NCBI RefSeq assembly: GCF_033344935.1
Contig: NZ_JAWPMM010000001.1
Location: forward strand, 1,784,001-1,848,000
Reading direction: 5' to 3'
Source: Reichenbachiella sp.
GTDB lineage: Bacteria; Bacteroidota; Bacteroidia; Cytophagales; Cyclobacteriaceae
Length of the DNA stretch: 64,000 nucleotides
The translations under genes were made by a program, and so were the position numbers. The notes below the pieces were generated by a model that did not search any database, had not been told where the DNA came from, and worked only from the letters and a program-made list of their open reading frames with translations. Shown here one piece after another: positions 1 to 64,000 of the stretch (its first letter is position 1; every line of letters begins with the position of its first letter).

Positions 1-1
1 T

Positions 2-844
2 TATTCGGTCTATGTGGTAGACAATGAAGGCAAATTGCTAGGCCGTGTATCGCTGAAGAAAATTATCCTATCCGAGCCGGATGCCTTGGTGGCAGATATT
101 TACGAAGAAGATATCGTTTCGGTAGGTACGCATGCCGACGAAGAAGAAGTAGCACTTACCATGCAGAAGTACGACCTGGAAGCACTTCCAGTAGTCAACG
201 TCAAGGGCAAACTCGTTGGGCGTATTACCATTGATGATGCGATGGATGTAATCACCGAACAAGCCGAAGAAGATCGTCAAATGATGACAGGTATCTCTGG
301 TGATGTAGAGGAAGATGATACCGTTTGGGTGCTTTCTAAAGCACGTTTGCCTTGGTTGGTCATTGGACTGGTAGGGGGATTACTCGGTGCCAAATTCATC
401 AGTTTGTTTGAAAAAGATATTGCGCTCATCCCAGCCATGGCATTTTTTATTCCGCTAATCACAGCGACGGGTGGAAATGTTGGGATTCAATCTTCATCCA
501 TTGTAGTACAAGGTTTAGCCAGTTACAATGCTTTTGAAGATTCACTTTTCAAAAAAATGACCAAAGTACTATTCGTAGCCGTGGTCAATGGAATGATCCT
601 GGCACTCATCGTTTTTGGCATTGTGATATTTTCTAGCTCAGATCAGGCGATGGCGGGTACTGTGGCGATTGCGCTTTTTAGTGTGGTACTTCTGGCATCT
701 TTTATGGGCACCGTCACTCCGTTGATTTTGGATCGCATCGGTATCAATCCGGCCATGGCATCAGGGCCATTCATTACCACCGCCAATGATTTGCTAGGAC
801 TGACGGTATATTTTCTAGTCGCACACTTTCTATACGGTTTTTAA
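2..844 (+). CDS. mgtE: Magnesium transporter MgtE, C-terminal part (gene begins before the window)
   Basis: Inner-membrane Mg2+ channel whose cytosolic domains gate the pore. The frame is open from base 2, and the GTG at 14 reads as an internal Val, so the N-terminal domain and start lie outside. About the first 90 visible residues are the end of the CBS pair (YVVDNEGKLLGRVSL, then LPVVNVKGKLVGRITIDDA). From about residue 105 there are roughly five hydrophobic segments, with the family signature ATGGNVGIQSSSIVVQGLA in the second and the conserved FITTANDLLGLTVYF near the end. The next gene starts 4 bp downstream, so the two are probably co-transcribed. Family assignment is firm; only completeness is unknown. 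Confidence 0.95.
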   Translation, partial: YSVYVVDNEGKLLGRVSLKKIILSEPDALVADIYEEDIVSVGTHADEEEVALTMQKYDLEALPVVNVKGKLVGRITIDDAMDVITEQAEEDRQMMTGISGDVEEDDTVWVLSKARLPWLVIGLVGGLLGAKFISLFEKDIALIPAMAFFIPLITATGGNVGIQSSSIVVQGLASYNAFEDSLFKKMTKVLFVAVVNGMILALIVFGIVIFSSSDQAMAGTVAIALFSVVLLASFMGTVTPLILDRIGINPAMASGPFITTANDLLGLTVYFLVAHFLYGF

Positions 845-848
845 TCCA

Positions 849-1799
849 ATGACTAATAATCGCATTTTAATTATCGATGAAATGCACAAAAGCATTTCTC
901 CTTTGTTGACAAAAGCGGGTTTCGAACCCAATTATTCGCCCAATATTTCCCGAGAAGAAATTATTAATCACAAAGACCAGTTCGTGGGCTTTGTGGTGAG
1001 GAGCAAGACTACTATTGACAAAGAATTGCTGGCAGGTCAGCAAGAGCTGAAGTTTATCGCCCGAGCCGGTGCTGGGGTAGATCAGTGTGATGTCGACTAT
1101 TTGGCTTCAAGAAATATTGAATTGCTCAATGCGCCAGAAGGCAATCGCGATGCGTTAGGGGAGCATGTCGTGGGGATGTTGCTTTCTTTGTCAAACAACC
1201 TTCGCCATGGCGATATGGATGTACGAAACAAAGTCTGGGATCGAGAAGGCAATCGAGGGTTTGAAATTAGTGGAAAGACGGTTGGTTTGCTGGGTTATGG
1301 ACATATGGGAAGTGCCGTGGCGGAAAAACTTAGCGGGTTTGGATGTCGAGTGATCGCGCATGACAAATACAAGGAAAACTACGGAGACCTATACGCCGAG
1401 CAGGTGGATATGGAGGATGTCTTTGAGCAGGCTGACATATTCAGTCTGCATGTGCCGCTGACTGAAGAAACCAGAAATTTGGTTGATCTCGCTTACCTCA
1501 GTAAATTCAAAAAACCGATCGTGTTCATTAATGCTTCGAGAGGGGAGGTAGTGCCATTGAAAGACCTACTTGCCGCGATGAAAGACGGCACCGTACGTAT
1601 GGCGGCATTGGACGTGCTGGAGAATGAAAAATTGCATTTTCTGACAGACGCGCAAGCCAAAGTATTCAACCAATTGATCAAAGATGATCGCGTATTGTTT
1701 TCACCACACGTCGGTGGATGGTCCTTCGAATCCTATCAAAAGATCAACGAAGTCCTAGTAGATAAAATCAAACACTTAAACCTGAATGATGGAAAATAA
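849..1799 (+). CDS. D-isomer specific 2-hydroxyacid dehydrogenase (phosphoglycerate dehydrogenase-like)
   Basis: NAD-dependent oxidoreductase of the D-2-hydroxyacid dehydrogenase family, 316 aa, which is the length of the short SerA type without an ACT domain. Visible marks: Rossmann motif VGLLGYGHMGSAVAEKL at about residues 144-160, the catalytic Arg in NASRGEVV (about 230), the acidic residue after ALDVLENEKL (about 260), and the catalytic His in SPHVGGWSFES (about 295). The substrate cannot be told from sequence; 3-phosphoglycerate or another 2-oxo acid is possible. It sits 4 bp after mgtE and its last 14 bases overlap the next gene, so an operon is likely. Confidence 0.88.
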   Translation: MTNNRILIIDEMHKSISPLLTKAGFEPNYSPNISREEIINHKDQFVGFVVRSKTTIDKELLAGQQELKFIARAGAGVDQCDVDYLASRNIELLNAPEGNRDALGEHVVGMLLSLSNNLRHGDMDVRNKVWDREGNRGFEISGKTVGLLGYGHMGSAVAEKLSGFGCRVIAHDKYKENYGDLYAEQVDMEDVFEQADIFSLHVPLTEETRNLVDLAYLSKFKKPIVFINASRGEVVPLKDLLAAMKDGTVRMAALDVLENEKLHFLTDAQAKVFNQLIKDDRVLFSPHVGGWSFESYQKINEVLVDKIKHLNLNDGK

Positions 1800-2394
1800 G
1801 AAAGGATGGATTGGGAAACTCCTGACAGAATTTATCTCGGTAGTTTTTGCCGTGCTGTTGGCGCTGGGTCTCAATCATTGGCGAGAAGCCAATAATGATG
1901 AAAAGTTAGCCGAAAAGGCACTAGTGAATATTTTTCTGGAAATTCAGGCCAACCAAAAGGAAGTGGAAGCAGAAATACCCTCTTACGATGAGCAAATTGC
2001 TGAAGTAAAAGTGTTCAAAGATGCTTTCGATAAGGGGGAAGGCATGCCTTATTCACTTGGGTTTAATATGCCTGTTTTGAGTCGGTCAGCATGGAATGTG
2101 GCTAATAGCACAGGAGCCATCAAAGATTTTGATTTGAATATGCTGATGGAGCTTTCTGATATTTATACATTTCAAGAAATGTATCATAACAACGGCGTAA
2201 ATTATATGCTCTCTATGCACAGTGTGGATGCCAAAAAGGATGAAAATGCGAAGGCGATTGTCGATTCTAACTATGGGCAACTTAAGACCTTCAAACATTG
2301 GAGTATTCAGCTTTCCGCTATTTACCAAGAGTTTATCAAAACTTATGGCTCGCAGTATAAGGAGTTGCTTCCAGATAGTGTTTTGGTGGAGTAG
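1786..2394 (+). CDS. Single-pass membrane protein of unknown function (DUF6090-like)
   Basis: 202 aa. One membrane helix near the N-terminus (about residues 14-30, ISVVFAVLLALGLNHWRE) is followed by a mostly helical soluble part rich in charged residues. The helix followed directly by NHWRE resembles the DUF6090 group of Bacteroidota, whose function is unknown; this match is by eye. The gene overlaps the end of the dehydrogenase by 14 bp and has two adjacent ATG codons (1786 and 1789), which points to translational coupling. No catalytic motif is visible. Confidence 0.75.
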   Translation: MMENKKGWIGKLLTEFISVVFAVLLALGLNHWREANNDEKLAEKALVNIFLEIQANQKEVEAEIPSYDEQIAEVKVFKDAFDKGEGMPYSLGFNMPVLSRSAWNVANSTGAIKDFDLNMLMELSDIYTFQEMYHNNGVNYMLSMHSVDAKKDENAKAIVDSNYGQLKTFKHWSIQLSAIYQEFIKTYGSQYKELLPDSVLVE

Positions 2395-2408
2395 GGAGAG
2401 TAACGTCT

Positions 2409-2618
2409 ATGTATGAGGCGTGTGCTCACACTTGGCTAATACCTGCAAAATAGTGAAGTCTGCCGGTGCTTCCAAAGTTTGCAGCAAGCACTGCGTCCTG
2501 AAGTGAAAAATCCCGCTAGCTGAAGTTTCCAAATACCACAAAACTTTCTCGGCGGTAGACGAAACGGACAAGTTCTGGTGAAGTATGTAGAAAGCACGTG
2601 AGCACATGCCTTATACAT
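2409..2618. repeat. Long hairpin, attC-like, at the 3' end of cassette-like module 1
   Basis: Arms at 2409-2429 and 2598-2618 are inverted copies, 21 bp with 19 matches, enclosing 168 bp. Read on the minus strand it lies directly after the short repeat that closes the module, where an attC site sits in an integron cassette. The arm starts ATGTATAAGGC, close to the TGTATAA in the hairpin at 56893-57006. The small open frames inside the loop do not look coding. Confidence 0.6.
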
Positions 2619-2620
2619 TT

Positions 2621-3236
2621 TGTTAGGGCGATGTTATTCTTCTTTCCACTTGCTGTAAAAGTCCATTTTGTTCAGATGCAGTTCGTATTCTACATCTCGG
2701 TCTGCGAATCCAGCTGTTGATTCGTCCTTGGTGTTCATCTTGAATGTTGATTTCAGATTTCGGATGAGTTCACCTTCTGAGTTAAAATAGAGCCTTTTCT
2801 CAATTGTTAATGGTTCATTGGCTTGAAAAGTGTTCATCCGCCAAAAGATAAAGTACAATCTATCGTTCGTGTCGAAATAGTAGTCAACAGAAATCTTCCA
2901 GTCGCCTGACATTGCGAAGTTGTCGTAGTAAACGAAGGTTCCTAGGTTCGCCTTCTCGATTATGTAGGTTTTTTGAAAGAGGAATTTGTCTTCAGAAGCT
3001 TGCTCGCTCGTGTACCATTCATCCTCTTGATAGTTCTCTCCCCAGGCATAATGAAAAAATTGGGTTGAGGTTTTTAGTTTGCTCTCAATAATGGGTTGCC
3101 ATGCTTGGAAGTTCTCCCGAATCTGGACAATATCTGAGTTTTCCTGTGCTGTTCCCAAAAGACAGTTCAAGAAGAAGGTTAAGAGAATAATCGGTTTTTT
3201 CATAAAGTTTGATCCGAGCGGCAATTCGCCCTAACA
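2621..3236 (-). mobile_element. Cassette-like module 1, one gene between short inverted repeats
   Basis: TGTTAGGGCGA at 2621-2631 and its exact reverse complement at 3226-3236 bracket a single minus-strand gene. On the gene's 3' side the repeat is followed at once by the 21-bp-arm hairpin; on the 5' side lies the sequence TGCATTGTTTATACTCGCA. The layout (repeat, gene, repeat, hairpin) recurs at 54605-57006. It resembles an integron gene cassette, but the core GTTAGGG does not fit the GTTRRRY consensus exactly and there is no integrase in the window. Confidence 0.5.
2634..3203 (-). CDS. Secreted protein of unknown function, cargo of module 1
   Basis: 189 aa from the ATG at 3203; the frame is open 7 codons further upstream (to 3224), but starting at MKKPIILLTFFLNCLLGTAQ gives a clean signal peptide with cleavage after TAQ. 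The mature part is rich in aromatic and charged residues (WGENYQEDEWYTSEQ, KISVDYYFDTNDRLYFIFWRM), suggesting a beta-rich periplasmic or secreted domain. No family is recognised. The stop codon is only 3 bp from the short terminal repeat at 2621-2631, so the gene fills the module almost completely. No other gene shares its transcription unit. Confidence 0.72.
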   Translation of the reverse strand: MKKPIILLTFFLNCLLGTAQENSDIVQIRENFQAWQPIIESKLKTSTQFFHYAWGENYQEDEWYTSEQASEDKFLFQKTYIIEKANLGTFVYYDNFAMSGDWKISVDYYFDTNDRLYFIFWRMNTFQANEPLTIEKRLYFNSEGELIRNLKSTFKMNTKDESTAGFADRDVEYELHLNKMDFYSKWKEE

Positions 3237-3364
3237 TGCGAGTATAAACAATGCACTATATCCGCACTATATATAGCGCATTTCAAATTAAGTTTTGATT
3301 TTTCTACAAGGAGCTGCTACTCAAGGATACGATTTTTTGATGTGGGATCAAAATAGGCCTGACG

Positions 3365-3397
3365 AAACCTATAAGGTTTCTAAAACCTTATAGGTTT
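3365..3397. repeat. Perfect 15-bp-stem hairpin, dispersed repeat and probable terminator
   Basis: AAACCTATAAGGTTT at 3365-3379 and its exact reverse complement at 3383-3397 are separated by 3 bases. It lies just past the end of the minus-strand cupin gene, where a terminator belongs. A weaker copy is at 34147-34179, so this is also a dispersed intergenic hairpin. Confidence 0.6.
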
Positions 3398-3400
3398 GAA

Positions 3401-3763
3401 TCAAACCCAATCCAACTCTTCCTTTGTCAAATCAGAACTATCATTCTCGCCAGTATTCACAGTAGAAGCTGGTTCAAACATCATGACCCAAGCTTCTTGT
3501 GCTGCACTGGGCTGATGCAGTACCCCTTTGGGTACTACGATCATTTCTCCTTCGTCTAGTGTTTCCGTTCGGTCCTCAAATTTGATTTGAATCTGTCCTT
3601 TGATCACCTGAAAGAGTTCGTCTTCATGGTCGTGCTTATGCATCTCAAAGGTCCCTTTGAATTTGGCGATTTTCACCAGCTGACCATTGAGCTCGCCTAT
3701 GATTCTGGGGTGCCAGTAGTCGTCAAACAGTTCGAATTTTTCTTTGAGGTTTATCTTTTTCAT
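3401..3763 (-). CDS. Small cupin-domain protein
   Basis: 120 aa from the ATG at 3763 (MKKINLKEKF). The frame is open upstream to 3832, but that part (MTKNCKVYLNTIAKL...) runs into the repeat at 3828 and looks non-coding. One RmlC-type beta barrel: motif 1 MHKHDHEDELFQVIKG contains the H-x-H and E metal ligands, and motif 2 DEGEMIVVPKGVLHQP has the last His. The ligand set predicts a bound metal, but the substrate or role (isomerase, dioxygenase or binding protein) cannot be told. It is a single-gene unit followed by the hairpin at 3365-3397. Confidence 0.82.
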   Translation of the reverse strand: MKKINLKEKFELFDDYWHPRIIGELNGQLVKIAKFKGTFEMHKHDHEDELFQVIKGQIQIKFEDRTETLDEGEMIVVPKGVLHQPSAAQEAWVMMFEPASTVNTGENDSSDLTKEELDWV

Positions 3764-3827
3764 GGTTATTGATTTTGCTCTACATGTGAGTTTTGCAATT
3801 GTGTTAAGATACACTTTACAATTCTTT

Positions 3828-3902
3828 GTCATTTCGACCGAAGGGAGAAATCTTATCAGAAATTCACAGATGAGTTTAGATTTCTCCTAACGTCGAAATG
3901 AC
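3828..3902. repeat. REP-like intergenic palindrome, GTCATTTCGA type
   Basis: The unit starts GTCATTTCGACC and ends GTCGAAATGAC. Inside, GGGAGAAATCT is mirrored by AGATTTCTCC. It can fold into one long stem. It lies between the divergently read cupin and recQ genes. Related palindromes are at 27832, 34876 and 52020. Confidence 0.6.
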
Positions 3903-3984
3903 ATTATACAAGATATTATTTAAGCTACAATGTCATTTGTATTCATCGAGTTATTCGTTTATTTGTTGCAATTAATTCAATCGA

Positions 3985-5892
3985 TTGAGCGAAGCCAAGG
4001 ACATACTGAAAAAATACTGGGGGTACGATGCCTTTCGTCCTTTGCAGGAAGAAATCATCGAGTCTGTATTGGAAGGCAAGGACACACTCGCATTGCTCCC
4101 TACGGGCGGAGGAAAGTCCATTTGTTTTCAAGTGCCTGGACTGATGCTAGAAGGCGTATGTTTGGTGATCTCTCCATTGATCGCACTGATGCAAGATCAG
4201 GTGCAGCAGCTCAAAAAACGGGGCATATCCGCAGCTGCCGTTACTTCTGGCATGCCTAAGCGTGAGATTGATATACTGCTGGACAACTGTGTGTTTGGTA
4301 AAGTAAAGTTCCTTTACGTGTCACCCGAGCGTTTAAAATCCGACCTCTTTATCGAAAGGTTGAAAAAGATGCATGTGGGTTTATTGGCTATCGACGAGGC
4401 GCATTGCATTTCTCAGTGGGGGTATGATTTTCGGCCGTCCTATATAGAAATTGCTAACATTTACGACTATTTATCTGACACCAAAAAAATTGCTTTGACG
4501 GCTACGGCCACAGCCGACGTAGCCGATGATATTTGCGAGAAGTTGGCTTTTGATGAACCATCCATTTTTCAGAAGAGTTTTGCCCGAGTGAATTTGTCCT
4601 ACTCGGCTTTTGAGTTAGAAAACAAGGGGCCGAAACTCATAGACATATTAAACAATGTCAAAGGCTCAGCTATCGTCTATGTGAAAAGCCGGTTGGAGAC
4701 CCAGAACGTAGCCAAGTATCTTTATCAGCATGGTATTTCTTCCGATTTCTATCATGCGGGTTTGGATCCTGTCGCTCGAAACAAAAAGCAAGACGAGTGG
4801 ATCAAAAACATGCGCCGCGTGATGGTGGCTACCAATGCCTTTGGCATGGGAATAGACAAACCCGATGTTCGTGTGGTGGCACATTTGGATTTACCTGATT
4901 CTCTGGAAGCCTATTACCAGGAAGCCGGTCGAGCCGGTCGAGATGAGCGAAATGCTTTCGCCGTGCTGCTTTATAATCCCTCCGATTTATTTCGCCTCAG
5001 CGAAAACGAAAAGCACAGAAATCCTACGCTTGATTACGTCCAGCGAGTCTATCAAGCCATTGCCAACTATTTCAAATTGGCCACAGGCAGTAGCCAATGG
5101 CAGAGCTATGATTTTGATTTGAAGCAGTTTGCTGCTACTTACCAACTCAATCCGCGAGAGGCACACTTCTGTATTCAAAAACTAGAGGAGATGGGGCTAT
5201 TGCTAGTCAGTGAAAGCTTGAATAAGTCAAGTACGGTCAAATTCGCTCTGGACGGCAATGAGGTTTATAAATTCACTATATCGAATGTGGCCTACGAGTC
5301 CGTGATCAAAGCTATGTTGAGACTATATGGAGGAGGATTGTATTCGGACTTTATGAATGTCTCGGAGTTTGAAGTGGCCAAATTGGCCAAGCTGTCTAAA
5401 AGTGAGGTAATCAAAAAACTACAATTGCTCGAGCAGCAAGGGGTGATTGTCTATGACCCCATGAAGACGCTGCCGCAGCTCACTTATCTCACACCACGAC
5501 TAGAGGTTTCCGCACTAAAAAGATTCTACAACGAAGTGGCTCCCAGACATGCGGTGGTCAAAGAAAAAGTGGAAGCCATGAAAGCCTATGCCTCAAACAA
5601 GGAAGGGTGCCGCACACGAATTTTTCAAGAGTATTTCAATGAAAAAACCTATCTCAACTGTGGTGTATGTGATGTCTGCATCAAAGCCAAGAAGGAAGAA
5701 AAACTAATCGCTGCACTCGATCAGACCAAAGCCGAGATCCTGGCTCAAATTACCTCTGGCACCACCTACATCGATGAACTCAAAGATGCTGTAGAAGTGA
5801 AAGGTGATTTTGTATTTACCGAAGCCATTCGCATCCTTGTAGATGAAGGTAAGGTGAAAATGGAGGGATATGATCGGTTGGTGCTAATTTGA
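3985..5892 (+). CDS. recQ: ATP-dependent DNA helicase RecQ
   Basis: 3'-5' DNA helicase acting in recombination and fork repair, 635 aa. The start is a TTG: an in-frame stop at 3973 leaves no ATG upstream, and the protein then begins MSEAKDILKKYWGYDAFRPLQ as usual for the family. Visible motifs: motif 0 FRPLQ, Walker A LLPTGGGKS (about residues 38-46), DEAH box in AIDEAHCISQWGYDFRP (about 135), motif VI QEAGRAGRDER (about 310), and four zinc-binding Cys in EGCRTRIFQEYF...NCGVCDVC (about 545-570). A winged-helix region surrounds this, but there is no recognisable HRDC domain, as in the shorter RecQ forms. It is monocistronic. Confidence 0.95.
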   Translation: MSEAKDILKKYWGYDAFRPLQEEIIESVLEGKDTLALLPTGGGKSICFQVPGLMLEGVCLVISPLIALMQDQVQQLKKRGISAAAVTSGMPKREIDILLDNCVFGKVKFLYVSPERLKSDLFIERLKKMHVGLLAIDEAHCISQWGYDFRPSYIEIANIYDYLSDTKKIALTATATADVADDICEKLAFDEPSIFQKSFARVNLSYSAFELENKGPKLIDILNNVKGSAIVYVKSRLETQNVAKYLYQHGISSDFYHAGLDPVARNKKQDEWIKNMRRVMVATNAFGMGIDKPDVRVVAHLDLPDSLEAYYQEAGRAGRDERNAFAVLLYNPSDLFRLSENEKHRNPTLDYVQRVYQAIANYFKLATGSSQWQSYDFDLKQFAATYQLNPREAHFCIQKLEEMGLLLVSESLNKSSTVKFALDGNEVYKFTISNVAYESVIKAMLRLYGGGLYSDFMNVSEFEVAKLAKLSKSEVIKKLQLLEQQGVIVYDPMKTLPQLTYLTPRLEVSALKRFYNEVAPRHAVVKEKVEAMKAYASNKEGCRTRIFQEYFNEKTYLNCGVCDVCIKAKKEEKLIAALDQTKAEILAQITSGTTYIDELKDAVEVKGDFVFTEAIRILVDEGKVKMEGYDRLVLI

Positions 5893-5956
5893 TTAAATTG
5901 AAATTTAATCTGAGCTGTAAGGCTTTTTGAATTGACTCATTTCAACATTAATCAAC

Positions 5957-7594
5957 ATGAAACAAGTATGCTTTCTATTTTCTATTGTCTTAATAGGAAT
6001 TAGCTGCCAATCGCCAAATCAAGAAAAAAATGTTACTCCTGCTAAAGTCGAAGCCAATTACCAGGACTTAGTCAGTTTGTTCAAAGAGTGGAGAGCTTTT
6101 GAAAGGCCTCCAAGCAAAGATGGAGCCCCAGATTATACAGCTGCTACTTTTGAAAAACGTTGGCCCGAATTCCAAAACTTGCAACAGCAATTGCTAACGA
6201 TGGATACTGCTGGTTGGGCCATCAATGAAAGAGTAGATTGGATGATCGTCTGGGCAGAGATGAATGGTTATGATTTCAATCATCGAGTATTAAAACCATG
6301 GGCACGAGATCCAGCTTTTTACTATTCTGTTTGGGAGGCTCGAAGTGATGTGCCTGCGCACGAAGGACCTACACATCATGAAATCACGGAAGTCTGGCAG
6401 TATGATTTTCCGGTGAGTGGTGAAGAGAGAGTACAGCTCCTTTCTGACCTAAGTGTGATACCTCCTTTATTTAATCAGGCCAAGCAAAATCTTACAGGAA
6501 ATGCTAGAGAGTTGTGGTTAGCAGGAATTGGTGTTATTGAATATCAGCATGCAGGGTTAGATAATTTGCTTAAGAAACCCGGTGTTGCCGAAGATGAAGA
6601 GTTGGTAGGAGCCATTGAATCTGCAAAGGAAGCCACTACTGATCTGGCCAGTTGGTTGAAAGCGGAGTCAGTATCCAAGACTGGTCCCTCGGGAATAGGG
6701 AAGGAAAACTATACATGGTACCTGCAGAATGTGCATTTGGTGCCACTGTCCTGGGAAGATGAAGTGATGCTCTTGAAAAGAGAGCTAGCACGTGCCTGGT
6801 CCTCTCTGAAACTCGAAGAGCACAGGAATCGAGCTTTGCCAGAACTTGTCGATGCCGATTCACCCGAGGCCTATGACGTCATGGCTGATGCCGCGGCCAA
6901 AAGCCTGATCAATTTTTTGGATGAACAAGAAATCGTAACAGTTAAGGATTACTTTGATCCGGCTTTACGCGAGCACTTGGGTGAGTATGCGCCAAAAGAA
7001 AAGCGAAATTTTTTCACCATTGGCGAGCACTATGATCCTAGACCACTTTATTCTCATTTTTACCATTGGTTCGAATTAGCTAGAATGGATACCGAACCAC
7101 ATGCCAGTGAAATAAGAAGAGGGCCTTTGTTGTATAATATTTTCGATTCCAGAAATGAAGGTACTGCCACAGCCGTGGAAGAAATGTTTATGCAAGCGGG
7201 TTTGTATGATGATGCACCGAGGGTGCGAGAGATCGTCTATATCATGATCGCCCAGCGTGCTGCTCGCGGTTTAGGTTCGCTCTATGCTCATGCCAACGAT
7301 ATGACCATGGAAGAGGCGGGAAGCATTCATTCAGAATATACCCCTAGAGGGTGGATGAAGACGGAGAAAGAATTGCTATTATTTGAACAGCATTTGTATT
7401 TGAGACAGCCAGGATATGGTACTAGCTACATCACTGGAAAATACCTTTTGGAAAATGCTATGGCCGATGTGGCTCGACTTCAGGAATTGAAAGGGAAGTT
7501 GTTTAAAACCAAATCTTTCTTTGATGAACTAAATAGTATTGGAAATATCCCTATTTCACTTGGTCACTGGGAAATGACCGGGATGCCTCAGTAA
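5957..7594 (+). CDS. DUF885-like lipoprotein, putative hydrolase
   Basis: 545 aa with a lipoprotein signal ([17 protein letters not shown], modified Cys about residue 17), so probably anchored in the periplasm or outer membrane. The helical body and the segment [21 protein letters not shown] (about 395-415), followed by a long helical C-terminus, resemble DUF885 proteins, which are thought to be zinc peptidases. In typical members an HE..PGHH motif precedes that segment. Here the corresponding stretch ([18 protein letters not shown]) lacks it, so activity is doubtful; HEGPTHHE near residue 135 is in the wrong place. It converges with the next gene, 5 bp away. Confidence 0.65.
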
Positions 7595-7599
7595 GGAAA

Positions 7600-10455
7600 T
7601 TAAAAATTACCACTAATAATTATTCCTGTAACAAATGTATTTTCTGGTTTCTGAGGGTCAGTATCTAATAAATAGGAACCTCTAAGTCCGATACTTATTG
7701 GTGCCAGGTTTAAGAAAGTATTGTCGAATATAATTTCTAATCCTGCAGAATTATAATCCAATTCTGAGTCTAATTGATCGATGGTACCTTTCCCAATATC
7801 AAAGAATGCGTTGGCTCGGATTCTTTTGAAGTAGGTGATGCCAAAAAAACCTAAATCCGGATAGAACAAAGTAAAACCGTAATCCATTGATAGTCTTAAA
7901 AAGTTATCGTTGATCGGTCGTTTATATCCTCTTGAATACTGAAATAAATCTACTTCTTGAAAAACATTACTAAGTGGTTCATGTTGATAAGCTGCGGTAA
8001 GTTGGAACGTGTGATTTCTACCTATACCTGGTAAAAACAACTTTCCAATTCCTGTATATTTCTGATTTGATTTTTCAGTTAGATTGTGTGTGTATGAAGT
8101 AGATACAGTCACTCCAAGCCTAGGAGCTAGGTTTTGCCTTGCAGTTCTTCGAAGAAATGAAAATGAAATACCTTCTTTTAATGTAGTATAATTGATATCA
8201 TCAATTTGAAAATCGCTCCCCGCTTCTGAGATGTTTTTTGTGATATGGTAGTCGTAAGCCACCGAAGGTTCTAACGTAGTGCTATAATTGTTTTTCAGCC
8301 ATTTCAAAGGTATGGTTATTTCACTGCCAACGACCGTTTCAGTATAGTCCACATTGGCAAGAGAATCAGCAGGCAATAGAAAGTCAGAAGTTCGAAAATT
8401 GTGTTTGGCATTTATGCTGATTACAGGAAATAGCCTAGAATAAATCAAGGATGTTCCGAAGTAAGCACCTTCTTCATTGAAGTTATACCCTGCGCTTAAT
8501 TGAGCTGCGATGTCATTCGTATAGTTATTCATAATTAGTGACGCACCAGGGGCTATAGAACTCGGAATTAGATTCCAAGAATGAGCCTGAATTCCTCTAA
8601 ACGGAGATTTTGAATAGCTACTAGTAGAATAGTTGTTTTTTGGGGCTTCCGTTATTATTGAAGCTCCTTTACTTTCAAAGATATCTGGCGTTTCATCTTG
8701 CCATTTCATTTGCATAGGCTCTAGATAAGAAAAGTTATCTGAAGGATTGAGTTTTTCATTTGGCCGCTGAACCACTTCATTTCCTAACTCATCAAAAATG
8801 GTATAGTAAATGGTTTTTCCATCTTTACTAATCGTTGGGTTGTAAGCACCCACTTCCTCAGATGACATTTGCTCAATTGTTTTAGGTCCATCTAGCGGAG
8901 TGCGAAAAATATTATCAATTCCTGAGTATGAACTAGTGAAATAAACATAGCCATTGTGAATGGCAACGTCATCTATGGAGTGCTTAGTTCTTGGAATAAC
9001 TTCTTCGAATTGACCATTTGATGCATCGATTCTAATCAGTGTCAATTCATTGACATCCTTATATACTGCTATTATGGTGTTTTCCTTTTCTAAGAAGGAT
9101 ATTCTACCTATGAATTCATTAGTACTAAAAGATTTTATGTCCGCTACGTTACCAGCAACAAGATTGATTTTTTGGATTGTTGGGATTAAGTCTGAACCGT
9201 ATTTAACCGCAAAGACTTCTTCAGTGCTATTCGCAAATATTGGGCTGAAATAATTTCCTTTAGCAGTAATCTTTTGAGTAGGAGCATCTACTGACTGCTT
9301 GACGTAAATATCCGAGTAACTTTCATTATTTCTCCTGGGATTTTGCGATAGCTCTGTCCATACAAAAGCACCAGCTCTGGTGTTGAAGTATTGCCAAAGG
9401 TTGTAACCTGGAGAGAAAAGTACACGCTCTTGTCCATCTGACAACTCTACGATTTGATCTGTTTGTTGATAACTCCTTTTCCAGGCTACTAATTTACCAG
9501 AGCTGATTTCTTGCGGAAAGGAGTAATAGGTGGTGGTATGGCGTTTTTTATTAATGGTTTCTCCAGGTTGTACATTGGCGGCTGTTCGCTGTTCTTGCCA
9601 TTTTTCACTCATGCTTTGCCAAGAAGCATTGAAAAGTTGATCACTATTTCGATAGGTTGAATTTCGTTTGATCGCATTGTTGAAAGACCATAGCACACTT
9701 TTCCAAGCCGTCGCATCTGCTAAAATCTCGTTCCACACTTCGGTGCCTTCTTCATTTCTTAAGTAGGAGCATAGCATATACCCAGTAGGGTAGTGGCTAG
9801 GAAGTTGGGTTTTGAATGAACCGTTTCTAAATTTTTGATACTTGTAAGTATTGCCAGATAAAGCGATGGCTCTTTGCTCTTTAGTGAAATGTGGTACACG
9901 GCCCCGACCTCCAGTAGAAAACTTAGTTTCGGCCCATACTGCATCCCCTTCCATAAACCAATTTGGAACCACTAATACGCGGCCAAATGCCCATCCATTT
10001 TCGCCTTGTATGTACCTCAATGCTTTGGTGAATCCATGTAGAGAATTATTGTTTTGTTGTACGTGACGATATTCATGAATAGATAGAATATCTAACCAAC
10101 CCATGGCTCCAAAAATCTTCATATTAGCCGGAGGCGTAGAGAAAAATTCACTTCTAAATGGTGCCAGACCAACGAAACCATTGGAGATAACAGTTTCAGT
10201 TTGAAGGAGCAGGTTCGGTTTTTTGACTATGGGACCGATAGTTGCACTTAATTCAGCTCCTTGATAATTGATAAGATTTGCAATTCGCTGGGCTTGTGCT
10301 TCTTTTCCTAAAGGAAAAACGATGTCGATTTTTGGGGATTTGAGTTTTTGCCATTCTTGTTTATTTGGGTTTTGGCCAAATCCTGCATCCAACTGTGCCA
10401 TTGTAGAGAAAGAGATAGCAAATAGGATTAGAAAAAATAGTGAGTTCTTTTTCAA
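7600..10455 (-). CDS. Secreted HExxH metallopeptidase-like protein fused to a TolB-type propeller and an outer-membrane barrel
   Basis: 951 aa with a signal peptide (MKKNSLFFLILFAISFSTMAQ). Residues about 40-290 look like a gluzincin peptidase: HEYRH at 127-131 and a downstream Glu in NWFMEGDAVWAE (169) would give the H-H-E zinc site. Residues about 310-620 contain repeated TolB/WD-like blades (for example GAYNPTISKDGKTIYYTIFD). Residues about 650-951 alternate as beta strands and end in ...IIISGNF, a terminal Phe suited to insertion by the BAM machinery. This suggests a peptidase displayed at the outer membrane. The domain calls are mine; substrate is unknown. It is divergent from the histidine kinase gene at 10752. 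Confidence 0.75.
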   Translation of the reverse strand: MKKNSLFFLILFAISFSTMAQLDAGFGQNPNKQEWQKLKSPKIDIVFPLGKEAQAQRIANLINYQGAELSATIGPIVKKPNLLLQTETVISNGFVGLAPFRSEFFSTPPANMKIFGAMGWLDILSIHEYRHVQQNNNSLHGFTKALRYIQGENGWAFGRVLVVPNWFMEGDAVWAETKFSTGGRGRVPHFTKEQRAIALSGNTYKYQKFRNGSFKTQLPSHYPTGYMLCSYLRNEEGTEVWNEILADATAWKSVLWSFNNAIKRNSTYRNSDQLFNASWQSMSEKWQEQRTAANVQPGETINKKRHTTTYYSFPQEISSGKLVAWKRSYQQTDQIVELSDGQERVLFSPGYNLWQYFNTRAGAFVWTELSQNPRRNNESYSDIYVKQSVDAPTQKITAKGNYFSPIFANSTEEVFAVKYGSDLIPTIQKINLVAGNVADIKSFSTNEFIGRISFLEKENTIIAVYKDVNELTLIRIDASNGQFEEVIPRTKHSIDDVAIHNGYVYFTSSYSGIDNIFRTPLDGPKTIEQMSSEEVGAYNPTISKDGKTIYYTIFDELGNEVVQRPNEKLNPSDNFSYLEPMQMKWQDETPDIFESKGASIITEAPKNNYSTSSYSKSPFRGIQAHSWNLIPSSIAPGASLIMNNYTNDIAAQLSAGYNFNEEGAYFGTSLIYSRLFPVISINAKHNFRTSDFLLPADSLANVDYTETVVGSEITIPLKWLKNNYSTTLEPSVAYDYHITKNISEAGSDFQIDDINYTTLKEGISFSFLRRTARQNLAPRLGVTVSTSYTHNLTEKSNQKYTGIGKLFLPGIGRNHTFQLTAAYQHEPLSNVFQEVDLFQYSRGYKRPINDNFLRLSMDYGFTLFYPDLGFFGITYFKRIRANAFFDIGKGTIDQLDSELDYNSAGLEIIFDNTFLNLAPISIGLRGSYLLDTDPQKPENTFVTGIIISGNF

Positions 10456-10751
10456 TGGTTGTAATGGTATGTTTGACTATAACGCAAGTAAGGATTTGCG
10501 TATAAGATTCTTTCCTTATTCTAAAATACTTAAAGGTTAGTAAAAAGTAGCTTGTCGCTAATTTTATAAAAGCCTTTTTAAATAGATAAGCACGAAATCA
10601 GCAATTTGACAATTAGAATTCCGAAATATTATCCTTTTATTCTCCATGGCATGATCACCTCGAACCGTTATAGTTATAACCTTCTTTTCAAATAAATACT
10701 GATAATTCATTATATTCTTGCTTGATAACCGGCTACTGGAAGAACCTGGAT
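10456..10751. other. Divergent intergenic region
   Basis: About 296 bp between two divergent genes. It is AT-rich and should carry promoters for both, but I could not pick a convincing TTG/TAnnTTTG pair. A TTG start at 10722 would extend the kinase by 10 residues; I prefer the ATG at 10752 because it starts a proper signal peptide. Confidence 0.5.
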
Positions 10752-13700
10752 ATGACTTTGAAACTGACCTTGACCACGTACATTCTATTATGCGCTACAT
10801 TGACGTGGGGTCAGTTATCATCTTTTAAACCTAATCAGCCGCTTGACAATGTAAGCATTTTGCAATGGACTAATAAAGAAGGTTTACCTTCTAACAATAC
10901 CAATTCGGTATTTCAAGATTCAGAAGGGCTTATCTGGATTACCTCATACAATGGGTTTATGATTTATGATGGTGAGAGAATAGAATCATACGATAAAAAC
11001 AGATTAGCATTTTTAAACAATGATGGATTCTATGCCATAGCCCAAGACCACAATGGAATCATCTATATTGCTAGTAATGGTGATGGCATCGTAAAGTATG
11101 AAAATGGTATTTTTAGTTCCTATGAACCCAGAGGAGCGGCAGTGCCAGGGTCTGTGCGAAGGTTATACGTAGCTTCAGATAGTAGTATATATATAGGCGC
11201 CAATCATGCAGGTTTATTTAGAGTTGAAGATGATTCCTTATACAAAGTAGCGGGAGATCTTTTCAATCATGCCATGGTACGGACGATTACTGAAGACGCC
11301 GGTAAAAATATCTGGTTTGGAACGGAGGGCGGTGGATTAAATAGAGTTGGTCCAGCGGGGCCTTTGCATTTAAGTTTGTCGGATGGGCTACTCAGCAACA
11401 ATGTTCTTTCTTTATTAAGTAATGATAATAAGCTGTACATAGGTACCGCAAAGGGGTTACAGATATTGGATGCTGAGCAAAACATGGACTTACAGGTAGT
11501 CGCAGTTCTTGAAGATCACTATATAAACAGTTTGCTCATGGATGATTGGGGAAATTTGTGGTTGGGATCGGAAGGTGGATTGGCCAGATGGAACCCAGCA
11601 AATAACCTCATTGAGTGGCTTTATTCAAAACACAATATTGATCTGGTGAGAGTAAATCACTTATTGCTTGATGAAGAGAATCAGATTTGGCTGTCATCTA
11701 ATCGCTCAGGACTCATTCAAATTAAAGCTAGCAAAGTATTCAATTTGTCGGAACCTAGACTGTCTAGTACTAGAGCCAACATTATTCATGAATCCTGGGA
11801 TGGCAAATACTACATCGGAACTGATGCCAATAAAATAGATGTTTACGATGGGCAAAATCTCAGCACATTGTTAGTGAAAACGAACCTTAATGGTAATGGT
11901 ATTCGAGACATTTATCATGATGAAGATGGTTCATTTTGGTTAGCCACTTACATAGGAATAATTCATATTAAAGGAGATCAGGAAAAGGTGTATTCAGAAT
12001 TGAATGGCATGCCGGCGGATGATTTTCGAACGATACTCAAGGATTCCAAAGGAAATTTTTGGTTTACGACAAGGTCCGGAGGCCTGGTTAAGTTTAAGGA
12101 TGAGGAAATTTTGCGAGTCTACTCCAACGGGAATGGTCTTGAATCAAACTTTGTACTGGCTGCAGAAGAGTCGGCTAATGGTGACATTTATGTGGGAACT
12201 TTTAGTGGCGGACTGACCATTATAGAGCCAAACGGTGATTGTAAGACTTATCACGTTTCGTCGGATGATTCAGGTTTGGTAATTTTCAATGTAGACTTTG
12301 ATTCTGAAAATAGTGCTTTTGTGACTGCCAACAGTGGGTTGTTGTATTTTGATGGTAAAAACCTTGAAAGAGTCAAACTTCAAACAGATCGACGGAGCAA
12401 CACATTTTTTGACCTGGTGATTGATGACTATGAGAACTTTTGGCTCACGACTAATTTGGGCGTGTTGCAAATTAAGAAGTCGAACTGGGAAAAGTATAAA
12501 AGTGGAGAAGTCGATCATCTCAGTTATTTTACCATAGATCGAAGCAGTGGGATGAATACCGAGGAATGCACGGGAGCTACACGATCAACTAAGTTGTCGG
12601 ACGGAAATATTTGTGTACCGACATTAGGTGGTGTGGTGTTTATAGATCCTCCTTCATTTCAACGTGATGTGTACGTTCCCAAAGTAAAAATTCGACAAAT
12701 GATTGCTGATGATGAAGTGATCAATATTCAAGAAGGGAATATTAATGTAGAACCCGGTACCTCAAGATACAGGTTTGACTTCTGTGTTCTGAGCTTTAGC
12801 TCGCCTGATAGAAATCAGTTTAGGTATATACTGGAAGGGTATGATAAAGGCTGGAGTGTACCCACTTACGAAGGTACAGTTCAATATACCAACCTATCGC
12901 CCGGAGATTATACTTTTAGAGTAATTGGCACTAATGATAGTCATGTTTGGAATGAAGAAGGTGATTCACTATTCTTTACAGTTCATCCATTCTATTATGA
13001 AACCACCTGGTTTCTGGTACTATGCATTCTCATCGTTTTGTTCACTATTTTCTTATTCTTTACCTGGCGTGTAGCTTTTATCAATAACCAGAACAAAGAA
13101 CTAAGAAAAGTGAATGCTGAATTGGATCGTTTTGTCTACAGTGCATCCCACGAGATGCGTTCACCTCTTTCGTCGATACTGGGGTTGATCAATGTGGCAT
13201 CACTGGACAATACATCAAACAAAGAGGAGTATTTAGCCTATATCAAACATAGTGTGGAACGTTTGGATGCTTTGTTGCAGGATATTGTTGATCACTCCAA
13301 AAATGCTCGAACGGAATTAGAAATTGCTCCTTTAGACTTGCAGCACGAGATAGCCGAAGTGATCGAAGACCTGACTTACTCCGAGAATTTTTCTAAGATA
13401 AAATCTACCGTAGAATGCAAGGGAGAAGGTGTCATTCATTCAGATGTGAACCGTTTGAAAATCGTGTTAAACAACTTGATTACCAATGCCTTTAAGCATC
13501 ATGCACCGGATGATGTGGCTGATCCATTTGTAAAAGTCGCTATTCATCAAACAGACACAGGAGTAAGGTTAATCATCTCTGACAACGGACCAGGCATAGA
13601 ACCAGAAGAGCAGGATAAAATTTTCAATATGTTTTACCGGGCCACGCACAAAAGCGAAGGCACTGGTTTAGGTTTGTATATTGTCAAAGAGATTATTAAT

Positions 13701-13787
13701 AATCTGAATGGATTTATTGAAGTACAATCTCAGGTTGGAAAAGGAACCACTTTTGTGATTGAACTGACAGATTTGAAAAATACCTAA
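10752..13787 (+). CDS. Two-component sensor histidine kinase with periplasmic propeller repeats
   Basis: 1011 aa. Signal peptide MTLKLTLTTYILLCATLTWGQ, then about 620 residues of two-component-regulator propeller repeats (blade motifs such as DSEGLIWITSYNG, DAGKNIWFGTEGGGL, DDWGNLWLGSEGGL, DSKGNFWFTTRSGG), a Y_Y_Y domain (about 640-740, ending YTNLSPGDYTFRVIGTN), and one membrane helix (FLVLCILIVLFTIFLFFTW). The cytosolic kinase has the H-box SASHEMRSPLSSILG, N-box NNLITNAFKH and G-boxes DNGPGIE and GTGLGLYIV. Unlike many such Bacteroidota hybrids it has no receiver or AraC domain, so it needs a separate response regulator; none is adjacent. Related proteins often sense polysaccharide breakdown products; the ligand here is unknown. 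Confidence 0.9.
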   Translation: MTLKLTLTTYILLCATLTWGQLSSFKPNQPLDNVSILQWTNKEGLPSNNTNSVFQDSEGLIWITSYNGFMIYDGERIESYDKNRLAFLNNDGFYAIAQDHNGIIYIASNGDGIVKYENGIFSSYEPRGAAVPGSVRRLYVASDSSIYIGANHAGLFRVEDDSLYKVAGDLFNHAMVRTITEDAGKNIWFGTEGGGLNRVGPAGPLHLSLSDGLLSNNVLSLLSNDNKLYIGTAKGLQILDAEQNMDLQVVAVLEDHYINSLLMDDWGNLWLGSEGGLARWNPANNLIEWLYSKHNIDLVRVNHLLLDEENQIWLSSNRSGLIQIKASKVFNLSEPRLSSTRANIIHESWDGKYYIGTDANKIDVYDGQNLSTLLVKTNLNGNGIRDIYHDEDGSFWLATYIGIIHIKGDQEKVYSELNGMPADDFRTILKDSKGNFWFTTRSGGLVKFKDEEILRVYSNGNGLESNFVLAAEESANGDIYVGTFSGGLTIIEPNGDCKTYHVSSDDSGLVIFNVDFDSENSAFVTANSGLLYFDGKNLERVKLQTDRRSNTFFDLVIDDYENFWLTTNLGVLQIKKSNWEKYKSGEVDHLSYFTIDRSSGMNTEECTGATRSTKLSDGNICVPTLGGVVFIDPPSFQRDVYVPKVKIRQMIADDEVINIQEGNINVEPGTSRYRFDFCVLSFSSPDRNQFRYILEGYDKGWSVPTYEGTVQYTNLSPGDYTFRVIGTNDSHVWNEEGDSLFFTVHPFYYETTWFLVLCILIVLFTIFLFFTWRVAFINNQNKELRKVNAELDRFVYSASHEMRSPLSSILGLINVASLDNTSNKEEYLAYIKHSVERLDALLQDIVDHSKNARTELEIAPLDLQHEIAEVIEDLTYSENFSKIKSTVECKGEGVIHSDVNRLKIVLNNLITNAFKHHAPDDVADPFVKVAIHQTDTGVRLIISDNGPGIEPEEQDKIFNMFYRATHKSEGTGLGLYIVKEIINNLNGFIEVQSQVGKGTTFVIELTDLKNT

Positions 13788-13806
13788 GTCTTACGCTTGA
13801 GTAAGG

Positions 13807-14781
13807 TTATTTTGTTCTTTCGATCGTAAACTGAACGAGTTGTTCTAATGATTGACGAGCAGGAGAATCAGGGAAAGTCTTCAGCATTTGGATGGCGTCG
13901 GTGTGATAGGTGTTCATCACGTCAGTAGCGTAGGCCAATCCCTGCTTTTCCTTTACAAAGTCAATCACCTCATTCACTTTCTTCGTGTTTTCACTGTGTT
14001 TTTTGATGATACGCTTGATGTTGCTTTTTTCCGAACTGGTCGCCTGGTTGAGTGCATGAATCAGCGGTAGCGTCATTTTCTTTTCTCGGATGTCAATACC
14101 TAATGGTTTGCCAATTTCCTGCGTTCCGTAGTCGAAAAGATCATCTTTAATCTGGAAGGCCATTCCTACTTTTTCACCAAACTCACCCATCGTTTGTACG
14201 GTGACTGGATCTGCTCCAGTAGAAGCCGCGCCCACTGCGCAGCAAGCTTTAATCAAACTGGCCGTTTTTTGACGAATGACTTCGTAGTATACCTTTTCGG
14301 TGATGTCCAGTTTCTTAGCTTTTTCCATTTGAAGCAATTCGCCTTCACTCATTTCTCTTATAGCCTCAGATACTAATTTGAGCAAATCGAAGTCTTCGTT
14401 ATCAATAGACAACAGCATGCCTCTTGACAAAAGAAAATCACCGACTAATACGGCAATTTTATTCTTCCACAAGGCATTCACAGAAAAGAAACCACGGCGA
14501 TAGGTAGAATCATCAACGACGTCATCATGGACCAAGGTAGCTGTATGAAGTAGTTCGATGAGAGAAGCTCCGCGATAAGAAGCCTCCGATACTGTTCCTG
14601 TAGTAGCAGCGCTTAAAAAAACGAAAAGCGGACGCATTTGCTTGCCTTTTCGCTTTACGATGTAGGCCATGATTTTGTCCAAAAGCATTACATTGCTTTT
14701 CATGGACTGTCTGAATTTCTTTTCAAATTCAGCCATCTCATTGGCTACAGGGGATTGGATGTCTTTTATTCTAAGCGCCAT
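13807..14781 (-). CDS. Long-chain polyprenyl diphosphate synthase
   Basis: Trans-isoprenyl diphosphate synthase, 324 aa, making the side chain of quinones (in this phylum menaquinone). First Asp-rich motif DDVVD in LVHDDVVDDSTYRRG (about residues 85-99), second motif DDLFD in FQIKDDLFDYG (about 212-222), and GKQMRPL for diphosphate binding. The residue five before the first motif is Ala, which by known family rules permits a long product. Chain length (hexa- to octaprenyl) cannot be fixed from sequence, so I give no symbol. It is monocistronic, convergent with the kinase gene. Confidence 0.88.
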   Translation of the reverse strand: MALRIKDIQSPVANEMAEFEKKFRQSMKSNVMLLDKIMAYIVKRKGKQMRPLFVFLSAATTGTVSEASYRGASLIELLHTATLVHDDVVDDSTYRRGFFSVNALWKNKIAVLVGDFLLSRGMLLSIDNEDFDLLKLVSEAIREMSEGELLQMEKAKKLDITEKVYYEVIRQKTASLIKACCAVGAASTGADPVTVQTMGEFGEKVGMAFQIKDDLFDYGTQEIGKPLGIDIREKKMTLPLIHALNQATSSEKSNIKRIIKKHSENTKKVNEVIDFVKEKQGLAYATDVMNTYHTDAIQMLKTFPDSPARQSLEQLVQFTIERTK

Positions 14782-14900
14782 TATTTGGCCGCAAATTAAT
14801 ACAATGAGGCAATAGACTGAAAATAAATAGAAGGTTCTTCATAATTATTTCGATAATGAGTTCAGGATGATGATATTTGATTTTAAGCCAAGTCGAAAAG

Positions 14901-15749
14901 ATGATAAAAAAGGAACTCACATTAAGCTCTAAACATAACAATAGACCATTTGGTGTTGACTATAGATATCAGTCGACCGATGGGCAAAAACCGGTCATAT
15001 TATTTATTCATGGTTTTAAGGGGTTTAAGGACACCATGCATTTTAATGTCATAGCTGATGTGATAGCTGAAGCTGGATTTGTATACGTCAAAATGAATTT
15101 GTCTCACAATGGCGTGACTCCAGAACATCCTCAAGATTTTGTTGACCTGGAAGCTTTCGGTAATAATAATTTCAGTATCGAGCTGGATGATATTGGTGTG
15201 GTGGTGAATCACATTTGCAATCATCAATTGGGTATTCCCGAAAACGAAATTGACGTATCTCGACTTTATTTGGCAGGGCACAGTAGAGGAGGAGCAGTTT
15301 CTATATTAAGGGCGTGTGAAGATACGAGAGTCAAACGATTGGTTACCTGGGCTGCTGTGGCAGATCTGGAAGCGTTTTGGTCTCCCGATTTCGTAAAGGA
15401 ATGGAGAGAAAAAGGGGTACAGTATATTAAAAACGCACGTACGCATCAAGATATGCCGTTGTATTATCAAATGGTAGAAGATTTTGAGAAAAACTCACAA
15501 CGATTCAGGATTACTGATCAGTTGACTAAGCTTACCATTCCGTTTTTAGCCATTCACGGTACAGATGATGAAACCGTTCCTGTAGAAGCCCTACTTTTAT
15601 TGAAAAACGCTTATCCTTCTATTCAAACACATCGCATTGAGGGAGCTAATCATACTTTTGGAGGGAAACATCCCTGGACGTCTCCAGAGCTTCCAGTGTT
15701 TAGTAAAGAATTGGTGTCTACAACGGTTGAATTTTTAAAGCAACCTTGA
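14901..15749 (+). CDS. Alpha/beta hydrolase (esterase/lipase-like)
   Basis: 282 aa from the ATG at 14901; a TTG at 14877 would add 8 residues. The alpha/beta-hydrolase triad is visible: oxyanion strand FIHGFKGFKD (about 40-50), nucleophile elbow GHSRGGA (about 130), Asp in HGTDDETVP (about 230) and His in EGANHTFGG (about 258). No signal peptide, so cytosolic. The substrate is unknown; the family includes carboxylesterases and dienelactone hydrolases. Its TGA stop overlaps the next ATG by one base (TGATG), so the two are translationally coupled. Confidence 0.85.
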   Translation: MIKKELTLSSKHNNRPFGVDYRYQSTDGQKPVILFIHGFKGFKDTMHFNVIADVIAEAGFVYVKMNLSHNGVTPEHPQDFVDLEAFGNNNFSIELDDIGVVVNHICNHQLGIPENEIDVSRLYLAGHSRGGAVSILRACEDTRVKRLVTWAAVADLEAFWSPDFVKEWREKGVQYIKNARTHQDMPLYYQMVEDFEKNSQRFRITDQLTKLTIPFLAIHGTDDETVPVEALLLLKNAYPSIQTHRIEGANHTFGGKHPWTSPELPVFSKELVSTTVEFLKQP

Positions 15750-16504
15750 TGCGACCTATCCTGCTGAAATGTTATTTGGGTAAAAGTGGTGATGTACAAA
15801 ATATCCTGCTCTTGTATGAATACACCTTAGTGGTGGTATTCAAAGGCAAACGAGCAGATTTCCCTCTATCTAGCATCAGGGGTTTAATAGTTAGCCGGAA
15901 AAAGTTGATTATTCCATTGGTTATTGGCGGCATAGGTACTTGCTTGTCTTGGTTGGCATTATCTCTTGGCTGGTATCATTATCAGACCAATCTATTTTTG
16001 GTGTTTCTTTTTTTTGCTTGGATGTATTATGGGTTTCTAGGAAAAGACGGCCTCGAACTGACAGAAGGCAAGGAGCGACATGTTTTTCTGATTAAGGCGA
16101 ATCATTTTGTTTTAAACACATTTATAAATTTTGTTAAAGCAAGAATGTTTCAAGTTCCGCCCAAACAGGAGTCTATTAGTTTTCATTTAGCCACAAAGCA
16201 GAGTTGGGAAGAGCAGGAATTGAGTACGCTATATACCCATTCATCTCTTGAGAATGAAGGGTTTATTCATACCTCCTATATATCAGAACTCAAGATTTCT
16301 TATGAAAAGTATTTTAGTCCAAACGAAGAACTGGTTTTGCTAGGTGTAGATTTGAAGAAAGTAGAAGCAGATGTAAAAATCAACGAAGTACCATCGAGGA
16401 ATGCACTTTTTCCTCACATATATGGAAGACTCAATAAATCAGCCATTGTACTATTGAGAACTGTCAACTCTGCACAAGATTTAGAGCAAAAAACAATTGA
16501 TTAA
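15749..16504 (+). CDS. Membrane protein of unknown function with two transmembrane helices
   Basis: 251 aa starting at the ATG within TGATG. An N-terminal soluble part (about 50 residues, with VFKGKRADFPLSSIRGLIVSR) is followed by two adjacent membrane helices (about 55-100, LIIPLVIGGIGTCLSWLALS and LFLVFLFFAWMYYGFLG) and a cytosolic tail of about 150 residues. No family is recognised. Coupling to the hydrolase upstream suggests joint expression. The next gene (ArsR type) starts 21 bp downstream with its own operator, so it is probably separate. Confidence 0.7.
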   Translation: MRPILLKCYLGKSGDVQNILLLYEYTLVVVFKGKRADFPLSSIRGLIVSRKKLIIPLVIGGIGTCLSWLALSLGWYHYQTNLFLVFLFFAWMYYGFLGKDGLELTEGKERHVFLIKANHFVLNTFINFVKARMFQVPPKQESISFHLATKQSWEEQELSTLYTHSSLENEGFIHTSYISELKISYEKYFSPNEELVLLGVDLKKVEADVKINEVPSRNALFPHIYGRLNKSAIVLLRTVNSAQDLEQKTID

Positions 16505-16510
16505 ATTTTT

Positions 16511-16522
16511 CGTAATATTACG
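16511..16522. promoter_or_regulatory. Perfect palindrome, candidate ArsR operator
   Basis: CGTAATATTACG is a 12-bp perfect palindrome ending 3 bp before the ATG of the ArsR-family gene. Small ArsR repressors usually bind AT-rich palindromes over their own promoters, so autoregulation is the simplest reading. Confidence 0.6.
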
Positions 16523-16525
16523 ATT

Positions 16526-16861
16526 ATGGGACTATCAAAGACAGAAAAATTCACTGCACATCAGAATGAGCTAGCCATTATGTCGAAGGCGCTTGGACAT
16601 CCAGCGAGAATTGCTATTCTCGAATACTTGCTGAAGGCTAACAGCTGTATTTGTGGAGATATAGTGGGAGAGCTTGGTTTGGCTCAAGCTACGGTGTCTC
16701 AGCATTTGAAAGAGCTCAAGAACCTTGGGATTATCAAAGGTAATATTGAGGGAACCAGCACGTGCTATTGCATTGATTCAGAAAAGTGGGAGTCTATTTC
16801 TGATGCATTTTCTCAGTTTTTTGCTCAGCGAACGGTATGTGCTGAAGACGGCTGTTGCTAG
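16526..16861 (+). CDS. ArsR/SmtB-family metal- or metalloid-responsive repressor
   Basis: 111 aa winged-helix repressor. DNA-recognition helix GLAQATVSQHLKELKNLGII (about 52-71). The Cys pair in NSCICGDIVGEL (about 38-49) resembles the C-V-C site used by ArsR/CadC members to bind As(III) or Cd(II), and the C-terminus ends VCAEDGCC, adding three more Cys that could complete a thiolate site. Known members leave DNA when metal binds. No arsenic or heavy-metal transport gene is adjacent, so the target is unclear. The palindrome at 16511-16522 suggests self-repression. Confidence 0.88.
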   Translation: MGLSKTEKFTAHQNELAIMSKALGHPARIAILEYLLKANSCICGDIVGELGLAQATVSQHLKELKNLGIIKGNIEGTSTCYCIDSEKWESISDAFSQFFAQRTVCAEDGCC

Positions 16862-16862
16862 G

Positions 16863-18368
16863 TTACTTTTTCTCTTTGGGTAGTTTGGCTCTGAGCAGTT
16901 GTAGTGCAGCGTAGGCTTTGTGGTCTATTCCTGCTTTATATGGATGCTTTTTATAGGACATCGCTTTTTCGTAGTAAAACTCGGCCTTTTCATAATCTTT
17001 ACGATACTCGTAGATGTAGCCGGTATATAGACAAGCTGAAGGAGCGAAGTACCAATTTTCTTTACCAGCCTTCTTTATGGCATTCAGATAGTTGAAAATA
17101 GCATCCTGATCTCTTCCCGTTTTGTCATACAATCGACCGAATCGATAGAAATACTCAGACTCTTCTTTTTTATCTGCCAACAAACCTTGTTGGATGTCGT
17201 CCAGTGCCTGCTTGGCTAAAGTGAAATAGCCACCATCTGTGGCCAGGCGAGCCTTCATTAGTAGTGGATTGGGGTATTCATCTTCTTCCAATAAACTATT
17301 AGCGTTCCTATCTGCAGAGGCGAGTGTTTGGCCGGATTCCTTGGCTTTATTCCAGTGGATTTCAGCCATTTTTTCATTCCCCTCCAGCCAGTAACTCAAG
17401 AAGATTTTGAACCAAGTATCCTTGATATAGTTTTTACCATCATATTGGTTTAGAAATTTTGACAGATGGTATCTGGCCAGCGGGTATTGTTGTTTCTGCA
17501 TATAAATATCACCTAGTTTATAGTAGATGTTATCTATGCGATAGTAGTCTGAACTGGTGAACAGTAGCTTGCGGAGATTAGGAAGGGCCTGCTCACTTTT
17601 TGCATATTTGATGAGTGCAGTGTTATACAAATAATTGACAATGAGATTGTCTTTGTTTGATTTTCTAAGTTCATCTAAAAGGGAGAGCGTTTGTTCCTCT
17701 TTGTTTAAGATGTTGATTGCTATAAGAGACTTGATGAGTCCTGTTTCGAGCCAATAGGGATTGTCTGGTTGTATTTTATTTAGCTCGTCCCATCCAAGTA
17801 TCGCATTACCTCGGATCCCAAATAGTTTGAGTATCCAATGGTAGCTTTCCGGTACTACGGCAAAAAGTACGTGGAGCGTGCCATACGATTTGTAATTGGA
17901 AGTGAAGTCCGGATGTTTTTCAATGTTCTTCTCAATATAGTTGTAGGCGGTTTTTAGAGACATACCGGCTTTCATGTCTTCATCAAAGAGAATTTTTACA
18001 ATGGCCCACTGTGTTCTTATTTCGGCATTGTAGAACCTTTTGTGTGGGTCTGAGTCTTCCATCTCCCTGAGTCCATCCAAATTATCTTCCTCACTATCTT
18101 CATATTTTTTGAAAAGCTTGGGGTCCTCTGTGATTAAGATTTCAATAACGTCAGCGAGACTTTTTACATAGTGATAATGACCCAGCTGAGCGTGATTGGG
18201 GATGACTTGATTGAGTTTGGCTCGGCCACTCTCTAATCTAAGTCTTAAAACATCGTGATAGGCTTCATAAATTTCCGGATGATCCTTGATGCTCTGAGCC
18301 TGAGTGGGTAAAAAACTAAGAAAGGCGAAAAACAAAAAAAGGTGAGACATGCCCACCTTTAATATCAT
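16863..18368 (-). CDS. Exported tetratricopeptide-repeat protein
   Basis: 501 aa from the ATG at 18368 (MILKVGMSHLFLFFAFLSFL...TQAQ, a signal peptide); a TTG at 18392 would add 8 residues. The body is a helical solenoid with several TPR units, clear in the C-terminal half (for example YYKLGDIYMQKQQYPLARYH, YFYRFGRLYDKTGRDQDAIF, YTGYIYEYRKDYEKAEFYYE). It probably acts in the periplasm as a binding scaffold. It starts 30 bp after the zinc-ribbon gene and is last in a nif3-like/zinc-ribbon/TPR operon read leftward. Confidence 0.82.
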   Translation of the reverse strand: MILKVGMSHLFLFFAFLSFLPTQAQSIKDHPEIYEAYHDVLRLRLESGRAKLNQVIPNHAQLGHYHYVKSLADVIEILITEDPKLFKKYEDSEEDNLDGLREMEDSDPHKRFYNAEIRTQWAIVKILFDEDMKAGMSLKTAYNYIEKNIEKHPDFTSNYKSYGTLHVLFAVVPESYHWILKLFGIRGNAILGWDELNKIQPDNPYWLETGLIKSLIAINILNKEEQTLSLLDELRKSNKDNLIVNYLYNTALIKYAKSEQALPNLRKLLFTSSDYYRIDNIYYKLGDIYMQKQQYPLARYHLSKFLNQYDGKNYIKDTWFKIFLSYWLEGNEKMAEIHWNKAKESGQTLASADRNANSLLEEDEYPNPLLMKARLATDGGYFTLAKQALDDIQQGLLADKKEESEYFYRFGRLYDKTGRDQDAIFNYLNAIKKAGKENWYFAPSACLYTGYIYEYRKDYEKAEFYYEKAMSYKKHPYKAGIDHKAYAALQLLRAKLPKEKK

Positions 18369-18398
18369 AATATGTTTTTGAAAAGCCTTCAAACTAGC

Positions 18399-19178
18399 TT
18401 ATTTCTTTGCCGCTGCTTTTCTTCTTGTTCTCGTAGGCTTTTTCTCTTCTACCACTACTTCTTCTACGTCCGCTAATACTCTACCACAGTGCTCACATAC
18501 AATCAGTTTTTTCTTCTCTCTGATTTCCGCTTGCTTCTGAGGAGGTACGATGTTGAAACATCCACCACAAGCATCTCTTTTTACCGGAACAACAGCTAAG
18601 CCGTTTCTTACATTTTCTCTGATCTTGTTGTAAGATAGGAGTAAACGCTCTTCAATTCCTTTCGACGCTTTTTCTCTTCCTTTGAGTAATTTATCTTCTT
18701 CTTCCTTGCTCTCAGTAGTGATGTTATCTAATTCACCTTTTTTGCTTTCAAGATCTTTTGTTCTTTCTTCAAGCGCATTTTTGGTGTCAGCGATTTCTTC
18801 GTTCTTTGCCTCTATATTGGCATAAGCCTCTTTTATTCTTTTTTCAAGAATCTGAATCTCCAATTGTTGCAATTCTACCTCTTTGGTAATCGCGTCATAT
18901 TCTCTGTTGTTTCGAACATTCATTTGCTGTTCCTCATATTTTGCTATGAGTTTTTCAGCATCCTTGATCGCCGTTTTGTTGTTCGAAATGGCCAATTCTA
19001 ATTCCTCGATCTGACCGTTGTGATTGTTTACCCTAGTTTCATATCCGGCTATCTCATCTTCGAGATCCATCACTTCCTCAGGTAAAGCCCCTCTGACTTT
19101 AATTAATTCATCTAATTGTGAATCTATTGACTGTAATTTTGTTAGAGCTTCGAGCTTTTTTGCTACCGTACTTTCCAT
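18399..19178 (-). CDS. Coiled-coil C4-type zinc-ribbon protein
   Basis: 259 aa. Residues about 1-180 form a long antiparallel coiled coil (heptad-rich, Glu/Lys-rich), followed by a zinc ribbon with Cys pairs in ACGGCFNIVPP and VCEHCGRVL (about 200-232) and a basic tail TRTRRKAAAKK. This matches the widespread CT398/HP0958-type family, which in some bacteria influences flagellar or secretion proteins and RNA; its role in Bacteroidota is unknown. It starts 5 bp after the Nif3-like gene. The pairing of these two genes is common in this phylum. Confidence 0.88.
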   Translation of the reverse strand: MESTVAKKLEALTKLQSIDSQLDELIKVRGALPEEVMDLEDEIAGYETRVNNHNGQIEELELAISNNKTAIKDAEKLIAKYEEQQMNVRNNREYDAITKEVELQQLEIQILEKRIKEAYANIEAKNEEIADTKNALEERTKDLESKKGELDNITTESKEEEDKLLKGREKASKGIEERLLLSYNKIRENVRNGLAVVPVKRDACGGCFNIVPPQKQAEIREKKKLIVCEHCGRVLADVEEVVVEEKKPTRTRRKAAAKK

Positions 19179-19183
19179 GTATT

Positions 19184-20278
19184 TTAAAAGTATTTTATAG
19201 GATTTGTATCCACCTCGGATAAATTGAGTGCAATATTAGCGAATTTTTCTTTTAAAAAATTGCAAATCAATTCTTTTGTAAACACCTCACTTTCATAATG
19301 TCCGATATCAGATATGATAATTTTTTCTTCGGCATCAAAAAACTCGTGATACTTAAAATCTGCTGTAACAAAAACATCAGCCCCAGCTCCTTTGGCATGA
19401 CCTAATAAGAAACTTCCTGCCCCTCCGCATACTGCAATTTTTTTGACTTCTGCTTTATGAAATGCTGTATGCCTGATCACCTTGAGGTTGAATTGCTCTT
19501 TCAATAGATTCATAAAAGAAGCTGTAGGGATGGCGGTTTCTAATTCACCGATCATTCCAGACCCCACATCCTGGTTTTCGTTTTCTAATGCGGTGAGATA
19601 ATAGGCTACTTCTTCGTAGGGATGTGCCTTTTTCAATGCGGCCACCACTTTGCCTTTGATATGAGAAGGGAATATGCCTTCGATTCTGGTTTCTTCGACT
19701 AGCTCGCGTTCGTTGTTTTTGCCAATGACCGGATTGGCCTGATCATTTGGTCTAAACGAACCGGTACCTTTTACCTGAAAACTGCATTCGTCATAGTTGC
19801 CAATATGACCCAATCCAGCGGTATATAATGCATCAAGGACATTTTGAGCGTGTTCTGTAGGGATGAAGGTCACAAGCTTACTAAGCAATCCAGACTTTGG
19901 CGCCAGCGTTTTGCAATTTTGGAGACCTATGCGATCGCAAATCATTCGATTGACTCCGGTATGTACGTTATCAAGATTGGTATGAATACTGAAGATGGCA
20001 ATGTCATTTTTGATGGCTTTGATCACTGTTCGTTCCACATAGTTTTTGCCTGTAAATGACTTCAAACCTTTAAATACGATGGGGTGATGCGCAATGATCA
20101 AATTGGCTCCTTTGTCTATTGCTTCCTGAACAACTTCTTCGGTACAGTCGAGACTGACCAATACGCCCTGAAGTTGTAGGTCTGGGCTTCCGGTGATAAG
20201 CCGAGCATTGTCATAAGATTCTTGGTAAGCTGGAGGTGCCCATTGATTAAGTGCTCCTATAATATCGTTTATTCGCAT
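19184..20278 (-). CDS. Nif3-like dinuclear metal-centre protein
   Basis: Nif3/YqfO family, 364 aa, with the inserted PII-like middle domain (about 130-240) typical of the longer form. Metal-binding motifs: IIAHHPIVFKG (about 60-70), FSIHTNLDN (about 95-103) and ISDIGHYESE near residue 330. Such proteins form toroidal hexamers binding two metals per subunit; they are often annotated as GTP cyclohydrolase I type 2, but a physiological reaction is not settled. It is first in the three-gene operon running leftward, divergent from the gene at 20365. Confidence 0.92.
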   Translation of the reverse strand: MRINDIIGALNQWAPPAYQESYDNARLITGSPDLQLQGVLVSLDCTEEVVQEAIDKGANLIIAHHPIVFKGLKSFTGKNYVERTVIKAIKNDIAIFSIHTNLDNVHTGVNRMICDRIGLQNCKTLAPKSGLLSKLVTFIPTEHAQNVLDALYTAGLGHIGNYDECSFQVKGTGSFRPNDQANPVIGKNNERELVEETRIEGIFPSHIKGKVVAALKKAHPYEEVAYYLTALENENQDVGSGMIGELETAIPTASFMNLLKEQFNLKVIRHTAFHKAEVKKIAVCGGAGSFLLGHAKGAGADVFVTADFKYHEFFDAEEKIIISDIGHYESEVFTKELICNFLKEKFANIALNLSEVDTNPIKYF

Positions 20279-20364
20279 AGTACTCTAAAGATAAGTATTC
20301 CGTGATTGCTAAATTAATGAGCTAACACAGATGAGGTTAGTCTTGCGACTATTAATTTTGAAAG

Positions 20365-21096
20365 ATGATTTCAAAATGGAGGTATGTGTGGTGGCCTTTG
20401 GTTATGGTGAATTGGTGTAAGACCATATTCAGAAATAGATTATTTGATCTTGGTATTTGGAAATCTGTGGAGTTTGAAGTGCCAGTGATTTTTGTTGGAT
20501 CAATAGCCAAGGATCCGACTATCGATGTATCCAAGTACATCCAACAGCTGCTGAAAGGCGCCCTTCATATAGATCGTTATGAAACGGCAACTTATCACTT
20601 AGAAAAGAATACGAACGAATCAGGTTCTTATCATTGGGCTTTAAATGCTGAAAATACCTTTTCTACAAAACACAAAGTACTCGGCCTATCGGAGTGGTTT
20701 CAAACCCATGGTGATACTTCAGCCTTTGTTATGGACGGTGAATTTAAAAGGAGCGAAATACGTCCCCAGTTTAGGTTGTTGATTACTGATTTCAATCGAC
20801 CGTTTAATGGTGATAAAATGAGCCCAATTGGAAAACTGAAAGAGAGTAAGGATGAAGCAAAAAGAGCAGATGCTATTCTTGTTTACAATTCAATGAATAA
20901 GGAAGAATGCGATAAGTTGGAAAGATCTTTGATGCCATTTTTGGAGAAAGGAACACCAGTGTTTTTTATAAAAAACTCATTTGACTCTTTAAACTCATTT
21001 AAATCTTCCGAAGAAATAGAATTTATATCAGATCGTCCTAACTTTGAGCGCTTGATTCTGAACATCTTGCCAAACGCAAATCCAGATAGTGAATAG
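20365..21096 (+). CDS. Truncated LpxK-like protein lacking the ATP-binding motif
   Basis: 243 aa, against about 350 for tetraacyldisaccharide 4'-kinase (LpxK). It keeps the family's membrane-associated start (WRYVWWPLVMVNWCKTIFRN), strand VPVIFVG, and the block LLITDFNRPFNGDKMSPIGK followed by LKESKDEAKRADAILV, which parallels LpxK's LLTDY...LPAGRLRE...AKRADIIIV. But the P-loop (family G-N-L-x-x-G-G-x-G-K-T) is here GSIAKDPTIDVSK, and the active-site LDDAFQHR is MDGEFKR. Lipid A kinase activity is therefore very unlikely, and calling it lpxK would be an error. It overlaps the porin gene by 8 bp, so they share an operon. Confidence 0.72.
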   Translation: MISKWRYVWWPLVMVNWCKTIFRNRLFDLGIWKSVEFEVPVIFVGSIAKDPTIDVSKYIQQLLKGALHIDRYETATYHLEKNTNESGSYHWALNAENTFSTKHKVLGLSEWFQTHGDTSAFVMDGEFKRSEIRPQFRLLITDFNRPFNGDKMSPIGKLKESKDEAKRADAILVYNSMNKEECDKLERSLMPFLEKGTPVFFIKNSFDSLNSFKSSEEIEFISDRPNFERLILNILPNANPDSE

Positions 21097-22915
21097 ATTA
21101 CTCTTTTTCGTTTTTATGTGCTTCTCAACAACGGCTTGGTCGCAAATACTTGATGATTCGACTAAGTTGGTTTATGGGCCTACCACGTCCAGGTACATAT
21201 TTGAAAAAGATTTAATGCGTAGCGATACGCTTTATCATACCATAGATACAACTATTCATAACTTGGAACGGTTCGAGTTTAAGGATAAAACCGAGACGGT
21301 ATACCAGGACCTGGGAAATAATGGTACTGCCTTACGACCGATATATTATTCGGAGCCACAAATCATCGGGAGGACCACTGGGTTTGAGTCTTATACGCCG
21401 TATGTAAAAAAATCAGAAGATTTTAAATACTACGACTCCAAATCACCTTTTATGGAGTTGAATGTAGGATTTGGCGGAAAAGGAAGAAATGTCGTTGATT
21501 TTAATTTTTCAAGAAATGTAAATGCACAATGGAATATTGGTTTTGATGTGCACAAGATATCTTCTTTTAAGCTGATCGGGGCTTCATCATTGAGGGAAAC
21601 TCAGATTTCAGGTACTGCAATTGATGCGTATACTTTTCACAGTTCTAAGAATTCAAAGTACCATTTGATGTTTCATGCCTACAAATTTGAGCATGATGCC
21701 AGTGAAACAGGAGGGATCAAGTTGCCAGATGACCCTGAGGAAAGAGATTACTTTCAATATCAGGATTCTGACATAAAGCTAAGAAATGCAGTGAGCTCAG
21801 ATAACCGCACCAGACTACATCTATATCAGGAATATTCTGTCGCTGAGTTTTTTGAGATTTATGCAGTGGTAGAGAGAAATAATGTCGAAAATAAATATGA
21901 AGATGCGCCGCTATCGGCTACTACAGATTATTACAATCAATTTTTGATACGCACTGATTCTACCTTGGATGCTTCTCTATTCAATGAATGGAAAACAGAG
22001 GCCGGTTTGAAAGGGCGTGCGGGCAAACGTATATATTATTCTGGCTATGTGAAGCGGAGAGATATTGATTTTAGCTATAGACATCTGGATACTTTCGGAC
22101 ATACAGCTGAAAATTATGTTGGAGGAGATATCATGCTGTATGTTACAAAAAATAATGTACTGAGCGGTGATGTGGAAGTAAGTGATGGTGGCCAATATAT
22201 GTTTTCAGGGCGATATGAAAACAACTTTTTGAGAGCAGAATATACTTCAAGTAAGTACCTCCCATCTTTCATGGCTGAAAGATATTTTGGCAATCACTAC
22301 GAATGGTCGAACAGTTTTTCTGATATATTATCCAATACGATAACGGGTTCGGTTTTCTATGCTTTGCCTTTTGTGAGGTTGGAGCCAGAGGTGAAAATTT
22401 CTAGTATTGATAATTATGTCTATTTCGGCTTGGATAGTCTGCCTGCTCAAAATTCAGCTGTTGCGCTAGTCAATAATTATACTTTGAAGGCAGATTTCAC
22501 AGTCCTAAAAAATTTTAAGTTTGAGAACCGAGTCATTTTTAATCATGTGGCTGGAGATGGAGCAGATGTTATTAGAACACCAGATTGGAATTATTTTGGT
22601 AAGTGGTATTATGAGAATATCGTGTTCAACAATTACATGGAAATGCAATTGGGCTTTAATATCAGGTGGCAGTCTGCTTACTTTGCCAATGCCTACGATC
22701 CGATCACCCAGCAGTTTTATATCCAAAATGATTTTGAAATACCGTCCTTCTGGACTGCAGATCTTTTCTTTGTCATGAAAGCTCAGAAATTGAGCTTATG
22801 GGCGAAATTCAAGTATATCAATCAAAAGAAAGAGGAGGGTTATTTCGAAACCCCTTACTATCCCGGGACAAGGAAAATGATTGACTTGGGCTTAAGATGG
22901 CATTTTTATGATTGA
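21089..22915 (+). CDS. Putative outer-membrane porin (Bacteroidota porin family)
   Basis: 608 aa, GTG start overlapping the previous gene by 8 bp; signal peptide MNRLLFFVFMCFSTTAWSQ. After an N-terminal region of about 100 residues, the rest alternates polar and aromatic residues in strands ending in aromatic girdles (for example MELNVGFGGKGRNVVDFNFS, ENRVIFNHVAGDGADVI) and closes with DLGLRWHFYD, as expected for a large outer-membrane barrel. It resembles the putative porin group common in Cytophagales. The solute is unknown. The coupled LpxK-like gene suggests a shared envelope role, which is inference. Confidence 0.75.
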   Translation: MNRLLFFVFMCFSTTAWSQILDDSTKLVYGPTTSRYIFEKDLMRSDTLYHTIDTTIHNLERFEFKDKTETVYQDLGNNGTALRPIYYSEPQIIGRTTGFESYTPYVKKSEDFKYYDSKSPFMELNVGFGGKGRNVVDFNFSRNVNAQWNIGFDVHKISSFKLIGASSLRETQISGTAIDAYTFHSSKNSKYHLMFHAYKFEHDASETGGIKLPDDPEERDYFQYQDSDIKLRNAVSSDNRTRLHLYQEYSVAEFFEIYAVVERNNVENKYEDAPLSATTDYYNQFLIRTDSTLDASLFNEWKTEAGLKGRAGKRIYYSGYVKRRDIDFSYRHLDTFGHTAENYVGGDIMLYVTKNNVLSGDVEVSDGGQYMFSGRYENNFLRAEYTSSKYLPSFMAERYFGNHYEWSNSFSDILSNTITGSVFYALPFVRLEPEVKISSIDNYVYFGLDSLPAQNSAVALVNNYTLKADFTVLKNFKFENRVIFNHVAGDGADVIRTPDWNYFGKWYYENIVFNNYMEMQLGFNIRWQSAYFANAYDPITQQFYIQNDFEIPSFWTADLFFVMKAQKLSLWAKFKYINQKKEEGYFETPYYPGTRKMIDLGLRWHFYD

Positions 22916-22920
22916 TAACC

Positions 22921-23523
22921 ATGGAGCAGAAGAATAAAACGACACTTGGTCTCAACCTACCCACAGACCCTCGTTGGGTCAATATTGCAGAAAAGTCGAT
23001 TGCTGAAATTTTGATTGATCACGCCTATTGTGAGCAAAAAGCAGCGTCATCAGGCATATCACTCATCGTGCAATATCCTGAACATGAAGAGCTGGTAGAG
23101 ATGCTCACTGATTTAGTAGCCGAAGAATGGAGTCATTTCGAACGTGTGCTGGAGATGATGAAAAAAAGAGGCATCAAGCTGGATCGCATGCGCAAGGATG
23201 AGTATGTACTGGCCATTTCAAAAATACTCAGAGGAGGAGGGAGCAGAGAAGCTCAGCTAGTAGAAAAGTTGCTTTTGAATGCATTAATTGAAGCCAGAAG
23301 CTGCGAACGATTCAAAATCCTACATCAGAACATACAAGACGAAGAACTTTCTAAATTCTATTTTGAATTGATGGTTTCAGAAGCTGGTCATTACAATAGC
23401 TTCTTGGATATGGCCAAGCGATTCAAACCGGAAGAATACGTGATGAAACGATGGTCAGAATTTCTAGAAGCAGAAGCTGAAATTCTGAAGAACTTAGAAG
23501 TTCGTCCTGATCGTATGCACTAA
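22921..23523 (+). CDS. miaE: tRNA-(ms2io6A)-hydroxylase MiaE
   Basis: Non-haem diiron monooxygenase that hydroxylates the isopentenyl group of ms2i6A at tRNA position 37. 200 aa from the ATG at 22921. The four-helix ferritin-like fold and diiron ligands are visible: DHAYCEQKAAS in helix 1, EEWSHFERV (E-x-x-H, about 66-69), EARSCERF (about 122) and SEAGHYNSF (E-x-x-H, about 150-153). Length fits the family. It starts 5 bp after the porin gene and is likely the third gene of that operon, though functionally unrelated. Confidence 0.92.
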   Translation: MEQKNKTTLGLNLPTDPRWVNIAEKSIAEILIDHAYCEQKAASSGISLIVQYPEHEELVEMLTDLVAEEWSHFERVLEMMKKRGIKLDRMRKDEYVLAISKILRGGGSREAQLVEKLLLNALIEARSCERFKILHQNIQDEELSKFYFELMVSEAGHYNSFLDMAKRFKPEEYVMKRWSEFLEAEAEILKNLEVRPDRMH

Positions 23524-23531
23524 GGTATGTG

Positions 23532-23560
23532 CAAAAAAAGAGGAGCCTCTCGACTCCTCT
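23532..23560 (-). terminator. Rho-independent terminator of the GH3 gene
   Basis: Stem AGAGGAG (23539-23545) with CTCCTCT (23554-23560); on the minus strand it is followed by a run of seven T. It lies about 35 bp after the stop of the bglX gene and may also close the miaE unit from the other side. Confidence 0.75.
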
Positions 23561-23594
23561 CCACTTACCCAAAACTAATTTTTGCTAAAATCTA

Positions 23595-25895
23595 TTAATC
23601 AACTAATCTAAAATCAGTCGTTAATATTTTTTGGGAATTGCCACCTATCATCAGAGCAAATTGGCCTGGCTCAGAGCCAAAAGACAGATCCGCTCGATAG
23701 TAGGAGAGTGTTTCGTTATTGATTGTAAACTGGACCACTTTTTCTTCCCCAGGTTTTAGCGTAATTTTTTCAAAACCTTTTAATTCTTTCACAGGTCGGG
23801 TTACACTACCCACATAATCTCTGATGTAGAGTTGTACAGTTTCCTGTCCACCTACTTTTCCGGTATTTTTCACTTTTATCGATGCTACGATTTCACCTGC
23901 TTGATTCATTTCTGAAGAAGAAAGTGATAGGTCACTGTATTCAAAAGTGGTGTAGCTTAACCCATAACCAAATGGATACAATGGCGTGTTTGGTGAATCT
24001 GTATAATGAGACCAGAATACCATACCAGCATCATGAGGGTTGGTGGCTGGACGGCCACCGTTTTTGTGATTGTAGTAAATAGGACACTGACCAACGTTTC
24101 TAGGAAAACTTACAGGAAGTTTACCTGAAGGGTTGTAGTCACCGAATAGCACGTCTGCTATGGCGTTTCCTGCTTCAGATCCTAGGTGCCAAACTTCGAG
24201 AATGGCTGGTATGTTCTCATCCAATTCAGGAATGGCTAGAGAACGACCATTCATAAGAGTTACCACAATGTTTTTATTGACTTTGAGTATTTCGTACATC
24301 AAGTCCATTTGATCACCTTTTAGACCAATGTCTGTTTGGCTTCGGCCTTCACCAGATTGCCAGCAGTCTTCTCCTAGAGCCAACACTACCACATCCACCT
24401 TCTTGGCCAATTGGATAGCTTCGTCAAACCCAGATTGGTCTCCTTCTACAAATTCGAGCTCATATACGAACTTTCTTCTTCCTGTAGTTAATGTGTAACC
24501 TTGAGCGAAAGAGACATCTGATTTGTTGGAAACCGCTCCTTGAATACCTTCCAATACCGATACCGCACTTCCTTCATTGGCCTGAGCTCTCCAGCTTCCC
24601 AACGGTACATCCTTGTCCGCCGCCAACGAACCAATAACTGCAATAGACTGGCCTTCTTTGTTGAGGGGAAGTAGGTTGTTTTCATTTTTTAGCAAAACGA
24701 TTGATTTTCGAGCAGCTTCTCTAGCTACTTTCAAATTCTCCTCTGTAAGTAAATCAGCCTTTTCTCTTGTGGTATCGCTATATCGGTAAGGATTTTCGAA
24801 TAGTCCTAATTGAAACTTGATCGTTAAGACTCTTCTTACGGCATCATTGAGTATCTCTTCACTAATCTTCCCTGTAGAGACCAACTCCTCAATGGAGTTT
24901 TCATATACATGAGCTTCCATGTCCATATCACTACCTGCGGTCAGAGCTTTGTAACCCGCCTCTAAGGTGTCTGCTGCAAACCCGTGGGTAATCATTTCGC
25001 CAATTGAACCCCAATCAGAAACCACGAATCCATTTTGGTAATTCCACGCGCCTTTGAGCAATTCTCTCTGAAGTAACTCACTGCCATTGGCTGGCACTCC
25101 GCCTATTTCGTTGAATGAATTCATGAATGAAGCCACACCAGCTTCACTCGCTGCTTTAAATGGTGGCAACACCATGTTATAAAGGGTTTGCATGCTAATG
25201 TCTACCGTGTTGTAGTCTCGTCCAGCCTCTGCAAAGCCGTAGGCCGCAAAGTGCTTCGCACAGGCTGCAATCGTAGCTTCATCTGAGAGGTTATTCCCCT
25301 GAAACCCTTCAATCCACGCTTTCGATAGGTATGAGGCTAAGTATGGGTCTTCACCTGGACTTTCCATCATGCGACCCCAACGAGCATCTCGTGCAATGTC
25401 CATCATAGGGGCAAACGTCCAGTTGATGCCTGAGGCTGAGGCTTCTTTGGCGGCCACTTGCGCACCTGATCTAGCCACTTCTGCGTCCCAACTCGCGGCC
25501 TGACCCAAAGGAATCGGCATCATGGTTTTATACCCATGTATAACATCGTACCCAAATAGTAAAGGAATACCTAATCTGCTATTTTCTACAGCAAGCTTTT
25601 GTGCCTCTCTGGTACCTTCAGTGGTAATTACATTGAGCATGGCGCCCACTCGGCCACTTTTAATATTCTCTAATTTTTGTTGATTGTTTGCATCTTTCGG
25701 AACAGGCCCGGTGAATTCCCAGCTACCTGCATAGAGGTTGAGTTGTCCGGCTTTTTCTTCTAAAGTCATCAATGACAAAAGACTATCTACCTCAGTGGCA
25801 AAAGGAGCTGCAGTACTCTTTGTATTACTTGAATTATTCTTCATACACGCCGTAAGCGCTATAGTCACAATGGCTATGGCCAGTTGTACTTTCAT
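23595..25895 (-). CDS. bglX: Glycoside hydrolase family 3 beta-glucosidase, lipoprotein
   Basis: 766 aa from the ATG at 25895 (MKVQLAIAIVTIALTAC, lipoprotein signal); the frame is open 20 codons further up but that would bury the signal. Three domains in order: GH3 N-terminal barrel with AKHFAAYGFAEAGRDYN and the nucleophile Asp in GFVVSDWGS (about 300), GH3 C-terminal sandwich (IAVIGSLAADKDVPLGSWRA, VVVLALGEDCWQSGEGRS), and a C-terminal fibronectin-III-like domain (TVQLYIRDYVGSVTRPVKEL). It resembles periplasmic BglX, hydrolysing beta-linked gluco-oligosaccharides; the exact linkage is uncertain. There is no acidic stretch after the Cys, so it probably faces the periplasm. Confidence 0.92.
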   Translation of the reverse strand: MKVQLAIAIVTIALTACMKNNSSNTKSTAAPFATEVDSLLSLMTLEEKAGQLNLYAGSWEFTGPVPKDANNQQKLENIKSGRVGAMLNVITTEGTREAQKLAVENSRLGIPLLFGYDVIHGYKTMMPIPLGQAASWDAEVARSGAQVAAKEASASGINWTFAPMMDIARDARWGRMMESPGEDPYLASYLSKAWIEGFQGNNLSDEATIAACAKHFAAYGFAEAGRDYNTVDISMQTLYNMVLPPFKAASEAGVASFMNSFNEIGGVPANGSELLQRELLKGAWNYQNGFVVSDWGSIGEMITHGFAADTLEAGYKALTAGSDMDMEAHVYENSIEELVSTGKISEEILNDAVRRVLTIKFQLGLFENPYRYSDTTREKADLLTEENLKVAREAARKSIVLLKNENNLLPLNKEGQSIAVIGSLAADKDVPLGSWRAQANEGSAVSVLEGIQGAVSNKSDVSFAQGYTLTTGRRKFVYELEFVEGDQSGFDEAIQLAKKVDVVVLALGEDCWQSGEGRSQTDIGLKGDQMDLMYEILKVNKNIVVTLMNGRSLAIPELDENIPAILEVWHLGSEAGNAIADVLFGDYNPSGKLPVSFPRNVGQCPIYYNHKNGGRPATNPHDAGMVFWSHYTDSPNTPLYPFGYGLSYTTFEYSDLSLSSSEMNQAGEIVASIKVKNTGKVGGQETVQLYIRDYVGSVTRPVKELKGFEKITLKPGEEKVVQFTINNETLSYYRADLSFGSEPGQFALMIGGNSQKILTTDFRLVD

Positions 25896-26035
25896 ACCGT
25901 TCGATTTTTTAAATTTTGATGAACAAATAAAGAATAAAGTGAAGAAGGAGGACAATGGGATATATCACAATAGGGGAAGACAGATTTATCATTCACCTTT
26001 TATACATTTGATAAAAGCTTAATTAGATAATCAAA

Positions 26036-26620
26036 ATGGAGGATGCTATTTTCTTTTCTTCAGCTCATGAGTTTGGCCAGTGGTTGGCAGCACATCATCA
26101 AAAACTTACCGAGCAGTGGATTGGGTTTTATAAAGTGAAATCTGGAAGGCCATCAATGACCTGGTCAGAGTCAGTGGATCAGGCGCTTTGTTATGGTTGG
26201 ATAGATGGATTGAGAAAATCTATTGATGACCAGAGTTATAAAATTCGCTTTACGCCACGCAAGCCCAAAAGTCATTGGAGTGCAGTCAATCTCAAAAAGA
26301 TGAAGTTTCTTCTCGCAGAAAATCTCGTTGCTCCAGCAGGACTTGCCATCTATGAGAAAAGAGACAAAGAGAATGCAAGAAAGGCCTCTTTCGAGCAGAA
26401 GGAAATCAAGCTAGATAAAGTATACGAGGACCAACTTCGTTCTAATGGTCCGGCATGGGCTTTTTTCAACGAATTGCCTCCTTCCATAAAGAAACCAACA
26501 GTTTGGTGGGTCATTAGCGCTAAACAAGAGGCAACGCGACAAAGAAGGTTAAAAATCATGATTGAATGTTCAGCCAAAGGCGAACGCATTCCACTTTTAA
26601 AATGGAATAAAAAGTATTAA
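26036..26620 (+). CDS. YdeI/OmdA-family protein
   Basis: 194 aa, soluble. The N-terminal half has the family pattern KLTEQWIGFYKVKSGRPSMTW, followed by DQALCYGWIDGLRKS (about 55-70) and FTPRKPKSHWSAVN (about 80-93); the C-terminal half (FFNELPPSIKKPTVWWVISAK...RLKIMIE) matches the bacteriocin-protection or OmdA-type helical segment. The molecular role of the family is unknown. It is 6 bp from cutC, so they are co-transcribed. Confidence 0.85.
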   Translation: MEDAIFFSSAHEFGQWLAAHHQKLTEQWIGFYKVKSGRPSMTWSESVDQALCYGWIDGLRKSIDDQSYKIRFTPRKPKSHWSAVNLKKMKFLLAENLVAPAGLAIYEKRDKENARKASFEQKEIKLDKVYEDQLRSNGPAWAFFNELPPSIKKPTVWWVISAKQEATRQRRLKIMIECSAKGERIPLLKWNKKY

Positions 26621-26626
26621 AAGAAT

Positions 26627-27250
26627 ATGGTTTTAGAAGCGTGTGTAGAAAACTTACAAGAAGCCAAAACAGCTGAGACAAGAGGAGCCTCTCAAATAGA
26701 GCTTTGCGGGCGCTTGGATTTGGATGGGATTACTCCAGATATGGCTTTGGTTGAAGAAGTGTTAAACAAGCTTTCTATTCATACAAAGGTAATGGTAAGG
26801 CCAAGAGGAGGAAATTTTGTCTATACCGAAGAAGAGATAGATGTAATGGCTGTGACCATCGAATTTTTAAAAGGTATGGGAGTTCAGGAAATAGTTCTGG
26901 GATTGCTCACTCATCAAAAAAAGATTGACATAGTCTCCACTCAGAAACTGGCAGCACTGGCACAGCCCATGAAGGTCACTTTTCACAAAGCCATTGACGA
27001 GTTGGATGATCCTGTAGAAGGAGTGAGGCAGTTGGTCAGTATACCTGGCATTACAGCAGTGCTTACCTCCGGTGGTAAACCTACCGCTAAAGAAGGGGCT
27101 TTAGTTATTAAGCAAATGATAAAGGCGGCAAATGAGAAACTGGATATGATAGCCGCAGGTAAAATCACCGATAAGAATATTTTAGAGCTGGCTGAGCTGA
27201 TAGGCGCAGATGCCTATCATGGGAAGCTGATTGTGGGGGAATTGGATTAA
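26627..27250 (+). CDS. cutC: CutC-family protein (copper homeostasis protein CutC)
   Basis: TIM-barrel protein, 207 aa, somewhat shorter than the usual ~240. Marks of the family: LEACVENLQEAKTAETRGASQIELCG (start; read as LEACVE, then GASQIELC), VMVRPRGGNFVYTEEE (about 55-70), TFHKAIDELDDP (about 125), VLTSGGKPTAKEG (about 145) and IAAGKITDKN (about 178). The link to copper tolerance is historical and disputed in E. coli; the reaction is unknown. No copper exporter or chaperone is nearby. Second gene of a two-gene unit with the YdeI-like gene. Confidence 0.9.
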   Translation: MVLEACVENLQEAKTAETRGASQIELCGRLDLDGITPDMALVEEVLNKLSIHTKVMVRPRGGNFVYTEEEIDVMAVTIEFLKGMGVQEIVLGLLTHQKKIDIVSTQKLAALAQPMKVTFHKAIDELDDPVEGVRQLVSIPGITAVLTSGGKPTAKEGALVIKQMIKAANEKLDMIAAGKITDKNILELAELIGADAYHGKLIVGELD

Positions 27251-27275
27251 TAGTTTTTTGTGAAACAGAACCAAG

Positions 27276-27747
27276 TCTCCTCTAGGGAGGAGATTTAGAG
27301 GTGGGTTATGGATTGAACTAAATAGTTATCTTTAGCTTATGCGGAAAATCATACCATATGATAATAAACTAGTTCCTTTGGCGCGGAAATTAAGGAATAA
27401 TATGACCTTAGCCGAAGTTCTATTTTGGCAAGAAATCAAAAACAAACAACTTGGTGTTCGCTTTAGCCGACAAATTCCTATAGATCGATTTATCGTTGAT
27501 TTTTATTGTAAAGACCTCCTACTTGCCATAGAAGTTGACGGAGATAGTCATTATCACGATGATCAACCTGAAAAGGACAAGAATAGACAAATGCGGTTAG
27601 AATCTTTGGGAATTAGATTTTTAAGATTTGATGATTTAGATATTAGGACCAATATCAAATGGGTATTGAATGAAATTTATCATGTAGTGCAGGAATTGAA
27701 TACTAGTGGTAATTAACCCACCCCCAAATCCTTCCCAGGAGGGGAGT
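27276..27747. repeat. Inverted repeat pair flanking the DUF559 gene
   Basis: 27276-27308 (containing CTAGGGAGGAGATTTAGAGG then TGGGTTA) recurs inverted at 27714-27747 (TAACCCACCCCCAAATCC, then TTCCCAGGAGGGGAGT), with roughly three quarters identity by eye. The right copy includes the stop codon of the enclosed gene. Each copy can also fold locally (CTCCTCTAGGGAGGAG). Confidence 0.6.
27339..27716 (+). CDS. DUF559 endonuclease-like protein
   Basis: 125 aa, PD-(D/E)xK-like fold related to Vsr-type very-short-patch nucleases. Visible: NMTLAEVLFWQEIKNKQLGVRFSRQ (read as MTLAEVLFW then GVRFSRQ, about 22-47), IDRFIVDFYC and LLAIEVDGDSHYHDD, holding the Asp and Glu-x-Asp of the likely catalytic site (about 52-75), then SLGIRFLRFDDLDI. 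Length is typical. Its function is unknown; copies are scattered through Bacteroidota genomes. The gene is a lone insertion between inverted repeats (27276-27308, 27714-27747), suggesting mobility together with the repeat. Confidence 0.85.
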   Translation: MRKIIPYDNKLVPLARKLRNNMTLAEVLFWQEIKNKQLGVRFSRQIPIDRFIVDFYCKDLLLAIEVDGDSHYHDDQPEKDKNRQMRLESLGIRFLRFDDLDIRTNIKWVLNEIYHVVQELNTSGN

Positions 27748-27760
27748 TCTAATCAAAGAA

Positions 27761-27788
27761 AAAGGCCGCTCTCGTTAGAACGGCCTTT
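27761..27788. terminator. Hairpin terminator, possibly bidirectional
   Basis: AAAGGCCG at 27761-27768 pairs with CGGCCTTT at 27781-27788. On the minus strand it is followed by TTTTTCTTTG, suited to ending transcription of the acyl-CoA dehydrogenase; on the plus strand only three T follow. Confidence 0.55.
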
Positions 27789-27831
27789 AGATACTAAATC
27801 AAACAATTGTTTCTTTTTTCAATTTCAAGAA

Positions 27832-27892
27832 GTCATCGCGAGGAAACGCAGCAATCTCAGTGATAAGATTGCTTCACTGCGTTCGCAATGAC
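27832..27892. repeat. REP-like palindrome, GTCATTGCGAGG type
   Basis: Starts GTCATCGCGAGGAAACGCAG and ends CTGCGTTCGCAATGAC, with AGCAATCT mirrored by AGATTGCT inside. Longer relatives are at 34876-35027 and 52020-52131. Confidence 0.6.
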
Positions 27893-27920
27893 GAACTGAA
27901 CTATTTTGGGTTACGTCTAA

Positions 27921-29717
27921 TTAAAGAGCGTATTGATTTTTGCTAATCAAATGATCAGCGATTTCTCTTCTTAGTTCCTTGATGTTTACAGGATTCATTT
28001 TTGTAAATCTTTTCAATCCCATCAACATCACCTTTTGTTCGTCTCCTGAAGTGAATGAAGCGATGGCGTCTTTTCCAGCCTTATTGATTTTATCAACGGC
28101 TTCGTACAAGTATACTTTAGCTGCATTTACCTGCAATTTGGCTCCTTCTTCTCCATTCATTCCTACTAATTTCTCCGCTCTCAAAAGTGCTGACTCCGCT
28201 GCGTAGATTTCAATCATCATATCCGCTGCATTCATCATGATCTCTTGCTCTTCTTCCAGTTTAGGGCCGAAAGTCTGAGCGGCTTTACCAGCGACCATCA
28301 AGACGGCCTTTTTCAATTTCACTAAAACGTCTTTTTCAACGGCGAAAGGCTTCGACAAATCTGGAACTTCGAAAGAAGGCACCGAAACCAATTCTTTCGC
28401 AACTGCCATGGCAGGCTCCATAATATTTAATTCTCCTTTCATTGCTCGCTTCATGATCATACCGACCATCAACATCCTGTTGATTTCATTGGTGCCTTCA
28501 TAAATTCTTGTGATACGTGCATCTCTATAAGCTCTGGCCATTGGCGCCTCTTCAGAGAATCCCATACCGCCATAGATTTGAACACCCTGATCAACTATAT
28601 AATCAAGCATTTCTGATCCGTGTATTTTGATGATCGCACATTCAATAGAAAACTGCTCGAAACTCTTCAATTTAGCTTCAGCTGGATCTGTACCTCTTGC
28701 AATCAAGTCTGCAATTTTGTCATCGATGTTCTGCCCAGCTCTGTAGGCTGCAGACTCAGTGACCCAAGTTTTGATCGCCATTTCAGCCAATTTGTGCTTG
28801 ATCGCACCGAAGCTGGAAATAGGGGTGTTGAACTGCTTTCTTTCGTTGGCATAGTTGGTAGACTGACTGATGACCTCTTTACATCCACCGATTACACCAG
28901 CACCTAATTTGATTCTTCCGATGTTGAGAATGTTTACGGCAATCTTGAAACCGTTTTCTCTCTCAGAAAGCATGTTTTCAACAGGTACTTTACAGTCATT
29001 GAAGAAAATTTGCCGAGTAGATGAGCCTTTGATGCCCAACTTTACTTCTTCGTCGTTCATGGTGATGCCACCATAAGTCTTCTCTACTAAAAAGGCAGTT
29101 AATTTCTTGTCATCATCAATCTTAGCAAATACGATCAATAGATCGGCGAATCCACCATTCGAAATCCACATTTTCTGCCCATTGATCAAATAGTGCTTAC
29201 CATCGGCGCTCAAAGCTGCCTTTGTTTTTCCGGAGTTGGCATCTGATCCAGCATCTGGCTCAGTCAAACAATAACATGATTTCCATTCGCCGCTGGCTAA
29301 TTTTGGTAAATAAGCTTTTTTCTGCTCTTCGTTGCCATAATATAGGATAGGTAAAGTACCAATCCCTGTATGTGCGCCATAGGCGGTTGAAAATGAGCCA
29401 GTAGCTCCAATTTCATCTGCGATCAACATAGAAGTGTTGAAATCCATGCCTAGCCCACCATACTCTTCTGGTACAGCCACTCCCAATAGTCCAAGCTCTC
29501 CAGCCTTTTCCATGAGCGAAGGCATCAATCCTTCTTCTTGTTTCTCTATTTTTTCTATGTTAGGGTTGATTTCCTTTTCAATGAAATCCTGAGTAGCCTG
29601 AGCCATCATCTTTTGCTCTTCAGAAAACTCTTCTCTGATGAAGATGTCTGCTGCTTGTGATTCTTTGATGAGAAATTCTCCCCCTCGAATCGATCTTTTT
29701 TCTGCTGTGGTTTCCAT
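27921..29717 (-). CDS. Acyl-CoA dehydrogenase
   Basis: FAD enzyme of the first step of fatty-acid beta-oxidation, 598 aa, the long form with a C-terminal extension of about 160 residues as in very-long-chain enzymes of this phylum. Marks: N-terminal domain with EEYGGLGMDFNTSMLIADEI, FAD/substrate strand CYCLTEPDAGSDANSGKTKA (about 150-170), WISNGGFADL, and the signature ARITRIYEGTNEINRMLM near residue 410 holding the catalytic Glu. Chain-length specificity is not readable. It is monocistronic here; two palindromic operators at 29758-29815 suggest repression when fatty acids are absent. Confidence 0.93.
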   Translation of the reverse strand: METTAEKRSIRGGEFLIKESQAADIFIREEFSEEQKMMAQATQDFIEKEINPNIEKIEKQEEGLMPSLMEKAGELGLLGVAVPEEYGGLGMDFNTSMLIADEIGATGSFSTAYGAHTGIGTLPILYYGNEEQKKAYLPKLASGEWKSCYCLTEPDAGSDANSGKTKAALSADGKHYLINGQKMWISNGGFADLLIVFAKIDDDKKLTAFLVEKTYGGITMNDEEVKLGIKGSSTRQIFFNDCKVPVENMLSERENGFKIAVNILNIGRIKLGAGVIGGCKEVISQSTNYANERKQFNTPISSFGAIKHKLAEMAIKTWVTESAAYRAGQNIDDKIADLIARGTDPAEAKLKSFEQFSIECAIIKIHGSEMLDYIVDQGVQIYGGMGFSEEAPMARAYRDARITRIYEGTNEINRMLMVGMIMKRAMKGELNIMEPAMAVAKELVSVPSFEVPDLSKPFAVEKDVLVKLKKAVLMVAGKAAQTFGPKLEEEQEIMMNAADMMIEIYAAESALLRAEKLVGMNGEEGAKLQVNAAKVYLYEAVDKINKAGKDAIASFTSGDEQKVMLMGLKRFTKMNPVNIKELRREIADHLISKNQYAL

Positions 29718-29757
29718 ATCTTTTCTTTAGTAATACTTAAAGTTAATGACTTTTCTT

Positions 29758-29815
29758 TTGTTATGCATGCATAACAAATCCAAATATATATAAAATTAGT
29801 ATGCATGCATAACAA
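29758..29815 (-). promoter_or_regulatory. Promoter and paired palindromic operators of the acyl-CoA dehydrogenase gene
   Basis: TTGTTATGCATGCATAACAA at 29758-29777 is a perfect 20-bp palindrome; a second site (core TATGCATGCATA, 29800-29811) is centred 38 bp away. Between them, read on the minus strand, is a perfect TAnnTTTG -7 box, TATATTTG (29788-29781). One site thus covers the upstream promoter half and the other the transcription start, the arrangement expected of a repressor. The regulator is not in the window. Confidence 0.65.
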
Positions 29816-29978
29816 ATTGAATTTCTTTTTTCTTGATTAAGTAAAAAATGTAGGAAATAGGCGAAACCACACCGTTCGTCTCTAGAAAATCCCATTCCTA
29901 AAATCTCCCATTGATTTGTAATAAGATTAGTCTATCTAGTACTAACAATCGGAAACTACTCAACTTAAAAACTCGGTC

Positions 29979-32420
29979 ATGCTCAGGAATTACATCAAAA
30001 TCGCCATTAGAAATTTATTCAAGCACAAGGCTTTTAGTCTTATCAATATCATTGGTCTGGCGGGAGGACTCACTTGTTGTTTACTCATTTTTGTTTTTGT
30101 CAATGACGAATTGAGTTATGACAAGTTTCAAAGCAAGAAGGATCGCATTTATCGATTACAATACTTTATTCAGGAGTTCAATATTGGAAGAGTTCCCCCG
30201 GTTTTTGCAGAGCACCTCAATGAGTTCTTTCCCGAAGTCGAAAAAACAACCAGATTGTTTACTCGTGGGGTCAGCGTGCAGGTGGATGGATTAAACGGTG
30301 AGATGAAAAAATTTGAAGAGGAGAATATCTTTTTCACAGACTCATCCACATTAGAAATTTTTGATTTTCAATTTTTAGAGGGTAATGCCACATTGCCACT
30401 ACAGGAGCCATTCACTGCTATCATCACGCAGGAACTAGCAAAGAAATATTTTGGAAGTCAATCTGCGATCGGGCAAGTCATTAAAATGGAAGGCAAGCCT
30501 TTTCGAGTGTCTGCTGTGGTAGCCGAGTATCCTACGAATTCGCATTTTCATTTTAATGCGCTGGTGCCATACCAAAACATGTATGACTTAGAGCCTGAAC
30601 CATTAGCCACTGGCTTGCGCCAAAATTTCAAACTCAACTGGATGGTGTCTCATTCTCCCACTTATGTATTGCTCAAAGAAGGAGCAGACCCAGAGGCTGT
30701 CAATACTCGCTTTACTGACTTTGTATCTCAAAAGATTCCTGAAAACATGCAGAAAGGGCAGTCTTTCAAAATTCAACCTTTGTTGGATATTCATCTAAAT
30801 GATGAAGTAGGGGCGCAGCTAGAGCCTTCTGGAAGTAGCGTGTTCCTTTTTGTATTTATGGCGGTTGGGGCTTTGACCCTATTGATAGCCTGTATCAATT
30901 TTGTGAATTTGTCGACCGCTCGTTCGCTGCAGCGTACCAAAGAAATCGGCATGCGTAAAGTGATGGGCGCCTGGAAGGGAAGTTTAGTCGCTCAATTTTT
31001 AGGTGAATCATTTGTGACAGCTGGAGTGGCTGCTGTGGTGGCTTATGTATCATCCGTTTTTTTACTACCAGTGCTCAATGAAGTAACTGGCAAGGAGTTG
31101 GAATTGGCTGCACTGTATAGGCCTGAAATAGTAGTTGGATTTATTGGGTTGTTTTTTGTAACTAGTTTGTTGGCTGGATTGTACCCTGCTTTTTTTGCTA
31201 CTAGAATTTCGCCCATATATAGTCTCAAAGGGTTAAGCGGGAATAGTGCTAAAGGTGGTCTCTCATTCAGAAAAGGTTTGATAGTCATTCAATTTTCTAT
31301 TTCTATTCTTTTAATATCTGGAACCTTGATCGTATACGATCAGCTGAATTTCCTTCAGAACAAACCCCTTGGTCTCAATAAAGACCATATGATAACCGCT
31401 CCAGTGATGAGTGATAATTTCAATAATGTATTTGGTGCGGTCAGTGAAGATAAGCGTAAAGCGATGGATGCTTTTGAAACCGAGTTGATGAGTATTCCAG
31501 GGGTTTTGGCCAGTACTTTATCTGCTGGAATTCCAGGGCAAGGGGTAGCTCATCGAAATGTTATACCTGATGGATTTACCGCAGAGGATAACATGCTCGC
31601 GCCAGTACTATCTGTGGATTTTGATTTTATCAGCACCTACGGAATTGAGATTGTTTCGGGAAGAGATTTTTCAAAGGAATTTGAAACTGATCCTCAAGCA
31701 GCCTTTATTATTAACCAAACGGCGGTGCATACTTATAATTTTGGTTCACCTGAAGAGGCGTTGGGCAAATCGATCAATATGGAAGGGAAAATTGGGAAGG
31801 TGATCGGTGTGGCAAAGGATTTTAATTTTATGTCGTTGTCGCAGGCGCTAGGGCCTATGTTGATAGATATCAGAGTGCCGGCGTTTACACATTTCTCTTT
31901 CAAGATCAACAATCAAAATATACCTCAGACACTAAGCGCTATTGAGGGAGTCTGGAATAAGCACTTCCCCACAGAAACTTTTGCTGCTCAGTTTCTTGAC
32001 GAACAGCTGGCACAGAGCTTCGGTGAGCAAGAACAGTTGGGTAAGCTCATTGGCAATTTCTCAATATTGGCGATTCTGATTTCTTGTTTGGGATCTTATG
32101 GAATGATCATGTTTTTGGCGAGTCAAAAAATGAAAGAAGTAGGCATTCGAAAAGTGCTGGGGGCGTCAGTTTCAGGATTGGTTTTGTTACTGTCGCAGCG
32201 ATTTGTGTTGTTAGCTTTTGGTGCCATGCTGATTGCCATTCCAATGGCTTATTATCTGGCCAATGCTTGGCTAGATGAGTTTGCCTATCGGGTCGATATT
32301 TCGTATTGGAATTTTGGTGTGGCCAGCTTGGTTACAATCGCTTTGGTACTGGTCACGATAAGCTTCCAGTCGATCCGCACAGCTACGGCCAATCCAGTGA
32401 AGTCATTAAGGCAGGAGTAG
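29979..32420 (+). CDS. FtsX/MacB-type ABC transporter permease
   Basis: 813 aa. First helix in the usual start MLRNYIKIAIRNLFKHKAFS...LINIIGLAGGLTCCLLIF, then a periplasmic MacB-type domain (about 50-270), three helices with the FtsX signature ARSLQRTKEIGMRKVMGAWK (about 310-330), a fourth hydrophobic block, a second periplasmic domain and a second FtsX module (FLASQKMKEVGIRKVLGASV near residue 710), ending NPVKSLRQE. Duplicated FtsX permeases of this type in Bacteroidota lack a neighbouring ATPase and probably act as mechanotransmission or export units; the partner ATPase and substrate are unknown. Monocistronic. Confidence 0.92.
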   Translation: MLRNYIKIAIRNLFKHKAFSLINIIGLAGGLTCCLLIFVFVNDELSYDKFQSKKDRIYRLQYFIQEFNIGRVPPVFAEHLNEFFPEVEKTTRLFTRGVSVQVDGLNGEMKKFEEENIFFTDSSTLEIFDFQFLEGNATLPLQEPFTAIITQELAKKYFGSQSAIGQVIKMEGKPFRVSAVVAEYPTNSHFHFNALVPYQNMYDLEPEPLATGLRQNFKLNWMVSHSPTYVLLKEGADPEAVNTRFTDFVSQKIPENMQKGQSFKIQPLLDIHLNDEVGAQLEPSGSSVFLFVFMAVGALTLLIACINFVNLSTARSLQRTKEIGMRKVMGAWKGSLVAQFLGESFVTAGVAAVVAYVSSVFLLPVLNEVTGKELELAALYRPEIVVGFIGLFFVTSLLAGLYPAFFATRISPIYSLKGLSGNSAKGGLSFRKGLIVIQFSISILLISGTLIVYDQLNFLQNKPLGLNKDHMITAPVMSDNFNNVFGAVSEDKRKAMDAFETELMSIPGVLASTLSAGIPGQGVAHRNVIPDGFTAEDNMLAPVLSVDFDFISTYGIEIVSGRDFSKEFETDPQAAFIINQTAVHTYNFGSPEEALGKSINMEGKIGKVIGVAKDFNFMSLSQALGPMLIDIRVPAFTHFSFKINNQNIPQTLSAIEGVWNKHFPTETFAAQFLDEQLAQSFGEQEQLGKLIGNFSILAILISCLGSYGMIMFLASQKMKEVGIRKVLGASVSGLVLLLSQRFVLLAFGAMLIAIPMAYYLANAWLDEFAYRVDISYWNFGVASLVTIALVLVTISFQSIRTATANPVKSLRQE

Positions 32421-32432
32421 TAGGGCTAAACT

Positions 32433-33506
32433 TTATAGGTTTGTTTTTCTAAACTTGGCTGGAGTAGTGCCTGTAACTTTTTTGAATGCTGAATAGGCCA
32501 CTGAGGGCGACTGAAAGCCTGATTCTTCCATCAAGGCTTGAAGGGTGTAGTTGTTTGCGTTTGGGCTTTTTAACCTTTCGATCAAGTCTTTTACTCTATA
32601 GCCATTTACATAATCAAAGAAGTTTTGATTAGCTTCTTGATTGAGCGTTTGCGAAACCACACGACTGTGCAAGTCGGCTTGATCGGCTAATTCAGTAATG
32701 GTCAATTTAGGATTGGCGAATAGCGCTTGATCGGTCATCACAGATTCAATTTTCTCTATGTAAAATTGTAAGTCTTTTGTAGATAATTTTGACTGGCTGT
32801 AACTCGTAAGTTTAACGAAAAGTGCTGGGTTTTTGAAAATTTTATAACCCAAATAGCAGGTAATCATTGCAAAGATTAATGTCAAATTTAGACCAACCAC
32901 ATCAAGTATTTGCTCTGCAACTATAGAATAGGCTAAAAGAACCAATCGCATAATAAGTGTAGCAAGAAGTAAACTAAGAATAACTTTAATCCAGCCTAAG
33001 TCGCGTTTCTCCAGGTTGGAATAGGTTTGCTTGGTTTGATTCTGATATGTGTTGACCAAATAGAAAGTCAGGATGATATAAATGACCCATTGAATAACAA
33101 AGGTGAGAAATGCCAAATTGTTAATCACCTCTATCGCATGTTGAAATGACATTATAGCATGCATGGTGAGCAGTAAGGCATAAATAAAGAATGGCACAAA
33201 GTGTATGGCCCATTTCCAATCATTAGGATCAGAAATCCTGATTTTAACAAAGAAATATATCGAGGGTCCCATGACGAGCAGGGCCACATTAGAAATGTGC
33301 TGATAAAAATCCATGGCATCCATATAGTAGGATAGTCGAACGATGGTGTTGAATGTGGTGATAGCCATGGCTACCAAAAGCACGGATAACATTCTGTTAG
33401 ATAGGCGATAAGAAGTTCGCTGGTTCCAGAGTAGGACGGCCAAGAAAAGGCTGAGGCCAAAGAAGATGGCGTTGAGCAGGATGGACACGTCATGAATGAG
33501 AATCAT
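32433..33506 (-). CDS. Membrane-bound AraC-family transcriptional regulator
   Basis: 357 aa. The N-terminal ~230 residues carry about seven hydrophobic segments (for example ILLNAIFFGLSLFLAVLLW, MLSVLLVAMAITTFNTIV, FVPFFIYALLLTMHAIM). The C-terminal ~110 residues form an AraC double helix-turn-helix: PKLTITELADQADLHSRVVS, then YTLQALMEESGFQSPSVAYS and AFKKVTGTTPAKFRK. This is a one-component regulator that senses at the membrane and binds DNA directly. Target unknown; it is convergent with the FtsX-type gene and divergent from the lipoprotein gene at 33625. Confidence 0.9.
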   Translation of the reverse strand: MILIHDVSILLNAIFFGLSLFLAVLLWNQRTSYRLSNRMLSVLLVAMAITTFNTIVRLSYYMDAMDFYQHISNVALLVMGPSIYFFVKIRISDPNDWKWAIHFVPFFIYALLLTMHAIMSFQHAIEVINNLAFLTFVIQWVIYIILTFYLVNTYQNQTKQTYSNLEKRDLGWIKVILSLLLATLIMRLVLLAYSIVAEQILDVVGLNLTLIFAMITCYLGYKIFKNPALFVKLTSYSQSKLSTKDLQFYIEKIESVMTDQALFANPKLTITELADQADLHSRVVSQTLNQEANQNFFDYVNGYRVKDLIERLKSPNANNYTLQALMEESGFQSPSVAYSAFKKVTGTTPAKFRKTNL

Positions 33507-33624
33507 AGGTCAATTTTACCAATTATTTTATTCGAATGCATGTATCCGAACAACTGAATAACAAAACAGATGATTGATTTTATGGTTTCGCCGTTGATTT
33601 GGGCATTATCAAAAATTCAATAAA

Positions 33625-34137
33625 ATGTATTACAATAAAATGTTATCAATCATTTGTTTATTTTTTCTATTGTGGGGCTGTAGTGAAGACGAATCAATAA
33701 AATCCACAATATTGACTAGCAGTGGGAATGAAATTGCTATGGACGGCATATGGCACTCGAACTGTATTGACTTTACTGATTTTAGGCTCAATGAGTCTTT
33801 TGACTTTGATGGAGGGGACCTTGTCATTACAATTCATCAATATACTGGAGAGACCTGTGAAAATCCCGATGCCACAGAAAAGGTGACCATCACTTTCCAA
33901 ACTTTAGAAACCATTGAGGCTAAACTGAACGGAAACACCGTACTTGCAAATAAGGTGAAAGGCACACAAATATCTAGTAGTGATAACAAATCCAGCGACT
34001 TCAAGCAAACTTTCTATGTAGACGATGTTTCAGGCGTCAATATCTTGTACCATGGAGTCTTTGGCGATGATGGCGGTAGATTGTCATCGGATGGTTATCC
34101 TGTAGAGTTGCATCCCTTTGCCATTACACAGGAGTAG
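33625..34137 (+). CDS. Lipoprotein of unknown function
   Basis: 170 aa; lipoprotein signal MLSIICLFFLLWGC (Cys about residue 19), followed by SEDES, an acidic stretch like the export signal that places Bacteroidota lipoproteins on the cell surface. The mature part is beta-rich (LVITIHQYTGETC, KVTITFQTLETIEAKL) and polar. No family is recognised. It is divergent from the AraC gene, which could regulate it, but nothing proves that. Confidence 0.72.
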   Translation: MYYNKMLSIICLFFLLWGCSEDESIKSTILTSSGNEIAMDGIWHSNCIDFTDFRLNESFDFDGGDLVITIHQYTGETCENPDATEKVTITFQTLETIEAKLNGNTVLANKVKGTQISSSDNKSSDFKQTFYVDDVSGVNILYHGVFGDDGGRLSSDGYPVELHPFAITQE

Positions 34138-34146
34138 TTCGAATCA

Positions 34147-34179
34147 AACCTATAAGGCATTCAAAACCTTATGGGTTTC
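34147..34179. repeat. Second copy of the AAACCTATAAGG hairpin
   Basis: AAACCTATAAGG (34147-34158) and CCTTATGGGTTT (34168-34179), one mismatch in the stem, placed between two convergent genes as a likely bidirectional terminator. Compare 3365-3397. Confidence 0.5.
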
Positions 34180-34202
34180 TAAGAGTGCGCGAAGGACTTT
34201 TT

Positions 34203-34805
34203 TTAATCCTTCATCTTATCCTTAAACACCTTTTTAAACTTCTCCACTTTTGGACGGATCACGAAGTTGCAGTAGGGCTGTGATCCGTTGAGGTTAAAGT
34301 ATTCCTGATGGTAGTCCTCGGCAGGGTAAAAAGTGCTTGCCTCTGTGATTTCGGTCACAATCGGATCGCTCCAGGAACTGGAAGCATCAAGTTTGGTTTT
34401 GTATTCGGTGGCTAGCTTCTTTTGTTCTTCGTTGTGATAGAATACCGCTGAGCGATACTGGGTTCCCACATCATTACCTTGTCGGTTGAGCGTGGTAGGG
34501 TCGTGTGTCTTCCAGAATACTTCGAGTAATTCATCGAAAGTAATCACAGATGGATCGTAGGTGATTTGTAGCACCTCGGCATGGCCAGTACTACCCGAAC
34601 AAACTTCCTTGTAGGTAGGGTCTTTGGTCTCTCCACCCATGTAGCCGGATACGGCTTTGGATACTCCCTTGAGTTCTTGAAAAATAGCCTCTGTACACCA
34701 GAAGCAACCATTGCCGAATGTTGCTATTTCCATCTTTTTTGTTTGTGCTGAAAGCGTTTGAGCAAATATGAATAATAAAACGAAAAGTTGAATACGTATA
34801 GTCAA
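34203..34805 (-). CDS. msrA: Peptide methionine sulfoxide reductase MsrA, exported
   Basis: Reduces the S-epimer of methionine sulfoxide. Catalytic Cys in FGNGCFWCTEA; further family marks GYMGGETKDPTYKEVCSG, GHAEVLQITYDP, FWKTHDPTTLNRQGND and QYRSAVFYHNEEQ. Start choice: an ATG at 34880 keeps the frame open but lies in the palindromic repeat at 34876-35027, and its first 25 residues look unlike a protein start. TTG at 34805 gives MTIRIQLFVLLFIFAQTLSAQ, a clear signal peptide; GTG at 34823 is also possible. The protein is thus probably periplasmic. No MsrB domain or gene is adjacent. Confidence 0.9.
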   Translation of the reverse strand: MTIRIQLFVLLFIFAQTLSAQTKKMEIATFGNGCFWCTEAIFQELKGVSKAVSGYMGGETKDPTYKEVCSGSTGHAEVLQITYDPSVITFDELLEVFWKTHDPTTLNRQGNDVGTQYRSAVFYHNEEQKKLATEYKTKLDASSSWSDPIVTEITEASTFYPAEDYHQEYFNLNGSQPYCNFVIRPKVEKFKKVFKDKMKD

Positions 34806-34875
34806 CGTGTTTGTTGCCGTCACAGAAAAATTAACTGGACTAGAAGGGAAATGGTTCGGAGTCTCTTTGAAACTC

Positions 34876-35027
34876 GTCATTGCGAGAAGAATATTTTGCA
34901 GTTAGCAAAATAGACGACGTGGCAATCCCTTGCGGCTTCTACTGCCTTTGTTTCGCTTGGAAATTAAAATAATGAGATTGCTTCGTTGTGCATTCGATTG
35001 GCATCGAATCGCATGCCTCGCAATGAC
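34876..35027. repeat. REP-like composite palindrome, GTCATTGCGAG type
   Basis: About 150 bp beginning GTCATTGCGAGAAG and ending CCTCGCAATGAC, with GACGTGGCAATCCC and GAGATTGCTTCGTTGTG inside. It fills the space between the LytTR gene (stop 3 bp away) and msrA, and could act as a terminator or mRNA stabiliser. Confidence 0.6.
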
Positions 35028-35029
35028 GA

Positions 35030-35785
35030 TTAGCGATCCAACCACTCTTTGAACTGTGCTACTTTCTCACGAGAGACGATCAAATCGTCTGCATTGAAGT
35101 GGTGTAGTTCTAGTTTCAGTCGGCTGTTGGAGTAGGTGATGATGTCTTTGATGCCGTCGATGTGGATGAGGTATTTTCGGTTAATGCGAAAAAAGGACTT
35201 GGGATCTATGGCTTCTTGAATCTGATCTAAGGTAAAATCAATGATAAACCGCTTATTGTCCTTTGAGAGGAGATAGGTAGCTTTGTTTTCGCTTAGAAAG
35301 ATTTCTACGTCTTCAGTGAGTACTGACTTCAGGTGTTCGCCTACTTTGATTACAAATCTCTCTTTGTAGGATTTGGTTTGCTGCTGCATCAGCTTCATTA
35401 AGGTAGATACATCTACGTTTTGAGCTGGCTGCTTTTGCTTTTGGAACTTGTCCAACGCTCGCTGTAGGTCGGCTTCAACCATCGGTTTGAGCAAATAGTC
35501 GATACTGTTAACCTTAAAGGCTTCGATGGCGTATTGGTCGTAGGCAGTTGTGAAGATAATCGGGCACCTTACTTCTACTTGTTCGAAAACTTCAAAGCTT
35601 AATCCATCAGCCAGTTGAATATCGAAAAAAGCTAAGTCAGGAGTAGCATGAGATTCGAACCACTCCACTACTGATTTTACAGAATCTAAATGCTCGACAA
35701 CCTCTATGGACGCGTCCAATTGTTCCAGTAACTGGATTAATCGATCTGCGGCAATGCCTTCGTCTTCTACGATGAGTACTTTCAT
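35030..35785 (-). CDS. LytTR-family response regulator
   Basis: 251 aa. Receiver domain (about 1-120): acidic pocket VEDEG, phospho-acceptor Asp in DLAFFDIQLADGLSFEVF (about 55), TTAYDQYAIEAF, and the conserved Lys in DYLLKPM. C-terminal LytTR DNA-binding domain (about 150-251) with FFRINRKYLIHIDGIKDI. Together with the upstream kinase (4-bp ATGA overlap) it forms a LytS/LytT-type two-component system; the gene order suggests it may control the TonB-receptor group upstream, but the hairpin at 36881-36908 separates the two units. Confidence 0.93.
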   Translation of the reverse strand: MKVLIVEDEGIAADRLIQLLEQLDASIEVVEHLDSVKSVVEWFESHATPDLAFFDIQLADGLSFEVFEQVEVRCPIIFTTAYDQYAIEAFKVNSIDYLLKPMVEADLQRALDKFQKQKQPAQNVDVSTLMKLMQQQTKSYKERFVIKVGEHLKSVLTEDVEIFLSENKATYLLSKDNKRFIIDFTLDQIQEAIDPKSFFRINRKYLIHIDGIKDIITYSNSRLKLELHHFNADDLIVSREKVAQFKEWLDR

Positions 35786-36852
35786 GACAAGGAAAGAATG
35801 GGGATTACTACTTCAAAAGTATTAGTGGACTCACGGACTTCTACTTTTTTATCCGAGAGCATCTCGTATCGAGAAATGATATTGCTCAAGCCTAAACCGC
35901 TGGAGTCTTGTTTGGCTGATGTAATCGGATTGATGTTATTGGTCACCACGACTTCTCCGTTTTTTCTTTCAACGGAAATCTTTAGCTGGTTCTTTTTTGA
36001 AATCTCATTGTGCTTGATACAATTCTCAATAAGCATTTGAAGTGTGACCGGTGGGATGGTTTCACTCGATTTAAAATCATCCATATTGACATATGTAACC
36101 TCAAAATTATCTCCGAATCGAATCGTGTTCAAGTAGACAAATGATTTCAAAAAATCCACTTCGGTTTGTAGTGGCACGACTTCGTCATTCTGATGATCCA
36201 GCACGTAGCGATAGACCTGAGATAGTTTTTGTATGAATTCTACCGCTTTGCTCTGATCTGCATAAACTAAGGATGTTAATGCATTTAAACTATTGAACAA
36301 GAAGTGTGGATTGACCTGAGTTTTGAGTGTTTCAAATTTTGATTTGAGGTTTTCATTCTTCAGTCGTTCTACATCGATGGCCGCTTGGCGCCATTCGAGT
36401 AAAAAGCCTTGTCCATGCTGAAATAGCGCTATAAAAACAGTAATTCCAATAGGAAGAGACAGCATAGCCATCACACCCTGTGATTCTATTACCTTATAGA
36501 ACGAGTAGTCCAATACCCATTCGATGTAGGCATATAATATAAAAAGGGAGGCGATAACAGTATAGATCAATAAAGCCGAAACACCTATAATCACCCGACG
36601 AACGGGAGATTCAAGCCAGGTCCACCTCTTATCCAGCCAATCAACGATAATTCCATTTCCGTTGGCTAATACACTCCAGAATGTACTAGAAACAAGAAGA
36701 CTCTGAAGAAATGTTTGGCCGTGCATTTCGTCACTTGCTAGATGCTCAATGATGGCAAAGGTCATTCCTCCAATACCTGGAATAATAATCCATTGCTTAA
36801 TGATTCCCCAAGGACTTTTTTTTGTGCTAACGCAAACTTCTGGACTGCTCAT
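35782..36852 (-). CDS. LytS-type sensor histidine kinase (His_kinase family)
   Basis: 356 aa. About four membrane helices in the first 160 residues (WIIIPGIGGMTFAIIEHL, VIIGVSALLIYTVIASLFIL, MLSLPIGITVFIALFQ), then a short coiled coil and the kinase core with KTQVNPHFLFNSLNALTSLV (phospho-accepting His, about 200), VTLQMLIENCIKHNE (N box) and SGLGLSNIISRYE (G box). No large sensor domain, so the signal is probably sensed in the membrane. Its TGA overlaps the ATG of the response regulator, so they are translated together. Confidence 0.92.
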   Translation of the reverse strand: MSSPEVCVSTKKSPWGIIKQWIIIPGIGGMTFAIIEHLASDEMHGQTFLQSLLVSSTFWSVLANGNGIIVDWLDKRWTWLESPVRRVIIGVSALLIYTVIASLFILYAYIEWVLDYSFYKVIESQGVMAMLSLPIGITVFIALFQHGQGFLLEWRQAAIDVERLKNENLKSKFETLKTQVNPHFLFNSLNALTSLVYADQSKAVEFIQKLSQVYRYVLDHQNDEVVPLQTEVDFLKSFVYLNTIRFGDNFEVTYVNMDDFKSSETIPPVTLQMLIENCIKHNEISKKNQLKISVERKNGEVVVTNNINPITSAKQDSSGLGLSNIISRYEMLSDKKVEVRESTNTFEVVIPILSLS

Positions 36853-36875
36853 GTTTTCGGTTTGTATGCTGCAAA

Positions 36876-36908
36876 ATAAAGGGATCGTTTGTAATCACAA
36901 ACGATCCC
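36876..36908 (-). terminator. Strong hairpin terminator
   Basis: Perfect 12-bp stem GGGATCGTTTGT (36881-36892) with ACAAACGATCCC (36897-36908), 4-base loop; on the minus strand TTTATTTTGC follows. It ends the TPR-type gene 6 bp upstream and separates that unit from the lytS-like gene. Confidence 0.8.
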
Positions 36909-36914
36909 TATGTG

Positions 36915-37583
36915 CTATTCCTGACTTTCTGCTTTGGTAAGCGCAGATTCGCATTGTTGCTTGTACTGGTTGGCACTATATAGTCCCCAACTTGGCGCAA
37001 TGGTTGACTCAGGCTTTTCAGACTCAAATAGGGCTAATGATTTGTCTACCAACGCACAGGCATCTCCTACACCAGTACCAAAAAACTGAGCGGTTCCAAA
37101 TAGCATTTGCCCCATAAATAGGTTCGCACGAGGGTTATTAGGATCTAGTTTTAGTGCCTTGCTAAAATCGGCCATGATTTTTGGTGACAAAGTCTGCCCT
37201 CTTGTTCCTGGATCTACGCCAATCTTGATCATATTGATAAATCCTTGTAAAGCAATGATTTCTGAATTGTTTTCCGATAGGGTAGCGGCCTTGCCCAGTG
37301 CTACTAACGCTTGGTCCAGCACTTGGTCTTTGGCTTGCAAATCATCAATTTTAAATGCTTTGAAAACGTAGGATAAGGACGAATAATAATAGGGTTCCCA
37401 TTGGTCTGATTCGGCCTGACCGATTCGATCAAATTTGTTGGCGGTAGCATCAAGTGCATCGGTGTTTTCTGCCTGAAAAATTGCAGGAATACTAGACTCC
37501 ATGGTTTTCAGATACTTTTTGTCCTGTGCATTGGCCAAAGTAGCGGCTATGATAAAAGCGAGGAGGATATATGGAGATTTCAT
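36915..37583 (-). CDS. Exported TPR-like protein of unknown function
   Basis: 222 aa with signal peptide MKSPYILLAFIIAATLANAQ. The mature part is helical with TPR-like spacing (YYYSSLSYVFKAFKIDDLQA, ALVALGKAATLSENNSEIIA, FSKALKLDPNNPRANLFMGQ). Two Cys near the C-terminus (GDACALVDKS, QQCESAL) could form a disulfide. It follows the DUF2141 gene by 68 bp in the same direction and is closed by the terminator at 36881-36908, so it is the last gene of the TonB-receptor/DUF2141/TPR group, where it may assist envelope assembly or uptake. That role is inference. Confidence 0.8.
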   Translation of the reverse strand: MKSPYILLAFIIAATLANAQDKKYLKTMESSIPAIFQAENTDALDATANKFDRIGQAESDQWEPYYYSSLSYVFKAFKIDDLQAKDQVLDQALVALGKAATLSENNSEIIALQGFINMIKIGVDPGTRGQTLSPKIMADFSKALKLDPNNPRANLFMGQMLFGTAQFFGTGVGDACALVDKSLALFESEKPESTIAPSWGLYSANQYKQQCESALTKAESQE

Positions 37584-37616
37584 AGTTTTGATTTTTAAAA
37601 TGTGATATCAATTGGT

Positions 37617-37650
37617 ATATGACATACTTCGAGTACCTCAGCATGACATG
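37617..37650. repeat. Short intergenic palindrome, ACTTCGAGTACCTCAGCATGACA type (partial)
   Basis: ATGACATACTTCGAGTACC followed by TCAGCATGACATG between two genes of one group. It resembles part of the element at 51179-51250 (CTTCGAGGACCTCAGCCTGACAG there, read as two adjoining parts). Confidence 0.4.
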
Positions 37651-37651
37651 T

Positions 37652-38074
37652 TTATTTGATGTTGATTTCGATTTGTTTGTTGGCATTTAGTTCAAATTGA
37701 CTTTCGTCAAAATAGGCAGGGCCGAATATGCCGCGAGCGTCATTGGAGAAACCATAAGCTTCAATCGGAATTCCGAAGGCACCTGCGTCCAATTCACCGT
37801 TTTCATTGGCATCATGAATGACGGCAACACCATACGTGCCTTGAGGTAAATCTTTGAAAATGACTGATACAGCCGACGTATTGTCTATGGTTACTTTTTG
37901 TTTTTGACCCTCTTTTAGCCAGTTGCCTTCTGAGTCGAAGAGTGTGACTTCCAGCACACCATCTGTACTTTTCATGTTTTTGATGACTACGGTCAATTCG
38001 TTTTGACCATCTGCTGCGAGTATGGAAAGTGTGGCTGCCACAATTCCCAATACAGTTAAAATTGACTTTTTCAT
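37652..38074 (-). CDS. DUF2141 exported protein
   Basis: 140 aa with signal peptide MKKSILTVLGIVAATLSILA. Immunoglobulin-like beta fold with the DUF2141 pattern: LTVVIKNMKSTDGVLEVTLF, FKDLPQGTYGVAVIHDANEN followed by GELDAGAFGIPIEAYGFSND. The DANENGELD loop resembles a calcium site. Function unknown. In Bacteroidota these proteins often sit beside TonB-dependent receptors, as here (64 bp after the receptor gene). Confidence 0.9.
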   Translation of the reverse strand: MKKSILTVLGIVAATLSILAADGQNELTVVIKNMKSTDGVLEVTLFDSEGNWLKEGQKQKVTIDNTSAVSVIFKDLPQGTYGVAVIHDANENGELDAGAFGIPIEAYGFSNDARGIFGPAYFDESQFELNANKQIEINIK

Positions 38075-38137
38075 GAGTATTTGATTTATTGTTAAAATGT
38101 TCTTTAATACTTTTTTAAAATGCTCCGGCCATGCCGG

Positions 38138-40291
38138 TTAAAGGTTTTCAAGGTTGTTTTTGTTCTTGTCTTTAGTCAGGGTAATGAAAACCCCGAGGAA
38201 GTAAAATCTTTTGGCCGGCTGTCCTATAGCTCTGGATTCATAGATTCCATTAGCATTAGGGTTGTCTGCATAATCATAGCCGAAAACATTATCTCGACCT
38301 AAGAGATTAGTTGCAGAGGCATAAATGATGAAGTTGGGTTTAAACAAGTAGGCAAAATTGAAGCTCAGGTCCGAGAAATGTTTGGTCTTACTTCCGTTGA
38401 AATCATCTATGTTAGGATCATTGTAAGGTCGACCGTTGTTGTAAGTGAATGATGCACCTACTTGCGTTCTCAGGTCTGGGAGCCAGTGTTTGTAGACTAG
38501 TGCGAAATTGTGCCCAGCTGCAAAAGTTGGTTGAGCCTGGTAAGGGAAGTCTCTAAAATCTCTTTCGGTATCGATATAAGAATAAGACACCCAATAGTCT
38601 ACATTTTTGAACGTTTTGCTGTCCCTCCAGAACAGGTCAATACCTCTGGCGTAGCCACCACCGTTGTTGTTGAACAAGGTAGGATTGAAGGGATCATTGC
38701 CATCGAATTTTACCAGGTCGTCATAGTTTTTATAATAAATTTCTGATCGGAATGTTCGACCATTGTTGATGGTCTGATAGCTGAGCATGTAGTGGTCTGC
38801 ACGCTCGAAACTCATTTGTTGTGAGCGAAGCAAGAGGTCTCTAGTTGGCATCTGGTGGAACTTTCCATAGGCCCATGACAATTGAGCATTTTCTCCAGTT
38901 TTCAACGCCATAGAAAGCCTTGGGGAAAGAGCACTTTCATTGAAAATCGAATAGTGTGAGTAGCGCAATCCTGCTCTAACAGTCAGACTATTCGTTAGGT
39001 AGTAATCTGCTTCTGCGAATCCTGCTGAGAGATGATTGGTGTAGTCTGGAGCGAAGATGCCGCCATTTTCAATCACTGTTTTTTCTTCGTGTTTGGTGCT
39101 CATAATTTCGCCTCCCACTTTGACAGATAGACTGTTGATGTCTGAGGTGAAATAGCCTTTGGTGTGCACACTGTTTTGGGTGTCTTTTACATGGGCTTCG
39201 TTAAAGATTACATCGGTATATGTTCTTCCGTACGAAGTACCCAAATAGGCCGTGCTGTTCTCACCAATCGCTCTTTTGTAACTGGTGTTTAAGTAAAAAT
39301 TATTATTGCCCATGTCCGTATGGTCGTATCCAGCTTGGTTCAGGCTTTCTTGGTTAATCACGAAAGCACTGTGATCGTAATTGGCATAAACCTTCAGCAT
39401 ATCATTTTTACTTAGCTTCTGGCGAAGCATAAAGGTGCCGCTTTGCGAAGTGTAGCCGTCTTCCCAGTCATAAGCCTGATCCACCAGATTCATGTAAGGA
39501 TCTAGATTGGTGTAATTCACCTGGCCAAAGGCCGAACCATTTTCCCACTTTTGGGTGTGTGAAGCATCTACACCGACCGTCATAAAGGACAGGTCTGTTC
39601 TGGTTTCGTCTGCGATGTCATTGGAGTTGAGCGAAAGCACAGAAGACAGCGCTTGCCCATATTCAGCCGAATAGCCTCCGGTACTAAAGAATGTTCCTTT
39701 GAATAGAAAGGGAGAAAATCGACTTCTTGAAGGTACGTTATTCGGTGTAGGCGTGTAAAAGCTATGTACAAGAATACCGTCTATAAAAGCTTGAGTTTCC
39801 GCTGCGGTACCGCCTCTTACAAATAGCCTTCCTGATTCACCATTAGTAGATGTACCAGGGAGCTTACTCAAAGCACCAGGGATGTCTGCCAAAGCACCAG
39901 CGGTCATGGCGATGTCCAGCGGCTTGAGTACTACGGCTTTTTTCTCGTCGCTGGCTTCGAAGCTACCTGCAGTAATAGTTACACCAGATAGTCGGTTGAC
40001 TTCTTCTTTCAGCTCAATGTTGAGGGTAATGGTATTTGCAAGGTTTATGGCCTCTTCATGCTTTTTGTATCCAATGAAACTGGCTACTAAAATTTGTTCC
40101 CCTGATTCGTAAGTGTCAAAGGAATAGTTGCCATTCATATCTGTAGTGGCTCCATCGTAAGTGTCTTTGATGAAGACATTGACACCTGGGAGACCTTCAC
40201 CTGTAGGGTCTGTGATTCGTCCTTTGATCGTAGTGGCTTCGGTGAGTAGCGAAGCGCCTATTAAGAGTAGTGTTAAAATTGATTTGGTCAT
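38138..40291 (-). CDS. TonB-dependent receptor with carboxypeptidase-like N-terminal domain
   Basis: 717 aa from the ATG at 40291 (MTKSILTLLLIGASLLTEA, signal peptide). N-terminal beta-sandwich with the CarboxypepD_reg pattern IKGRITDPTGEGLPGVNVFI and DMNGNYSFDTYESGEQIL, then a plug domain (about 110-230, KLPGTSTNGESGRLFVRGGT) and a 22-strand barrel. It is outer-membrane and TonB/ExbBD-driven. There is no SusD partner gene, so it is not a typical SusCD glycan system; the substrate may be a metal complex or peptide. First gene of the group with DUF2141 and TPR proteins. Confidence 0.9.
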   Translation of the reverse strand: MTKSILTLLLIGASLLTEATTIKGRITDPTGEGLPGVNVFIKDTYDGATTDMNGNYSFDTYESGEQILVASFIGYKKHEEAINLANTITLNIELKEEVNRLSGVTITAGSFEASDEKKAVVLKPLDIAMTAGALADIPGALSKLPGTSTNGESGRLFVRGGTAAETQAFIDGILVHSFYTPTPNNVPSRSRFSPFLFKGTFFSTGGYSAEYGQALSSVLSLNSNDIADETRTDLSFMTVGVDASHTQKWENGSAFGQVNYTNLDPYMNLVDQAYDWEDGYTSQSGTFMLRQKLSKNDMLKVYANYDHSAFVINQESLNQAGYDHTDMGNNNFYLNTSYKRAIGENSTAYLGTSYGRTYTDVIFNEAHVKDTQNSVHTKGYFTSDINSLSVKVGGEIMSTKHEEKTVIENGGIFAPDYTNHLSAGFAEADYYLTNSLTVRAGLRYSHYSIFNESALSPRLSMALKTGENAQLSWAYGKFHQMPTRDLLLRSQQMSFERADHYMLSYQTINNGRTFRSEIYYKNYDDLVKFDGNDPFNPTLFNNNGGGYARGIDLFWRDSKTFKNVDYWVSYSYIDTERDFRDFPYQAQPTFAAGHNFALVYKHWLPDLRTQVGASFTYNNGRPYNDPNIDDFNGSKTKHFSDLSFNFAYLFKPNFIIYASATNLLGRDNVFGYDYADNPNANGIYESRAIGQPAKRFYFLGVFITLTKDKNKNNLENL

Positions 40292-40556
40292 CTGAGTTTT
40301 AATTTTTTGATGGTTCAAAACTCAGGATTGCAATAAGAAAATCGAACTGCAAATAGGTAAACCGGGGGATAAGGTAGATGAATTGTGGAATTGGGTGGAT
40401 GAATCGGAGAGGAGTTTGCAGAAAAGTAGGAGCATCCGGTTTTACCGTCCTTAATTACTTCCGCTCAAAATTGCATTCCGTGCTAGTTAGTGCATATGAA
40501 ATAAGTGGGATTTGAATTAGATTCCATTATACTTGAGTTTTAACAAAACCTAATCT

Positions 40557-41789
40557 ATGAATACAAAAGCCATTTCGGTTCTCTGTGTCTTGTGCATTTT
40601 CTTCAATTTGCAAGCACAGCAAATCAACAAAAGAGTTGAACACTTAGATAGTGCATTTATAAGCCAATTTGTTTATTCTTTTCAAATCATTAATTCTGAA
40701 ATATCAGGTAGGGGAGCGGATATTCTAATTCAACAAATTGAAAACTCTCAATTTCTAGTACTTGGCGAATATCACTATTCAAGTCAAATTTCAAAATTGA
40801 CAAAATCATTGGTACCACACCTCAAGGACAAAGGATACTCTGTTGTTGCTTTTGAAGTAGGACCAAATTCAGCAAATAAATTGGTTGAATTATCAACCCC
40901 TTTCGAACAGACAAAGGCTTCTTTGTATCAGTTCAATACGAAATACTTTCACCCTTTACAAGGTGATACACCTATCCCATTTTTTGATGGAGTTGAAGAT
41001 GCTCAATTCTTAAGTGCTTTTTCAGAAGCTGATTTTGAAATTTGGGGCTGTGACCAAGAATACTATAATGCTATTCTCTTTCTGGGGGATGAATTAGTTT
41101 CTTTAATGAAAAATAGTTCTGATTATAATAAAATCAGGCAAAATTGGGAAGAAGCGAGAATTTCAGTTGTTCACCTTTTAGATAAAGATATGAAAAAGGA
41201 GATTGAAGTTTTTGACGAAATTAAAAAGAACAAGAAATTCAATGAGTTCATAAGTTATTTTTCCAAAGAAGACACTTTAGCTCAAAAAATAATACAAGAC
41301 CTATACACTAGTTGGGATATTTATACCGTCAGAAGAGGCTCTCACAAAAGGAGAATAGCCTACATGAGAAATTTGTTTTTGAGTCAATACAAAGAAAGGG
41401 AGCATAGATTACCAGGGTCTAAATATTTTTTAAAGTTTGGGGCACTTCATGCTGCAAAAAATATGCGTTCGCTAGGGCAATATGATATTGGGGCATTGAC
41501 TAATGAATTGGCGACATTGAACGGAACAGTTAGTACTAATTTGTATGTGATGAATAGACACTACGATGAAGTAGATCACATCAAAGAATTTGATACTTTT
41601 TTGAGATTTGGTGATTTGGAAGAGTGGAGGTTAATTGACTTGAAAGCTTTGAATAAAAAACTATTAATGGGAGAGCTTGACATATTGGAAGAGGAAAATT
41701 ATCAATCAATAAAGTCCGTATTGAGCGGATATGATATTTTATTAATTTCTCCATTAGATAGGCGGCAGAAAGTGAATTATACAAAATAG
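40557..41789 (+). CDS. Exported EreA/ChaN-like protein (erythromycin-esterase-like fold)
   Basis: 410 aa with signal peptide (ISVLCVLCIFFNLQAQ). The segment FLVLGEYHYSSQISKLTKSL then VVAFEVGPNSANKL (about 75-115) has the L-G-E-x-H and F-E-x-G pattern of the EreA/ChaN-like superfamily, whose members include erythromycin esterases, haem-binding ChaN and TIKI-type proteases. Further His residues (FGALHAAKNM near 310) could serve the same site. Activity and substrate are unknown; an antibiotic role would be a guess. The sequence is AT-richer than its neighbours, and its stop lies 8 bp before the IS element. Confidence 0.65.
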   Translation: MNTKAISVLCVLCIFFNLQAQQINKRVEHLDSAFISQFVYSFQIINSEISGRGADILIQQIENSQFLVLGEYHYSSQISKLTKSLVPHLKDKGYSVVAFEVGPNSANKLVELSTPFEQTKASLYQFNTKYFHPLQGDTPIPFFDGVEDAQFLSAFSEADFEIWGCDQEYYNAILFLGDELVSLMKNSSDYNKIRQNWEEARISVVHLLDKDMKKEIEVFDEIKKNKKFNEFISYFSKEDTLAQKIIQDLYTSWDIYTVRRGSHKRRIAYMRNLFLSQYKEREHRLPGSKYFLKFGALHAAKNMRSLGQYDIGALTNELATLNGTVSTNLYVMNRHYDEVDHIKEFDTFLRFGDLEEWRLIDLKALNKKLLMGELDILEEENYQSIKSVLSGYDILLISPLDRRQKVNYTK

Positions 41790-41797
41790 ACTGGTAG

Positions 41798-43180
41798 AGT
41801 AAAGAGGTTACTTGAAGTCAATCCTGTCCAAGACGGATTTTCAGAAAAAGTGGCAAACCCACCGAAGTGGGTTAGATTTATTTAGCGATAAATAAAATCA
41901 ATTGCCGATATGAATATGACACTTTTTGCTCAAATAGTTGGGCTACTTCCACGAGAAGATTTCGATAAATTAGTTGGACAGCATAATTCCAATAAGCATA
42001 GCAAAGGTCTGGATAGCTGGCATCAGCTAATTGCAATGGTATTTTGTCAATTTACCAAGTGTGAAGGGCTTCGTGATATTTGCAATGGACTAATGTCGGC
42101 ACAAGGAAATTTAAATCACCTGGGCATCAGTCACCTAGTAAAACGATCTACTTTGAGCTATCAAAATACACATCGTAGTTGGGAGCTATTCAGAGATTTT
42201 TATCTCAAATGTAAGGAAAGGCTGTTTGAACAGGGTAATCGTAAAGACCGCAGGAAGTTAAGCAGGATAAAGGCGAAGATATTTATGTTAGATGCCAGTT
42301 TGATAGGTGTCTGCCTTAAAGTATTTGACTGGGCACATTACAGACAATGTAAGGGTGCGATGAAATTGCACATGCTCTTGGATTACGACAACTGCCTGCC
42401 TCAATATATGTATTTCACTGATGGAAGAAAGCATGAAGCTCCTGCTGCCAGGCAATTTAGCATGCCCAAAGGCAGTGTAGTAGTGGCAGACAGGGGTTTT
42501 CTTGACTTTAAACTCCTGCAACACTGGCATGAGCAGGGACTGAATTTTGTAGTCCGCTGTAGAGACGATGTGTCTTTGGAAACAATTGCTAGTTGTAGCA
42601 AAACAAAAATGCCAATTATGAAAGACGCCAAGATAAATTTGAGCCCAAATTCAAGAAAAGTGTATCAAAGGCCACTGCGCCTTGTAGAGATCTGGGATGA
42701 GGTGAATCAGAAAATTATCAGACTCTTAACCAATCAAAAGACTTGGACAGCACAAACCATCTCTGAGCTTTATAAACAGAGATGGTCAATAGAAATATTC
42801 TTTCGAGATATCAAAACTCATCTGAAAGTCAAAACCTTTATTGGCACAAGCCCAAATGCAGTGTTGATCCAGCTATGGACCGCAATGCTGGCCATGCTGA
42901 TCCTGAAATACCTTAAAATCAAGGCAAAATATAACTGGTCACTAGCTAATCTGATCAGCTTTATCAGAATCGCAATCCTATCTAAAATAGACTTGTTCAA
43001 ATGGCTCAATCAGCCCTTCATACCAGAAGGGTTTACTAATCGAGACACTAGTCATCAGCTATCGTTCAATTTTATAAGGGAGATACCTCAAGAAAGTGGC
43101 TGAAAATTGCAGGCTACAGCTTGTATCACAACATATTTAAAACAACTTGGACAAGATTGACTTCAAGTAACCTCTTTACT
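41798..43180 (+). mobile_element. Intact IS4-family insertion sequence
   Basis: 1383 bp. Terminal inverted repeats 41798-41832 and 43146-43180 are 35 bp with one mismatch, beginning AGTAAAGAGGTTACTTGAAG. One full-length transposase gene lies between. No target-site duplication is apparent: CTGGTAG precedes and AAAAAAAGTC follows. The right end abuts the T-tract of the narK terminator. Confidence 0.93.
41910..43103 (+). CDS. IS4-family transposase with DUF4372 N-terminal domain
   Basis: 397 aa DDE transposase, intact. N-terminal DUF4372-like domain (LFAQIVGLLPREDFDKLV, SWHQLIAMVFCQFTKCEGLR). Catalytic residues: Asp in KIFMLDASLIG (about 130), Asp in SVVVADRGFLDF (about 195), and the IS4 Y-R-E-K signature in LYKQRWSIEIFFRDIKTHLK (about 290-310), giving the third acidic residue. 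The ORF is complete, and the inverted repeats match, so the element may be active. Belongs to the IS at 41798-43180. Confidence 0.95.
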   Translation: MNMTLFAQIVGLLPREDFDKLVGQHNSNKHSKGLDSWHQLIAMVFCQFTKCEGLRDICNGLMSAQGNLNHLGISHLVKRSTLSYQNTHRSWELFRDFYLKCKERLFEQGNRKDRRKLSRIKAKIFMLDASLIGVCLKVFDWAHYRQCKGAMKLHMLLDYDNCLPQYMYFTDGRKHEAPAARQFSMPKGSVVVADRGFLDFKLLQHWHEQGLNFVVRCRDDVSLETIASCSKTKMPIMKDAKINLSPNSRKVYQRPLRLVEIWDEVNQKIIRLLTNQKTWTAQTISELYKQRWSIEIFFRDIKTHLKVKTFIGTSPNAVLIQLWTAMLAMLILKYLKIKAKYNWSLANLISFIRIAILSKIDLFKWLNQPFIPEGFTNRDTSHQLSFNFIREIPQESG

Positions 43181-43220
43181 AAAAAAAGTCCCATTCCGAA
43201 AAAATATCAGAACAGGACTT
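43181..43220 (-). terminator. Terminator of the nitrate-transporter gene
   Basis: On the minus strand, AAGTCC (43220-43215) pairs with GGACTT (43191-43186), the stem extends by GTTC/GAAT, and a run of seven T (43187-43181) follows. The IS right end begins immediately after this tract. Confidence 0.65.
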
Positions 43221-43243
43221 TACAACATTAAACCCAAAAAGTC

Positions 43244-44608
43244 TTAAGCGGCTAGCTTCTCGCTGGTTTTAAGCTTTAGCTCGATAGCTTCTAATTTCTT
43301 TTGTTCTTCCACGGCGGCGGCTTCATCTGCATCAGAGAACTTAATGCCCAGTCCCAGCAAGCTGATAGCCACCACGGCGATACCGAAATACAAGAAGCTG
43401 TTTTCTAGTGTGGCTCCACTTCGAAGCAAGAATTGCGCATACATGACGGCTCCTACATTACCACCTGCGCCTACGATACCAGCTACGGCACCCAAAGATT
43501 TTTTATTGATGAATGGCACAACAGAATAGGTAGCACCTTCAGCCATTTGAACGAATAGTGAAAAGATAATCATCGTGATGATCGCAAGGCCGAGCATATC
43601 CATTCTAGAGAAAAGCATTAGGGCAAATCCTTCTGCAAACAATACCATGACCAACCACTTCACTCGGCCACTGAGTCCACCGGTTTTAGAAAAACGATCA
43701 CCTAGATAACCGCCCATCGACCGGGCAAAAAGATTCATTAGTCCGAAAAGTGCTGCAATGAGTCCAGCCGTTGTTTCATTCAATTCGAATTTGGTTTGAT
43801 AGTAAGTAGCCGCACGGCCATTCACGAAAAGCTCTAGTCCAAAACAGGCGCCATAGATGGCAAATAAAATCCATACTCTTCGATCTTTCACAGCAGACAT
43901 AAACAAGCCTGATTCACCTTTTTCTGCTTTTGGCTTTTCTTCAGGCGCTTCATCGAAGTTTCCTTTAGGTGTATCCTTGGTATACTTCCAGTATAGGAAA
44001 GCTACGCCAAGCATGATCACTGCTGGTACAAACATGGCCGGTCTCCATTTTGACAATTCTGATTCGGCAAAGCCTAAAGCCAACATGCCTGATGCAATCA
44101 ATGGCATAAGTGCTTGAGTTACCCCGCCACCGAGGTTTCCCCAGCCTGCGGTGGTAGCATTGGCGATACCCACAACGTTAGGTGCAAACATTTTGGTGGT
44201 ATGATATTGAGTGATTACAAAAGAAGCACCGATCACTCCGATAGCCATTCTAGAGATCAGGTACGTCTCCCAATTGTAGGCAAAGGATGAGCCCGCTACC
44301 ACGATGGCACCAAAGATCAAAAGATAGGTATAGCTTTTTCTTGGTCCAATTTTATCACAGAGGTTACCGATAAGCAGTCGTGCAAAGATGGTCACACCGA
44401 CAGAAGCAATGAAGGCGGTGATCTTTTGTGCTTTAGTCAAGTCCATATCAGGACCGATAGTGGAATTCATAAGCGGCGCATGAGCAAACCAGCCAAAGAA
44501 GCAGAGGAAGAAAGCCATCCAGCTCAGGTGAAAGGTTCGCATTTGAAGCGATTTAAAGTCGAATAAGTTGATTCTAGTGGCTTTTTCAAGAGTAGAGCTC
44601 GCGTACAT
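43244..44608 (-). CDS. narK: Nitrate/nitrite transporter, NarK family (MFS)
   Basis: 454 aa, twelve predicted membrane helices. Nitrate-porter marks: LSWMAFFLCFFGWFAHAPLM in helix 1 and the nitrate signatures NATTAGWGNLGGGVTQAL (helix 5, about 155-172) and GAVAGIVGAGGNVGAVMY (helix 11, about 375-392). MFS motif LIGNLCDKIGPRKSY between helices 2 and 3. It moves nitrate and/or nitrite across the inner membrane; direction is not readable. No nitrate or nitrite reductase gene is nearby. The gene is divergent from the sensor operon at 44963, with candidate regulatory sites between. Confidence 0.9.
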   Translation of the reverse strand: MYASSTLEKATRINLFDFKSLQMRTFHLSWMAFFLCFFGWFAHAPLMNSTIGPDMDLTKAQKITAFIASVGVTIFARLLIGNLCDKIGPRKSYTYLLIFGAIVVAGSSFAYNWETYLISRMAIGVIGASFVITQYHTTKMFAPNVVGIANATTAGWGNLGGGVTQALMPLIASGMLALGFAESELSKWRPAMFVPAVIMLGVAFLYWKYTKDTPKGNFDEAPEEKPKAEKGESGLFMSAVKDRRVWILFAIYGACFGLELFVNGRAATYYQTKFELNETTAGLIAALFGLMNLFARSMGGYLGDRFSKTGGLSGRVKWLVMVLFAEGFALMLFSRMDMLGLAIITMIIFSLFVQMAEGATYSVVPFINKKSLGAVAGIVGAGGNVGAVMYAQFLLRSGATLENSFLYFGIAVVAISLLGLGIKFSDADEAAAVEEQKKLEAIELKLKTSEKLAA

Positions 44609-44633
44609 AGTCTTTTTGTGTTTGATTTGGCTT

Positions 44634-44661
44634 TACGTAGTTCTGTTTTATTAATTACGTA
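44634..44661. promoter_or_regulatory. Two TACGTA palindromes 22 bp apart upstream of narK
   Basis: TACGTA at 44634-44639 and 44656-44661, centres 22 bp (two helical turns) apart, 26-53 bp before the narK start. Same-face spacing suits a dimeric regulator, but the motif is short and chance cannot be excluded. Confidence 0.35.
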
Positions 44662-44824
44662 TTTATACTTACAAAAGTAGACTACTTAGTTTCAGCTTAA
44701 AATGACTCTTAACAAGGCCTGAAATGATTTATCGCAAAAATGAACCTGCGAAAACACAGATTGTATAAAAGGGGATGGTCTAGGAAAGAGTAGTGTATAG
44801 AGACTCAATTAGAAACATGGCCTT

Positions 44825-44840
44825 TTGATCTTTAGGTCAA
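44825..44840. promoter_or_regulatory. Crp/Fnr-like half-palindrome between narK and the sensor operon
   Basis: TTGATCTTTAGGTCAA reads TTGAT-N6-GTCAA, the 16-bp format of Crp-type sites. It is 123 bp before the ATG of the ethylene-receptor-like gene and about 215 bp from narK. The rest of the 354-bp intergenic stretch (44609-44962) shows nothing else I can name. Confidence 0.35.
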
Positions 44841-44962
44841 ATCGAGTAAATTATCTTAGGCATTGTTTAAAAACTCAATCAGCAAGAGTAGGAAATTGAA
44901 TATTGAAGAGTATTTACCTAGTAAATCTCTATTTGTTTTTCACAACCATTACCATTATTGCT

Positions 44963-45442
44963 ATGAGTCATTTGAACACGTTTTTGCAGAAGCTTTTTGA
45001 GACCTCTAATTGGCCGCCGCGTTGGATTTGTGGAGAGTGGTCCAGTTTTCACGGATGGCTCTATATCACCAGTGACTTTGCGATATGGTTGGCTTATTTT
45101 ATCATACCAGTCATTATCATGTACTTCATTCAACGAAGGCCAGATATTCCATTTTTGCCAGTGTTTTGGCTGTTTGGTGCCTTTATTATTTTTTGTGGAG
45201 CTACACATATTTTGGATGCTCTTATGTTCTGGTGGCCAGCCTACAGGCTGAGTGCCTTGGTTCGATTTTTTACAGCCGTTGTGAGTTTCGTAACTGTGTT
45301 TGCACTTATAAGAGACTTGCCTAAACTTTTGCAAATCACCTCTCTAAACTCTGAGAATAATCAGCCCAACGAAATCGAAGAGTATAAGTCTAAGATTAAA
45401 GCATTAGAAAAGGAATTGTCAGAGTTAAAGTCTAGCAAGTGA
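44963..45442 (+). CDS. Stand-alone ethylene-receptor-like copper-binding membrane domain
   Basis: 159 aa from the ATG at 44963 (a TTG at 44903 would add a hydrophobic 20-residue leader). Three membrane helices match the ethylene-binding domain of plant ETR1 and cyanobacterial receptors: SDFAIWLAYFIIP (Asp38, Tyr45, Pro49), FWLFGAFIIFCGATH (Cys78, His82), and LVRFFTAVVSFVTVFALI. Asp, Cys and His are the Cu(I)/ethylene residues of ETR1 (25, 65, 69), and both spacings, 40 and 4, are identical. A short coiled coil (EYKSKIKALEKELSELKS) ends the protein where receptors normally continue into a kinase. Here the kinase is a separate gene overlapping by 4 bp. Ethylene binding is inference. Confidence 0.85.
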   Translation: MSHLNTFLQKLFETSNWPPRWICGEWSSFHGWLYITSDFAIWLAYFIIPVIIMYFIQRRPDIPFLPVFWLFGAFIIFCGATHILDALMFWWPAYRLSALVRFFTAVVSFVTVFALIRDLPKLLQITSLNSENNQPNEIEEYKSKIKALEKELSELKSSK

Positions 45443-46944
45443 AAAGTAACAGAGTAAATCTCCAAGATTGGATTCAAATCATTGTATTGACCTTTTTTGC
45501 TCTATTTATTACATCGATGATATTTATCGCCGATGTATTTGTTCCTTTAGGGGTCGCAGTAGGTGCCATGTATTGCATCGTGATATTTTATAGCTGGTTG
45601 TTGCCAGGTCGGTTGACTCCTGTTTATGCGGGTTTGATATGTACTGTACTCATTGTTTTAGGCTTGATTCTTTCTCAATCAAGGGCAGTTGGAAATGAAA
45701 TTTTTGGAATGAACCGTGTTATATCGGTGATTGTAATATGGGTTTGCACGGCGCTGGTCATGATGGCAAAAAATGGTTTTAGAAGCCTAGAAGAAGCGCG
45801 TGATCAACTGGAACAACGAGTGATGGAAAGGACTAAGGAACTGAGAGAAAAGCAGCGCCTTCTTGAAATAAGTAAAGAGAGATACAAGTCTTTATTAGAA
45901 AGTGCGCCCGATGCGATGGTAATTGCCGAGCGAAATGGCACAGTTCAATTAATTAATCAGCAAATCACAAACTTGTTTGAGTACGAGAAGGACGAAATTG
46001 TGGGAACTAGCGTGGAGCAATTGATACCAGAGCGGTATCGGAGACTTTACAAAGGTCATAGGAGTGGTTTTTTTGATATTCCAGATATTGAGCAGCAGGG
46101 CAGAGCAGTCGAGCTTATCGGTACAAAAAGGTCGGGAGAAGAATTTCCTATGGAAGTTTCGCTTAGTCCGCTGGAGACAGACGACGGGGACTTAGTTTGT
46201 GCTGCTATTCGCGACATTAGTTTTCGGAAAAATGCTGAAGAATCTATGGAGCTTTTTAGTCAGCAGTTGCAAAACAAGAACAAAGAATTGGAGCAGTTTA
46301 CTTATGTAGCTTCGCATGATTTGCAAGAACCATTGCGTACAATTACAAGCTTTTCAGAAATGCTGATGACGAATTATAAAGATCAGTTTGACGAAACAGG
46401 GAAGAAGAGCCTACGGTTTATTTTAGATGCAACTGGAAGAATGAGCCAATTAATAAAAGGATTACTCGACTATGGACGATTGGGTAAAAGCGATTCAAAG
46501 GAAAATATTAATTGTAATGATCTATTGCTTGATCTCAAGAAAGATTTGGCTACTGGGTTGAAGGAATCAAATACCAAACTTGAAGTTGACGATTTACCTG
46601 TTGTCAAAGGCCATCCAATCGAACTGCGATTGCTGTTACAAAACCTTATTTCAAATGCAATGAAATTTAGCAAGCCTAATGAGGCTCCGGTTATTAACGT
46701 AAAGGCAAAGAAAAAAAGGGGAGAAGTTGTATTTTGTGTTGAAGACAATGGAATAGGAATTGCAGACGAGCATAGAGATCGAATCTTTGAAATTTTTCAA
46801 CGTTTACACAACAAAGACAAATATGAAGGTACCGGCATAGGATTGGCCCATTGTCGTAAAATTGTTGAACTACACGGAGGGCAAATTTGGGTTGAATCTG
46901 AACCTGACAAGGGAAGCTCTTTTTATTTTTCTATACCTAAATAA
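45439..46944 (+). CDS. Membrane PAS-domain sensor histidine kinase, partner of the ethylene-receptor-like protein
   Basis: 501 aa; GTG start overlapping the previous stop (GTGA). About four membrane helices (1-110: WIQIIVLTFFALFITSMIFI, GVAVGAMYCIVIFYSWL, YAGLICTVLIVLGLILS, ISVIVIWVCTALVMM), a coiled coil (EARDQLEQRVMERTKELREK), one PAS domain (about 145-265, SAPDAMVIAERNGTVQLINQ), and the kinase with H-box TYVASHDLQEPLRTITSF, N-box LQNLISNAMKFSK and G-boxes VEDNGIGIAD and GTGIGLAHCRKIV. The core is the phytochrome-type HisKA. Phosphate probably passes to the receiver encoded next. Coupled translation implies stoichiometric expression with the receptor-like protein. Confidence 0.93.
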   Translation: MKSNRVNLQDWIQIIVLTFFALFITSMIFIADVFVPLGVAVGAMYCIVIFYSWLLPGRLTPVYAGLICTVLIVLGLILSQSRAVGNEIFGMNRVISVIVIWVCTALVMMAKNGFRSLEEARDQLEQRVMERTKELREKQRLLEISKERYKSLLESAPDAMVIAERNGTVQLINQQITNLFEYEKDEIVGTSVEQLIPERYRRLYKGHRSGFFDIPDIEQQGRAVELIGTKRSGEEFPMEVSLSPLETDDGDLVCAAIRDISFRKNAEESMELFSQQLQNKNKELEQFTYVASHDLQEPLRTITSFSEMLMTNYKDQFDETGKKSLRFILDATGRMSQLIKGLLDYGRLGKSDSKENINCNDLLLDLKKDLATGLKESNTKLEVDDLPVVKGHPIELRLLLQNLISNAMKFSKPNEAPVINVKAKKKRGEVVFCVEDNGIGIADEHRDRIFEIFQRLHNKDKYEGTGIGLAHCRKIVELHGGQIWVESEPDKGSSFYFSIPK

Positions 46945-46951
46945 ACTAACC

Positions 46952-47359
46952 ATGAAAAAACTGAACTGCATACTGCTCATAGACGATGATGAACCTACCA
47001 ACTTCCTCAATGAAATGATCATTTCTCAGCTGAATTGTACCGAGTCTATTGTAGCGGTACAAAGCGGAAGAGAGGCGTTGGATTATTTAGGTTCTCAAGT
47101 CGATGGACAATTTCCTCAGCCGGATTTGATTCTCTTGGATATTAACATGCCTGGCATGAATGGATGGGAGTTTTTAGTAAAATATAAAAACCTGGATGAG
47201 TCGCAAAAGGGTAAAGTCATTATAATGATGCTAACTACCTCTTTGAATCCTGATGATGAAGCGAAAGCACATGGAATAAAGGATATTAAATCGTTTATGA
47301 GAAAACCCTTGACAAAGGAAGCGTTCATAGATGTGCTCGATCGATATTTTTTAGACTAA
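46952..47359 (+). CDS. Single-domain response regulator
   Basis: 135 aa from the ATG at 46952, 7 bp after the kinase gene; the longer open frame overlaps the kinase. CheY-like receiver only: acidic pair CILLIDDDEPTNFL (about 5-18), phospho-acceptor Asp in DLILLDINMPGMNGWEFL (about 60), Thr in IIMMLTTSLNPDD, Lys in IKSFMRKPLTKEAF (about 115). No output domain, so it acts by protein contact or phosphorelay. This Rcp1-like arrangement is typical beside phytochrome-type kinases. A terminator at 47391 closes the operon. Confidence 0.93.
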   Translation: MKKLNCILLIDDDEPTNFLNEMIISQLNCTESIVAVQSGREALDYLGSQVDGQFPQPDLILLDINMPGMNGWEFLVKYKNLDESQKGKVIIMMLTTSLNPDDEAKAHGIKDIKSFMRKPLTKEAFIDVLDRYFLD

Positions 47360-47390
47360 ACCTGATAAATTTTCTAATGTAGTTAGTCTT

Positions 47391-47415
47391 AGTCACTAGA
47401 AGTAGTGACTATTTT
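47391..47415 (+). terminator. Rho-independent terminator of the sensor operon
   Basis: Stem AGTCACTA (47391-47398) with TAGTGACT (47403-47410), 4-base loop, followed by ATTTTTA. It lies 32 bp after the response-regulator stop. Confidence 0.8.
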
Positions 47416-47473
47416 TATGCCTACTCACTATCGTTGGCGAGTATTTAATTACCTATTTCACTAACAATAGCGA

Positions 47474-47505
47474 TTGCGCCTCTGCTATTGCTAACCGTAC
47501 ATTTG
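47474..47505 (+). promoter_or_regulatory. Bacteroidota-type promoter of the iron-uptake locus
   Basis: TTG at 47474-47476, 21 bp, then TACATTTG at 47498-47505, a perfect TAnnTTTG -7 box, 32 bp before the receptor ATG. CAATAGC/GCTATTG arms at 47465-47490 overlap the upstream half and could be an operator (for example for Fur), but they do not match a Fur box. Confidence 0.6.
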
Positions 47506-47537
47506 CATTCTATTTATAATGATTCTAAATAATAGAA

Positions 47538-49889
47538 ATGCGAAGAGTACTGTTCTTTTTGGTGGGTTTTCAATTGATGGCTGGTGTGGCTATGACGCAA
47601 TCAATTAGCGGTACGGTGGTAGACGAGGGGGGTGAAGTCATTCCAGGCAGCACGGTCCAAATTGTAAATACGACCAAGGGTGGTATTACCGATATCAATG
47701 GCAAGTTTCATCTAAATAATCTCCAGCCCGGCACACATCAAATCAAAATATCTTCACTTGGACTTTTGACACAAGTGCTGACGGTAACGGTGACTGAAGG
47801 ACAGACCACCCAGCTCCAAGTGGTCATGAAGGCCGATGCCACCAGCCTTCAGGAGGTGACAATTTTCGGTAAGTCTGAAGCTACTGTGGTGAGAGAGCAG
47901 GCTTATGCTGTTGCCGTAGTAGAAGCCAAAGCATTCAAAAATGTAAGTGCCGACGTCAATCAAATCCTGAATCGCGTTTCGGGTATTAATATCCGCCAAA
48001 GCGGAGGCATGGGGTCTAGTTTCAATCTTTCGCTAAATGGCCTATCAGGTAACCGAGTCCGAACTTTTATCAACGGCATACCAATGGATTACTTTGGGTC
48101 GTCTCTGAGCCTCAATAATTTCCCAGCGAACCTGATCAGCACAATTGAGATATATAAAGGTGCTGTGCCGATTCACCTTTCGTCAGATGCCTTGGGCGGC
48201 TCGATCAATATTGTGACCGACACCAGACCGATCAATTATCTGGATGCTTCCTATTCTTTTGGATCATTCAATACTCACACAGGTGCTGTCAATGCCCAGT
48301 GGCACCATGCCAATACCGGGTTGACTTTACGTGTCAAGTCTTATTATAATCATTCAGACAATGACTATCCTATAGACATCAATTTACTCGATGTGGAGTC
48401 GGGCAAGCTGGACGAGGAGACCACTGAGATTAGAAGATTTCATGATGCTTATACCTCTAAAATGGCCTGGATCGAGGCTGGTATTATGAACAAGCCTTAT
48501 GCTGATGAACTCATGATTGGTACGGTCGTTTCTGACAATTTTAAGGAGATACAACAAAATCCGTATGCCACCGGTGTCTCGTCTTTCCCTGTTGGTGAGG
48601 CCTTCGCCGCTTCGGATATCAACATATTCAACCTGTCTTATCGCAAAAAGAACCTATTGGTGAAAAACCTGAATGTTCGTGGATATGGGGTTTATTTAAA
48701 ATCTAATGAAGAATATAAAGACATCAGCCCCAACAGATACGATTGGTTTGGAAACTACGAAGCCGATGTACACCCAACCACCGGTGAGCTGGGCCGAAAG
48801 ACTCACTTTTTCCTGAATAGAGAAAATTATTTAGCCAATGTAAATGCAGAATATCAGTTAGCCGATGAGCATAGCGTATCAGCCAGCTATTCGCTCAATA
48901 GCTTAGAACTACAAGGGCACGATGACTATCAGCCTCAAAACAATACACAATACAGTACACCAAACACAGTTACCAAACAGGTGGTAGGGCTGGCTTATAC
49001 CAACGTTGCCTTTGAGGATCGTTTGAAAACCACCTTGTTTACCAAGAGGTATCAGTACAATTTGAAATCAAATAACTCGAGTTATAATGGCGATGAAGAC
49101 AACTACTTCGAGACGCAAAACACGCGAATGGGTTATGGAATGGCTTCTACTTTCTTTCTGAAAGAAAGCTTACAGTTCAAGGCGTCATTCGAAAAGGCCT
49201 ATCGTTTTCCAGAATCTACCGAGATGTATGGTGATGGCCTGAATGTAATACCCAATCCAACACTAGAGCCAGAGACCAGCTACAATTACAACCTGGGGGT
49301 AAGACTAAACAAGCAATCAGCCTACAATGGTTATGTCGTCGAAGCTAATGTTTTTGTGCGAGATTCCAGAGACTACATTCGCTTTGAGCCACGCATGAAT
49401 CGCAGCACCTATGTCAACGACCCAAAGGTTTTTGCAGCAGGGTTAGACTTGTCAATGAACTTTCAATTGGATCAAAATTGGAATGTGGGACTGGGTGGTA
49501 CTTACCTGGATTTGAGAAACAACGACGAGACTTCTTCAGTCTATCAGGACCGCCTACCCAATGAACCTTATCTGTTTGGTAATCTGATTATCACCTATCG
49601 CATGAGTGATTGGTTAGGCTTAGCCAATGAGCTGACGTTGACCAACATCAATCGTTACGTCCACGAATTTTATCTGAAATGGCCCAGTTTGGCGGCCAGT
49701 GGCAAGTCAAGCATTCCCACCCGATTCACCAACGACCTACAACTCACTTATAGTCTAAAAGAAGGCACCTACAATGTGTCGTTTTTGGTAGCCAATGTGC
49801 TGGACGCCAAGGTGTACGACAATTTCAACCAACAAAACCCCGGAAGATCTTTCAATCTCAAACTGAGGTATTTCATAAGTAAAAATTAA
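47538..49889 (+). CDS. TonB-dependent receptor, XusA-like (iron/siderophore uptake)
   Basis: 783 aa, signal peptide MRRVLFFLVGFQLMAGVAMTQ. CarboxypepD_reg domain (SISGTVVDEGGEVIPGSTVQ, GGITDINGKFHLNNLQPG), plug (about 110-230, NQILNRVSGINIRQSGGMG, GSSLSLNNFPANLISTIEIY) and a barrel with the C-terminal strand GRSFNLKLRYFISKN. It has the TonB-receptor plug typical of siderophore receptors. Following genes encode a DUF4374 lipoprotein and a PepSY reductase, the gene set of the Bacteroides XusABC xenosiderophore system, so ferric-siderophore uptake is the likely role. Ligand unknown. Confidence 0.88.
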   Translation: MRRVLFFLVGFQLMAGVAMTQSISGTVVDEGGEVIPGSTVQIVNTTKGGITDINGKFHLNNLQPGTHQIKISSLGLLTQVLTVTVTEGQTTQLQVVMKADATSLQEVTIFGKSEATVVREQAYAVAVVEAKAFKNVSADVNQILNRVSGINIRQSGGMGSSFNLSLNGLSGNRVRTFINGIPMDYFGSSLSLNNFPANLISTIEIYKGAVPIHLSSDALGGSINIVTDTRPINYLDASYSFGSFNTHTGAVNAQWHHANTGLTLRVKSYYNHSDNDYPIDINLLDVESGKLDEETTEIRRFHDAYTSKMAWIEAGIMNKPYADELMIGTVVSDNFKEIQQNPYATGVSSFPVGEAFAASDINIFNLSYRKKNLLVKNLNVRGYGVYLKSNEEYKDISPNRYDWFGNYEADVHPTTGELGRKTHFFLNRENYLANVNAEYQLADEHSVSASYSLNSLELQGHDDYQPQNNTQYSTPNTVTKQVVGLAYTNVAFEDRLKTTLFTKRYQYNLKSNNSSYNGDEDNYFETQNTRMGYGMASTFFLKESLQFKASFEKAYRFPESTEMYGDGLNVIPNPTLEPETSYNYNLGVRLNKQSAYNGYVVEANVFVRDSRDYIRFEPRMNRSTYVNDPKVFAAGLDLSMNFQLDQNWNVGLGGTYLDLRNNDETSSVYQDRLPNEPYLFGNLIITYRMSDWLGLANELTLTNINRYVHEFYLKWPSLAASGKSSIPTRFTNDLQLTYSLKEGTYNVSFLVANVLDAKVYDNFNQQNPGRSFNLKLRYFISKN

Positions 49890-49902
49890 TTAGAATATAA
49901 AA

Positions 49903-51135
49903 ATGAAGAAGCAATTTTTAAATATAGCAGCAGTCCTGTCTTTGGCCATTATGACCATGACATCTTGTTCGGATGACAATGACGTGGCGGAAAGCGCACA
50001 ATTTGTATTGGGAATCGAGGCGGCTACGGGTACAGATATATTGGTGTCTGTAGATACCATCACCTCAGGAACCATTTCACCTGTAGGCAATGGCATCGAA
50101 CAGCCGGCATGGATGTCGTATTACCAAATCGGCGAGACGTTGGTGACTACAGGATACAATGCCGACAATGTTATGACAGGCTATCGTTTGATAGGAGAAG
50201 AGCTAATCAGCCTTGGTTCATTGGTAACTGAATTGGGTATCTATGGCATCGTAGAAATCGACGAAAATACAGCAATGGCTGTGGGCGTAACGAGAGCGGG
50301 CTATGAGGATCGCGTGTTTTACACAATCAATCTGGACGATATGTCTATCGCTAGCCGATTCAGCACTAAAATCGACGAAAGACAAGATGAAGGTTTGGTG
50401 GCTTGGCCTACGGGAATCGTGGTAGATAATGACAAAATGTATGTGGCTTACTACCTAATGGGAGCCGGAGAGTTGGAAGATGCACCCGCATTCTCCACAC
50501 CAAATTCGAATCAAGCTAGAGTGGCGATCTACTCTTACCCAGAATTGGAATTTGAAAAAATCATTACCGATGATCGTACGACGGACATCGGCTTGTACTC
50601 TGGTGAGAATAGTATCCTGAAAACGGATAGAGGCGACCTTTATACTTATTCTACATCAGCATTGGCCAGTGGGTTTGCACCTACGCCTGATAACCCATCT
50701 GGTTTTTTGAGAATCAATAGTGGTACTACCGAATTCGATGAGGATTACTTCTTCAATTTCGAAGAGGAGAGTGGAGGATACAAACTGAACAACGTGGTGT
50801 ATGCCGGTGGTAACAAAGCGGTAGTGAGAATGGCTAAGGAAGACGATACCAACAGCGACTATTTGTGGGCGACTTACGGTCCGAACATCGCTAGCGACTT
50901 GGCGATATGCGAAATGGCAGTGGTCGATCTAGAAGCGCAAACGGTCACCAAATTGGATATCCCGGCACACGGTGGTGAATGGGGAATGGCCAATCTCTAC
51001 CACGATGGAATGGTGTATGTAAACATCTCTACTGAGACGGAGGCTTACATCTATCAAATCGATCCATCTACTGCTACCGCTACAAAAGGCGCCAAAGTAG
51101 ATGGCAATTGGACGAAGGGGTTCGCGGCATTGTAA
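49903..51135 (+). CDS. DUF4374 lipoprotein, XusB-like siderophore-binding propeller
   Basis: 410 aa; lipoprotein signal MKKQFLNIAAVLSLAIMTMTSC followed by SDDND, the acidic export signal of surface lipoproteins. The rest forms repeated beta blades (GYRLIGEELISLGSLVTELG, GVTRAGYEDRVFYTINLDDM, SDLAICEMAVVDLEAQTVTK), a predicted seven-bladed propeller of DUF4374. In Bacteroides thetaiotaomicron such a protein (XusB) binds ferric siderophore at the surface and hands it to the receptor; here that role is inferred from gene order (13 bp after the receptor). Confidence 0.85.
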   Translation: MKKQFLNIAAVLSLAIMTMTSCSDDNDVAESAQFVLGIEAATGTDILVSVDTITSGTISPVGNGIEQPAWMSYYQIGETLVTTGYNADNVMTGYRLIGEELISLGSLVTELGIYGIVEIDENTAMAVGVTRAGYEDRVFYTINLDDMSIASRFSTKIDERQDEGLVAWPTGIVVDNDKMYVAYYLMGAGELEDAPAFSTPNSNQARVAIYSYPELEFEKIITDDRTTDIGLYSGENSILKTDRGDLYTYSTSALASGFAPTPDNPSGFLRINSGTTEFDEDYFFNFEEESGGYKLNNVVYAGGNKAVVRMAKEDDTNSDYLWATYGPNIASDLAICEMAVVDLEAQTVTKLDIPAHGGEWGMANLYHDGMVYVNISTETEAYIYQIDPSTATATKGAKVDGNWTKGFAAL

Positions 51136-51178
51136 TAACGAATTGCAATCGCTTCAAATGTCAATGTACTCACCAGTA

Positions 51179-51250
51179 CTGTCACATTGAGCCACGTCGA
51201 AATGTCCGTTTGCTTCTAGCAGCAAGGCTTCGAGGACCTCAGCCTGACAG
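51179..51250. repeat. Intergenic palindromic element, CTGTCA...CTGACAG type
   Basis: Begins CTGTCACATTGAGCCACGTC and ends CCTCAGCCTGACAG, with CGAAATGTCC and GCTTCGAGGAC inside. It splits the iron-uptake locus between the DUF4374 and DUF4198 genes. A partial relative lies at 37617-37650. Confidence 0.5.
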
Positions 51251-51294
51251 GTTATTAGACATTTGAAGTGATTGTTTCAATCATTTTACCAAAC

Positions 51295-52008
51295 ATGAAA
51301 AAATCAATAGTAACATTCCTATTCGCTTTGGCGGCCATGCCAAGTTTCGCTCACTACCTCTGGGTAGAAACCAGTAGCACGGGAGAACTCAACAAGGAGC
51401 AAACAATCAAAGTCCATTTCGGAGAATACACTTACGGTGTAATCGAACAAGTAGGAGGAGACGGCTTCAATGCTGTGAAGGATTTTACCCTGTATGTCAT
51501 TGACCCAAAGGGTAATAGAACAGCACTTGAAGTCACGGCTCAGACGGATCATTATGCCGCCAGTTTCACACCTAAGAAGAAAGGTACTTACACCGTGGTG
51601 CTAGACAATTACCAAATCGATGTGATCGACTATACGAAATACGATTTCGGCATCTTCCGCACGCATTACAATTCGATCGCCAAAGTGCAAGTAGGGGACG
51701 ATGAAGCAAACACGGCTGCGCAGAATGCAGAGGGAATCGCCATTCAGCAATTGAAATCAGAAAGTGGCATCGAGCTTTTGGTGACTTACAAAGGAGAGCC
51801 GCTTCTTGAAAATGAAGTAAAGGTTTTCGTTGCCGATCAATGGTCCAAGACCTTGGAAACGGATGAGCAGGGAAAGGTAACTTTCCGATTGCCATGGAAT
51901 AGCAAGTATATCGTGGAGACCACGATCAAAGAAGAAGTGCCGGGCCAGTTTAGAGGTGAGGACTACGAATTCATCTGGCACTGTGCCACCACTTGCATCA
52001 CCAACTAA
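51295..52008 (+). CDS. DUF4198 exported protein, probably metal-related
   Basis: 237 aa from the ATG at 51295; signal peptide MKKSIVTFLFALAAMPSFA. Mature protein begins HYLWVE, as usual in DUF4198, and is a chain of beta-sandwich (Ig-like) domains (QTIKVHFGEYTYGVIEQVGG, FTPKKKGTYTVVLDN, KVFVADQWSKTLETDEQGKV). C-terminal HCATTC holds two Cys and a His that could bind metal. DUF4198 proteins frequently accompany metal-uptake TonB receptors (nickel, cobalt, iron); here it lies between the XusB-like and PepSY genes, so a periplasmic role in iron handling is likely but unproven. Confidence 0.85.
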   Translation: MKKSIVTFLFALAAMPSFAHYLWVETSSTGELNKEQTIKVHFGEYTYGVIEQVGGDGFNAVKDFTLYVIDPKGNRTALEVTAQTDHYAASFTPKKKGTYTVVLDNYQIDVIDYTKYDFGIFRTHYNSIAKVQVGDDEANTAAQNAEGIAIQQLKSESGIELLVTYKGEPLLENEVKVFVADQWSKTLETDEQGKVTFRLPWNSKYIVETTIKEEVPGQFRGEDYEFIWHCATTCITN

Positions 52009-52019
52009 ATACTATTCTC

Positions 52020-52131
52020 GTCATTGCGAGGAAGACAATTCAACGGAAGTTGAATGTCCGACGTGGCAATCTCCTTCGTCTAGCACTGCACTCAATGTAG
52101 GCAGTAGTAGACCGCTGGGGATCGCGATGAC
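52020..52131. repeat. REP-like composite palindrome, GTCATTGCGAGG type
   Basis: Begins GTCATTGCGAGGAAGAC, contains GACGTGGCAATCTCC, ends GGGATCGCGATGAC. Third element of the family at 27832 and 34876, inside the iron-uptake locus just after the DUF4198 stop. Confidence 0.6.
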
Positions 52132-52202
52132 GAAATAAAAAAGTAGATAATGAGAAAAATCACCCAGAGTCACTCGTAGGGGGCTGATTTATTAATATTA
52201 AA

Positions 52203-52553
52203 ATGTTTTTGAATATGATTACGCTATCCGTACTACTGGTTTTTATAGGCTTTTTCGCTCTCTATCTAGGCTCAAAAAGAATAGAATTAAATTTTGATTG
52301 GCCTATCATCTTATGGGTGCGAAGGCAAGAGATCAACTCCAAGGGAACTGGGGTAGCATTATTTCTAATGGCTGCTTTGCTAGCCGTGCAAATATGGGGA
52401 TTGGGAGCTGGGCTGCTTTTTTTCTTTATCCAGCTCATGACAGTTGGAAGTCTGATCGTGCTATTGACTCCGCTCAATATTTTGAACTACAAGTTTGTAG
52501 TCGGTTTGCTGGCGGTTTCTTTTTTAATTGAATTAATCCGATATGCCGGCTAA
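52203..52553 (+). CDS. Small membrane protein in the iron-uptake locus (DUF3325-like)
   Basis: 116 aa, almost wholly hydrophobic: four predicted helices (ITLSVLLVFIGFFALYLG, GVALFLMAALLAVQIWGL, AGLLFFFIQLMTVGSLIVLL, FVVGLLAVSFLIELIRY) with a polar loop. It resembles the DUF3325 proteins next to PepSY reductases in proteobacterial siderophore clusters; similarity is by eye. It overlaps the next gene by 11 bp. Role unknown, probably with the PepSY protein. Confidence 0.7.
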   Translation: MFLNMITLSVLLVFIGFFALYLGSKRIELNFDWPIILWVRRQEINSKGTGVALFLMAALLAVQIWGLGAGLLFFFIQLMTVGSLIVLLTPLNILNYKFVVGLLAVSFLIELIRYAG

Positions 52554-52845
52554 TAAAAAACACCTGACCAAATCCTTGCATCAGCGCATCGCTAAAATAT
52601 CAGCCGCCATCATTGGGGGCTATTTGGTTACTATGTCTCTGCACCTGGTACTGGCGCTTTGGCTCGATCGAGCGACGGTGCTGATTACCGCGACTTTTAC
52701 TGGTTTTATCCTTTGGGCGGCACTCATGGTGGTTGCCTTTTTGGGTAGAAATGGCTGGAAAACCTGGGGAATTTATTTACTACTCACGGCTTTTTTTATG
52801 GGAGTGGTTTATGTAGGCAAAATGTATTTACCCGAAACGATTTAA
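52543..52845 (+). CDS. Small membrane protein in the iron-uptake locus (DUF3649-like)
   Basis: 100 aa with three helices (ISAAIIGGYLVTMSLHLVLA, VLITATFTGFILWAALMVVA, WGIYLLLTAFFMGVVYVG) and a basic N-terminus. The pattern RIAKISAAIIGGYL plus LITATFTGFILWAA...R..W..W resembles the 'iron uptake protein' DUF3649 found beside PepSY reductases. It overlaps the gene before (11 bp) and ends 4 bp before the PepSY gene, so the three are translated together. Confidence 0.7.
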   Translation: MPANKKHLTKSLHQRIAKISAAIIGGYLVTMSLHLVLALWLDRATVLITATFTGFILWAALMVVAFLGRNGWKTWGIYLLLTAFFMGVVYVGKMYLPETI

Positions 52846-52849
52846 TCCG

Positions 52850-54478
52850 ATGAGCAAAAGAATTTACAACGTCCTATTTCATCTGCACACGGTCAGTGGC
52901 ATCGTCATCAGTGTATTACTTTATGTGATCTTCTTTGCAGGTTCTTTCTCCTTTTTTAGGGATGAGATTGTGAATTGGGAGCGGAATCATGCCGTAGAAT
53001 TTTCCGAGCACCTCGTGACCGATTTCAATGTGGTATTTGATTCGCTGGAGTCTAAATACGACCTGCAGGGTAGGGAAGTGTCCATCGGCAAGCACTATGT
53101 AGAGCGTAGTTTTGGGGTGAGCTTGTCCGCTTCTGCAGATTCGCTGGCGAGCGAGGGCGCTAAAAAGCGCCACTTTTTCTATATGGATAGCGAGACGTAT
53201 GAGACGGCCGATTATGCCAGCTCCTATTCTCTAGGAGAGTTTTTGTATCGATTGCATTTTTTTGCGCAAATCCCCAATCCGGTAGGCTATTACCTTTCAG
53301 GGTTTACTGCTTTCTTTTTCCTTTTTGCCATCATCACGGGTATCCTCGTGCATTGGGAAAAGATTGTTTCCAATTTTTACCTTTTTCGGCCATGGGTCAA
53401 GCTCAAAACTATTTGGACGGATGCCCATACAGCGTTGGGTACTATCGGTTTGCCCTTTCAGTTTGTCTATGCGGTTACGGGTGCTTTTTTTATGATCAAG
53501 GCGCTGCTCATTGCGCCAAGCGTCTTCGCGTTGTATGATGGAGACCAAGCGGCGCTATATGAAGATCTGGGGTACGGAGAGCCTGAGGTCGCTTATCAGT
53601 ACGAGCCTTTGCATGGCGGCTTTAGCGTCAAAGACCTGGTGGCTCAGACGGCCGAAGATTGGCCAGAATTCGACATCAATCACTTGCACATTTTCAATTA
53701 CGGGGATGCCAACATGCATTTAGCTGTAGAAGGCGAAACCAAACGCAATTCAAAATTTACTGGCCCCGGCAAGCGACTCTACAAAGTGGCTACGGGTGAA
53801 CTTATAGAAGAGAAAAACCCATTCGTACCTGCGAGCTACCTCGATGGCGTAAAAAATTCGCTTTATCGACTTCACTATGGTGACTACGGCGGATATGTGC
53901 TGAAAGTGGTCTCCTTTCTGCTTGGTTTGATCTCCTGTTTTGTGATTGCCTCAGGTATCATGATCTGGCTGGTCGCTCGACGCAAAAAGAACGTGCCTGA
54001 AAAGCGACGCAAATTCAATGAGCGGGTCGCTAGCGTGTATATGGCGATATGCTTGAGCATGTATCCAGTTACGGCACTTGCTTTTATTGCCGTGAAAACA
54101 ATGGGCAGTGGCCTGACCTTCCTCTACCAGTTTTACTTCATCACGTGGCTGGTGGCTTCTGCCTTTCTGATTTGGAAAAAGGACATCCACTATATCAATC
54201 GAGTGACTTTACTCTCTGGTAGCGTAATTGGCTTTTTGGTTCCTTTCGTCAATGGCATCATCTCCGGCGACTGGATTTGGCAGTCTTTACGCGACGGTCA
54301 TTTTCAAGTCTTGTTTGTAGATGTTTTCTGGTTGGTATTATCGGTGGCTACTTTTTGGGCGTATCGGAAGGTGAAAAACAAGCAGCCTAATAAAACTATG
54401 GTAGACGAGAAAGAGGAAGTAACCCAGTCTGCTGATTTCGAAATAGAAGAGCTTGAGTTGATAGAGGAGCCAGTTTGA
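52850..54478 (+). CDS. PepSY-domain membrane protein, XusC-like ferric-siderophore reductase
   Basis: 542 aa. PepSY-associated TM protein: first helix with HLHTVSGIVISVLLYVIFFA and GSFSFFRDE (His for a haem ligand), periplasmic PepSY domains (about 55-140 and 230-330), helix pair FLFAIITGILVHWEK, helix FLLGLISCFVIASGIMIWLV, and a C-terminal bundle (VYMAICLSMYPVTALAFIAV). Members such as FpvG/XusC reduce ferric siderophores at the inner membrane. Last gene of the locus; preceding spacing is 4 bp. The C-terminus is acidic (EIEELELIEEPV). Confidence 0.88.
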   Translation: MSKRIYNVLFHLHTVSGIVISVLLYVIFFAGSFSFFRDEIVNWERNHAVEFSEHLVTDFNVVFDSLESKYDLQGREVSIGKHYVERSFGVSLSASADSLASEGAKKRHFFYMDSETYETADYASSYSLGEFLYRLHFFAQIPNPVGYYLSGFTAFFFLFAIITGILVHWEKIVSNFYLFRPWVKLKTIWTDAHTALGTIGLPFQFVYAVTGAFFMIKALLIAPSVFALYDGDQAALYEDLGYGEPEVAYQYEPLHGGFSVKDLVAQTAEDWPEFDINHLHIFNYGDANMHLAVEGETKRNSKFTGPGKRLYKVATGELIEEKNPFVPASYLDGVKNSLYRLHYGDYGGYVLKVVSFLLGLISCFVIASGIMIWLVARRKKNVPEKRRKFNERVASVYMAICLSMYPVTALAFIAVKTMGSGLTFLYQFYFITWLVASAFLIWKKDIHYINRVTLLSGSVIGFLVPFVNGIISGDWIWQSLRDGHFQVLFVDVFWLVLSVATFWAYRKVKNKQPNKTMVDEKEEVTQSADFEIEELELIEEPV

Positions 54479-54646
54479 GTGTCTGATAATTCCAAATAGG
54501 AGGTAATGAATTCGGCATCGCAATGCTTTGATGCTATTTCTAAAAATCCAAAATTGGTGGTATAGTTGCAGTGTGGATTAAGTGCATTGTGCACTTTACA
54601 CAAATGTTGTAAGCCATTTTGGGAAACCTAATAACCGCATTGAATA

Positions 54647-55345
54647 ATGGATTATTCCGAAACAAATAGACTATCAAGATTAACAGAAATTTTAATTCAA
54701 TTACAGACTAAACGCATTGTGACGGCTTCGGAATTAGCAAATAAATTTGATATTAGTAAAAGAACTATCTACAGAGACATAAAAGCATTGGAACAATCTG
54801 GTGTTCCTGTATTAACAGAAGAAGGGAAGGGTTATACGTTAATGAAAGGATATAAAATCCCACCTGTAATGTTTACCGAAAAACAAGCAAATGCTTTAAT
54901 ACTTGCAGAACAATTAGTGTTAAATAGTAAGGATGCATCATTTGTAAAGGACTATTCGGAAGCAATAGATAAAATAAAATCAATTCTAAAATATACAACA
55001 AAAGATAAAGCTAATATACTTCTTGAACGTACACGTTATGACGAAAACATAAATCGAAAAAGGAATAGTAGTAATTTATCAGATTTACAAAATGCATTAA
55101 CTAATTACAACCTTGTTAAAATAGAATATATCAATAAAGAAAATTCTGCATCAATTAGAATAATAGAACCATTTGCTATATTAAATTCTGAAAATTGGTA
55201 TTTAGTTGCATTTTGTCGTTTGCGTAACGAGTTTAGGTTTTTTAGACCAGACAGAATTCAAAAATTAGAAATTCTAACAGAAAATTTCGAACCTCATAAT
55301 ATGACCTTACAAGAATATTTTGACAAATATCAAAGTTCTCACTAA
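54647..55345 (+). CDS. WYL-domain transcriptional regulator (YafY type)
   Basis: 232 aa. N-terminal HTH_11 winged helix (RLTEILIQLQTKRIVTASEL, FDISKRTIYRDIKALEQSGV), a linker, then a WYL domain with VKIEYINKENSASIRIIEPF and the motif NSENWYLVAFCRLRNEFRFF (about 185-204), ending DRIQKLEILTENF. WYL domains bind small or nucleic-acid ligands; members regulate adjacent genes, stress or defence systems. Its stop is 5 bp before the palindrome TGACA-N6-TGTCA, so it may regulate the hydrolase gene downstream. Confidence 0.9.
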   Translation: MDYSETNRLSRLTEILIQLQTKRIVTASELANKFDISKRTIYRDIKALEQSGVPVLTEEGKGYTLMKGYKIPPVMFTEKQANALILAEQLVLNSKDASFVKDYSEAIDKIKSILKYTTKDKANILLERTRYDENINRKRNSSNLSDLQNALTNYNLVKIEYINKENSASIRIIEPFAILNSENWYLVAFCRLRNEFRFFRPDRIQKLEILTENFEPHNMTLQEYFDKYQSSH

Positions 55346-55349
55346 CCCT

Positions 55350-55384
55350 TGACATAGGGCTGTCACAGGTCGATTTTACATTTG
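55350..55384 (+). promoter_or_regulatory. Promoter with palindromic operator for the hydrolase gene
   Basis: TGACA-N6-TGTCA at 55350-55365, then TACATTTG at 55377-55384, a perfect TAnnTTTG box, 30 bp before the ATG at 55415. The palindrome sits where a repressor or activator would act; the WYL regulator immediately upstream is the obvious candidate. Confidence 0.55.
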
Positions 55385-55414
55385 CATCATTAATTCATTT
55401 AAACATTGAAAATA

Positions 55415-56377
55415 ATGAAAAATGTAAGTTACACAGAACTTCAATCAGTTGGATTTCCTGACCCAAAAATGATTTTCTTCAATGGCTTAGAACTTGAAGT
55501 ATTTGAAGCAGGTATTGAAAATACAGGCAAACCTATTGTGCTCTGCCACGGCTTTCCGGAGACTGCGTATTCTTGGCGTTTTCAGATTCCCGAACTTGTT
55601 AAAGCTGGCTATCATGTCATTGCTCCAAATCAGCGTGGTTATGGTAACTCATCTCGCCCAACTGAAATAACGGCGTACGACATTGTACATTTAACGGATG
55701 ACATAATTGCACTACTCGATTACTATGGCTACGAAAATGCCACTTTTGTTGGTCATGATTGGGGGGCAAATGTTGTATGGAGCCTTGCATTATTGAATCC
55801 AAAGCGAGTAAACAAAATAATAAACTTGGCTTTACCTTACCAAGTGCGCGGAGAAAAACCTTGGGTTGAATGGATGGAGGAAATTTTCGGAGAAGATAAT
55901 TATTTTGTTCACTTTAATCGCCAACAAGGAGTCGCAGATGCTATACTTGATGAAAACAAAAGTAATTTTCTCCGAAATTTATTCAGAAAGAACGTACCCC
56001 TTGCGCCGCCAGAGCCAGGAATGTTAATGATTAATCTTGCAAGAGCGGAAAAACCACTTGGCGAACCAATAATGAGTGAAAGTGAGCTGGCTATTTATAT
56101 TTCTGCCTTCGAAACATCAGGATTTACAGGAGCTATTAATTGGTACAGAAACCTTGACCGAAATTGGCATTTACTGGCAAATGTAAAACCAACCATTCAA
56201 CATCCGACACTTATGATATATGGTGAGCAGGATATGATTCCTAAGTCCGAGAGCCTGACAGATTTCGTTCCTAATGTAGAAGTGATTAGTCTAGACTGTG
56301 GTCATTGTATTCAACAAGAAAAACCAGAAGAAACAACTCAAGCAATTCTAAAATGGTTGAAACAACAGAATGTCTAA
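55415..56377 (+). CDS. Alpha/beta hydrolase, epoxide-hydrolase-like
   Basis: 320 aa from the ATG at 55415. Marks of soluble epoxide hydrolases and haloalkane dehalogenases: HGFPETAYSWRFQIPEL (HGxP, about 45-62), nucleophile Asp in VGHDWGANVVW (about 115), acidic residue in YGEQDMIPK (about 270), and catalytic His in LDCGHCIQQEKPEE (about 297). The HGFPE and GHDWGA motifs favour epoxide hydrolase over dehalogenase or esterase. Two lid Tyr are likely in NWYRN and elsewhere. Natural substrate unknown; the linked regulator suggests inducible detoxification. Its stop overlaps the next ATG. Confidence 0.85.
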   Translation: MKNVSYTELQSVGFPDPKMIFFNGLELEVFEAGIENTGKPIVLCHGFPETAYSWRFQIPELVKAGYHVIAPNQRGYGNSSRPTEITAYDIVHLTDDIIALLDYYGYENATFVGHDWGANVVWSLALLNPKRVNKIINLALPYQVRGEKPWVEWMEEIFGEDNYFVHFNRQQGVADAILDENKSNFLRNLFRKNVPLAPPEPGMLMINLARAEKPLGEPIMSESELAIYISAFETSGFTGAINWYRNLDRNWHLLANVKPTIQHPTLMIYGEQDMIPKSESLTDFVPNVEVISLDCGHCIQQEKPEETTQAILKWLKQQNV

Positions 56378-56840
56378 AATGGAATTAATCAACAAACAAG
56401 GAGTATTTCAACAAGCATTTCATCTTGCAAAGATCCCTATAGTAATTAGTCTATTTTTAACACCTGTTCGTTTTCTACTTGAACTAGCTGGTCTACCTGA
56501 ATATGCTATTTTTATTATTGGATTGCTCTGGTTAACCTTAGCCTTTTCCATTTATTGGGGACTTAAACTGTATACCGAAAAGAAAGCATACCTCCTGCTG
56601 CTATTCAATTTAATAATATTTTCACCTGTTTCAAGGCTTCCGGTTGTTACTGCTTGGTGGATTGATACTAAATGGGAAATTGGAACTCATTACGGCCTCT
56701 ACTTTGATAACTTGGTGCAAACACTCCTAAATCATGTTATTTATGGAGCTCTCGTTCAAATTATTCCCGGCTTTATACTTGGTTCCATGACAATTCTTAT
56801 CGTACGATACAGAAAGTCTACACCTGAACAAACTAAGTAA
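56370..56840 (+). CDS. Small membrane protein of unknown function, module 2 cargo
   Basis: 156 aa, four predicted helices (IPIVISLFLTPVRFLLELA, AIFIIGLLWLTLAFSIYWGL, AYLLLLFNLIIFSPVSRL, GALVQIIPGFILGSMTILIV) with a hydrophilic loop TKWEIGTHYGLYFDN. No family recognised. The ATG is 8 bp inside the hydrolase gene, so the pair is translationally coupled and the membrane protein may serve the same substrate. Its stop is 37 bp before the closing inverted repeat. Confidence 0.72.
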   Translation: MSKMELINKQGVFQQAFHLAKIPIVISLFLTPVRFLLELAGLPEYAIFIIGLLWLTLAFSIYWGLKLYTEKKAYLLLLFNLIIFSPVSRLPVVTAWWIDTKWEIGTHYGLYFDNLVQTLLNHVIYGALVQIIPGFILGSMTILIVRYRKSTPEQTK

Positions 56841-56892
56841 TATAGACAAAGAGGGTGTCTAAAGTTATTGTGAAAATAAAACGGCTTACAAC

Positions 56893-57006
56893 ACTGTATA
56901 AAAGCAATAGCGGTTTAGGTGTAAACTTGAACCATATTTGTGCTTTATAAAGTATATTACCATCTGAAAAGTAGTCGCTTATAACCCGCTACTGCTTTTA
57001 TACTGT
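56893..57006. repeat. Long hairpin, attC-like, at the 3' end of cassette-like module 2
   Basis: Arms 56893-56913 and 56986-57006 are inverted, 21 bp with 19 matches, with a 72-base loop. Left arm begins ACTGTATAAAAGCAATAGCG. Directly follows the repeat GGCTTACAAC. The match in arm length, position and TGTATAA core to 2409-2618 is the basis for calling both attC-like. Confidence 0.6.
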
Positions 57007-57073
57007 ACCGTCAACCCACTCACTTCAATTACCAATAATTCCCTAAATTTATCCAACAACAAAACCAAGCACT

Positions 57074-57646
57074 ATGAAATATCTAAAGTACCTTCTCTAT
57101 GCCGTATTGGCCCTTGTAGCAATATTTATTGGCAAAGGACTGCTGACTCCTTCGGTATCTTACGACTGCGAAACCACTGTAAACAAACCAGCTGATGAAG
57201 CCTGGGCCGTGATGTCTGACGAATCGAAATTGGCTCAATGGATTGAAGGTTATAAAAGAGGCGAGGCTGTGAGTGGCGAGCCAGGTACTGTAGGTGCCGT
57301 ATCCAATATCTATGTGGAGGAAAACGGCGAAGAAATGGTGATGCAAGAAACGATCAACGCCTTAGAACCCAACCAGCGTATGGCCATGACTTTTACTATG
57401 GATTTTATGAATATGGATTATGAGATCTCCTTTGAAGAAAAGGAAGGAAAGACCATGATTCGCTCTAAGTCGATGGTGCAAGGAAACGGGCTAGTCAATC
57501 AATCCTTTGTGTCTTTCTTTCGCTCCGCTATGGTAGAGCAAGAAGAAAAGAACTTGAGTAGTTTGAAAAAATTGATCGAAGAAAATACTACCGACTATTT
57601 TCCTGAACCTGAAATGGATGAAGTAGAGGAGATTTCAGAAATGTAA
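57074..57646 (+). CDS. SRPBCC-family membrane-anchored protein
   Basis: 190 aa. N-terminal helix (YLLYAVLALVAIFIGKGLL, about 4-22), then a START/Bet v1-type hydrophobic-ligand fold: YDCETTVNKPADEAWAVMSD, ESKLAQWIEGYKRGEAVSGE, LEPNQRMAMTFTMDFM, and the C-terminal helix RSAMVEQEEKNLSSLKKLIE, ending in an acidic tail. It probably faces the periplasm or cytosol as a lipid or small-molecule binding protein. Ligand unknown. A TfoX-like gene follows 8 bp later, so a two-gene unit is likely. Confidence 0.83.
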   Translation: MKYLKYLLYAVLALVAIFIGKGLLTPSVSYDCETTVNKPADEAWAVMSDESKLAQWIEGYKRGEAVSGEPGTVGAVSNIYVEENGEEMVMQETINALEPNQRMAMTFTMDFMNMDYEISFEEKEGKTMIRSKSMVQGNGLVNQSFVSFFRSAMVEQEEKNLSSLKKLIEENTTDYFPEPEMDEVEEISEM

Positions 57647-57654
57647 AAGCACGC

Positions 57655-58020
57655 ATGGCATACGACGAATACCTCGGTGAGCGAATCACCAATATCCTAA
57701 AGTGCAAATCGGCTAATTTCTTTAGCAAAAAGATGATGGGTGGGCTCGTGTTTTTTGTAGATGATAAAATGCTGTGTGGCATCAATATCGACAAAAAGTT
57801 TGGAGATAGTCTACTGATGGCTCGAGTGGGAGAGGAGGCCTATCAGGAACATATATCAAAGGAGGAATGTCTTCCGATGGATTTTACCGGAAGGCCCATG
57901 AAAGGCTATCTCTTTATCACGCCAGCGGGTTTTGATTTTGATGCCGACCTGGAGCGATGGATTGATTTGTGTTTGGCTTACAACCCTTTAGCCAAAGCGA
58001 ATAAGTCGAAAAAGAAATAG
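57655..58020 (+). CDS. TfoX N-terminal-domain protein
   Basis: 121 aa, one TfoX_N domain: KKMMGGLVFFVDDKMLCGIN (about 25-45), GDSLLMARVGEEAY, and PMKGYLFITPAGFDFDADLE (about 82-102). Full-length TfoX/Sxy has a C-terminal domain and regulates competence in gammaproteobacteria; the lone N-terminal domain is common in Bacteroidota and its function is unknown. Basic C-terminus KANKSKKK. Co-transcribed with the SRPBCC gene. Confidence 0.85.
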   Translation: MAYDEYLGERITNILKCKSANFFSKKMMGGLVFFVDDKMLCGINIDKKFGDSLLMARVGEEAYQEHISKEECLPMDFTGRPMKGYLFITPAGFDFDADLERWIDLCLAYNPLAKANKSKKK

Positions 58021-58173
58021 TTTTGGTCTAGGTACCCCATTGAAATAACTTTTTAACCCCTCATGTTATTTTGACACGATTAGTTTTATCTCGATTTAGA
58101 TAATTAGGGTAGAATATGTTTCTTGCTTTAGCCGTTGAGCATTAAATATTTTTATGACCCTAATCTTTTCGAA

Positions 58174-61100
58174 ATGACTAACCACTCGTCTTCACCACTG
58201 ACTAAAATCTTATTTACCTTTCTCCTTTATCTAGCGACACATTTTGTGGTTTCTGCTCAGGGATTTCAAGGATACTACAGATTTCCTGATATACATCAAA
58301 ACACAGTGGTATTCACTGCTGAAGGTGATTTGTGGTCGGTGCCTTTGAGCGGTGGATTGGCCAAACGCCTGACCACCCACATGGAGGAAGAAATCAATGC
58401 CTCTATCTCTCCAGATGGAAAAACTTTGGCCTTTTCGGCAAGGTACGAGGGGCCTCAAGAAGTGTATACTATGCCTATAGAGGGAGGACTGCCCGTCCGA
58501 TGGACTTACGAGGCAGAATCCTCTAAAATGAATGAATGGACGCCAGATGGAAAGCTGGTTTATGCCACTCTTGCTTATTCTAAATTACCTGATGATCAGC
58601 TAGTCACTATTGATACTCAAACGAAGAAAAAATCTAGAATTCCTTTGTATCAAGCGAGTGAGGCCTCTTTTGATAAGTCAGGGCAAACAGTATATTTTGT
58701 GAGACCGGGTTTTCACGGAAATGTGACCAAGCGGTACAAGGGAGGGACAGCCCGTCAGATTTGGAAGTTTACGGAAGGCACAGAAGAAGCAGTGAAACTC
58801 ACGACTGACTATTTGGGTGAAAGTCATCACCCGATGTGGTATGATGGCCGGGTGTACTTCATTACAGATCGTGATGGAACGATGAACATCTGGTCGATGA
58901 ATGAATCTGGTGCTGACCTCAAGCAGCATACGACGCACAAAGAATTCGATGTGAGATACGCGAATCTATCCGAAGGTAATGTGGTGTATCACAGAGGTGC
59001 GGATCTCTGGCATCTAAATATTTCGTCAGGTCAAACCAAAGTCATTGATATTAGACTGGCTTCTGATATGGATCAGCTACGTGAAAAGTGGGAGCGCAAC
59101 CCTTCCCAGTACATCACATCTGTACATGCAAGTCCCAAAGGAGATCAAATAGCCATTACGGCCAGAGGTCGTGTTTTTGTGGCCCCGGTGAAATCCGGTC
59201 GAATGGTTTCTTTTTCTGAAAAGAAAGATGTGAGAATGCGAGACGCCGTTTTTTCTCATGATGGAGAGAATATATATGCGCTGTCTGATGAATCAGGTGA
59301 ATTTGAGTTTGTAAAAATGTCTGCCGATGGATTGGGTAATCAAAAGCAAATAACCCGTGATGGTAAAATACTTAGGTATGCGGGAGTCCCATCTCCCGAT
59401 GGCAAATGGCTGGCTTACGATGATTTGGCTAACCGCATGTATGTCCTCAATTTGGAAACAGGTGTAAGTAAATTAATCTCCACGAACGAAGAAGGCATTC
59501 TAGATTTTTCCTGGTCGCCGGATAGCCAGTGGATGGCCTTTGTGCAGGCTGCCAAGAACACCATGTACCAAATTAAAATTCACAATGTGAATACGGGAAA
59601 TGCTTTTGACCTCACTACGGATCGCGCCAATAGCATGAGTGTAAAATGGAGTCCTGATGGGGAGTTCATCTACTTCTTATCGGATAGAAGTTTTACATCG
59701 TTGGTGGGAAGCCCATGGGGTACCCGACAACCAGAGCCGTATTTTGACGCCAGTGAAAAAGTCTATCACGTAGCCTTGAAAAAGGGAACAAGGTCACCTT
59801 TTAGAGAGCCTGACGAACTGTACAAAGAAGGAGAGGAAAACGGTGATAAGTCCTCCAAGAAAAAAGGCAAAAAGAAAGAAGAAGGAGATGATCAATTGGT
59901 AGTAGATATTGATTTATCTGGTATCCAGCAAAGAATTATGGAAGTGCCTGTGCCAGCAGGGAACTATAGTAGACTATCTGTCAACAAAAAGGCTATCTAT
60001 TTGATGTCCAGAGAAACTGGACTCAACGCCCAAAACCACCTGAGTGTCATCAAAATTGATAATGAAGAAGTCAAGATCAAAACCATGGTGGAAGGAGTAG
60101 CTAGTTACGAGTTGACAGGCGATGGAGAAAAAATTCTGGTGACGAAAAAAGGAAGCTATTACATGATCGATGCCGGTACTGGGGCAGTCAGCAGTCTTTC
60201 GGACAGTAAAATAGACCTGAACGGCTGGCGATTTATGATCACTCCATTGGAAGATTGGAAACAGATATTTACAGATGCGTGGCGCATGGAACGGGATTAT
60301 TTCTATGATCAAAATATGCACGGCGTAGACTGGGATGCGATGCACGAGAAGTACTTGCCATTAGTAGACCGAGTAACTACCCGAAGAGAGTTGTCTGATC
60401 TGATTGGTCGATTTGTGGGTGAGCTTTCAGCCTTACACACCAGTGTAAGAGGCGGTGATTGGAGATTGGATGAAAAAGATATTTCTGTGGCGAGCTTAGG
60501 TGCCGAGTTTAGCCGAGACGAGGTAAATCAAGGTTTTAGAATAGACTATATCTACAAAGTAGATCCAGACTATCCGGACGAAAAATCTCCTTTGGATGAT
60601 CCTTATCTGGATGTTCGTGTGGGGGATGTAATCACACAAGTAAATGGCATCGACGCCTTATCTGCTATGGATATGGGAGCGCTCATCAGAAACCAGCAAG
60701 GCAAGCAGGTGAGAATGACGGTAAAAAGAGGAACCGATACCAGAGATATTATAGTGAAGCCAATCACCGATGAGTATAGCTTGAGGTATAGAGATTGGGA
60801 GTATGGCAAGCGTCTTGAGGTCGAAGAAAAGGGCGATGATGAAATTGGTTACTTACATCTACGCGCTATGGGAAGTCGAGACTTAAGTCAATTCTACCGT
60901 GAGTTTTATCCTATATTTAATAAGTGTGGATTGATCGTAGATGTACGTTACAACTTTGGAGGAAATATCGACAGCTTTATATTGGAGAAATTACTCAGAA
61001 AAGCCTGGATGTATTGGAAGGCTAGAAATGGAGAACCGTATTGGAATATGCCGTATGCCTTTAGAGGGCACATGGTCGTTTTGGTCAACGAAAATACCTA

Positions 61101-61458
61101 CTCTGATGGTGAAGCTTTTGCTGAAGGCTTTAGAGAGTTAGGTATGGGGGTGACCATTGGAACACGAACCTGGGGAGGTGAGATCTGGTTACATAGCGGC
61201 AATAGACTCAGTGACAATGGCTATGCCAGAGCACCGATGTTCGGTGTGTATAATGAAAAAGGCGAATGGGTGATTGAAGGGCATGGATTTGTACCTGATG
61301 TGGAGTTGGATAATTTACCTCATGCAACCTTCAAAGGACAAGATGCCCAGCTAGATGCGGCTATTGAGCATTTGCAAAAACTAATAAAAGAAGATCCAAG
61401 AGATGTGCCGCCCGTGCCGGCATATCCTGACAAGTCTTTTGAGGATAATAAAAAGTAA
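58174..61458 (+). CDS. Tricorn-like S41 peptidase with TolB-type propeller
   Basis: 1094 aa from the ATG at 58174, signal peptide ending FVVSAQ (a TTG at 58135 would add 13 residues). In order: TolB/WD40-like propeller (about 25-320) and a second propeller (about 330-680) with blades such as DGKTLAFSARYEGPQEVYTM and DGKWLAYDDLANRMYVLNL, a charged Lys/Glu linker near 570, the tricorn C1 domain (about 700-770), PDZ (about 820-905, VRVGDVITQVNGIDAL) and S41 core with IVDVRYNFGGNIDSF and catalytic Ser in NENTYSDGEAFAEGF. It is an exported peptide-degrading protease of tricorn type; the linker motif is unusual for a secreted protein. Confidence 0.92.
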   Translation: MTNHSSSPLTKILFTFLLYLATHFVVSAQGFQGYYRFPDIHQNTVVFTAEGDLWSVPLSGGLAKRLTTHMEEEINASISPDGKTLAFSARYEGPQEVYTMPIEGGLPVRWTYEAESSKMNEWTPDGKLVYATLAYSKLPDDQLVTIDTQTKKKSRIPLYQASEASFDKSGQTVYFVRPGFHGNVTKRYKGGTARQIWKFTEGTEEAVKLTTDYLGESHHPMWYDGRVYFITDRDGTMNIWSMNESGADLKQHTTHKEFDVRYANLSEGNVVYHRGADLWHLNISSGQTKVIDIRLASDMDQLREKWERNPSQYITSVHASPKGDQIAITARGRVFVAPVKSGRMVSFSEKKDVRMRDAVFSHDGENIYALSDESGEFEFVKMSADGLGNQKQITRDGKILRYAGVPSPDGKWLAYDDLANRMYVLNLETGVSKLISTNEEGILDFSWSPDSQWMAFVQAAKNTMYQIKIHNVNTGNAFDLTTDRANSMSVKWSPDGEFIYFLSDRSFTSLVGSPWGTRQPEPYFDASEKVYHVALKKGTRSPFREPDELYKEGEENGDKSSKKKGKKKEEGDDQLVVDIDLSGIQQRIMEVPVPAGNYSRLSVNKKAIYLMSRETGLNAQNHLSVIKIDNEEVKIKTMVEGVASYELTGDGEKILVTKKGSYYMIDAGTGAVSSLSDSKIDLNGWRFMITPLEDWKQIFTDAWRMERDYFYDQNMHGVDWDAMHEKYLPLVDRVTTRRELSDLIGRFVGELSALHTSVRGGDWRLDEKDISVASLGAEFSRDEVNQGFRIDYIYKVDPDYPDEKSPLDDPYLDVRVGDVITQVNGIDALSAMDMGALIRNQQGKQVRMTVKRGTDTRDIIVKPITDEYSLRYRDWEYGKRLEVEEKGDDEIGYLHLRAMGSRDLSQFYREFYPIFNKCGLIVDVRYNFGGNIDSFILEKLLRKAWMYWKARNGEPYWNMPYAFRGHMVVLVNENTYSDGEAFAEGFRELGMGVTIGTRTWGGEIWLHSGNRLSDNGYARAPMFGVYNEKGEWVIEGHGFVPDVELDNLPHATFKGQDAQLDAAIEHLQKLIKEDPRDVPPVPAYPDKSFEDNKK

Positions 61459-61478
61459 CCTGGTTAGTTTAAAAAACT

Positions 61479-62222
61479 ATGAGAACCTACCACATACTCA
61501 ACGGCGACGCGCTCAAGGAACAATTTCCTAACACCATTGAAGGAGATATCCTAGTAGCTCGAGAGTGTTTGGTAGATGGAGAGGTGAAAAGCAATAGCCT
61601 TGAAGAACTATTCCAAGTAAGGGCTGAGTTTCTATTTGAGGCTTATGATATTCCCACAGAAGAGTATAAAGTTCAAACTATTGATGAGTTTGAAAAAATC
61701 AAGAACATTCCTAGCCACACTAAGATTTATCTTTGGTTTGAGGATGACTTGTTTTGCCAGGTCAATTTTTGGTTTGTTTGCTATCTTCTGAATCAATTTA
61801 CAGAGAACTGTAAAACCTACTTGATCAGGCCTGAAGTTCACTCTCCCTATGGCTTTGCTGCCCTAAATCAGCATGAGTTAGAGCAAATCTTCGAAAAGCG
61901 AAAACGAATTGATAACCTGGATAAGCTGGCTTCACTTTGGTCATCTTACAAAAAAGGAGATTTAGATCAATTGGTTAATATAGGTGAGGGTTTAAGGACT
62001 GAGTTTCCATTTATTTCCGATGCTATTCAGGCTCATTTGGATCGCGTGCCTACCCATGACAACCCTGGCAGACCAACGCTTGCTTTACGAGAAATCATGA
62101 AAGAGCTAGACACAGTTGAATTTGCACCAGTTTTCAAAGAATTTAATCAACGAGAAAGTATCTATGGCTTTGGAGATTTGCAGGTCAAGCGACTTTTTGA
62201 CGAGATTTTGGCAGCAAATTAA
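61479..62222 (+). CDS. DUF1835-domain protein
   Basis: 247 aa, soluble. Starts YHILNGDALKEQFPNTIEGD then ILVARECLVDGE, the DUF1835 opening, followed by IYLWFEDDLFCQVNFWFVCY (about 88-107) and a helical C-terminus with SIYGFGDLQVKRLFDEIL. The domain is thought to bind or sense a nucleotide-like ligand, but no function is established. It starts 20 bp after the S41 peptidase gene and may be expressed with it. Confidence 0.85.
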   Translation: MRTYHILNGDALKEQFPNTIEGDILVARECLVDGEVKSNSLEELFQVRAEFLFEAYDIPTEEYKVQTIDEFEKIKNIPSHTKIYLWFEDDLFCQVNFWFVCYLLNQFTENCKTYLIRPEVHSPYGFAALNQHELEQIFEKRKRIDNLDKLASLWSSYKKGDLDQLVNIGEGLRTEFPFISDAIQAHLDRVPTHDNPGRPTLALREIMKELDTVEFAPVFKEFNQRESIYGFGDLQVKRLFDEILAAN

Positions 62223-62529
62223 ATGAAGGTGCCAGATGATCTATTTTGAATTTCTACCGTATTTCGTCATTTCAACATGTAGCATTGAAATCTAATTGTA
62301 TGAGAATAGTCATACAGCTAATGAGGATAAGAATTCTCACCTCGTTGCATTACGTCTGAACTGACAGGTTGTAATAACTCTGTCAGTTAAACAGGTTATC
62401 TTTTACGGTTTTCTTCAACGACACGCTTTTGAAACTACTTCAAAATACATTATCCTTGAGTAGCAGCCTTTTTTGAAAAACTTGATTTAGCGTTTTTTGA
62501 TATCAAATCTTTTTTAACCGCACCGTACA
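62223..62529. other. Intergenic region with palindromes
   Basis: 307 bp. It contains a REP-like stretch (GTCATTTCAACATGTAGC at 62268, followed by CTCACCTCGTTGCATTACGT) and a perfect 9-bp stem, AACTGACAG (62359-62367) with CTGTCAGTT (62380-62388). No promoter box is clear before the gene at 62530. Confidence 0.45.
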
Positions 62530-63369
62530 ATGAAGAATTTAATACTGATGGCTTTCCTTATGTTGGGATTTGACATGATTTGTGTCTCTCAAAACCCACT
62601 TCCATTATTAAAGGATTATACTTATGATACTGATAACAACCAAATAGACTTCAAACAAGAGTTAAAGAACCAACTAGCCAATTCCTTTTGTTTAAATGCT
62701 TTTGTCAGGTATTCTAAAAATCCGTTTTACAATCAAACATTCAGTCCAGCCAAGATTATGTTGTTTAAGGCTAATTATGAATATGTAATTCAAATAAAAG
62801 TGTCTGATTTGATCGATTCAAAATTTTCTGTTTCGCTTTTTAAGGATCAAAAAATCACTAAAACTAAAGCATATGTCATCTCTAATGATGAAGGTGGTCT
62901 AAGAGAAAAAGCAATGAAAAAGAAGTTTTACAATACTGTAGAATCTGATTCATCAGTGGTTTTTGATTTTAGTAAAGCTGAATATCCTTCAAACCAAATA
63001 GTTAGAATGTATTGTAAAACTGAATCATCTGATTTGGAAAATTTGAGATTTTTCAGACCACATAATACGAAAGGGTTTGTTGGTTATGTATCAGTTAACA
63101 TACCTGAAATATTTAGATATAATTTGAATAATGACTTTTTGGAAGAATTGGAGTCTGAGGAGGGTAGCATGATTTTAAAGCAGTTTTCATATGATGTTTC
63201 AAGGCTAGCAGTGAGTTTAAGTGTGCCAACAACAACGTATAAATGGAATGCTGATCCTTCTTTTTCCAGTATAAAGTTTGATTTATTGTCTATAAACTTA
63301 CCTGAAGCGATTGGTACCAGTGTTGAAGAAATTTTAAATCAAAATGCAGTGAATTTAAGGTTTAACTAA
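62530..63369 (+). CDS. Exported protein of unknown function
   Basis: 279 aa; N-terminal hydrophobic segment (LILMAFLMLGFDMICVSQ) is a signal peptide. The mature protein is rich in Lys, Asn and aromatic residues and likely beta/alpha mixed (MLFKANYEYVIQIKVSDLID, SVVFDFSKAEYPSNQIVRMY, GFVGYVSVNIPEIFRYNL). No family is recognised. It is AT-richer than the S41 and DUF1835 genes and stands alone between two palindrome-bearing intergenic regions, so horizontal origin is possible. Confidence 0.65.
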   Translation: MKNLILMAFLMLGFDMICVSQNPLPLLKDYTYDTDNNQIDFKQELKNQLANSFCLNAFVRYSKNPFYNQTFSPAKIMLFKANYEYVIQIKVSDLIDSKFSVSLFKDQKITKTKAYVISNDEGGLREKAMKKKFYNTVESDSSVVFDFSKAEYPSNQIVRMYCKTESSDLENLRFFRPHNTKGFVGYVSVNIPEIFRYNLNNDFLEELESEEGSMILKQFSYDVSRLAVSLSVPTTTYKWNADPSFSSIKFDLLSINLPEAIGTSVEEILNQNAVNLRFN

Positions 63370-63619
63370 TGACATATCGAAGTGCAAATCCACCTTAGAC
63401 TATAAAGGAAACTTATATAAGGTAGCTGCGAAATGTAACAGCAGGTATTTCTGCGATAATTACCTGTATATCTTAATTTCCATCTTAAGGTGAAAGGTAC
63501 TTCTACTTGGCCCATGAAGCGTTGTGCCTTGTCATTGATAGCGATTTCGACGTTAAGATTGTACTAAAAACAAAATCTAAAATTGCACGTCTATTAAGGG
63601 CATTGATATAATCGGAAAG
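63370..63619. other. Intergenic region, possible gene remnant on the minus strand
   Basis: 250 bp. On the minus strand the frame between about 63573 and 63366 reads NLNVEIAINDKAQRFMGQVE then VPFTLRWKLRYTGNYRRNTC; the first part looks protein-like but an in-frame stop precedes it and the end is poor. It may be a fragment of an inactivated gene. No terminator is evident. Confidence 0.3.
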
Positions 63620-64000
63620 ATGGATTTTGAAAAAATATTAAGTACTGTAGGTGAATTATACTCTCCTTTATCTGTAGCGTGTCAAAGGGAGTTTGTAGCC
63701 CACGCACGAGTGGCTACCTTCAAAAAAGGCGATGTTGTTGTTCGTGAAGGGCAGTTTTCTAAAAAGGCATCTTTGATTGTAGAAGGTTGTGCACGCGCTT
63801 ACTATTTAAAAGATGGAAAGGACATTTCCGACTGGTTTACATTCGAGAATCAGTTTATGGCACCGATTGTGAGTTTTTTTAGTGATCAGCCGAGCCCTCA
63901 CAATATTGAGTATGTAGAAGATTCAATAGTTCTTGAGTTTTCAAAGGAAACGATGGACATGCTTTCTACTAAATACCATAATTTTGAACGATTTATTAGC
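63620..64000 (+). CDS. Crp/Fnr-family transcriptional regulator (truncated by window end)
   Basis: First 127 residues only. Cyclic-nucleotide-binding-like beta roll: MDFEKILSTVGELYSPLS, FKKGDVVVREGQFSKKASLI, VEGCARAYYLKDGKDISDWF and FFSDQPSPHNIEYVEDSIVL, which is the common Bacteroidota Crp/Fnr sensor domain; it lacks Cys residues for an Fe-S cluster. The DNA-binding domain is beyond the window. Start at the ATG at 63620 gives the usual length before the beta roll. Confidence 0.85.
   Translation, partial: MDFEKILSTVGELYSPLSVACQREFVAHARVATFKKGDVVVREGQFSKKASLIVEGCARAYYLKDGKDISDWFTFENQFMAPIVSFFSDQPSPHNIEYVEDSIVLEFSKETMDMLSTKYHNFERFIS

Follow-up and report, generated by a model that had tools for sequence, protein, structure and literature searches.

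The window, a stretch of 64,000 nucleotides from a contig of Reichenbachiella, a marine-type bacterium, contains three consecutive forward-strand genes encoding a stand-alone ethylene-binding-domain (EBD) protein, a membrane histidine kinase and a response regulator. The genes and their parts, in window positions, are:

44963..45442, + strand: stand-alone EBD protein, 159 aa (PF25487 match, AlphaFold model)
45050..45337, + strand: ETR1_N-matching region, residues 30-125 of the EBD protein (Pfam profile)
45074-45076, 45194-45196 and 45206-45208, + strand: Asp38, Cys78 and His82, inside the ETR1_N region (alignment)
45362..45436, + strand: C-terminal helix of the EBD protein with a conserved heptad, a proposed coiled coil (alignment, AlphaFold model)
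45439..45442, + strand: GTGA, overlap of the sensor stop TGA and the kinase start GTG (DNA reading)
45439..46944, + strand: histidine kinase, 501 aa, GTG start, with a four-helix membrane domain (4TM), PAS, HisKA (His293) and HATPase_c (Pfam)
45439..45813, + strand: 4TM domain of the kinase, residues 1-125 (AlphaFold model, profile)
46952..47359, + strand: single-domain response regulator, 135 aa, without an output domain (PF00072, E 2.1e-14, residues 7-128)

The coordinates and reading frames of the original prediction are correct on re-reading, and its description of three overlapping genes holds for the first junction only: sensor and kinase overlap by 4 nt, and the receiver ATG at 46952 lies 7 nt past the kinase stop. 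From the DNA, the GTGA overlap makes translational coupling of sensor and kinase probable. The kinase had been described as starting at this GTGA with four helices of its own and a PAS domain; four helices are indeed predicted, PAS, HisKA and HATPase_c are matched, and the regulator behind it is a receiver alone. The two-component motifs are present, with His293 and the N, G1 and G2 boxes in the kinase and Asp63/Thr95/Lys118 in the receiver. A profile search of the window genome gives this single EBD match, and a search for viral carriage in viral contigs gave 15 pattern matches, with no relatives among them.

By profile and alignment, the 159-aa protein is an ethylene-receptor N-terminal domain. 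A profile search had been proposed in advance as the check on this protein, and it matches ETR1_N (PF25487) at 123.5 bits (E 4.3e-36), far above the curated cut-off of 27. The alignment agrees with the predicted spacings of 40 and 4 residues between Asp38, Cys78 and His82, which equal those between Asp25, Cys65 and His69 in ETR1. The remaining ETR1 binding positions, Tyr32, Ile35, Pro36 and Ile62, correspond to Tyr45, Ile48, Pro49 and Ile75 in the window protein. The alignment thus shows the full set of seven residues that ETR1 requires to bind ethylene, and copper and ethylene binding by the EBD protein would be expected from them. Asp25, Cys65 and His69 are the copper site of ETR1 (PMC12643061, in part), and the seven required residues are all kept in the receptor AzoEtr1 (PMC11819568, in part). 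Because the first 130 residues of AzoEtr1, as a GST fusion, bind ethylene by themselves (same source, in part), as does SynEtr1(1-130)-GST (PMC6682694, in part), an isolated EBD suffices for ethylene binding.

A genome scan with the stand-alone protein as query gave 101 relatives, of which 80 were kept, a set enriched for the query's kin. These 80 loci and the window copy make up 81 rows, close relatives by selection, with the distant EBD loci L082-L121 outside the count. Asp is found in 79 of the 81 rows (L073 has Glu, and the frame of L045 starts within the domain), Cys and His in 81 each, and Tyr45, Ile48, Pro49 and Ile75 are kept in 80 or 81. Relatives with the helices and without the Asp, Cys and His, named beforehand as evidence against the prediction, are absent from these rows.

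The AlphaFold model of the EBD protein has a mean pLDDT of 93.6 and helices at residues 28-58, 65-87, 94-131 and 134-158. The first three are transmembrane helices, and the pLDDT block means are 92-98 up to residue 120 and 79 for residues 121-130. The tail was predicted to end the protein in a short coiled coil. Across 19 aligned split proteins its heptad positions 138, 141, 145, 148 and 152 are hydrophobic in 18/18, 14/19, 17/19, 19/19 and 19/19 rows, which together with the modelled helix 134-158 bears out the conserved heptad tail, the coiled coil being a proposal. A sequence search of solved structures returned four hits for the EBD protein, at E 0.39 or worse and mostly to the coiled tail, and a fold search found no solved fold for the EBD or the 4TM domain at E 0.001 or better.

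The window arrangement recurs in 22 of the 80 loci (L001-L020, L024 and L035); 56 are labelled fused, L025 is a frame break and L076 is a split of another kind. A wider set of 113 non-duplicate EBD loci contains 87 fused forms and 26 apparent splits. In an EBD tree of 114 rows, which has few columns and many open forks, the window, the 22 loci, L083 and L084 group together in a clade of 25 members (SH-aLRT 99), including Algoriphagus, Belliella, Aquiflexum, Cyclobacterium, Pleomorphovibrio, Marivirga, Chryseotalea, Ekhidna and MAGs. Of the 23 loci read, 20 have the kinase start overlapping the sensor stop, by 1 or 4 nt, when the ATG at the junction is taken as the kinase start for L009 and L012; the exceptions are L001, L002 and L035. 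In L001 the kinase start used falls downstream of the point where the 4TM match begins. A receiver relative lies behind the kinase in 18 of the 23; the contig end truncates L009 and L012, the L024 kinase frame is broken near its end, and L001 and L035 have no receiver. No neighbour family beyond the three genes is conserved within 5 kb of the split loci. Among 395 genomes of the window's phylum, 21 have an EBD, and a short-frame EBD occurs only in the window genome.

On this tree and gene order the split is a conserved lineage, not a local accident. That a fused receptor was broken by a frameshift or a sequencing error and left the EBD protein behind is hardly credible, even though fused forms are the majority of the non-duplicate loci and frame breaks do occur in the L024 kinase, in L025 and in L159, with an in-frame TGA in G511 (same contig as L045). 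The persistence of the split in 25 loci is the reason for rejecting this explanation; against it also stand the conserved tail heptad and binding residues, and a kinase that opens with a 4TM domain found above chance in no fused EBD protein examined.

The 4TM domain of the kinase is modelled as four helices (pLDDT 86.3) and finds no Pfam family up to E 10. Four of its relatives score 12.7-14.2 bits against MASE1, 13.6 against MASE3 and 19.6 against 7TM-7TMR_HD, all below the cut-offs of 29.4-31, and assignment to a named sensor domain such as MASE1 or MASE3 was rejected for want of a match over the Pfam cut-off.

Its distribution follows that of the stand-alone sensor. Of the 148 genomes examined from the window's family, 40 carry an EBD (47 matches, 2 of them below the cut-off), and 8 of these 40 have short EBD frames of 143-182 aa, the frame in G006 beginning at a contig end. 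A 4TM profile matched 15 of the same 148 genomes, 8 at 124-186 bits and 7 at 26-50 bits, a gap to be read with the fact that scores of other 4TM subfamilies are necessarily lower against a profile made from EBD partners. The eight strong genomes are the same eight that have the stand-alone EBD, and the pair is adjacent every time; kinship of the genomes makes a p-value for this co-occurrence meaningless. Five of the eight supplied profile rows, namely the window genome (G000) and G001, G033, G055 and G105 (taken as loci L003, L011, L010 and L018), and G006, G031 and G034 are outside the profile. In a 4TM tree the EBD partners form one clade against 13 non-EBD 4TM domains (support 100/99). No ORF among those examined has both an EBD and a 4TM domain above chance. 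The separate membrane kinase is probably the partner of the EBD protein.

A broader 4TM profile that includes the planctomycete loci L156 and L157 gives 25 matches in 22 of the 148 family genomes, of which 8 adjoin an EBD and 17 do not. Since those 17 stand apart from an EBD, the kinase might itself sense something. Proteins with the module and no adjoining EBD include L131, L135, L140 and L142. In L140 a related core and receiver follow the 4TM domain in one chain, behind another N-terminal region that by eye is apparently multi-helix, and no EBD lies in the 3.3 kb read. This suggests that membrane sensors of different kinds can be combined with the 4TM-kinase-receiver set. The same proteins, L140 with its other membrane region included, and the 17 matches away from an EBD could be taken to mean that EBD and kinase are merely co-transcribed, the EBD being an independent ethylene or copper binder and the 4TM domain the kinase's own sensor. 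Such separate action appears quite improbable given the co-occurrence and adjacency in 8 of 8 genomes, the overlapping starts in 20 of 23 loci, the EBD partners' own 4TM clade and the planctomycete splits that also lie beside a 4TM domain. The predicted two-subunit, ethylene-receptor-like sensor is supported by this co-occurrence together with the profile match, the seven residues, the 25-member clade and the overlapping starts.

The kinase core has a different history. In a tree of 45 chosen rows a single clade of split cores is rejected (AU p 1.1e-5), and the cores of L024 and L035 belong to another kinase group. Because these cores fall elsewhere while the EBDs and 4TM domains of both loci fall in the split clades, the sensor and the 4TM domain seem to have travelled together while the core was exchanged; the part that keeps company with the sensor thus seems to be the four-helix domain rather than the catalytic core. 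The 4TM domains of L024 and L035 are divergent, scoring 50-51 bits (both outside the model) against at most 44 for the four non-EBD 4TM domains listed, and their placement rests on a tree with long branches.

Further splits lie outside the clade. A scan of 246 Planctomycetota genomes, centred on G535, a genome chosen for carrying the split L076, finds an EBD in 25 of them and four splits among the short frames:

L076: stand-alone EBD; the next gene is a MASE3-PAS-kinase
L155: ATGA overlap; the next gene has two helices, PAS domains and a kinase, followed by a receiver match
L156: 4TM-PAS-kinase 8 nt downstream of the EBD
L157: GTGA overlap; the next gene reads 4TM-PAS up to the contig end, which cuts it short of any kinase domain

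Built without L156 and L157, the broad 4TM profile recovers L157 (34.9 bits, E 5e-9) and L156 (23.3 bits, E 2e-5), and the unrelated ORF that ranks next reaches 8.2 bits; the narrow 4TM profile finds neither. With both in the model, a set of 199 planctomycete genomes yields 27 matches, spread over 22 genomes, and 2 of the 27 adjoin an EBD. In an EBD tree of 60 chosen rows, grouping all 16 splits in a single clade is rejected by the AU test (p 5.8e-5). A second, separate split event is the simplest reading, so that the split architecture was apparently reached again in another phylum; one old split with later fusions would also fit.

The four planctomycete split EBDs have longer tails with a common C-terminal motif that is found in other sensor proteins too. 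A shared docking tail was considered and rejected, as the Bacteroidota EBD tails do not carry this motif (no match above 5 bits). L025 and L159 were rejected as splits, being frame breaks of fused genes. L158 (genome G584), a distant EBD-like protein with Gly in place of the Asp, was also rejected, for the missing Asp and for having no kinase match in the stretch read. The EBD matches of the Planctomycetota scan also include two fragments on G669:C92.

The reading that we regard as moderately probable is a two-component system with a divided receptor: the part of an ethylene receptor that binds the ligand forms a subunit of its own and would act through the 4TM domain of a kinase, the kinase phosphorylating the receiver. 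What the sequences show directly are the domain identities, the motifs, the gene overlap, the conserved linkage, the 4TM co-occurrence and the splits outside the clade. We infer a mechanism (its copper, ethylene, physical complex, topology, signal direction and receiver target alike) in which the EBD would bind Cu(I) via Asp38, Cys78 and His82, and this Cu(I) would in turn hold ethylene or another small, chemically related unsaturated gas. Together with the adjacent 4TM domain of the kinase, the EBD would build a composite sensor of 3+4 helices, probably arranged as a dimer of pairs. The C-terminal coiled coil of the EBD would pack close to the helix connecting TM4 with PAS/HisKA. Applied to the loops, the positive-inside rule would place the EBD N-out/C-in and the 4TM domain N-in/C-in; both C-termini would be cytoplasmic, and the linker helices could therefore meet. 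Ligand binding would alter the packing and with it the kinase activity, and phosphate would pass from His293 of the kinase to Asp63 of the receiver, which, lacking an output domain, would have to work through contact with other proteins or as part of a phosphorelay.

The same split sensor could work through the 4TM kinase with a ligand other than ethylene, such as copper itself, CO, another alkene or alkyne, or the redox state. Specificity is unreadable from sequence, the copper ligands would be identical for other ligands, and bacterial EBD proteins may integrate further inputs (PMC7700396, in part). We consider this rather unlikely: the residues other than the copper ligands that ETR1 needs for ethylene binding are almost invariant in the 81 rows, and copper genes, like any neighbour family, are not conserved near the split loci, which speaks against copper sensing.

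Among characterised systems, the putative ethylene-type sensor of the window most resembles, by function, AzoEtr1 with its receiver. The EBD is 38% identical over 120 aa to that of a 525-aa A. brasilense Sp 7 protein (L144:2989-4566), taken for AzoEtr1 by species, length and neighbours. AzoEtr1 likewise has an EBD with the seven binding residues, PAS and HisKA/HATPase_c (Pfam), followed by a 135-aa receiver without an output domain in an overlapping gene (PMC11819568, in part). It differs in being one 525-aa chain, where the EBD runs straight into the PAS-kinase and there is no 4TM domain, and in that its ethylene binding has been shown, whereas that of the window protein is predicted. SynEtr1 (Slr1212, UirS) of Synechocystis also has an N-terminal EBD, a kinase and a separate response regulator (parts of PMC6682694 and PMC7700396), but is a single chain with a cyanobacteriochrome domain and a light sensor as well. 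Plant ETR1 has the EBD with the Cu(I) ligands Asp25/Cys65/His69 (PMC12643061, in part), but as a single EBD-GAF-kinase-receiver chain at the ER that acts on CTR1/EIN2 (PMC7700396, in part).

In fused relatives from Bacteroidota the EBD leads straight into a related kinase core, and a receiver follows in many of them. In Spirosoma sordidisoli (L026), for example, EBD and core are related to those of the window and a single-domain receiver frame overlaps, but EBD and kinase form one 388-aa chain without a 4TM domain. In the planctomycete loci L076, L155, L156 and L157, as in the window, the gene of a stand-alone EBD immediately precedes that of a protein with membrane helices of its own, and the partner in L156 and L157 carries the same 4TM module as the window kinase. 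They differ in lying outside the Bacteroidota clade, in the longer tail, and in the partners of L076 (MASE3) and L155 (two helices and PAS). The window system thus has the ETR1_N domain features open to test, and departs from the single-chain form of the characterised receptors in its separate genes. In the parts of PMC11819568, PMC6682694, PMC7700396 and PMC12643061 surveyed, the receptors described are single chains and the split architecture is not met with. No stand-alone or split EBD was found in the open-licence PMC literature (titles and abstract starts, with the surveys by Lacey, Papon and Binder outside it), and a search of the literature for ethylene in seawater found nothing useful.

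Beyond the original prediction, the comparisons of genes and trees indicate that the split is a conserved lineage and that further splits lie outside it. Tentatively, and as a possibility that we hold short of even, the EBD detached from its kinase at least twice and was plugged back as a free subunit into a general four-helix relay module, giving a 3+4 helix composite receptor; the 4TM domain would then serve as an adaptor through which kinases receive their input from membrane sensors, whether separate or appended.

How the ethylene-binding signal passes from the membrane to the kinase is an unsolved problem. ETR1 including its membrane domain has not been crystallised, according to part of PMC12643061, and no structure of an ethylene-binding membrane domain was found by sequence or fold search. 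The 159-aa EBD protein is a small target for structure work. As a natural binding subunit that would signal over a protein-protein interface, it would make binding and transmission separable, so that the two could be mixed and each mutated singly. The split systems point to ethylene-type sensing in Bacteroidota and Planctomycetota.

The stand-alone ethylene-binding domain (EBD) proteins of Planctomycetota at loci L076, L155, L156 and L157 end in a common 44-residue tail, with a consensus of about ELERFNRLAVGREERMIELKREVNxLxxELGxPPY. The same tail is found on proteins that resemble sensors of other types and have no kinase domain (among L165-L173 and L175); these are PAS-like, as assigned by BLAST, or GAF-, receiver- or Cache-like, as assigned by eye. 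The tail is present in 13 of 199 Planctomycetota genomes, three of the 13 being the sources of the tail model itself. At L172 the gene following the tail protein encodes a HisKA_2 kinase, and at L171 the tail is internal to a protein of greater length, which also has a match to a kinase. The tail may serve split sensors for docking.

Relatives of the four-helix membrane domain (4TM) of the window kinase also occur without an adjoining EBD:
L140 (genome G211), 841-2948: apparent multi-helix region, 4TM module and kinase core in one chain
The L140 kinase core is close to that of the window kinase, and the chain is followed by a relative of the window receiver. No EBD lies near it in the 3.3-kb stretch around the locus; G211 encodes a fused EBD elsewhere.

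Separately, L133 (G054) and L134 (G115) encode proteins of ~190 aa in which a 4TM module precedes a C-terminal segment bearing two CxxC motifs.

One EBD-like protein lacks the Asp of the putative copper site:
L158 (genome G584), 4044-4448: EBD-like protein, 135 aa
It keeps the Cys and His and has Gly at the Asp position. The product of the 979-aa ORF directly upstream resembles a phage tail protein.

The three-gene system in the window is flanked by:
41910-43103 (two genes upstream of the sensor gene): DDE transposase with DUF4372
47538-52008 (downstream): TonB-dependent receptor, DUF4374 and DUF4198 genes (family matches)
The downstream genes may together serve the uptake of a metal or siderophore; none of these families is conserved adjoining the other split loci read (neighbours within 5 kb).

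Within the window's genus, EBD and kinase are fused in a single 404-aa protein in one congener (G124), next to a receiver gene (L101), and another (G068) gave no EBD match. The distribution of the EBD in the genus is thus patchy.
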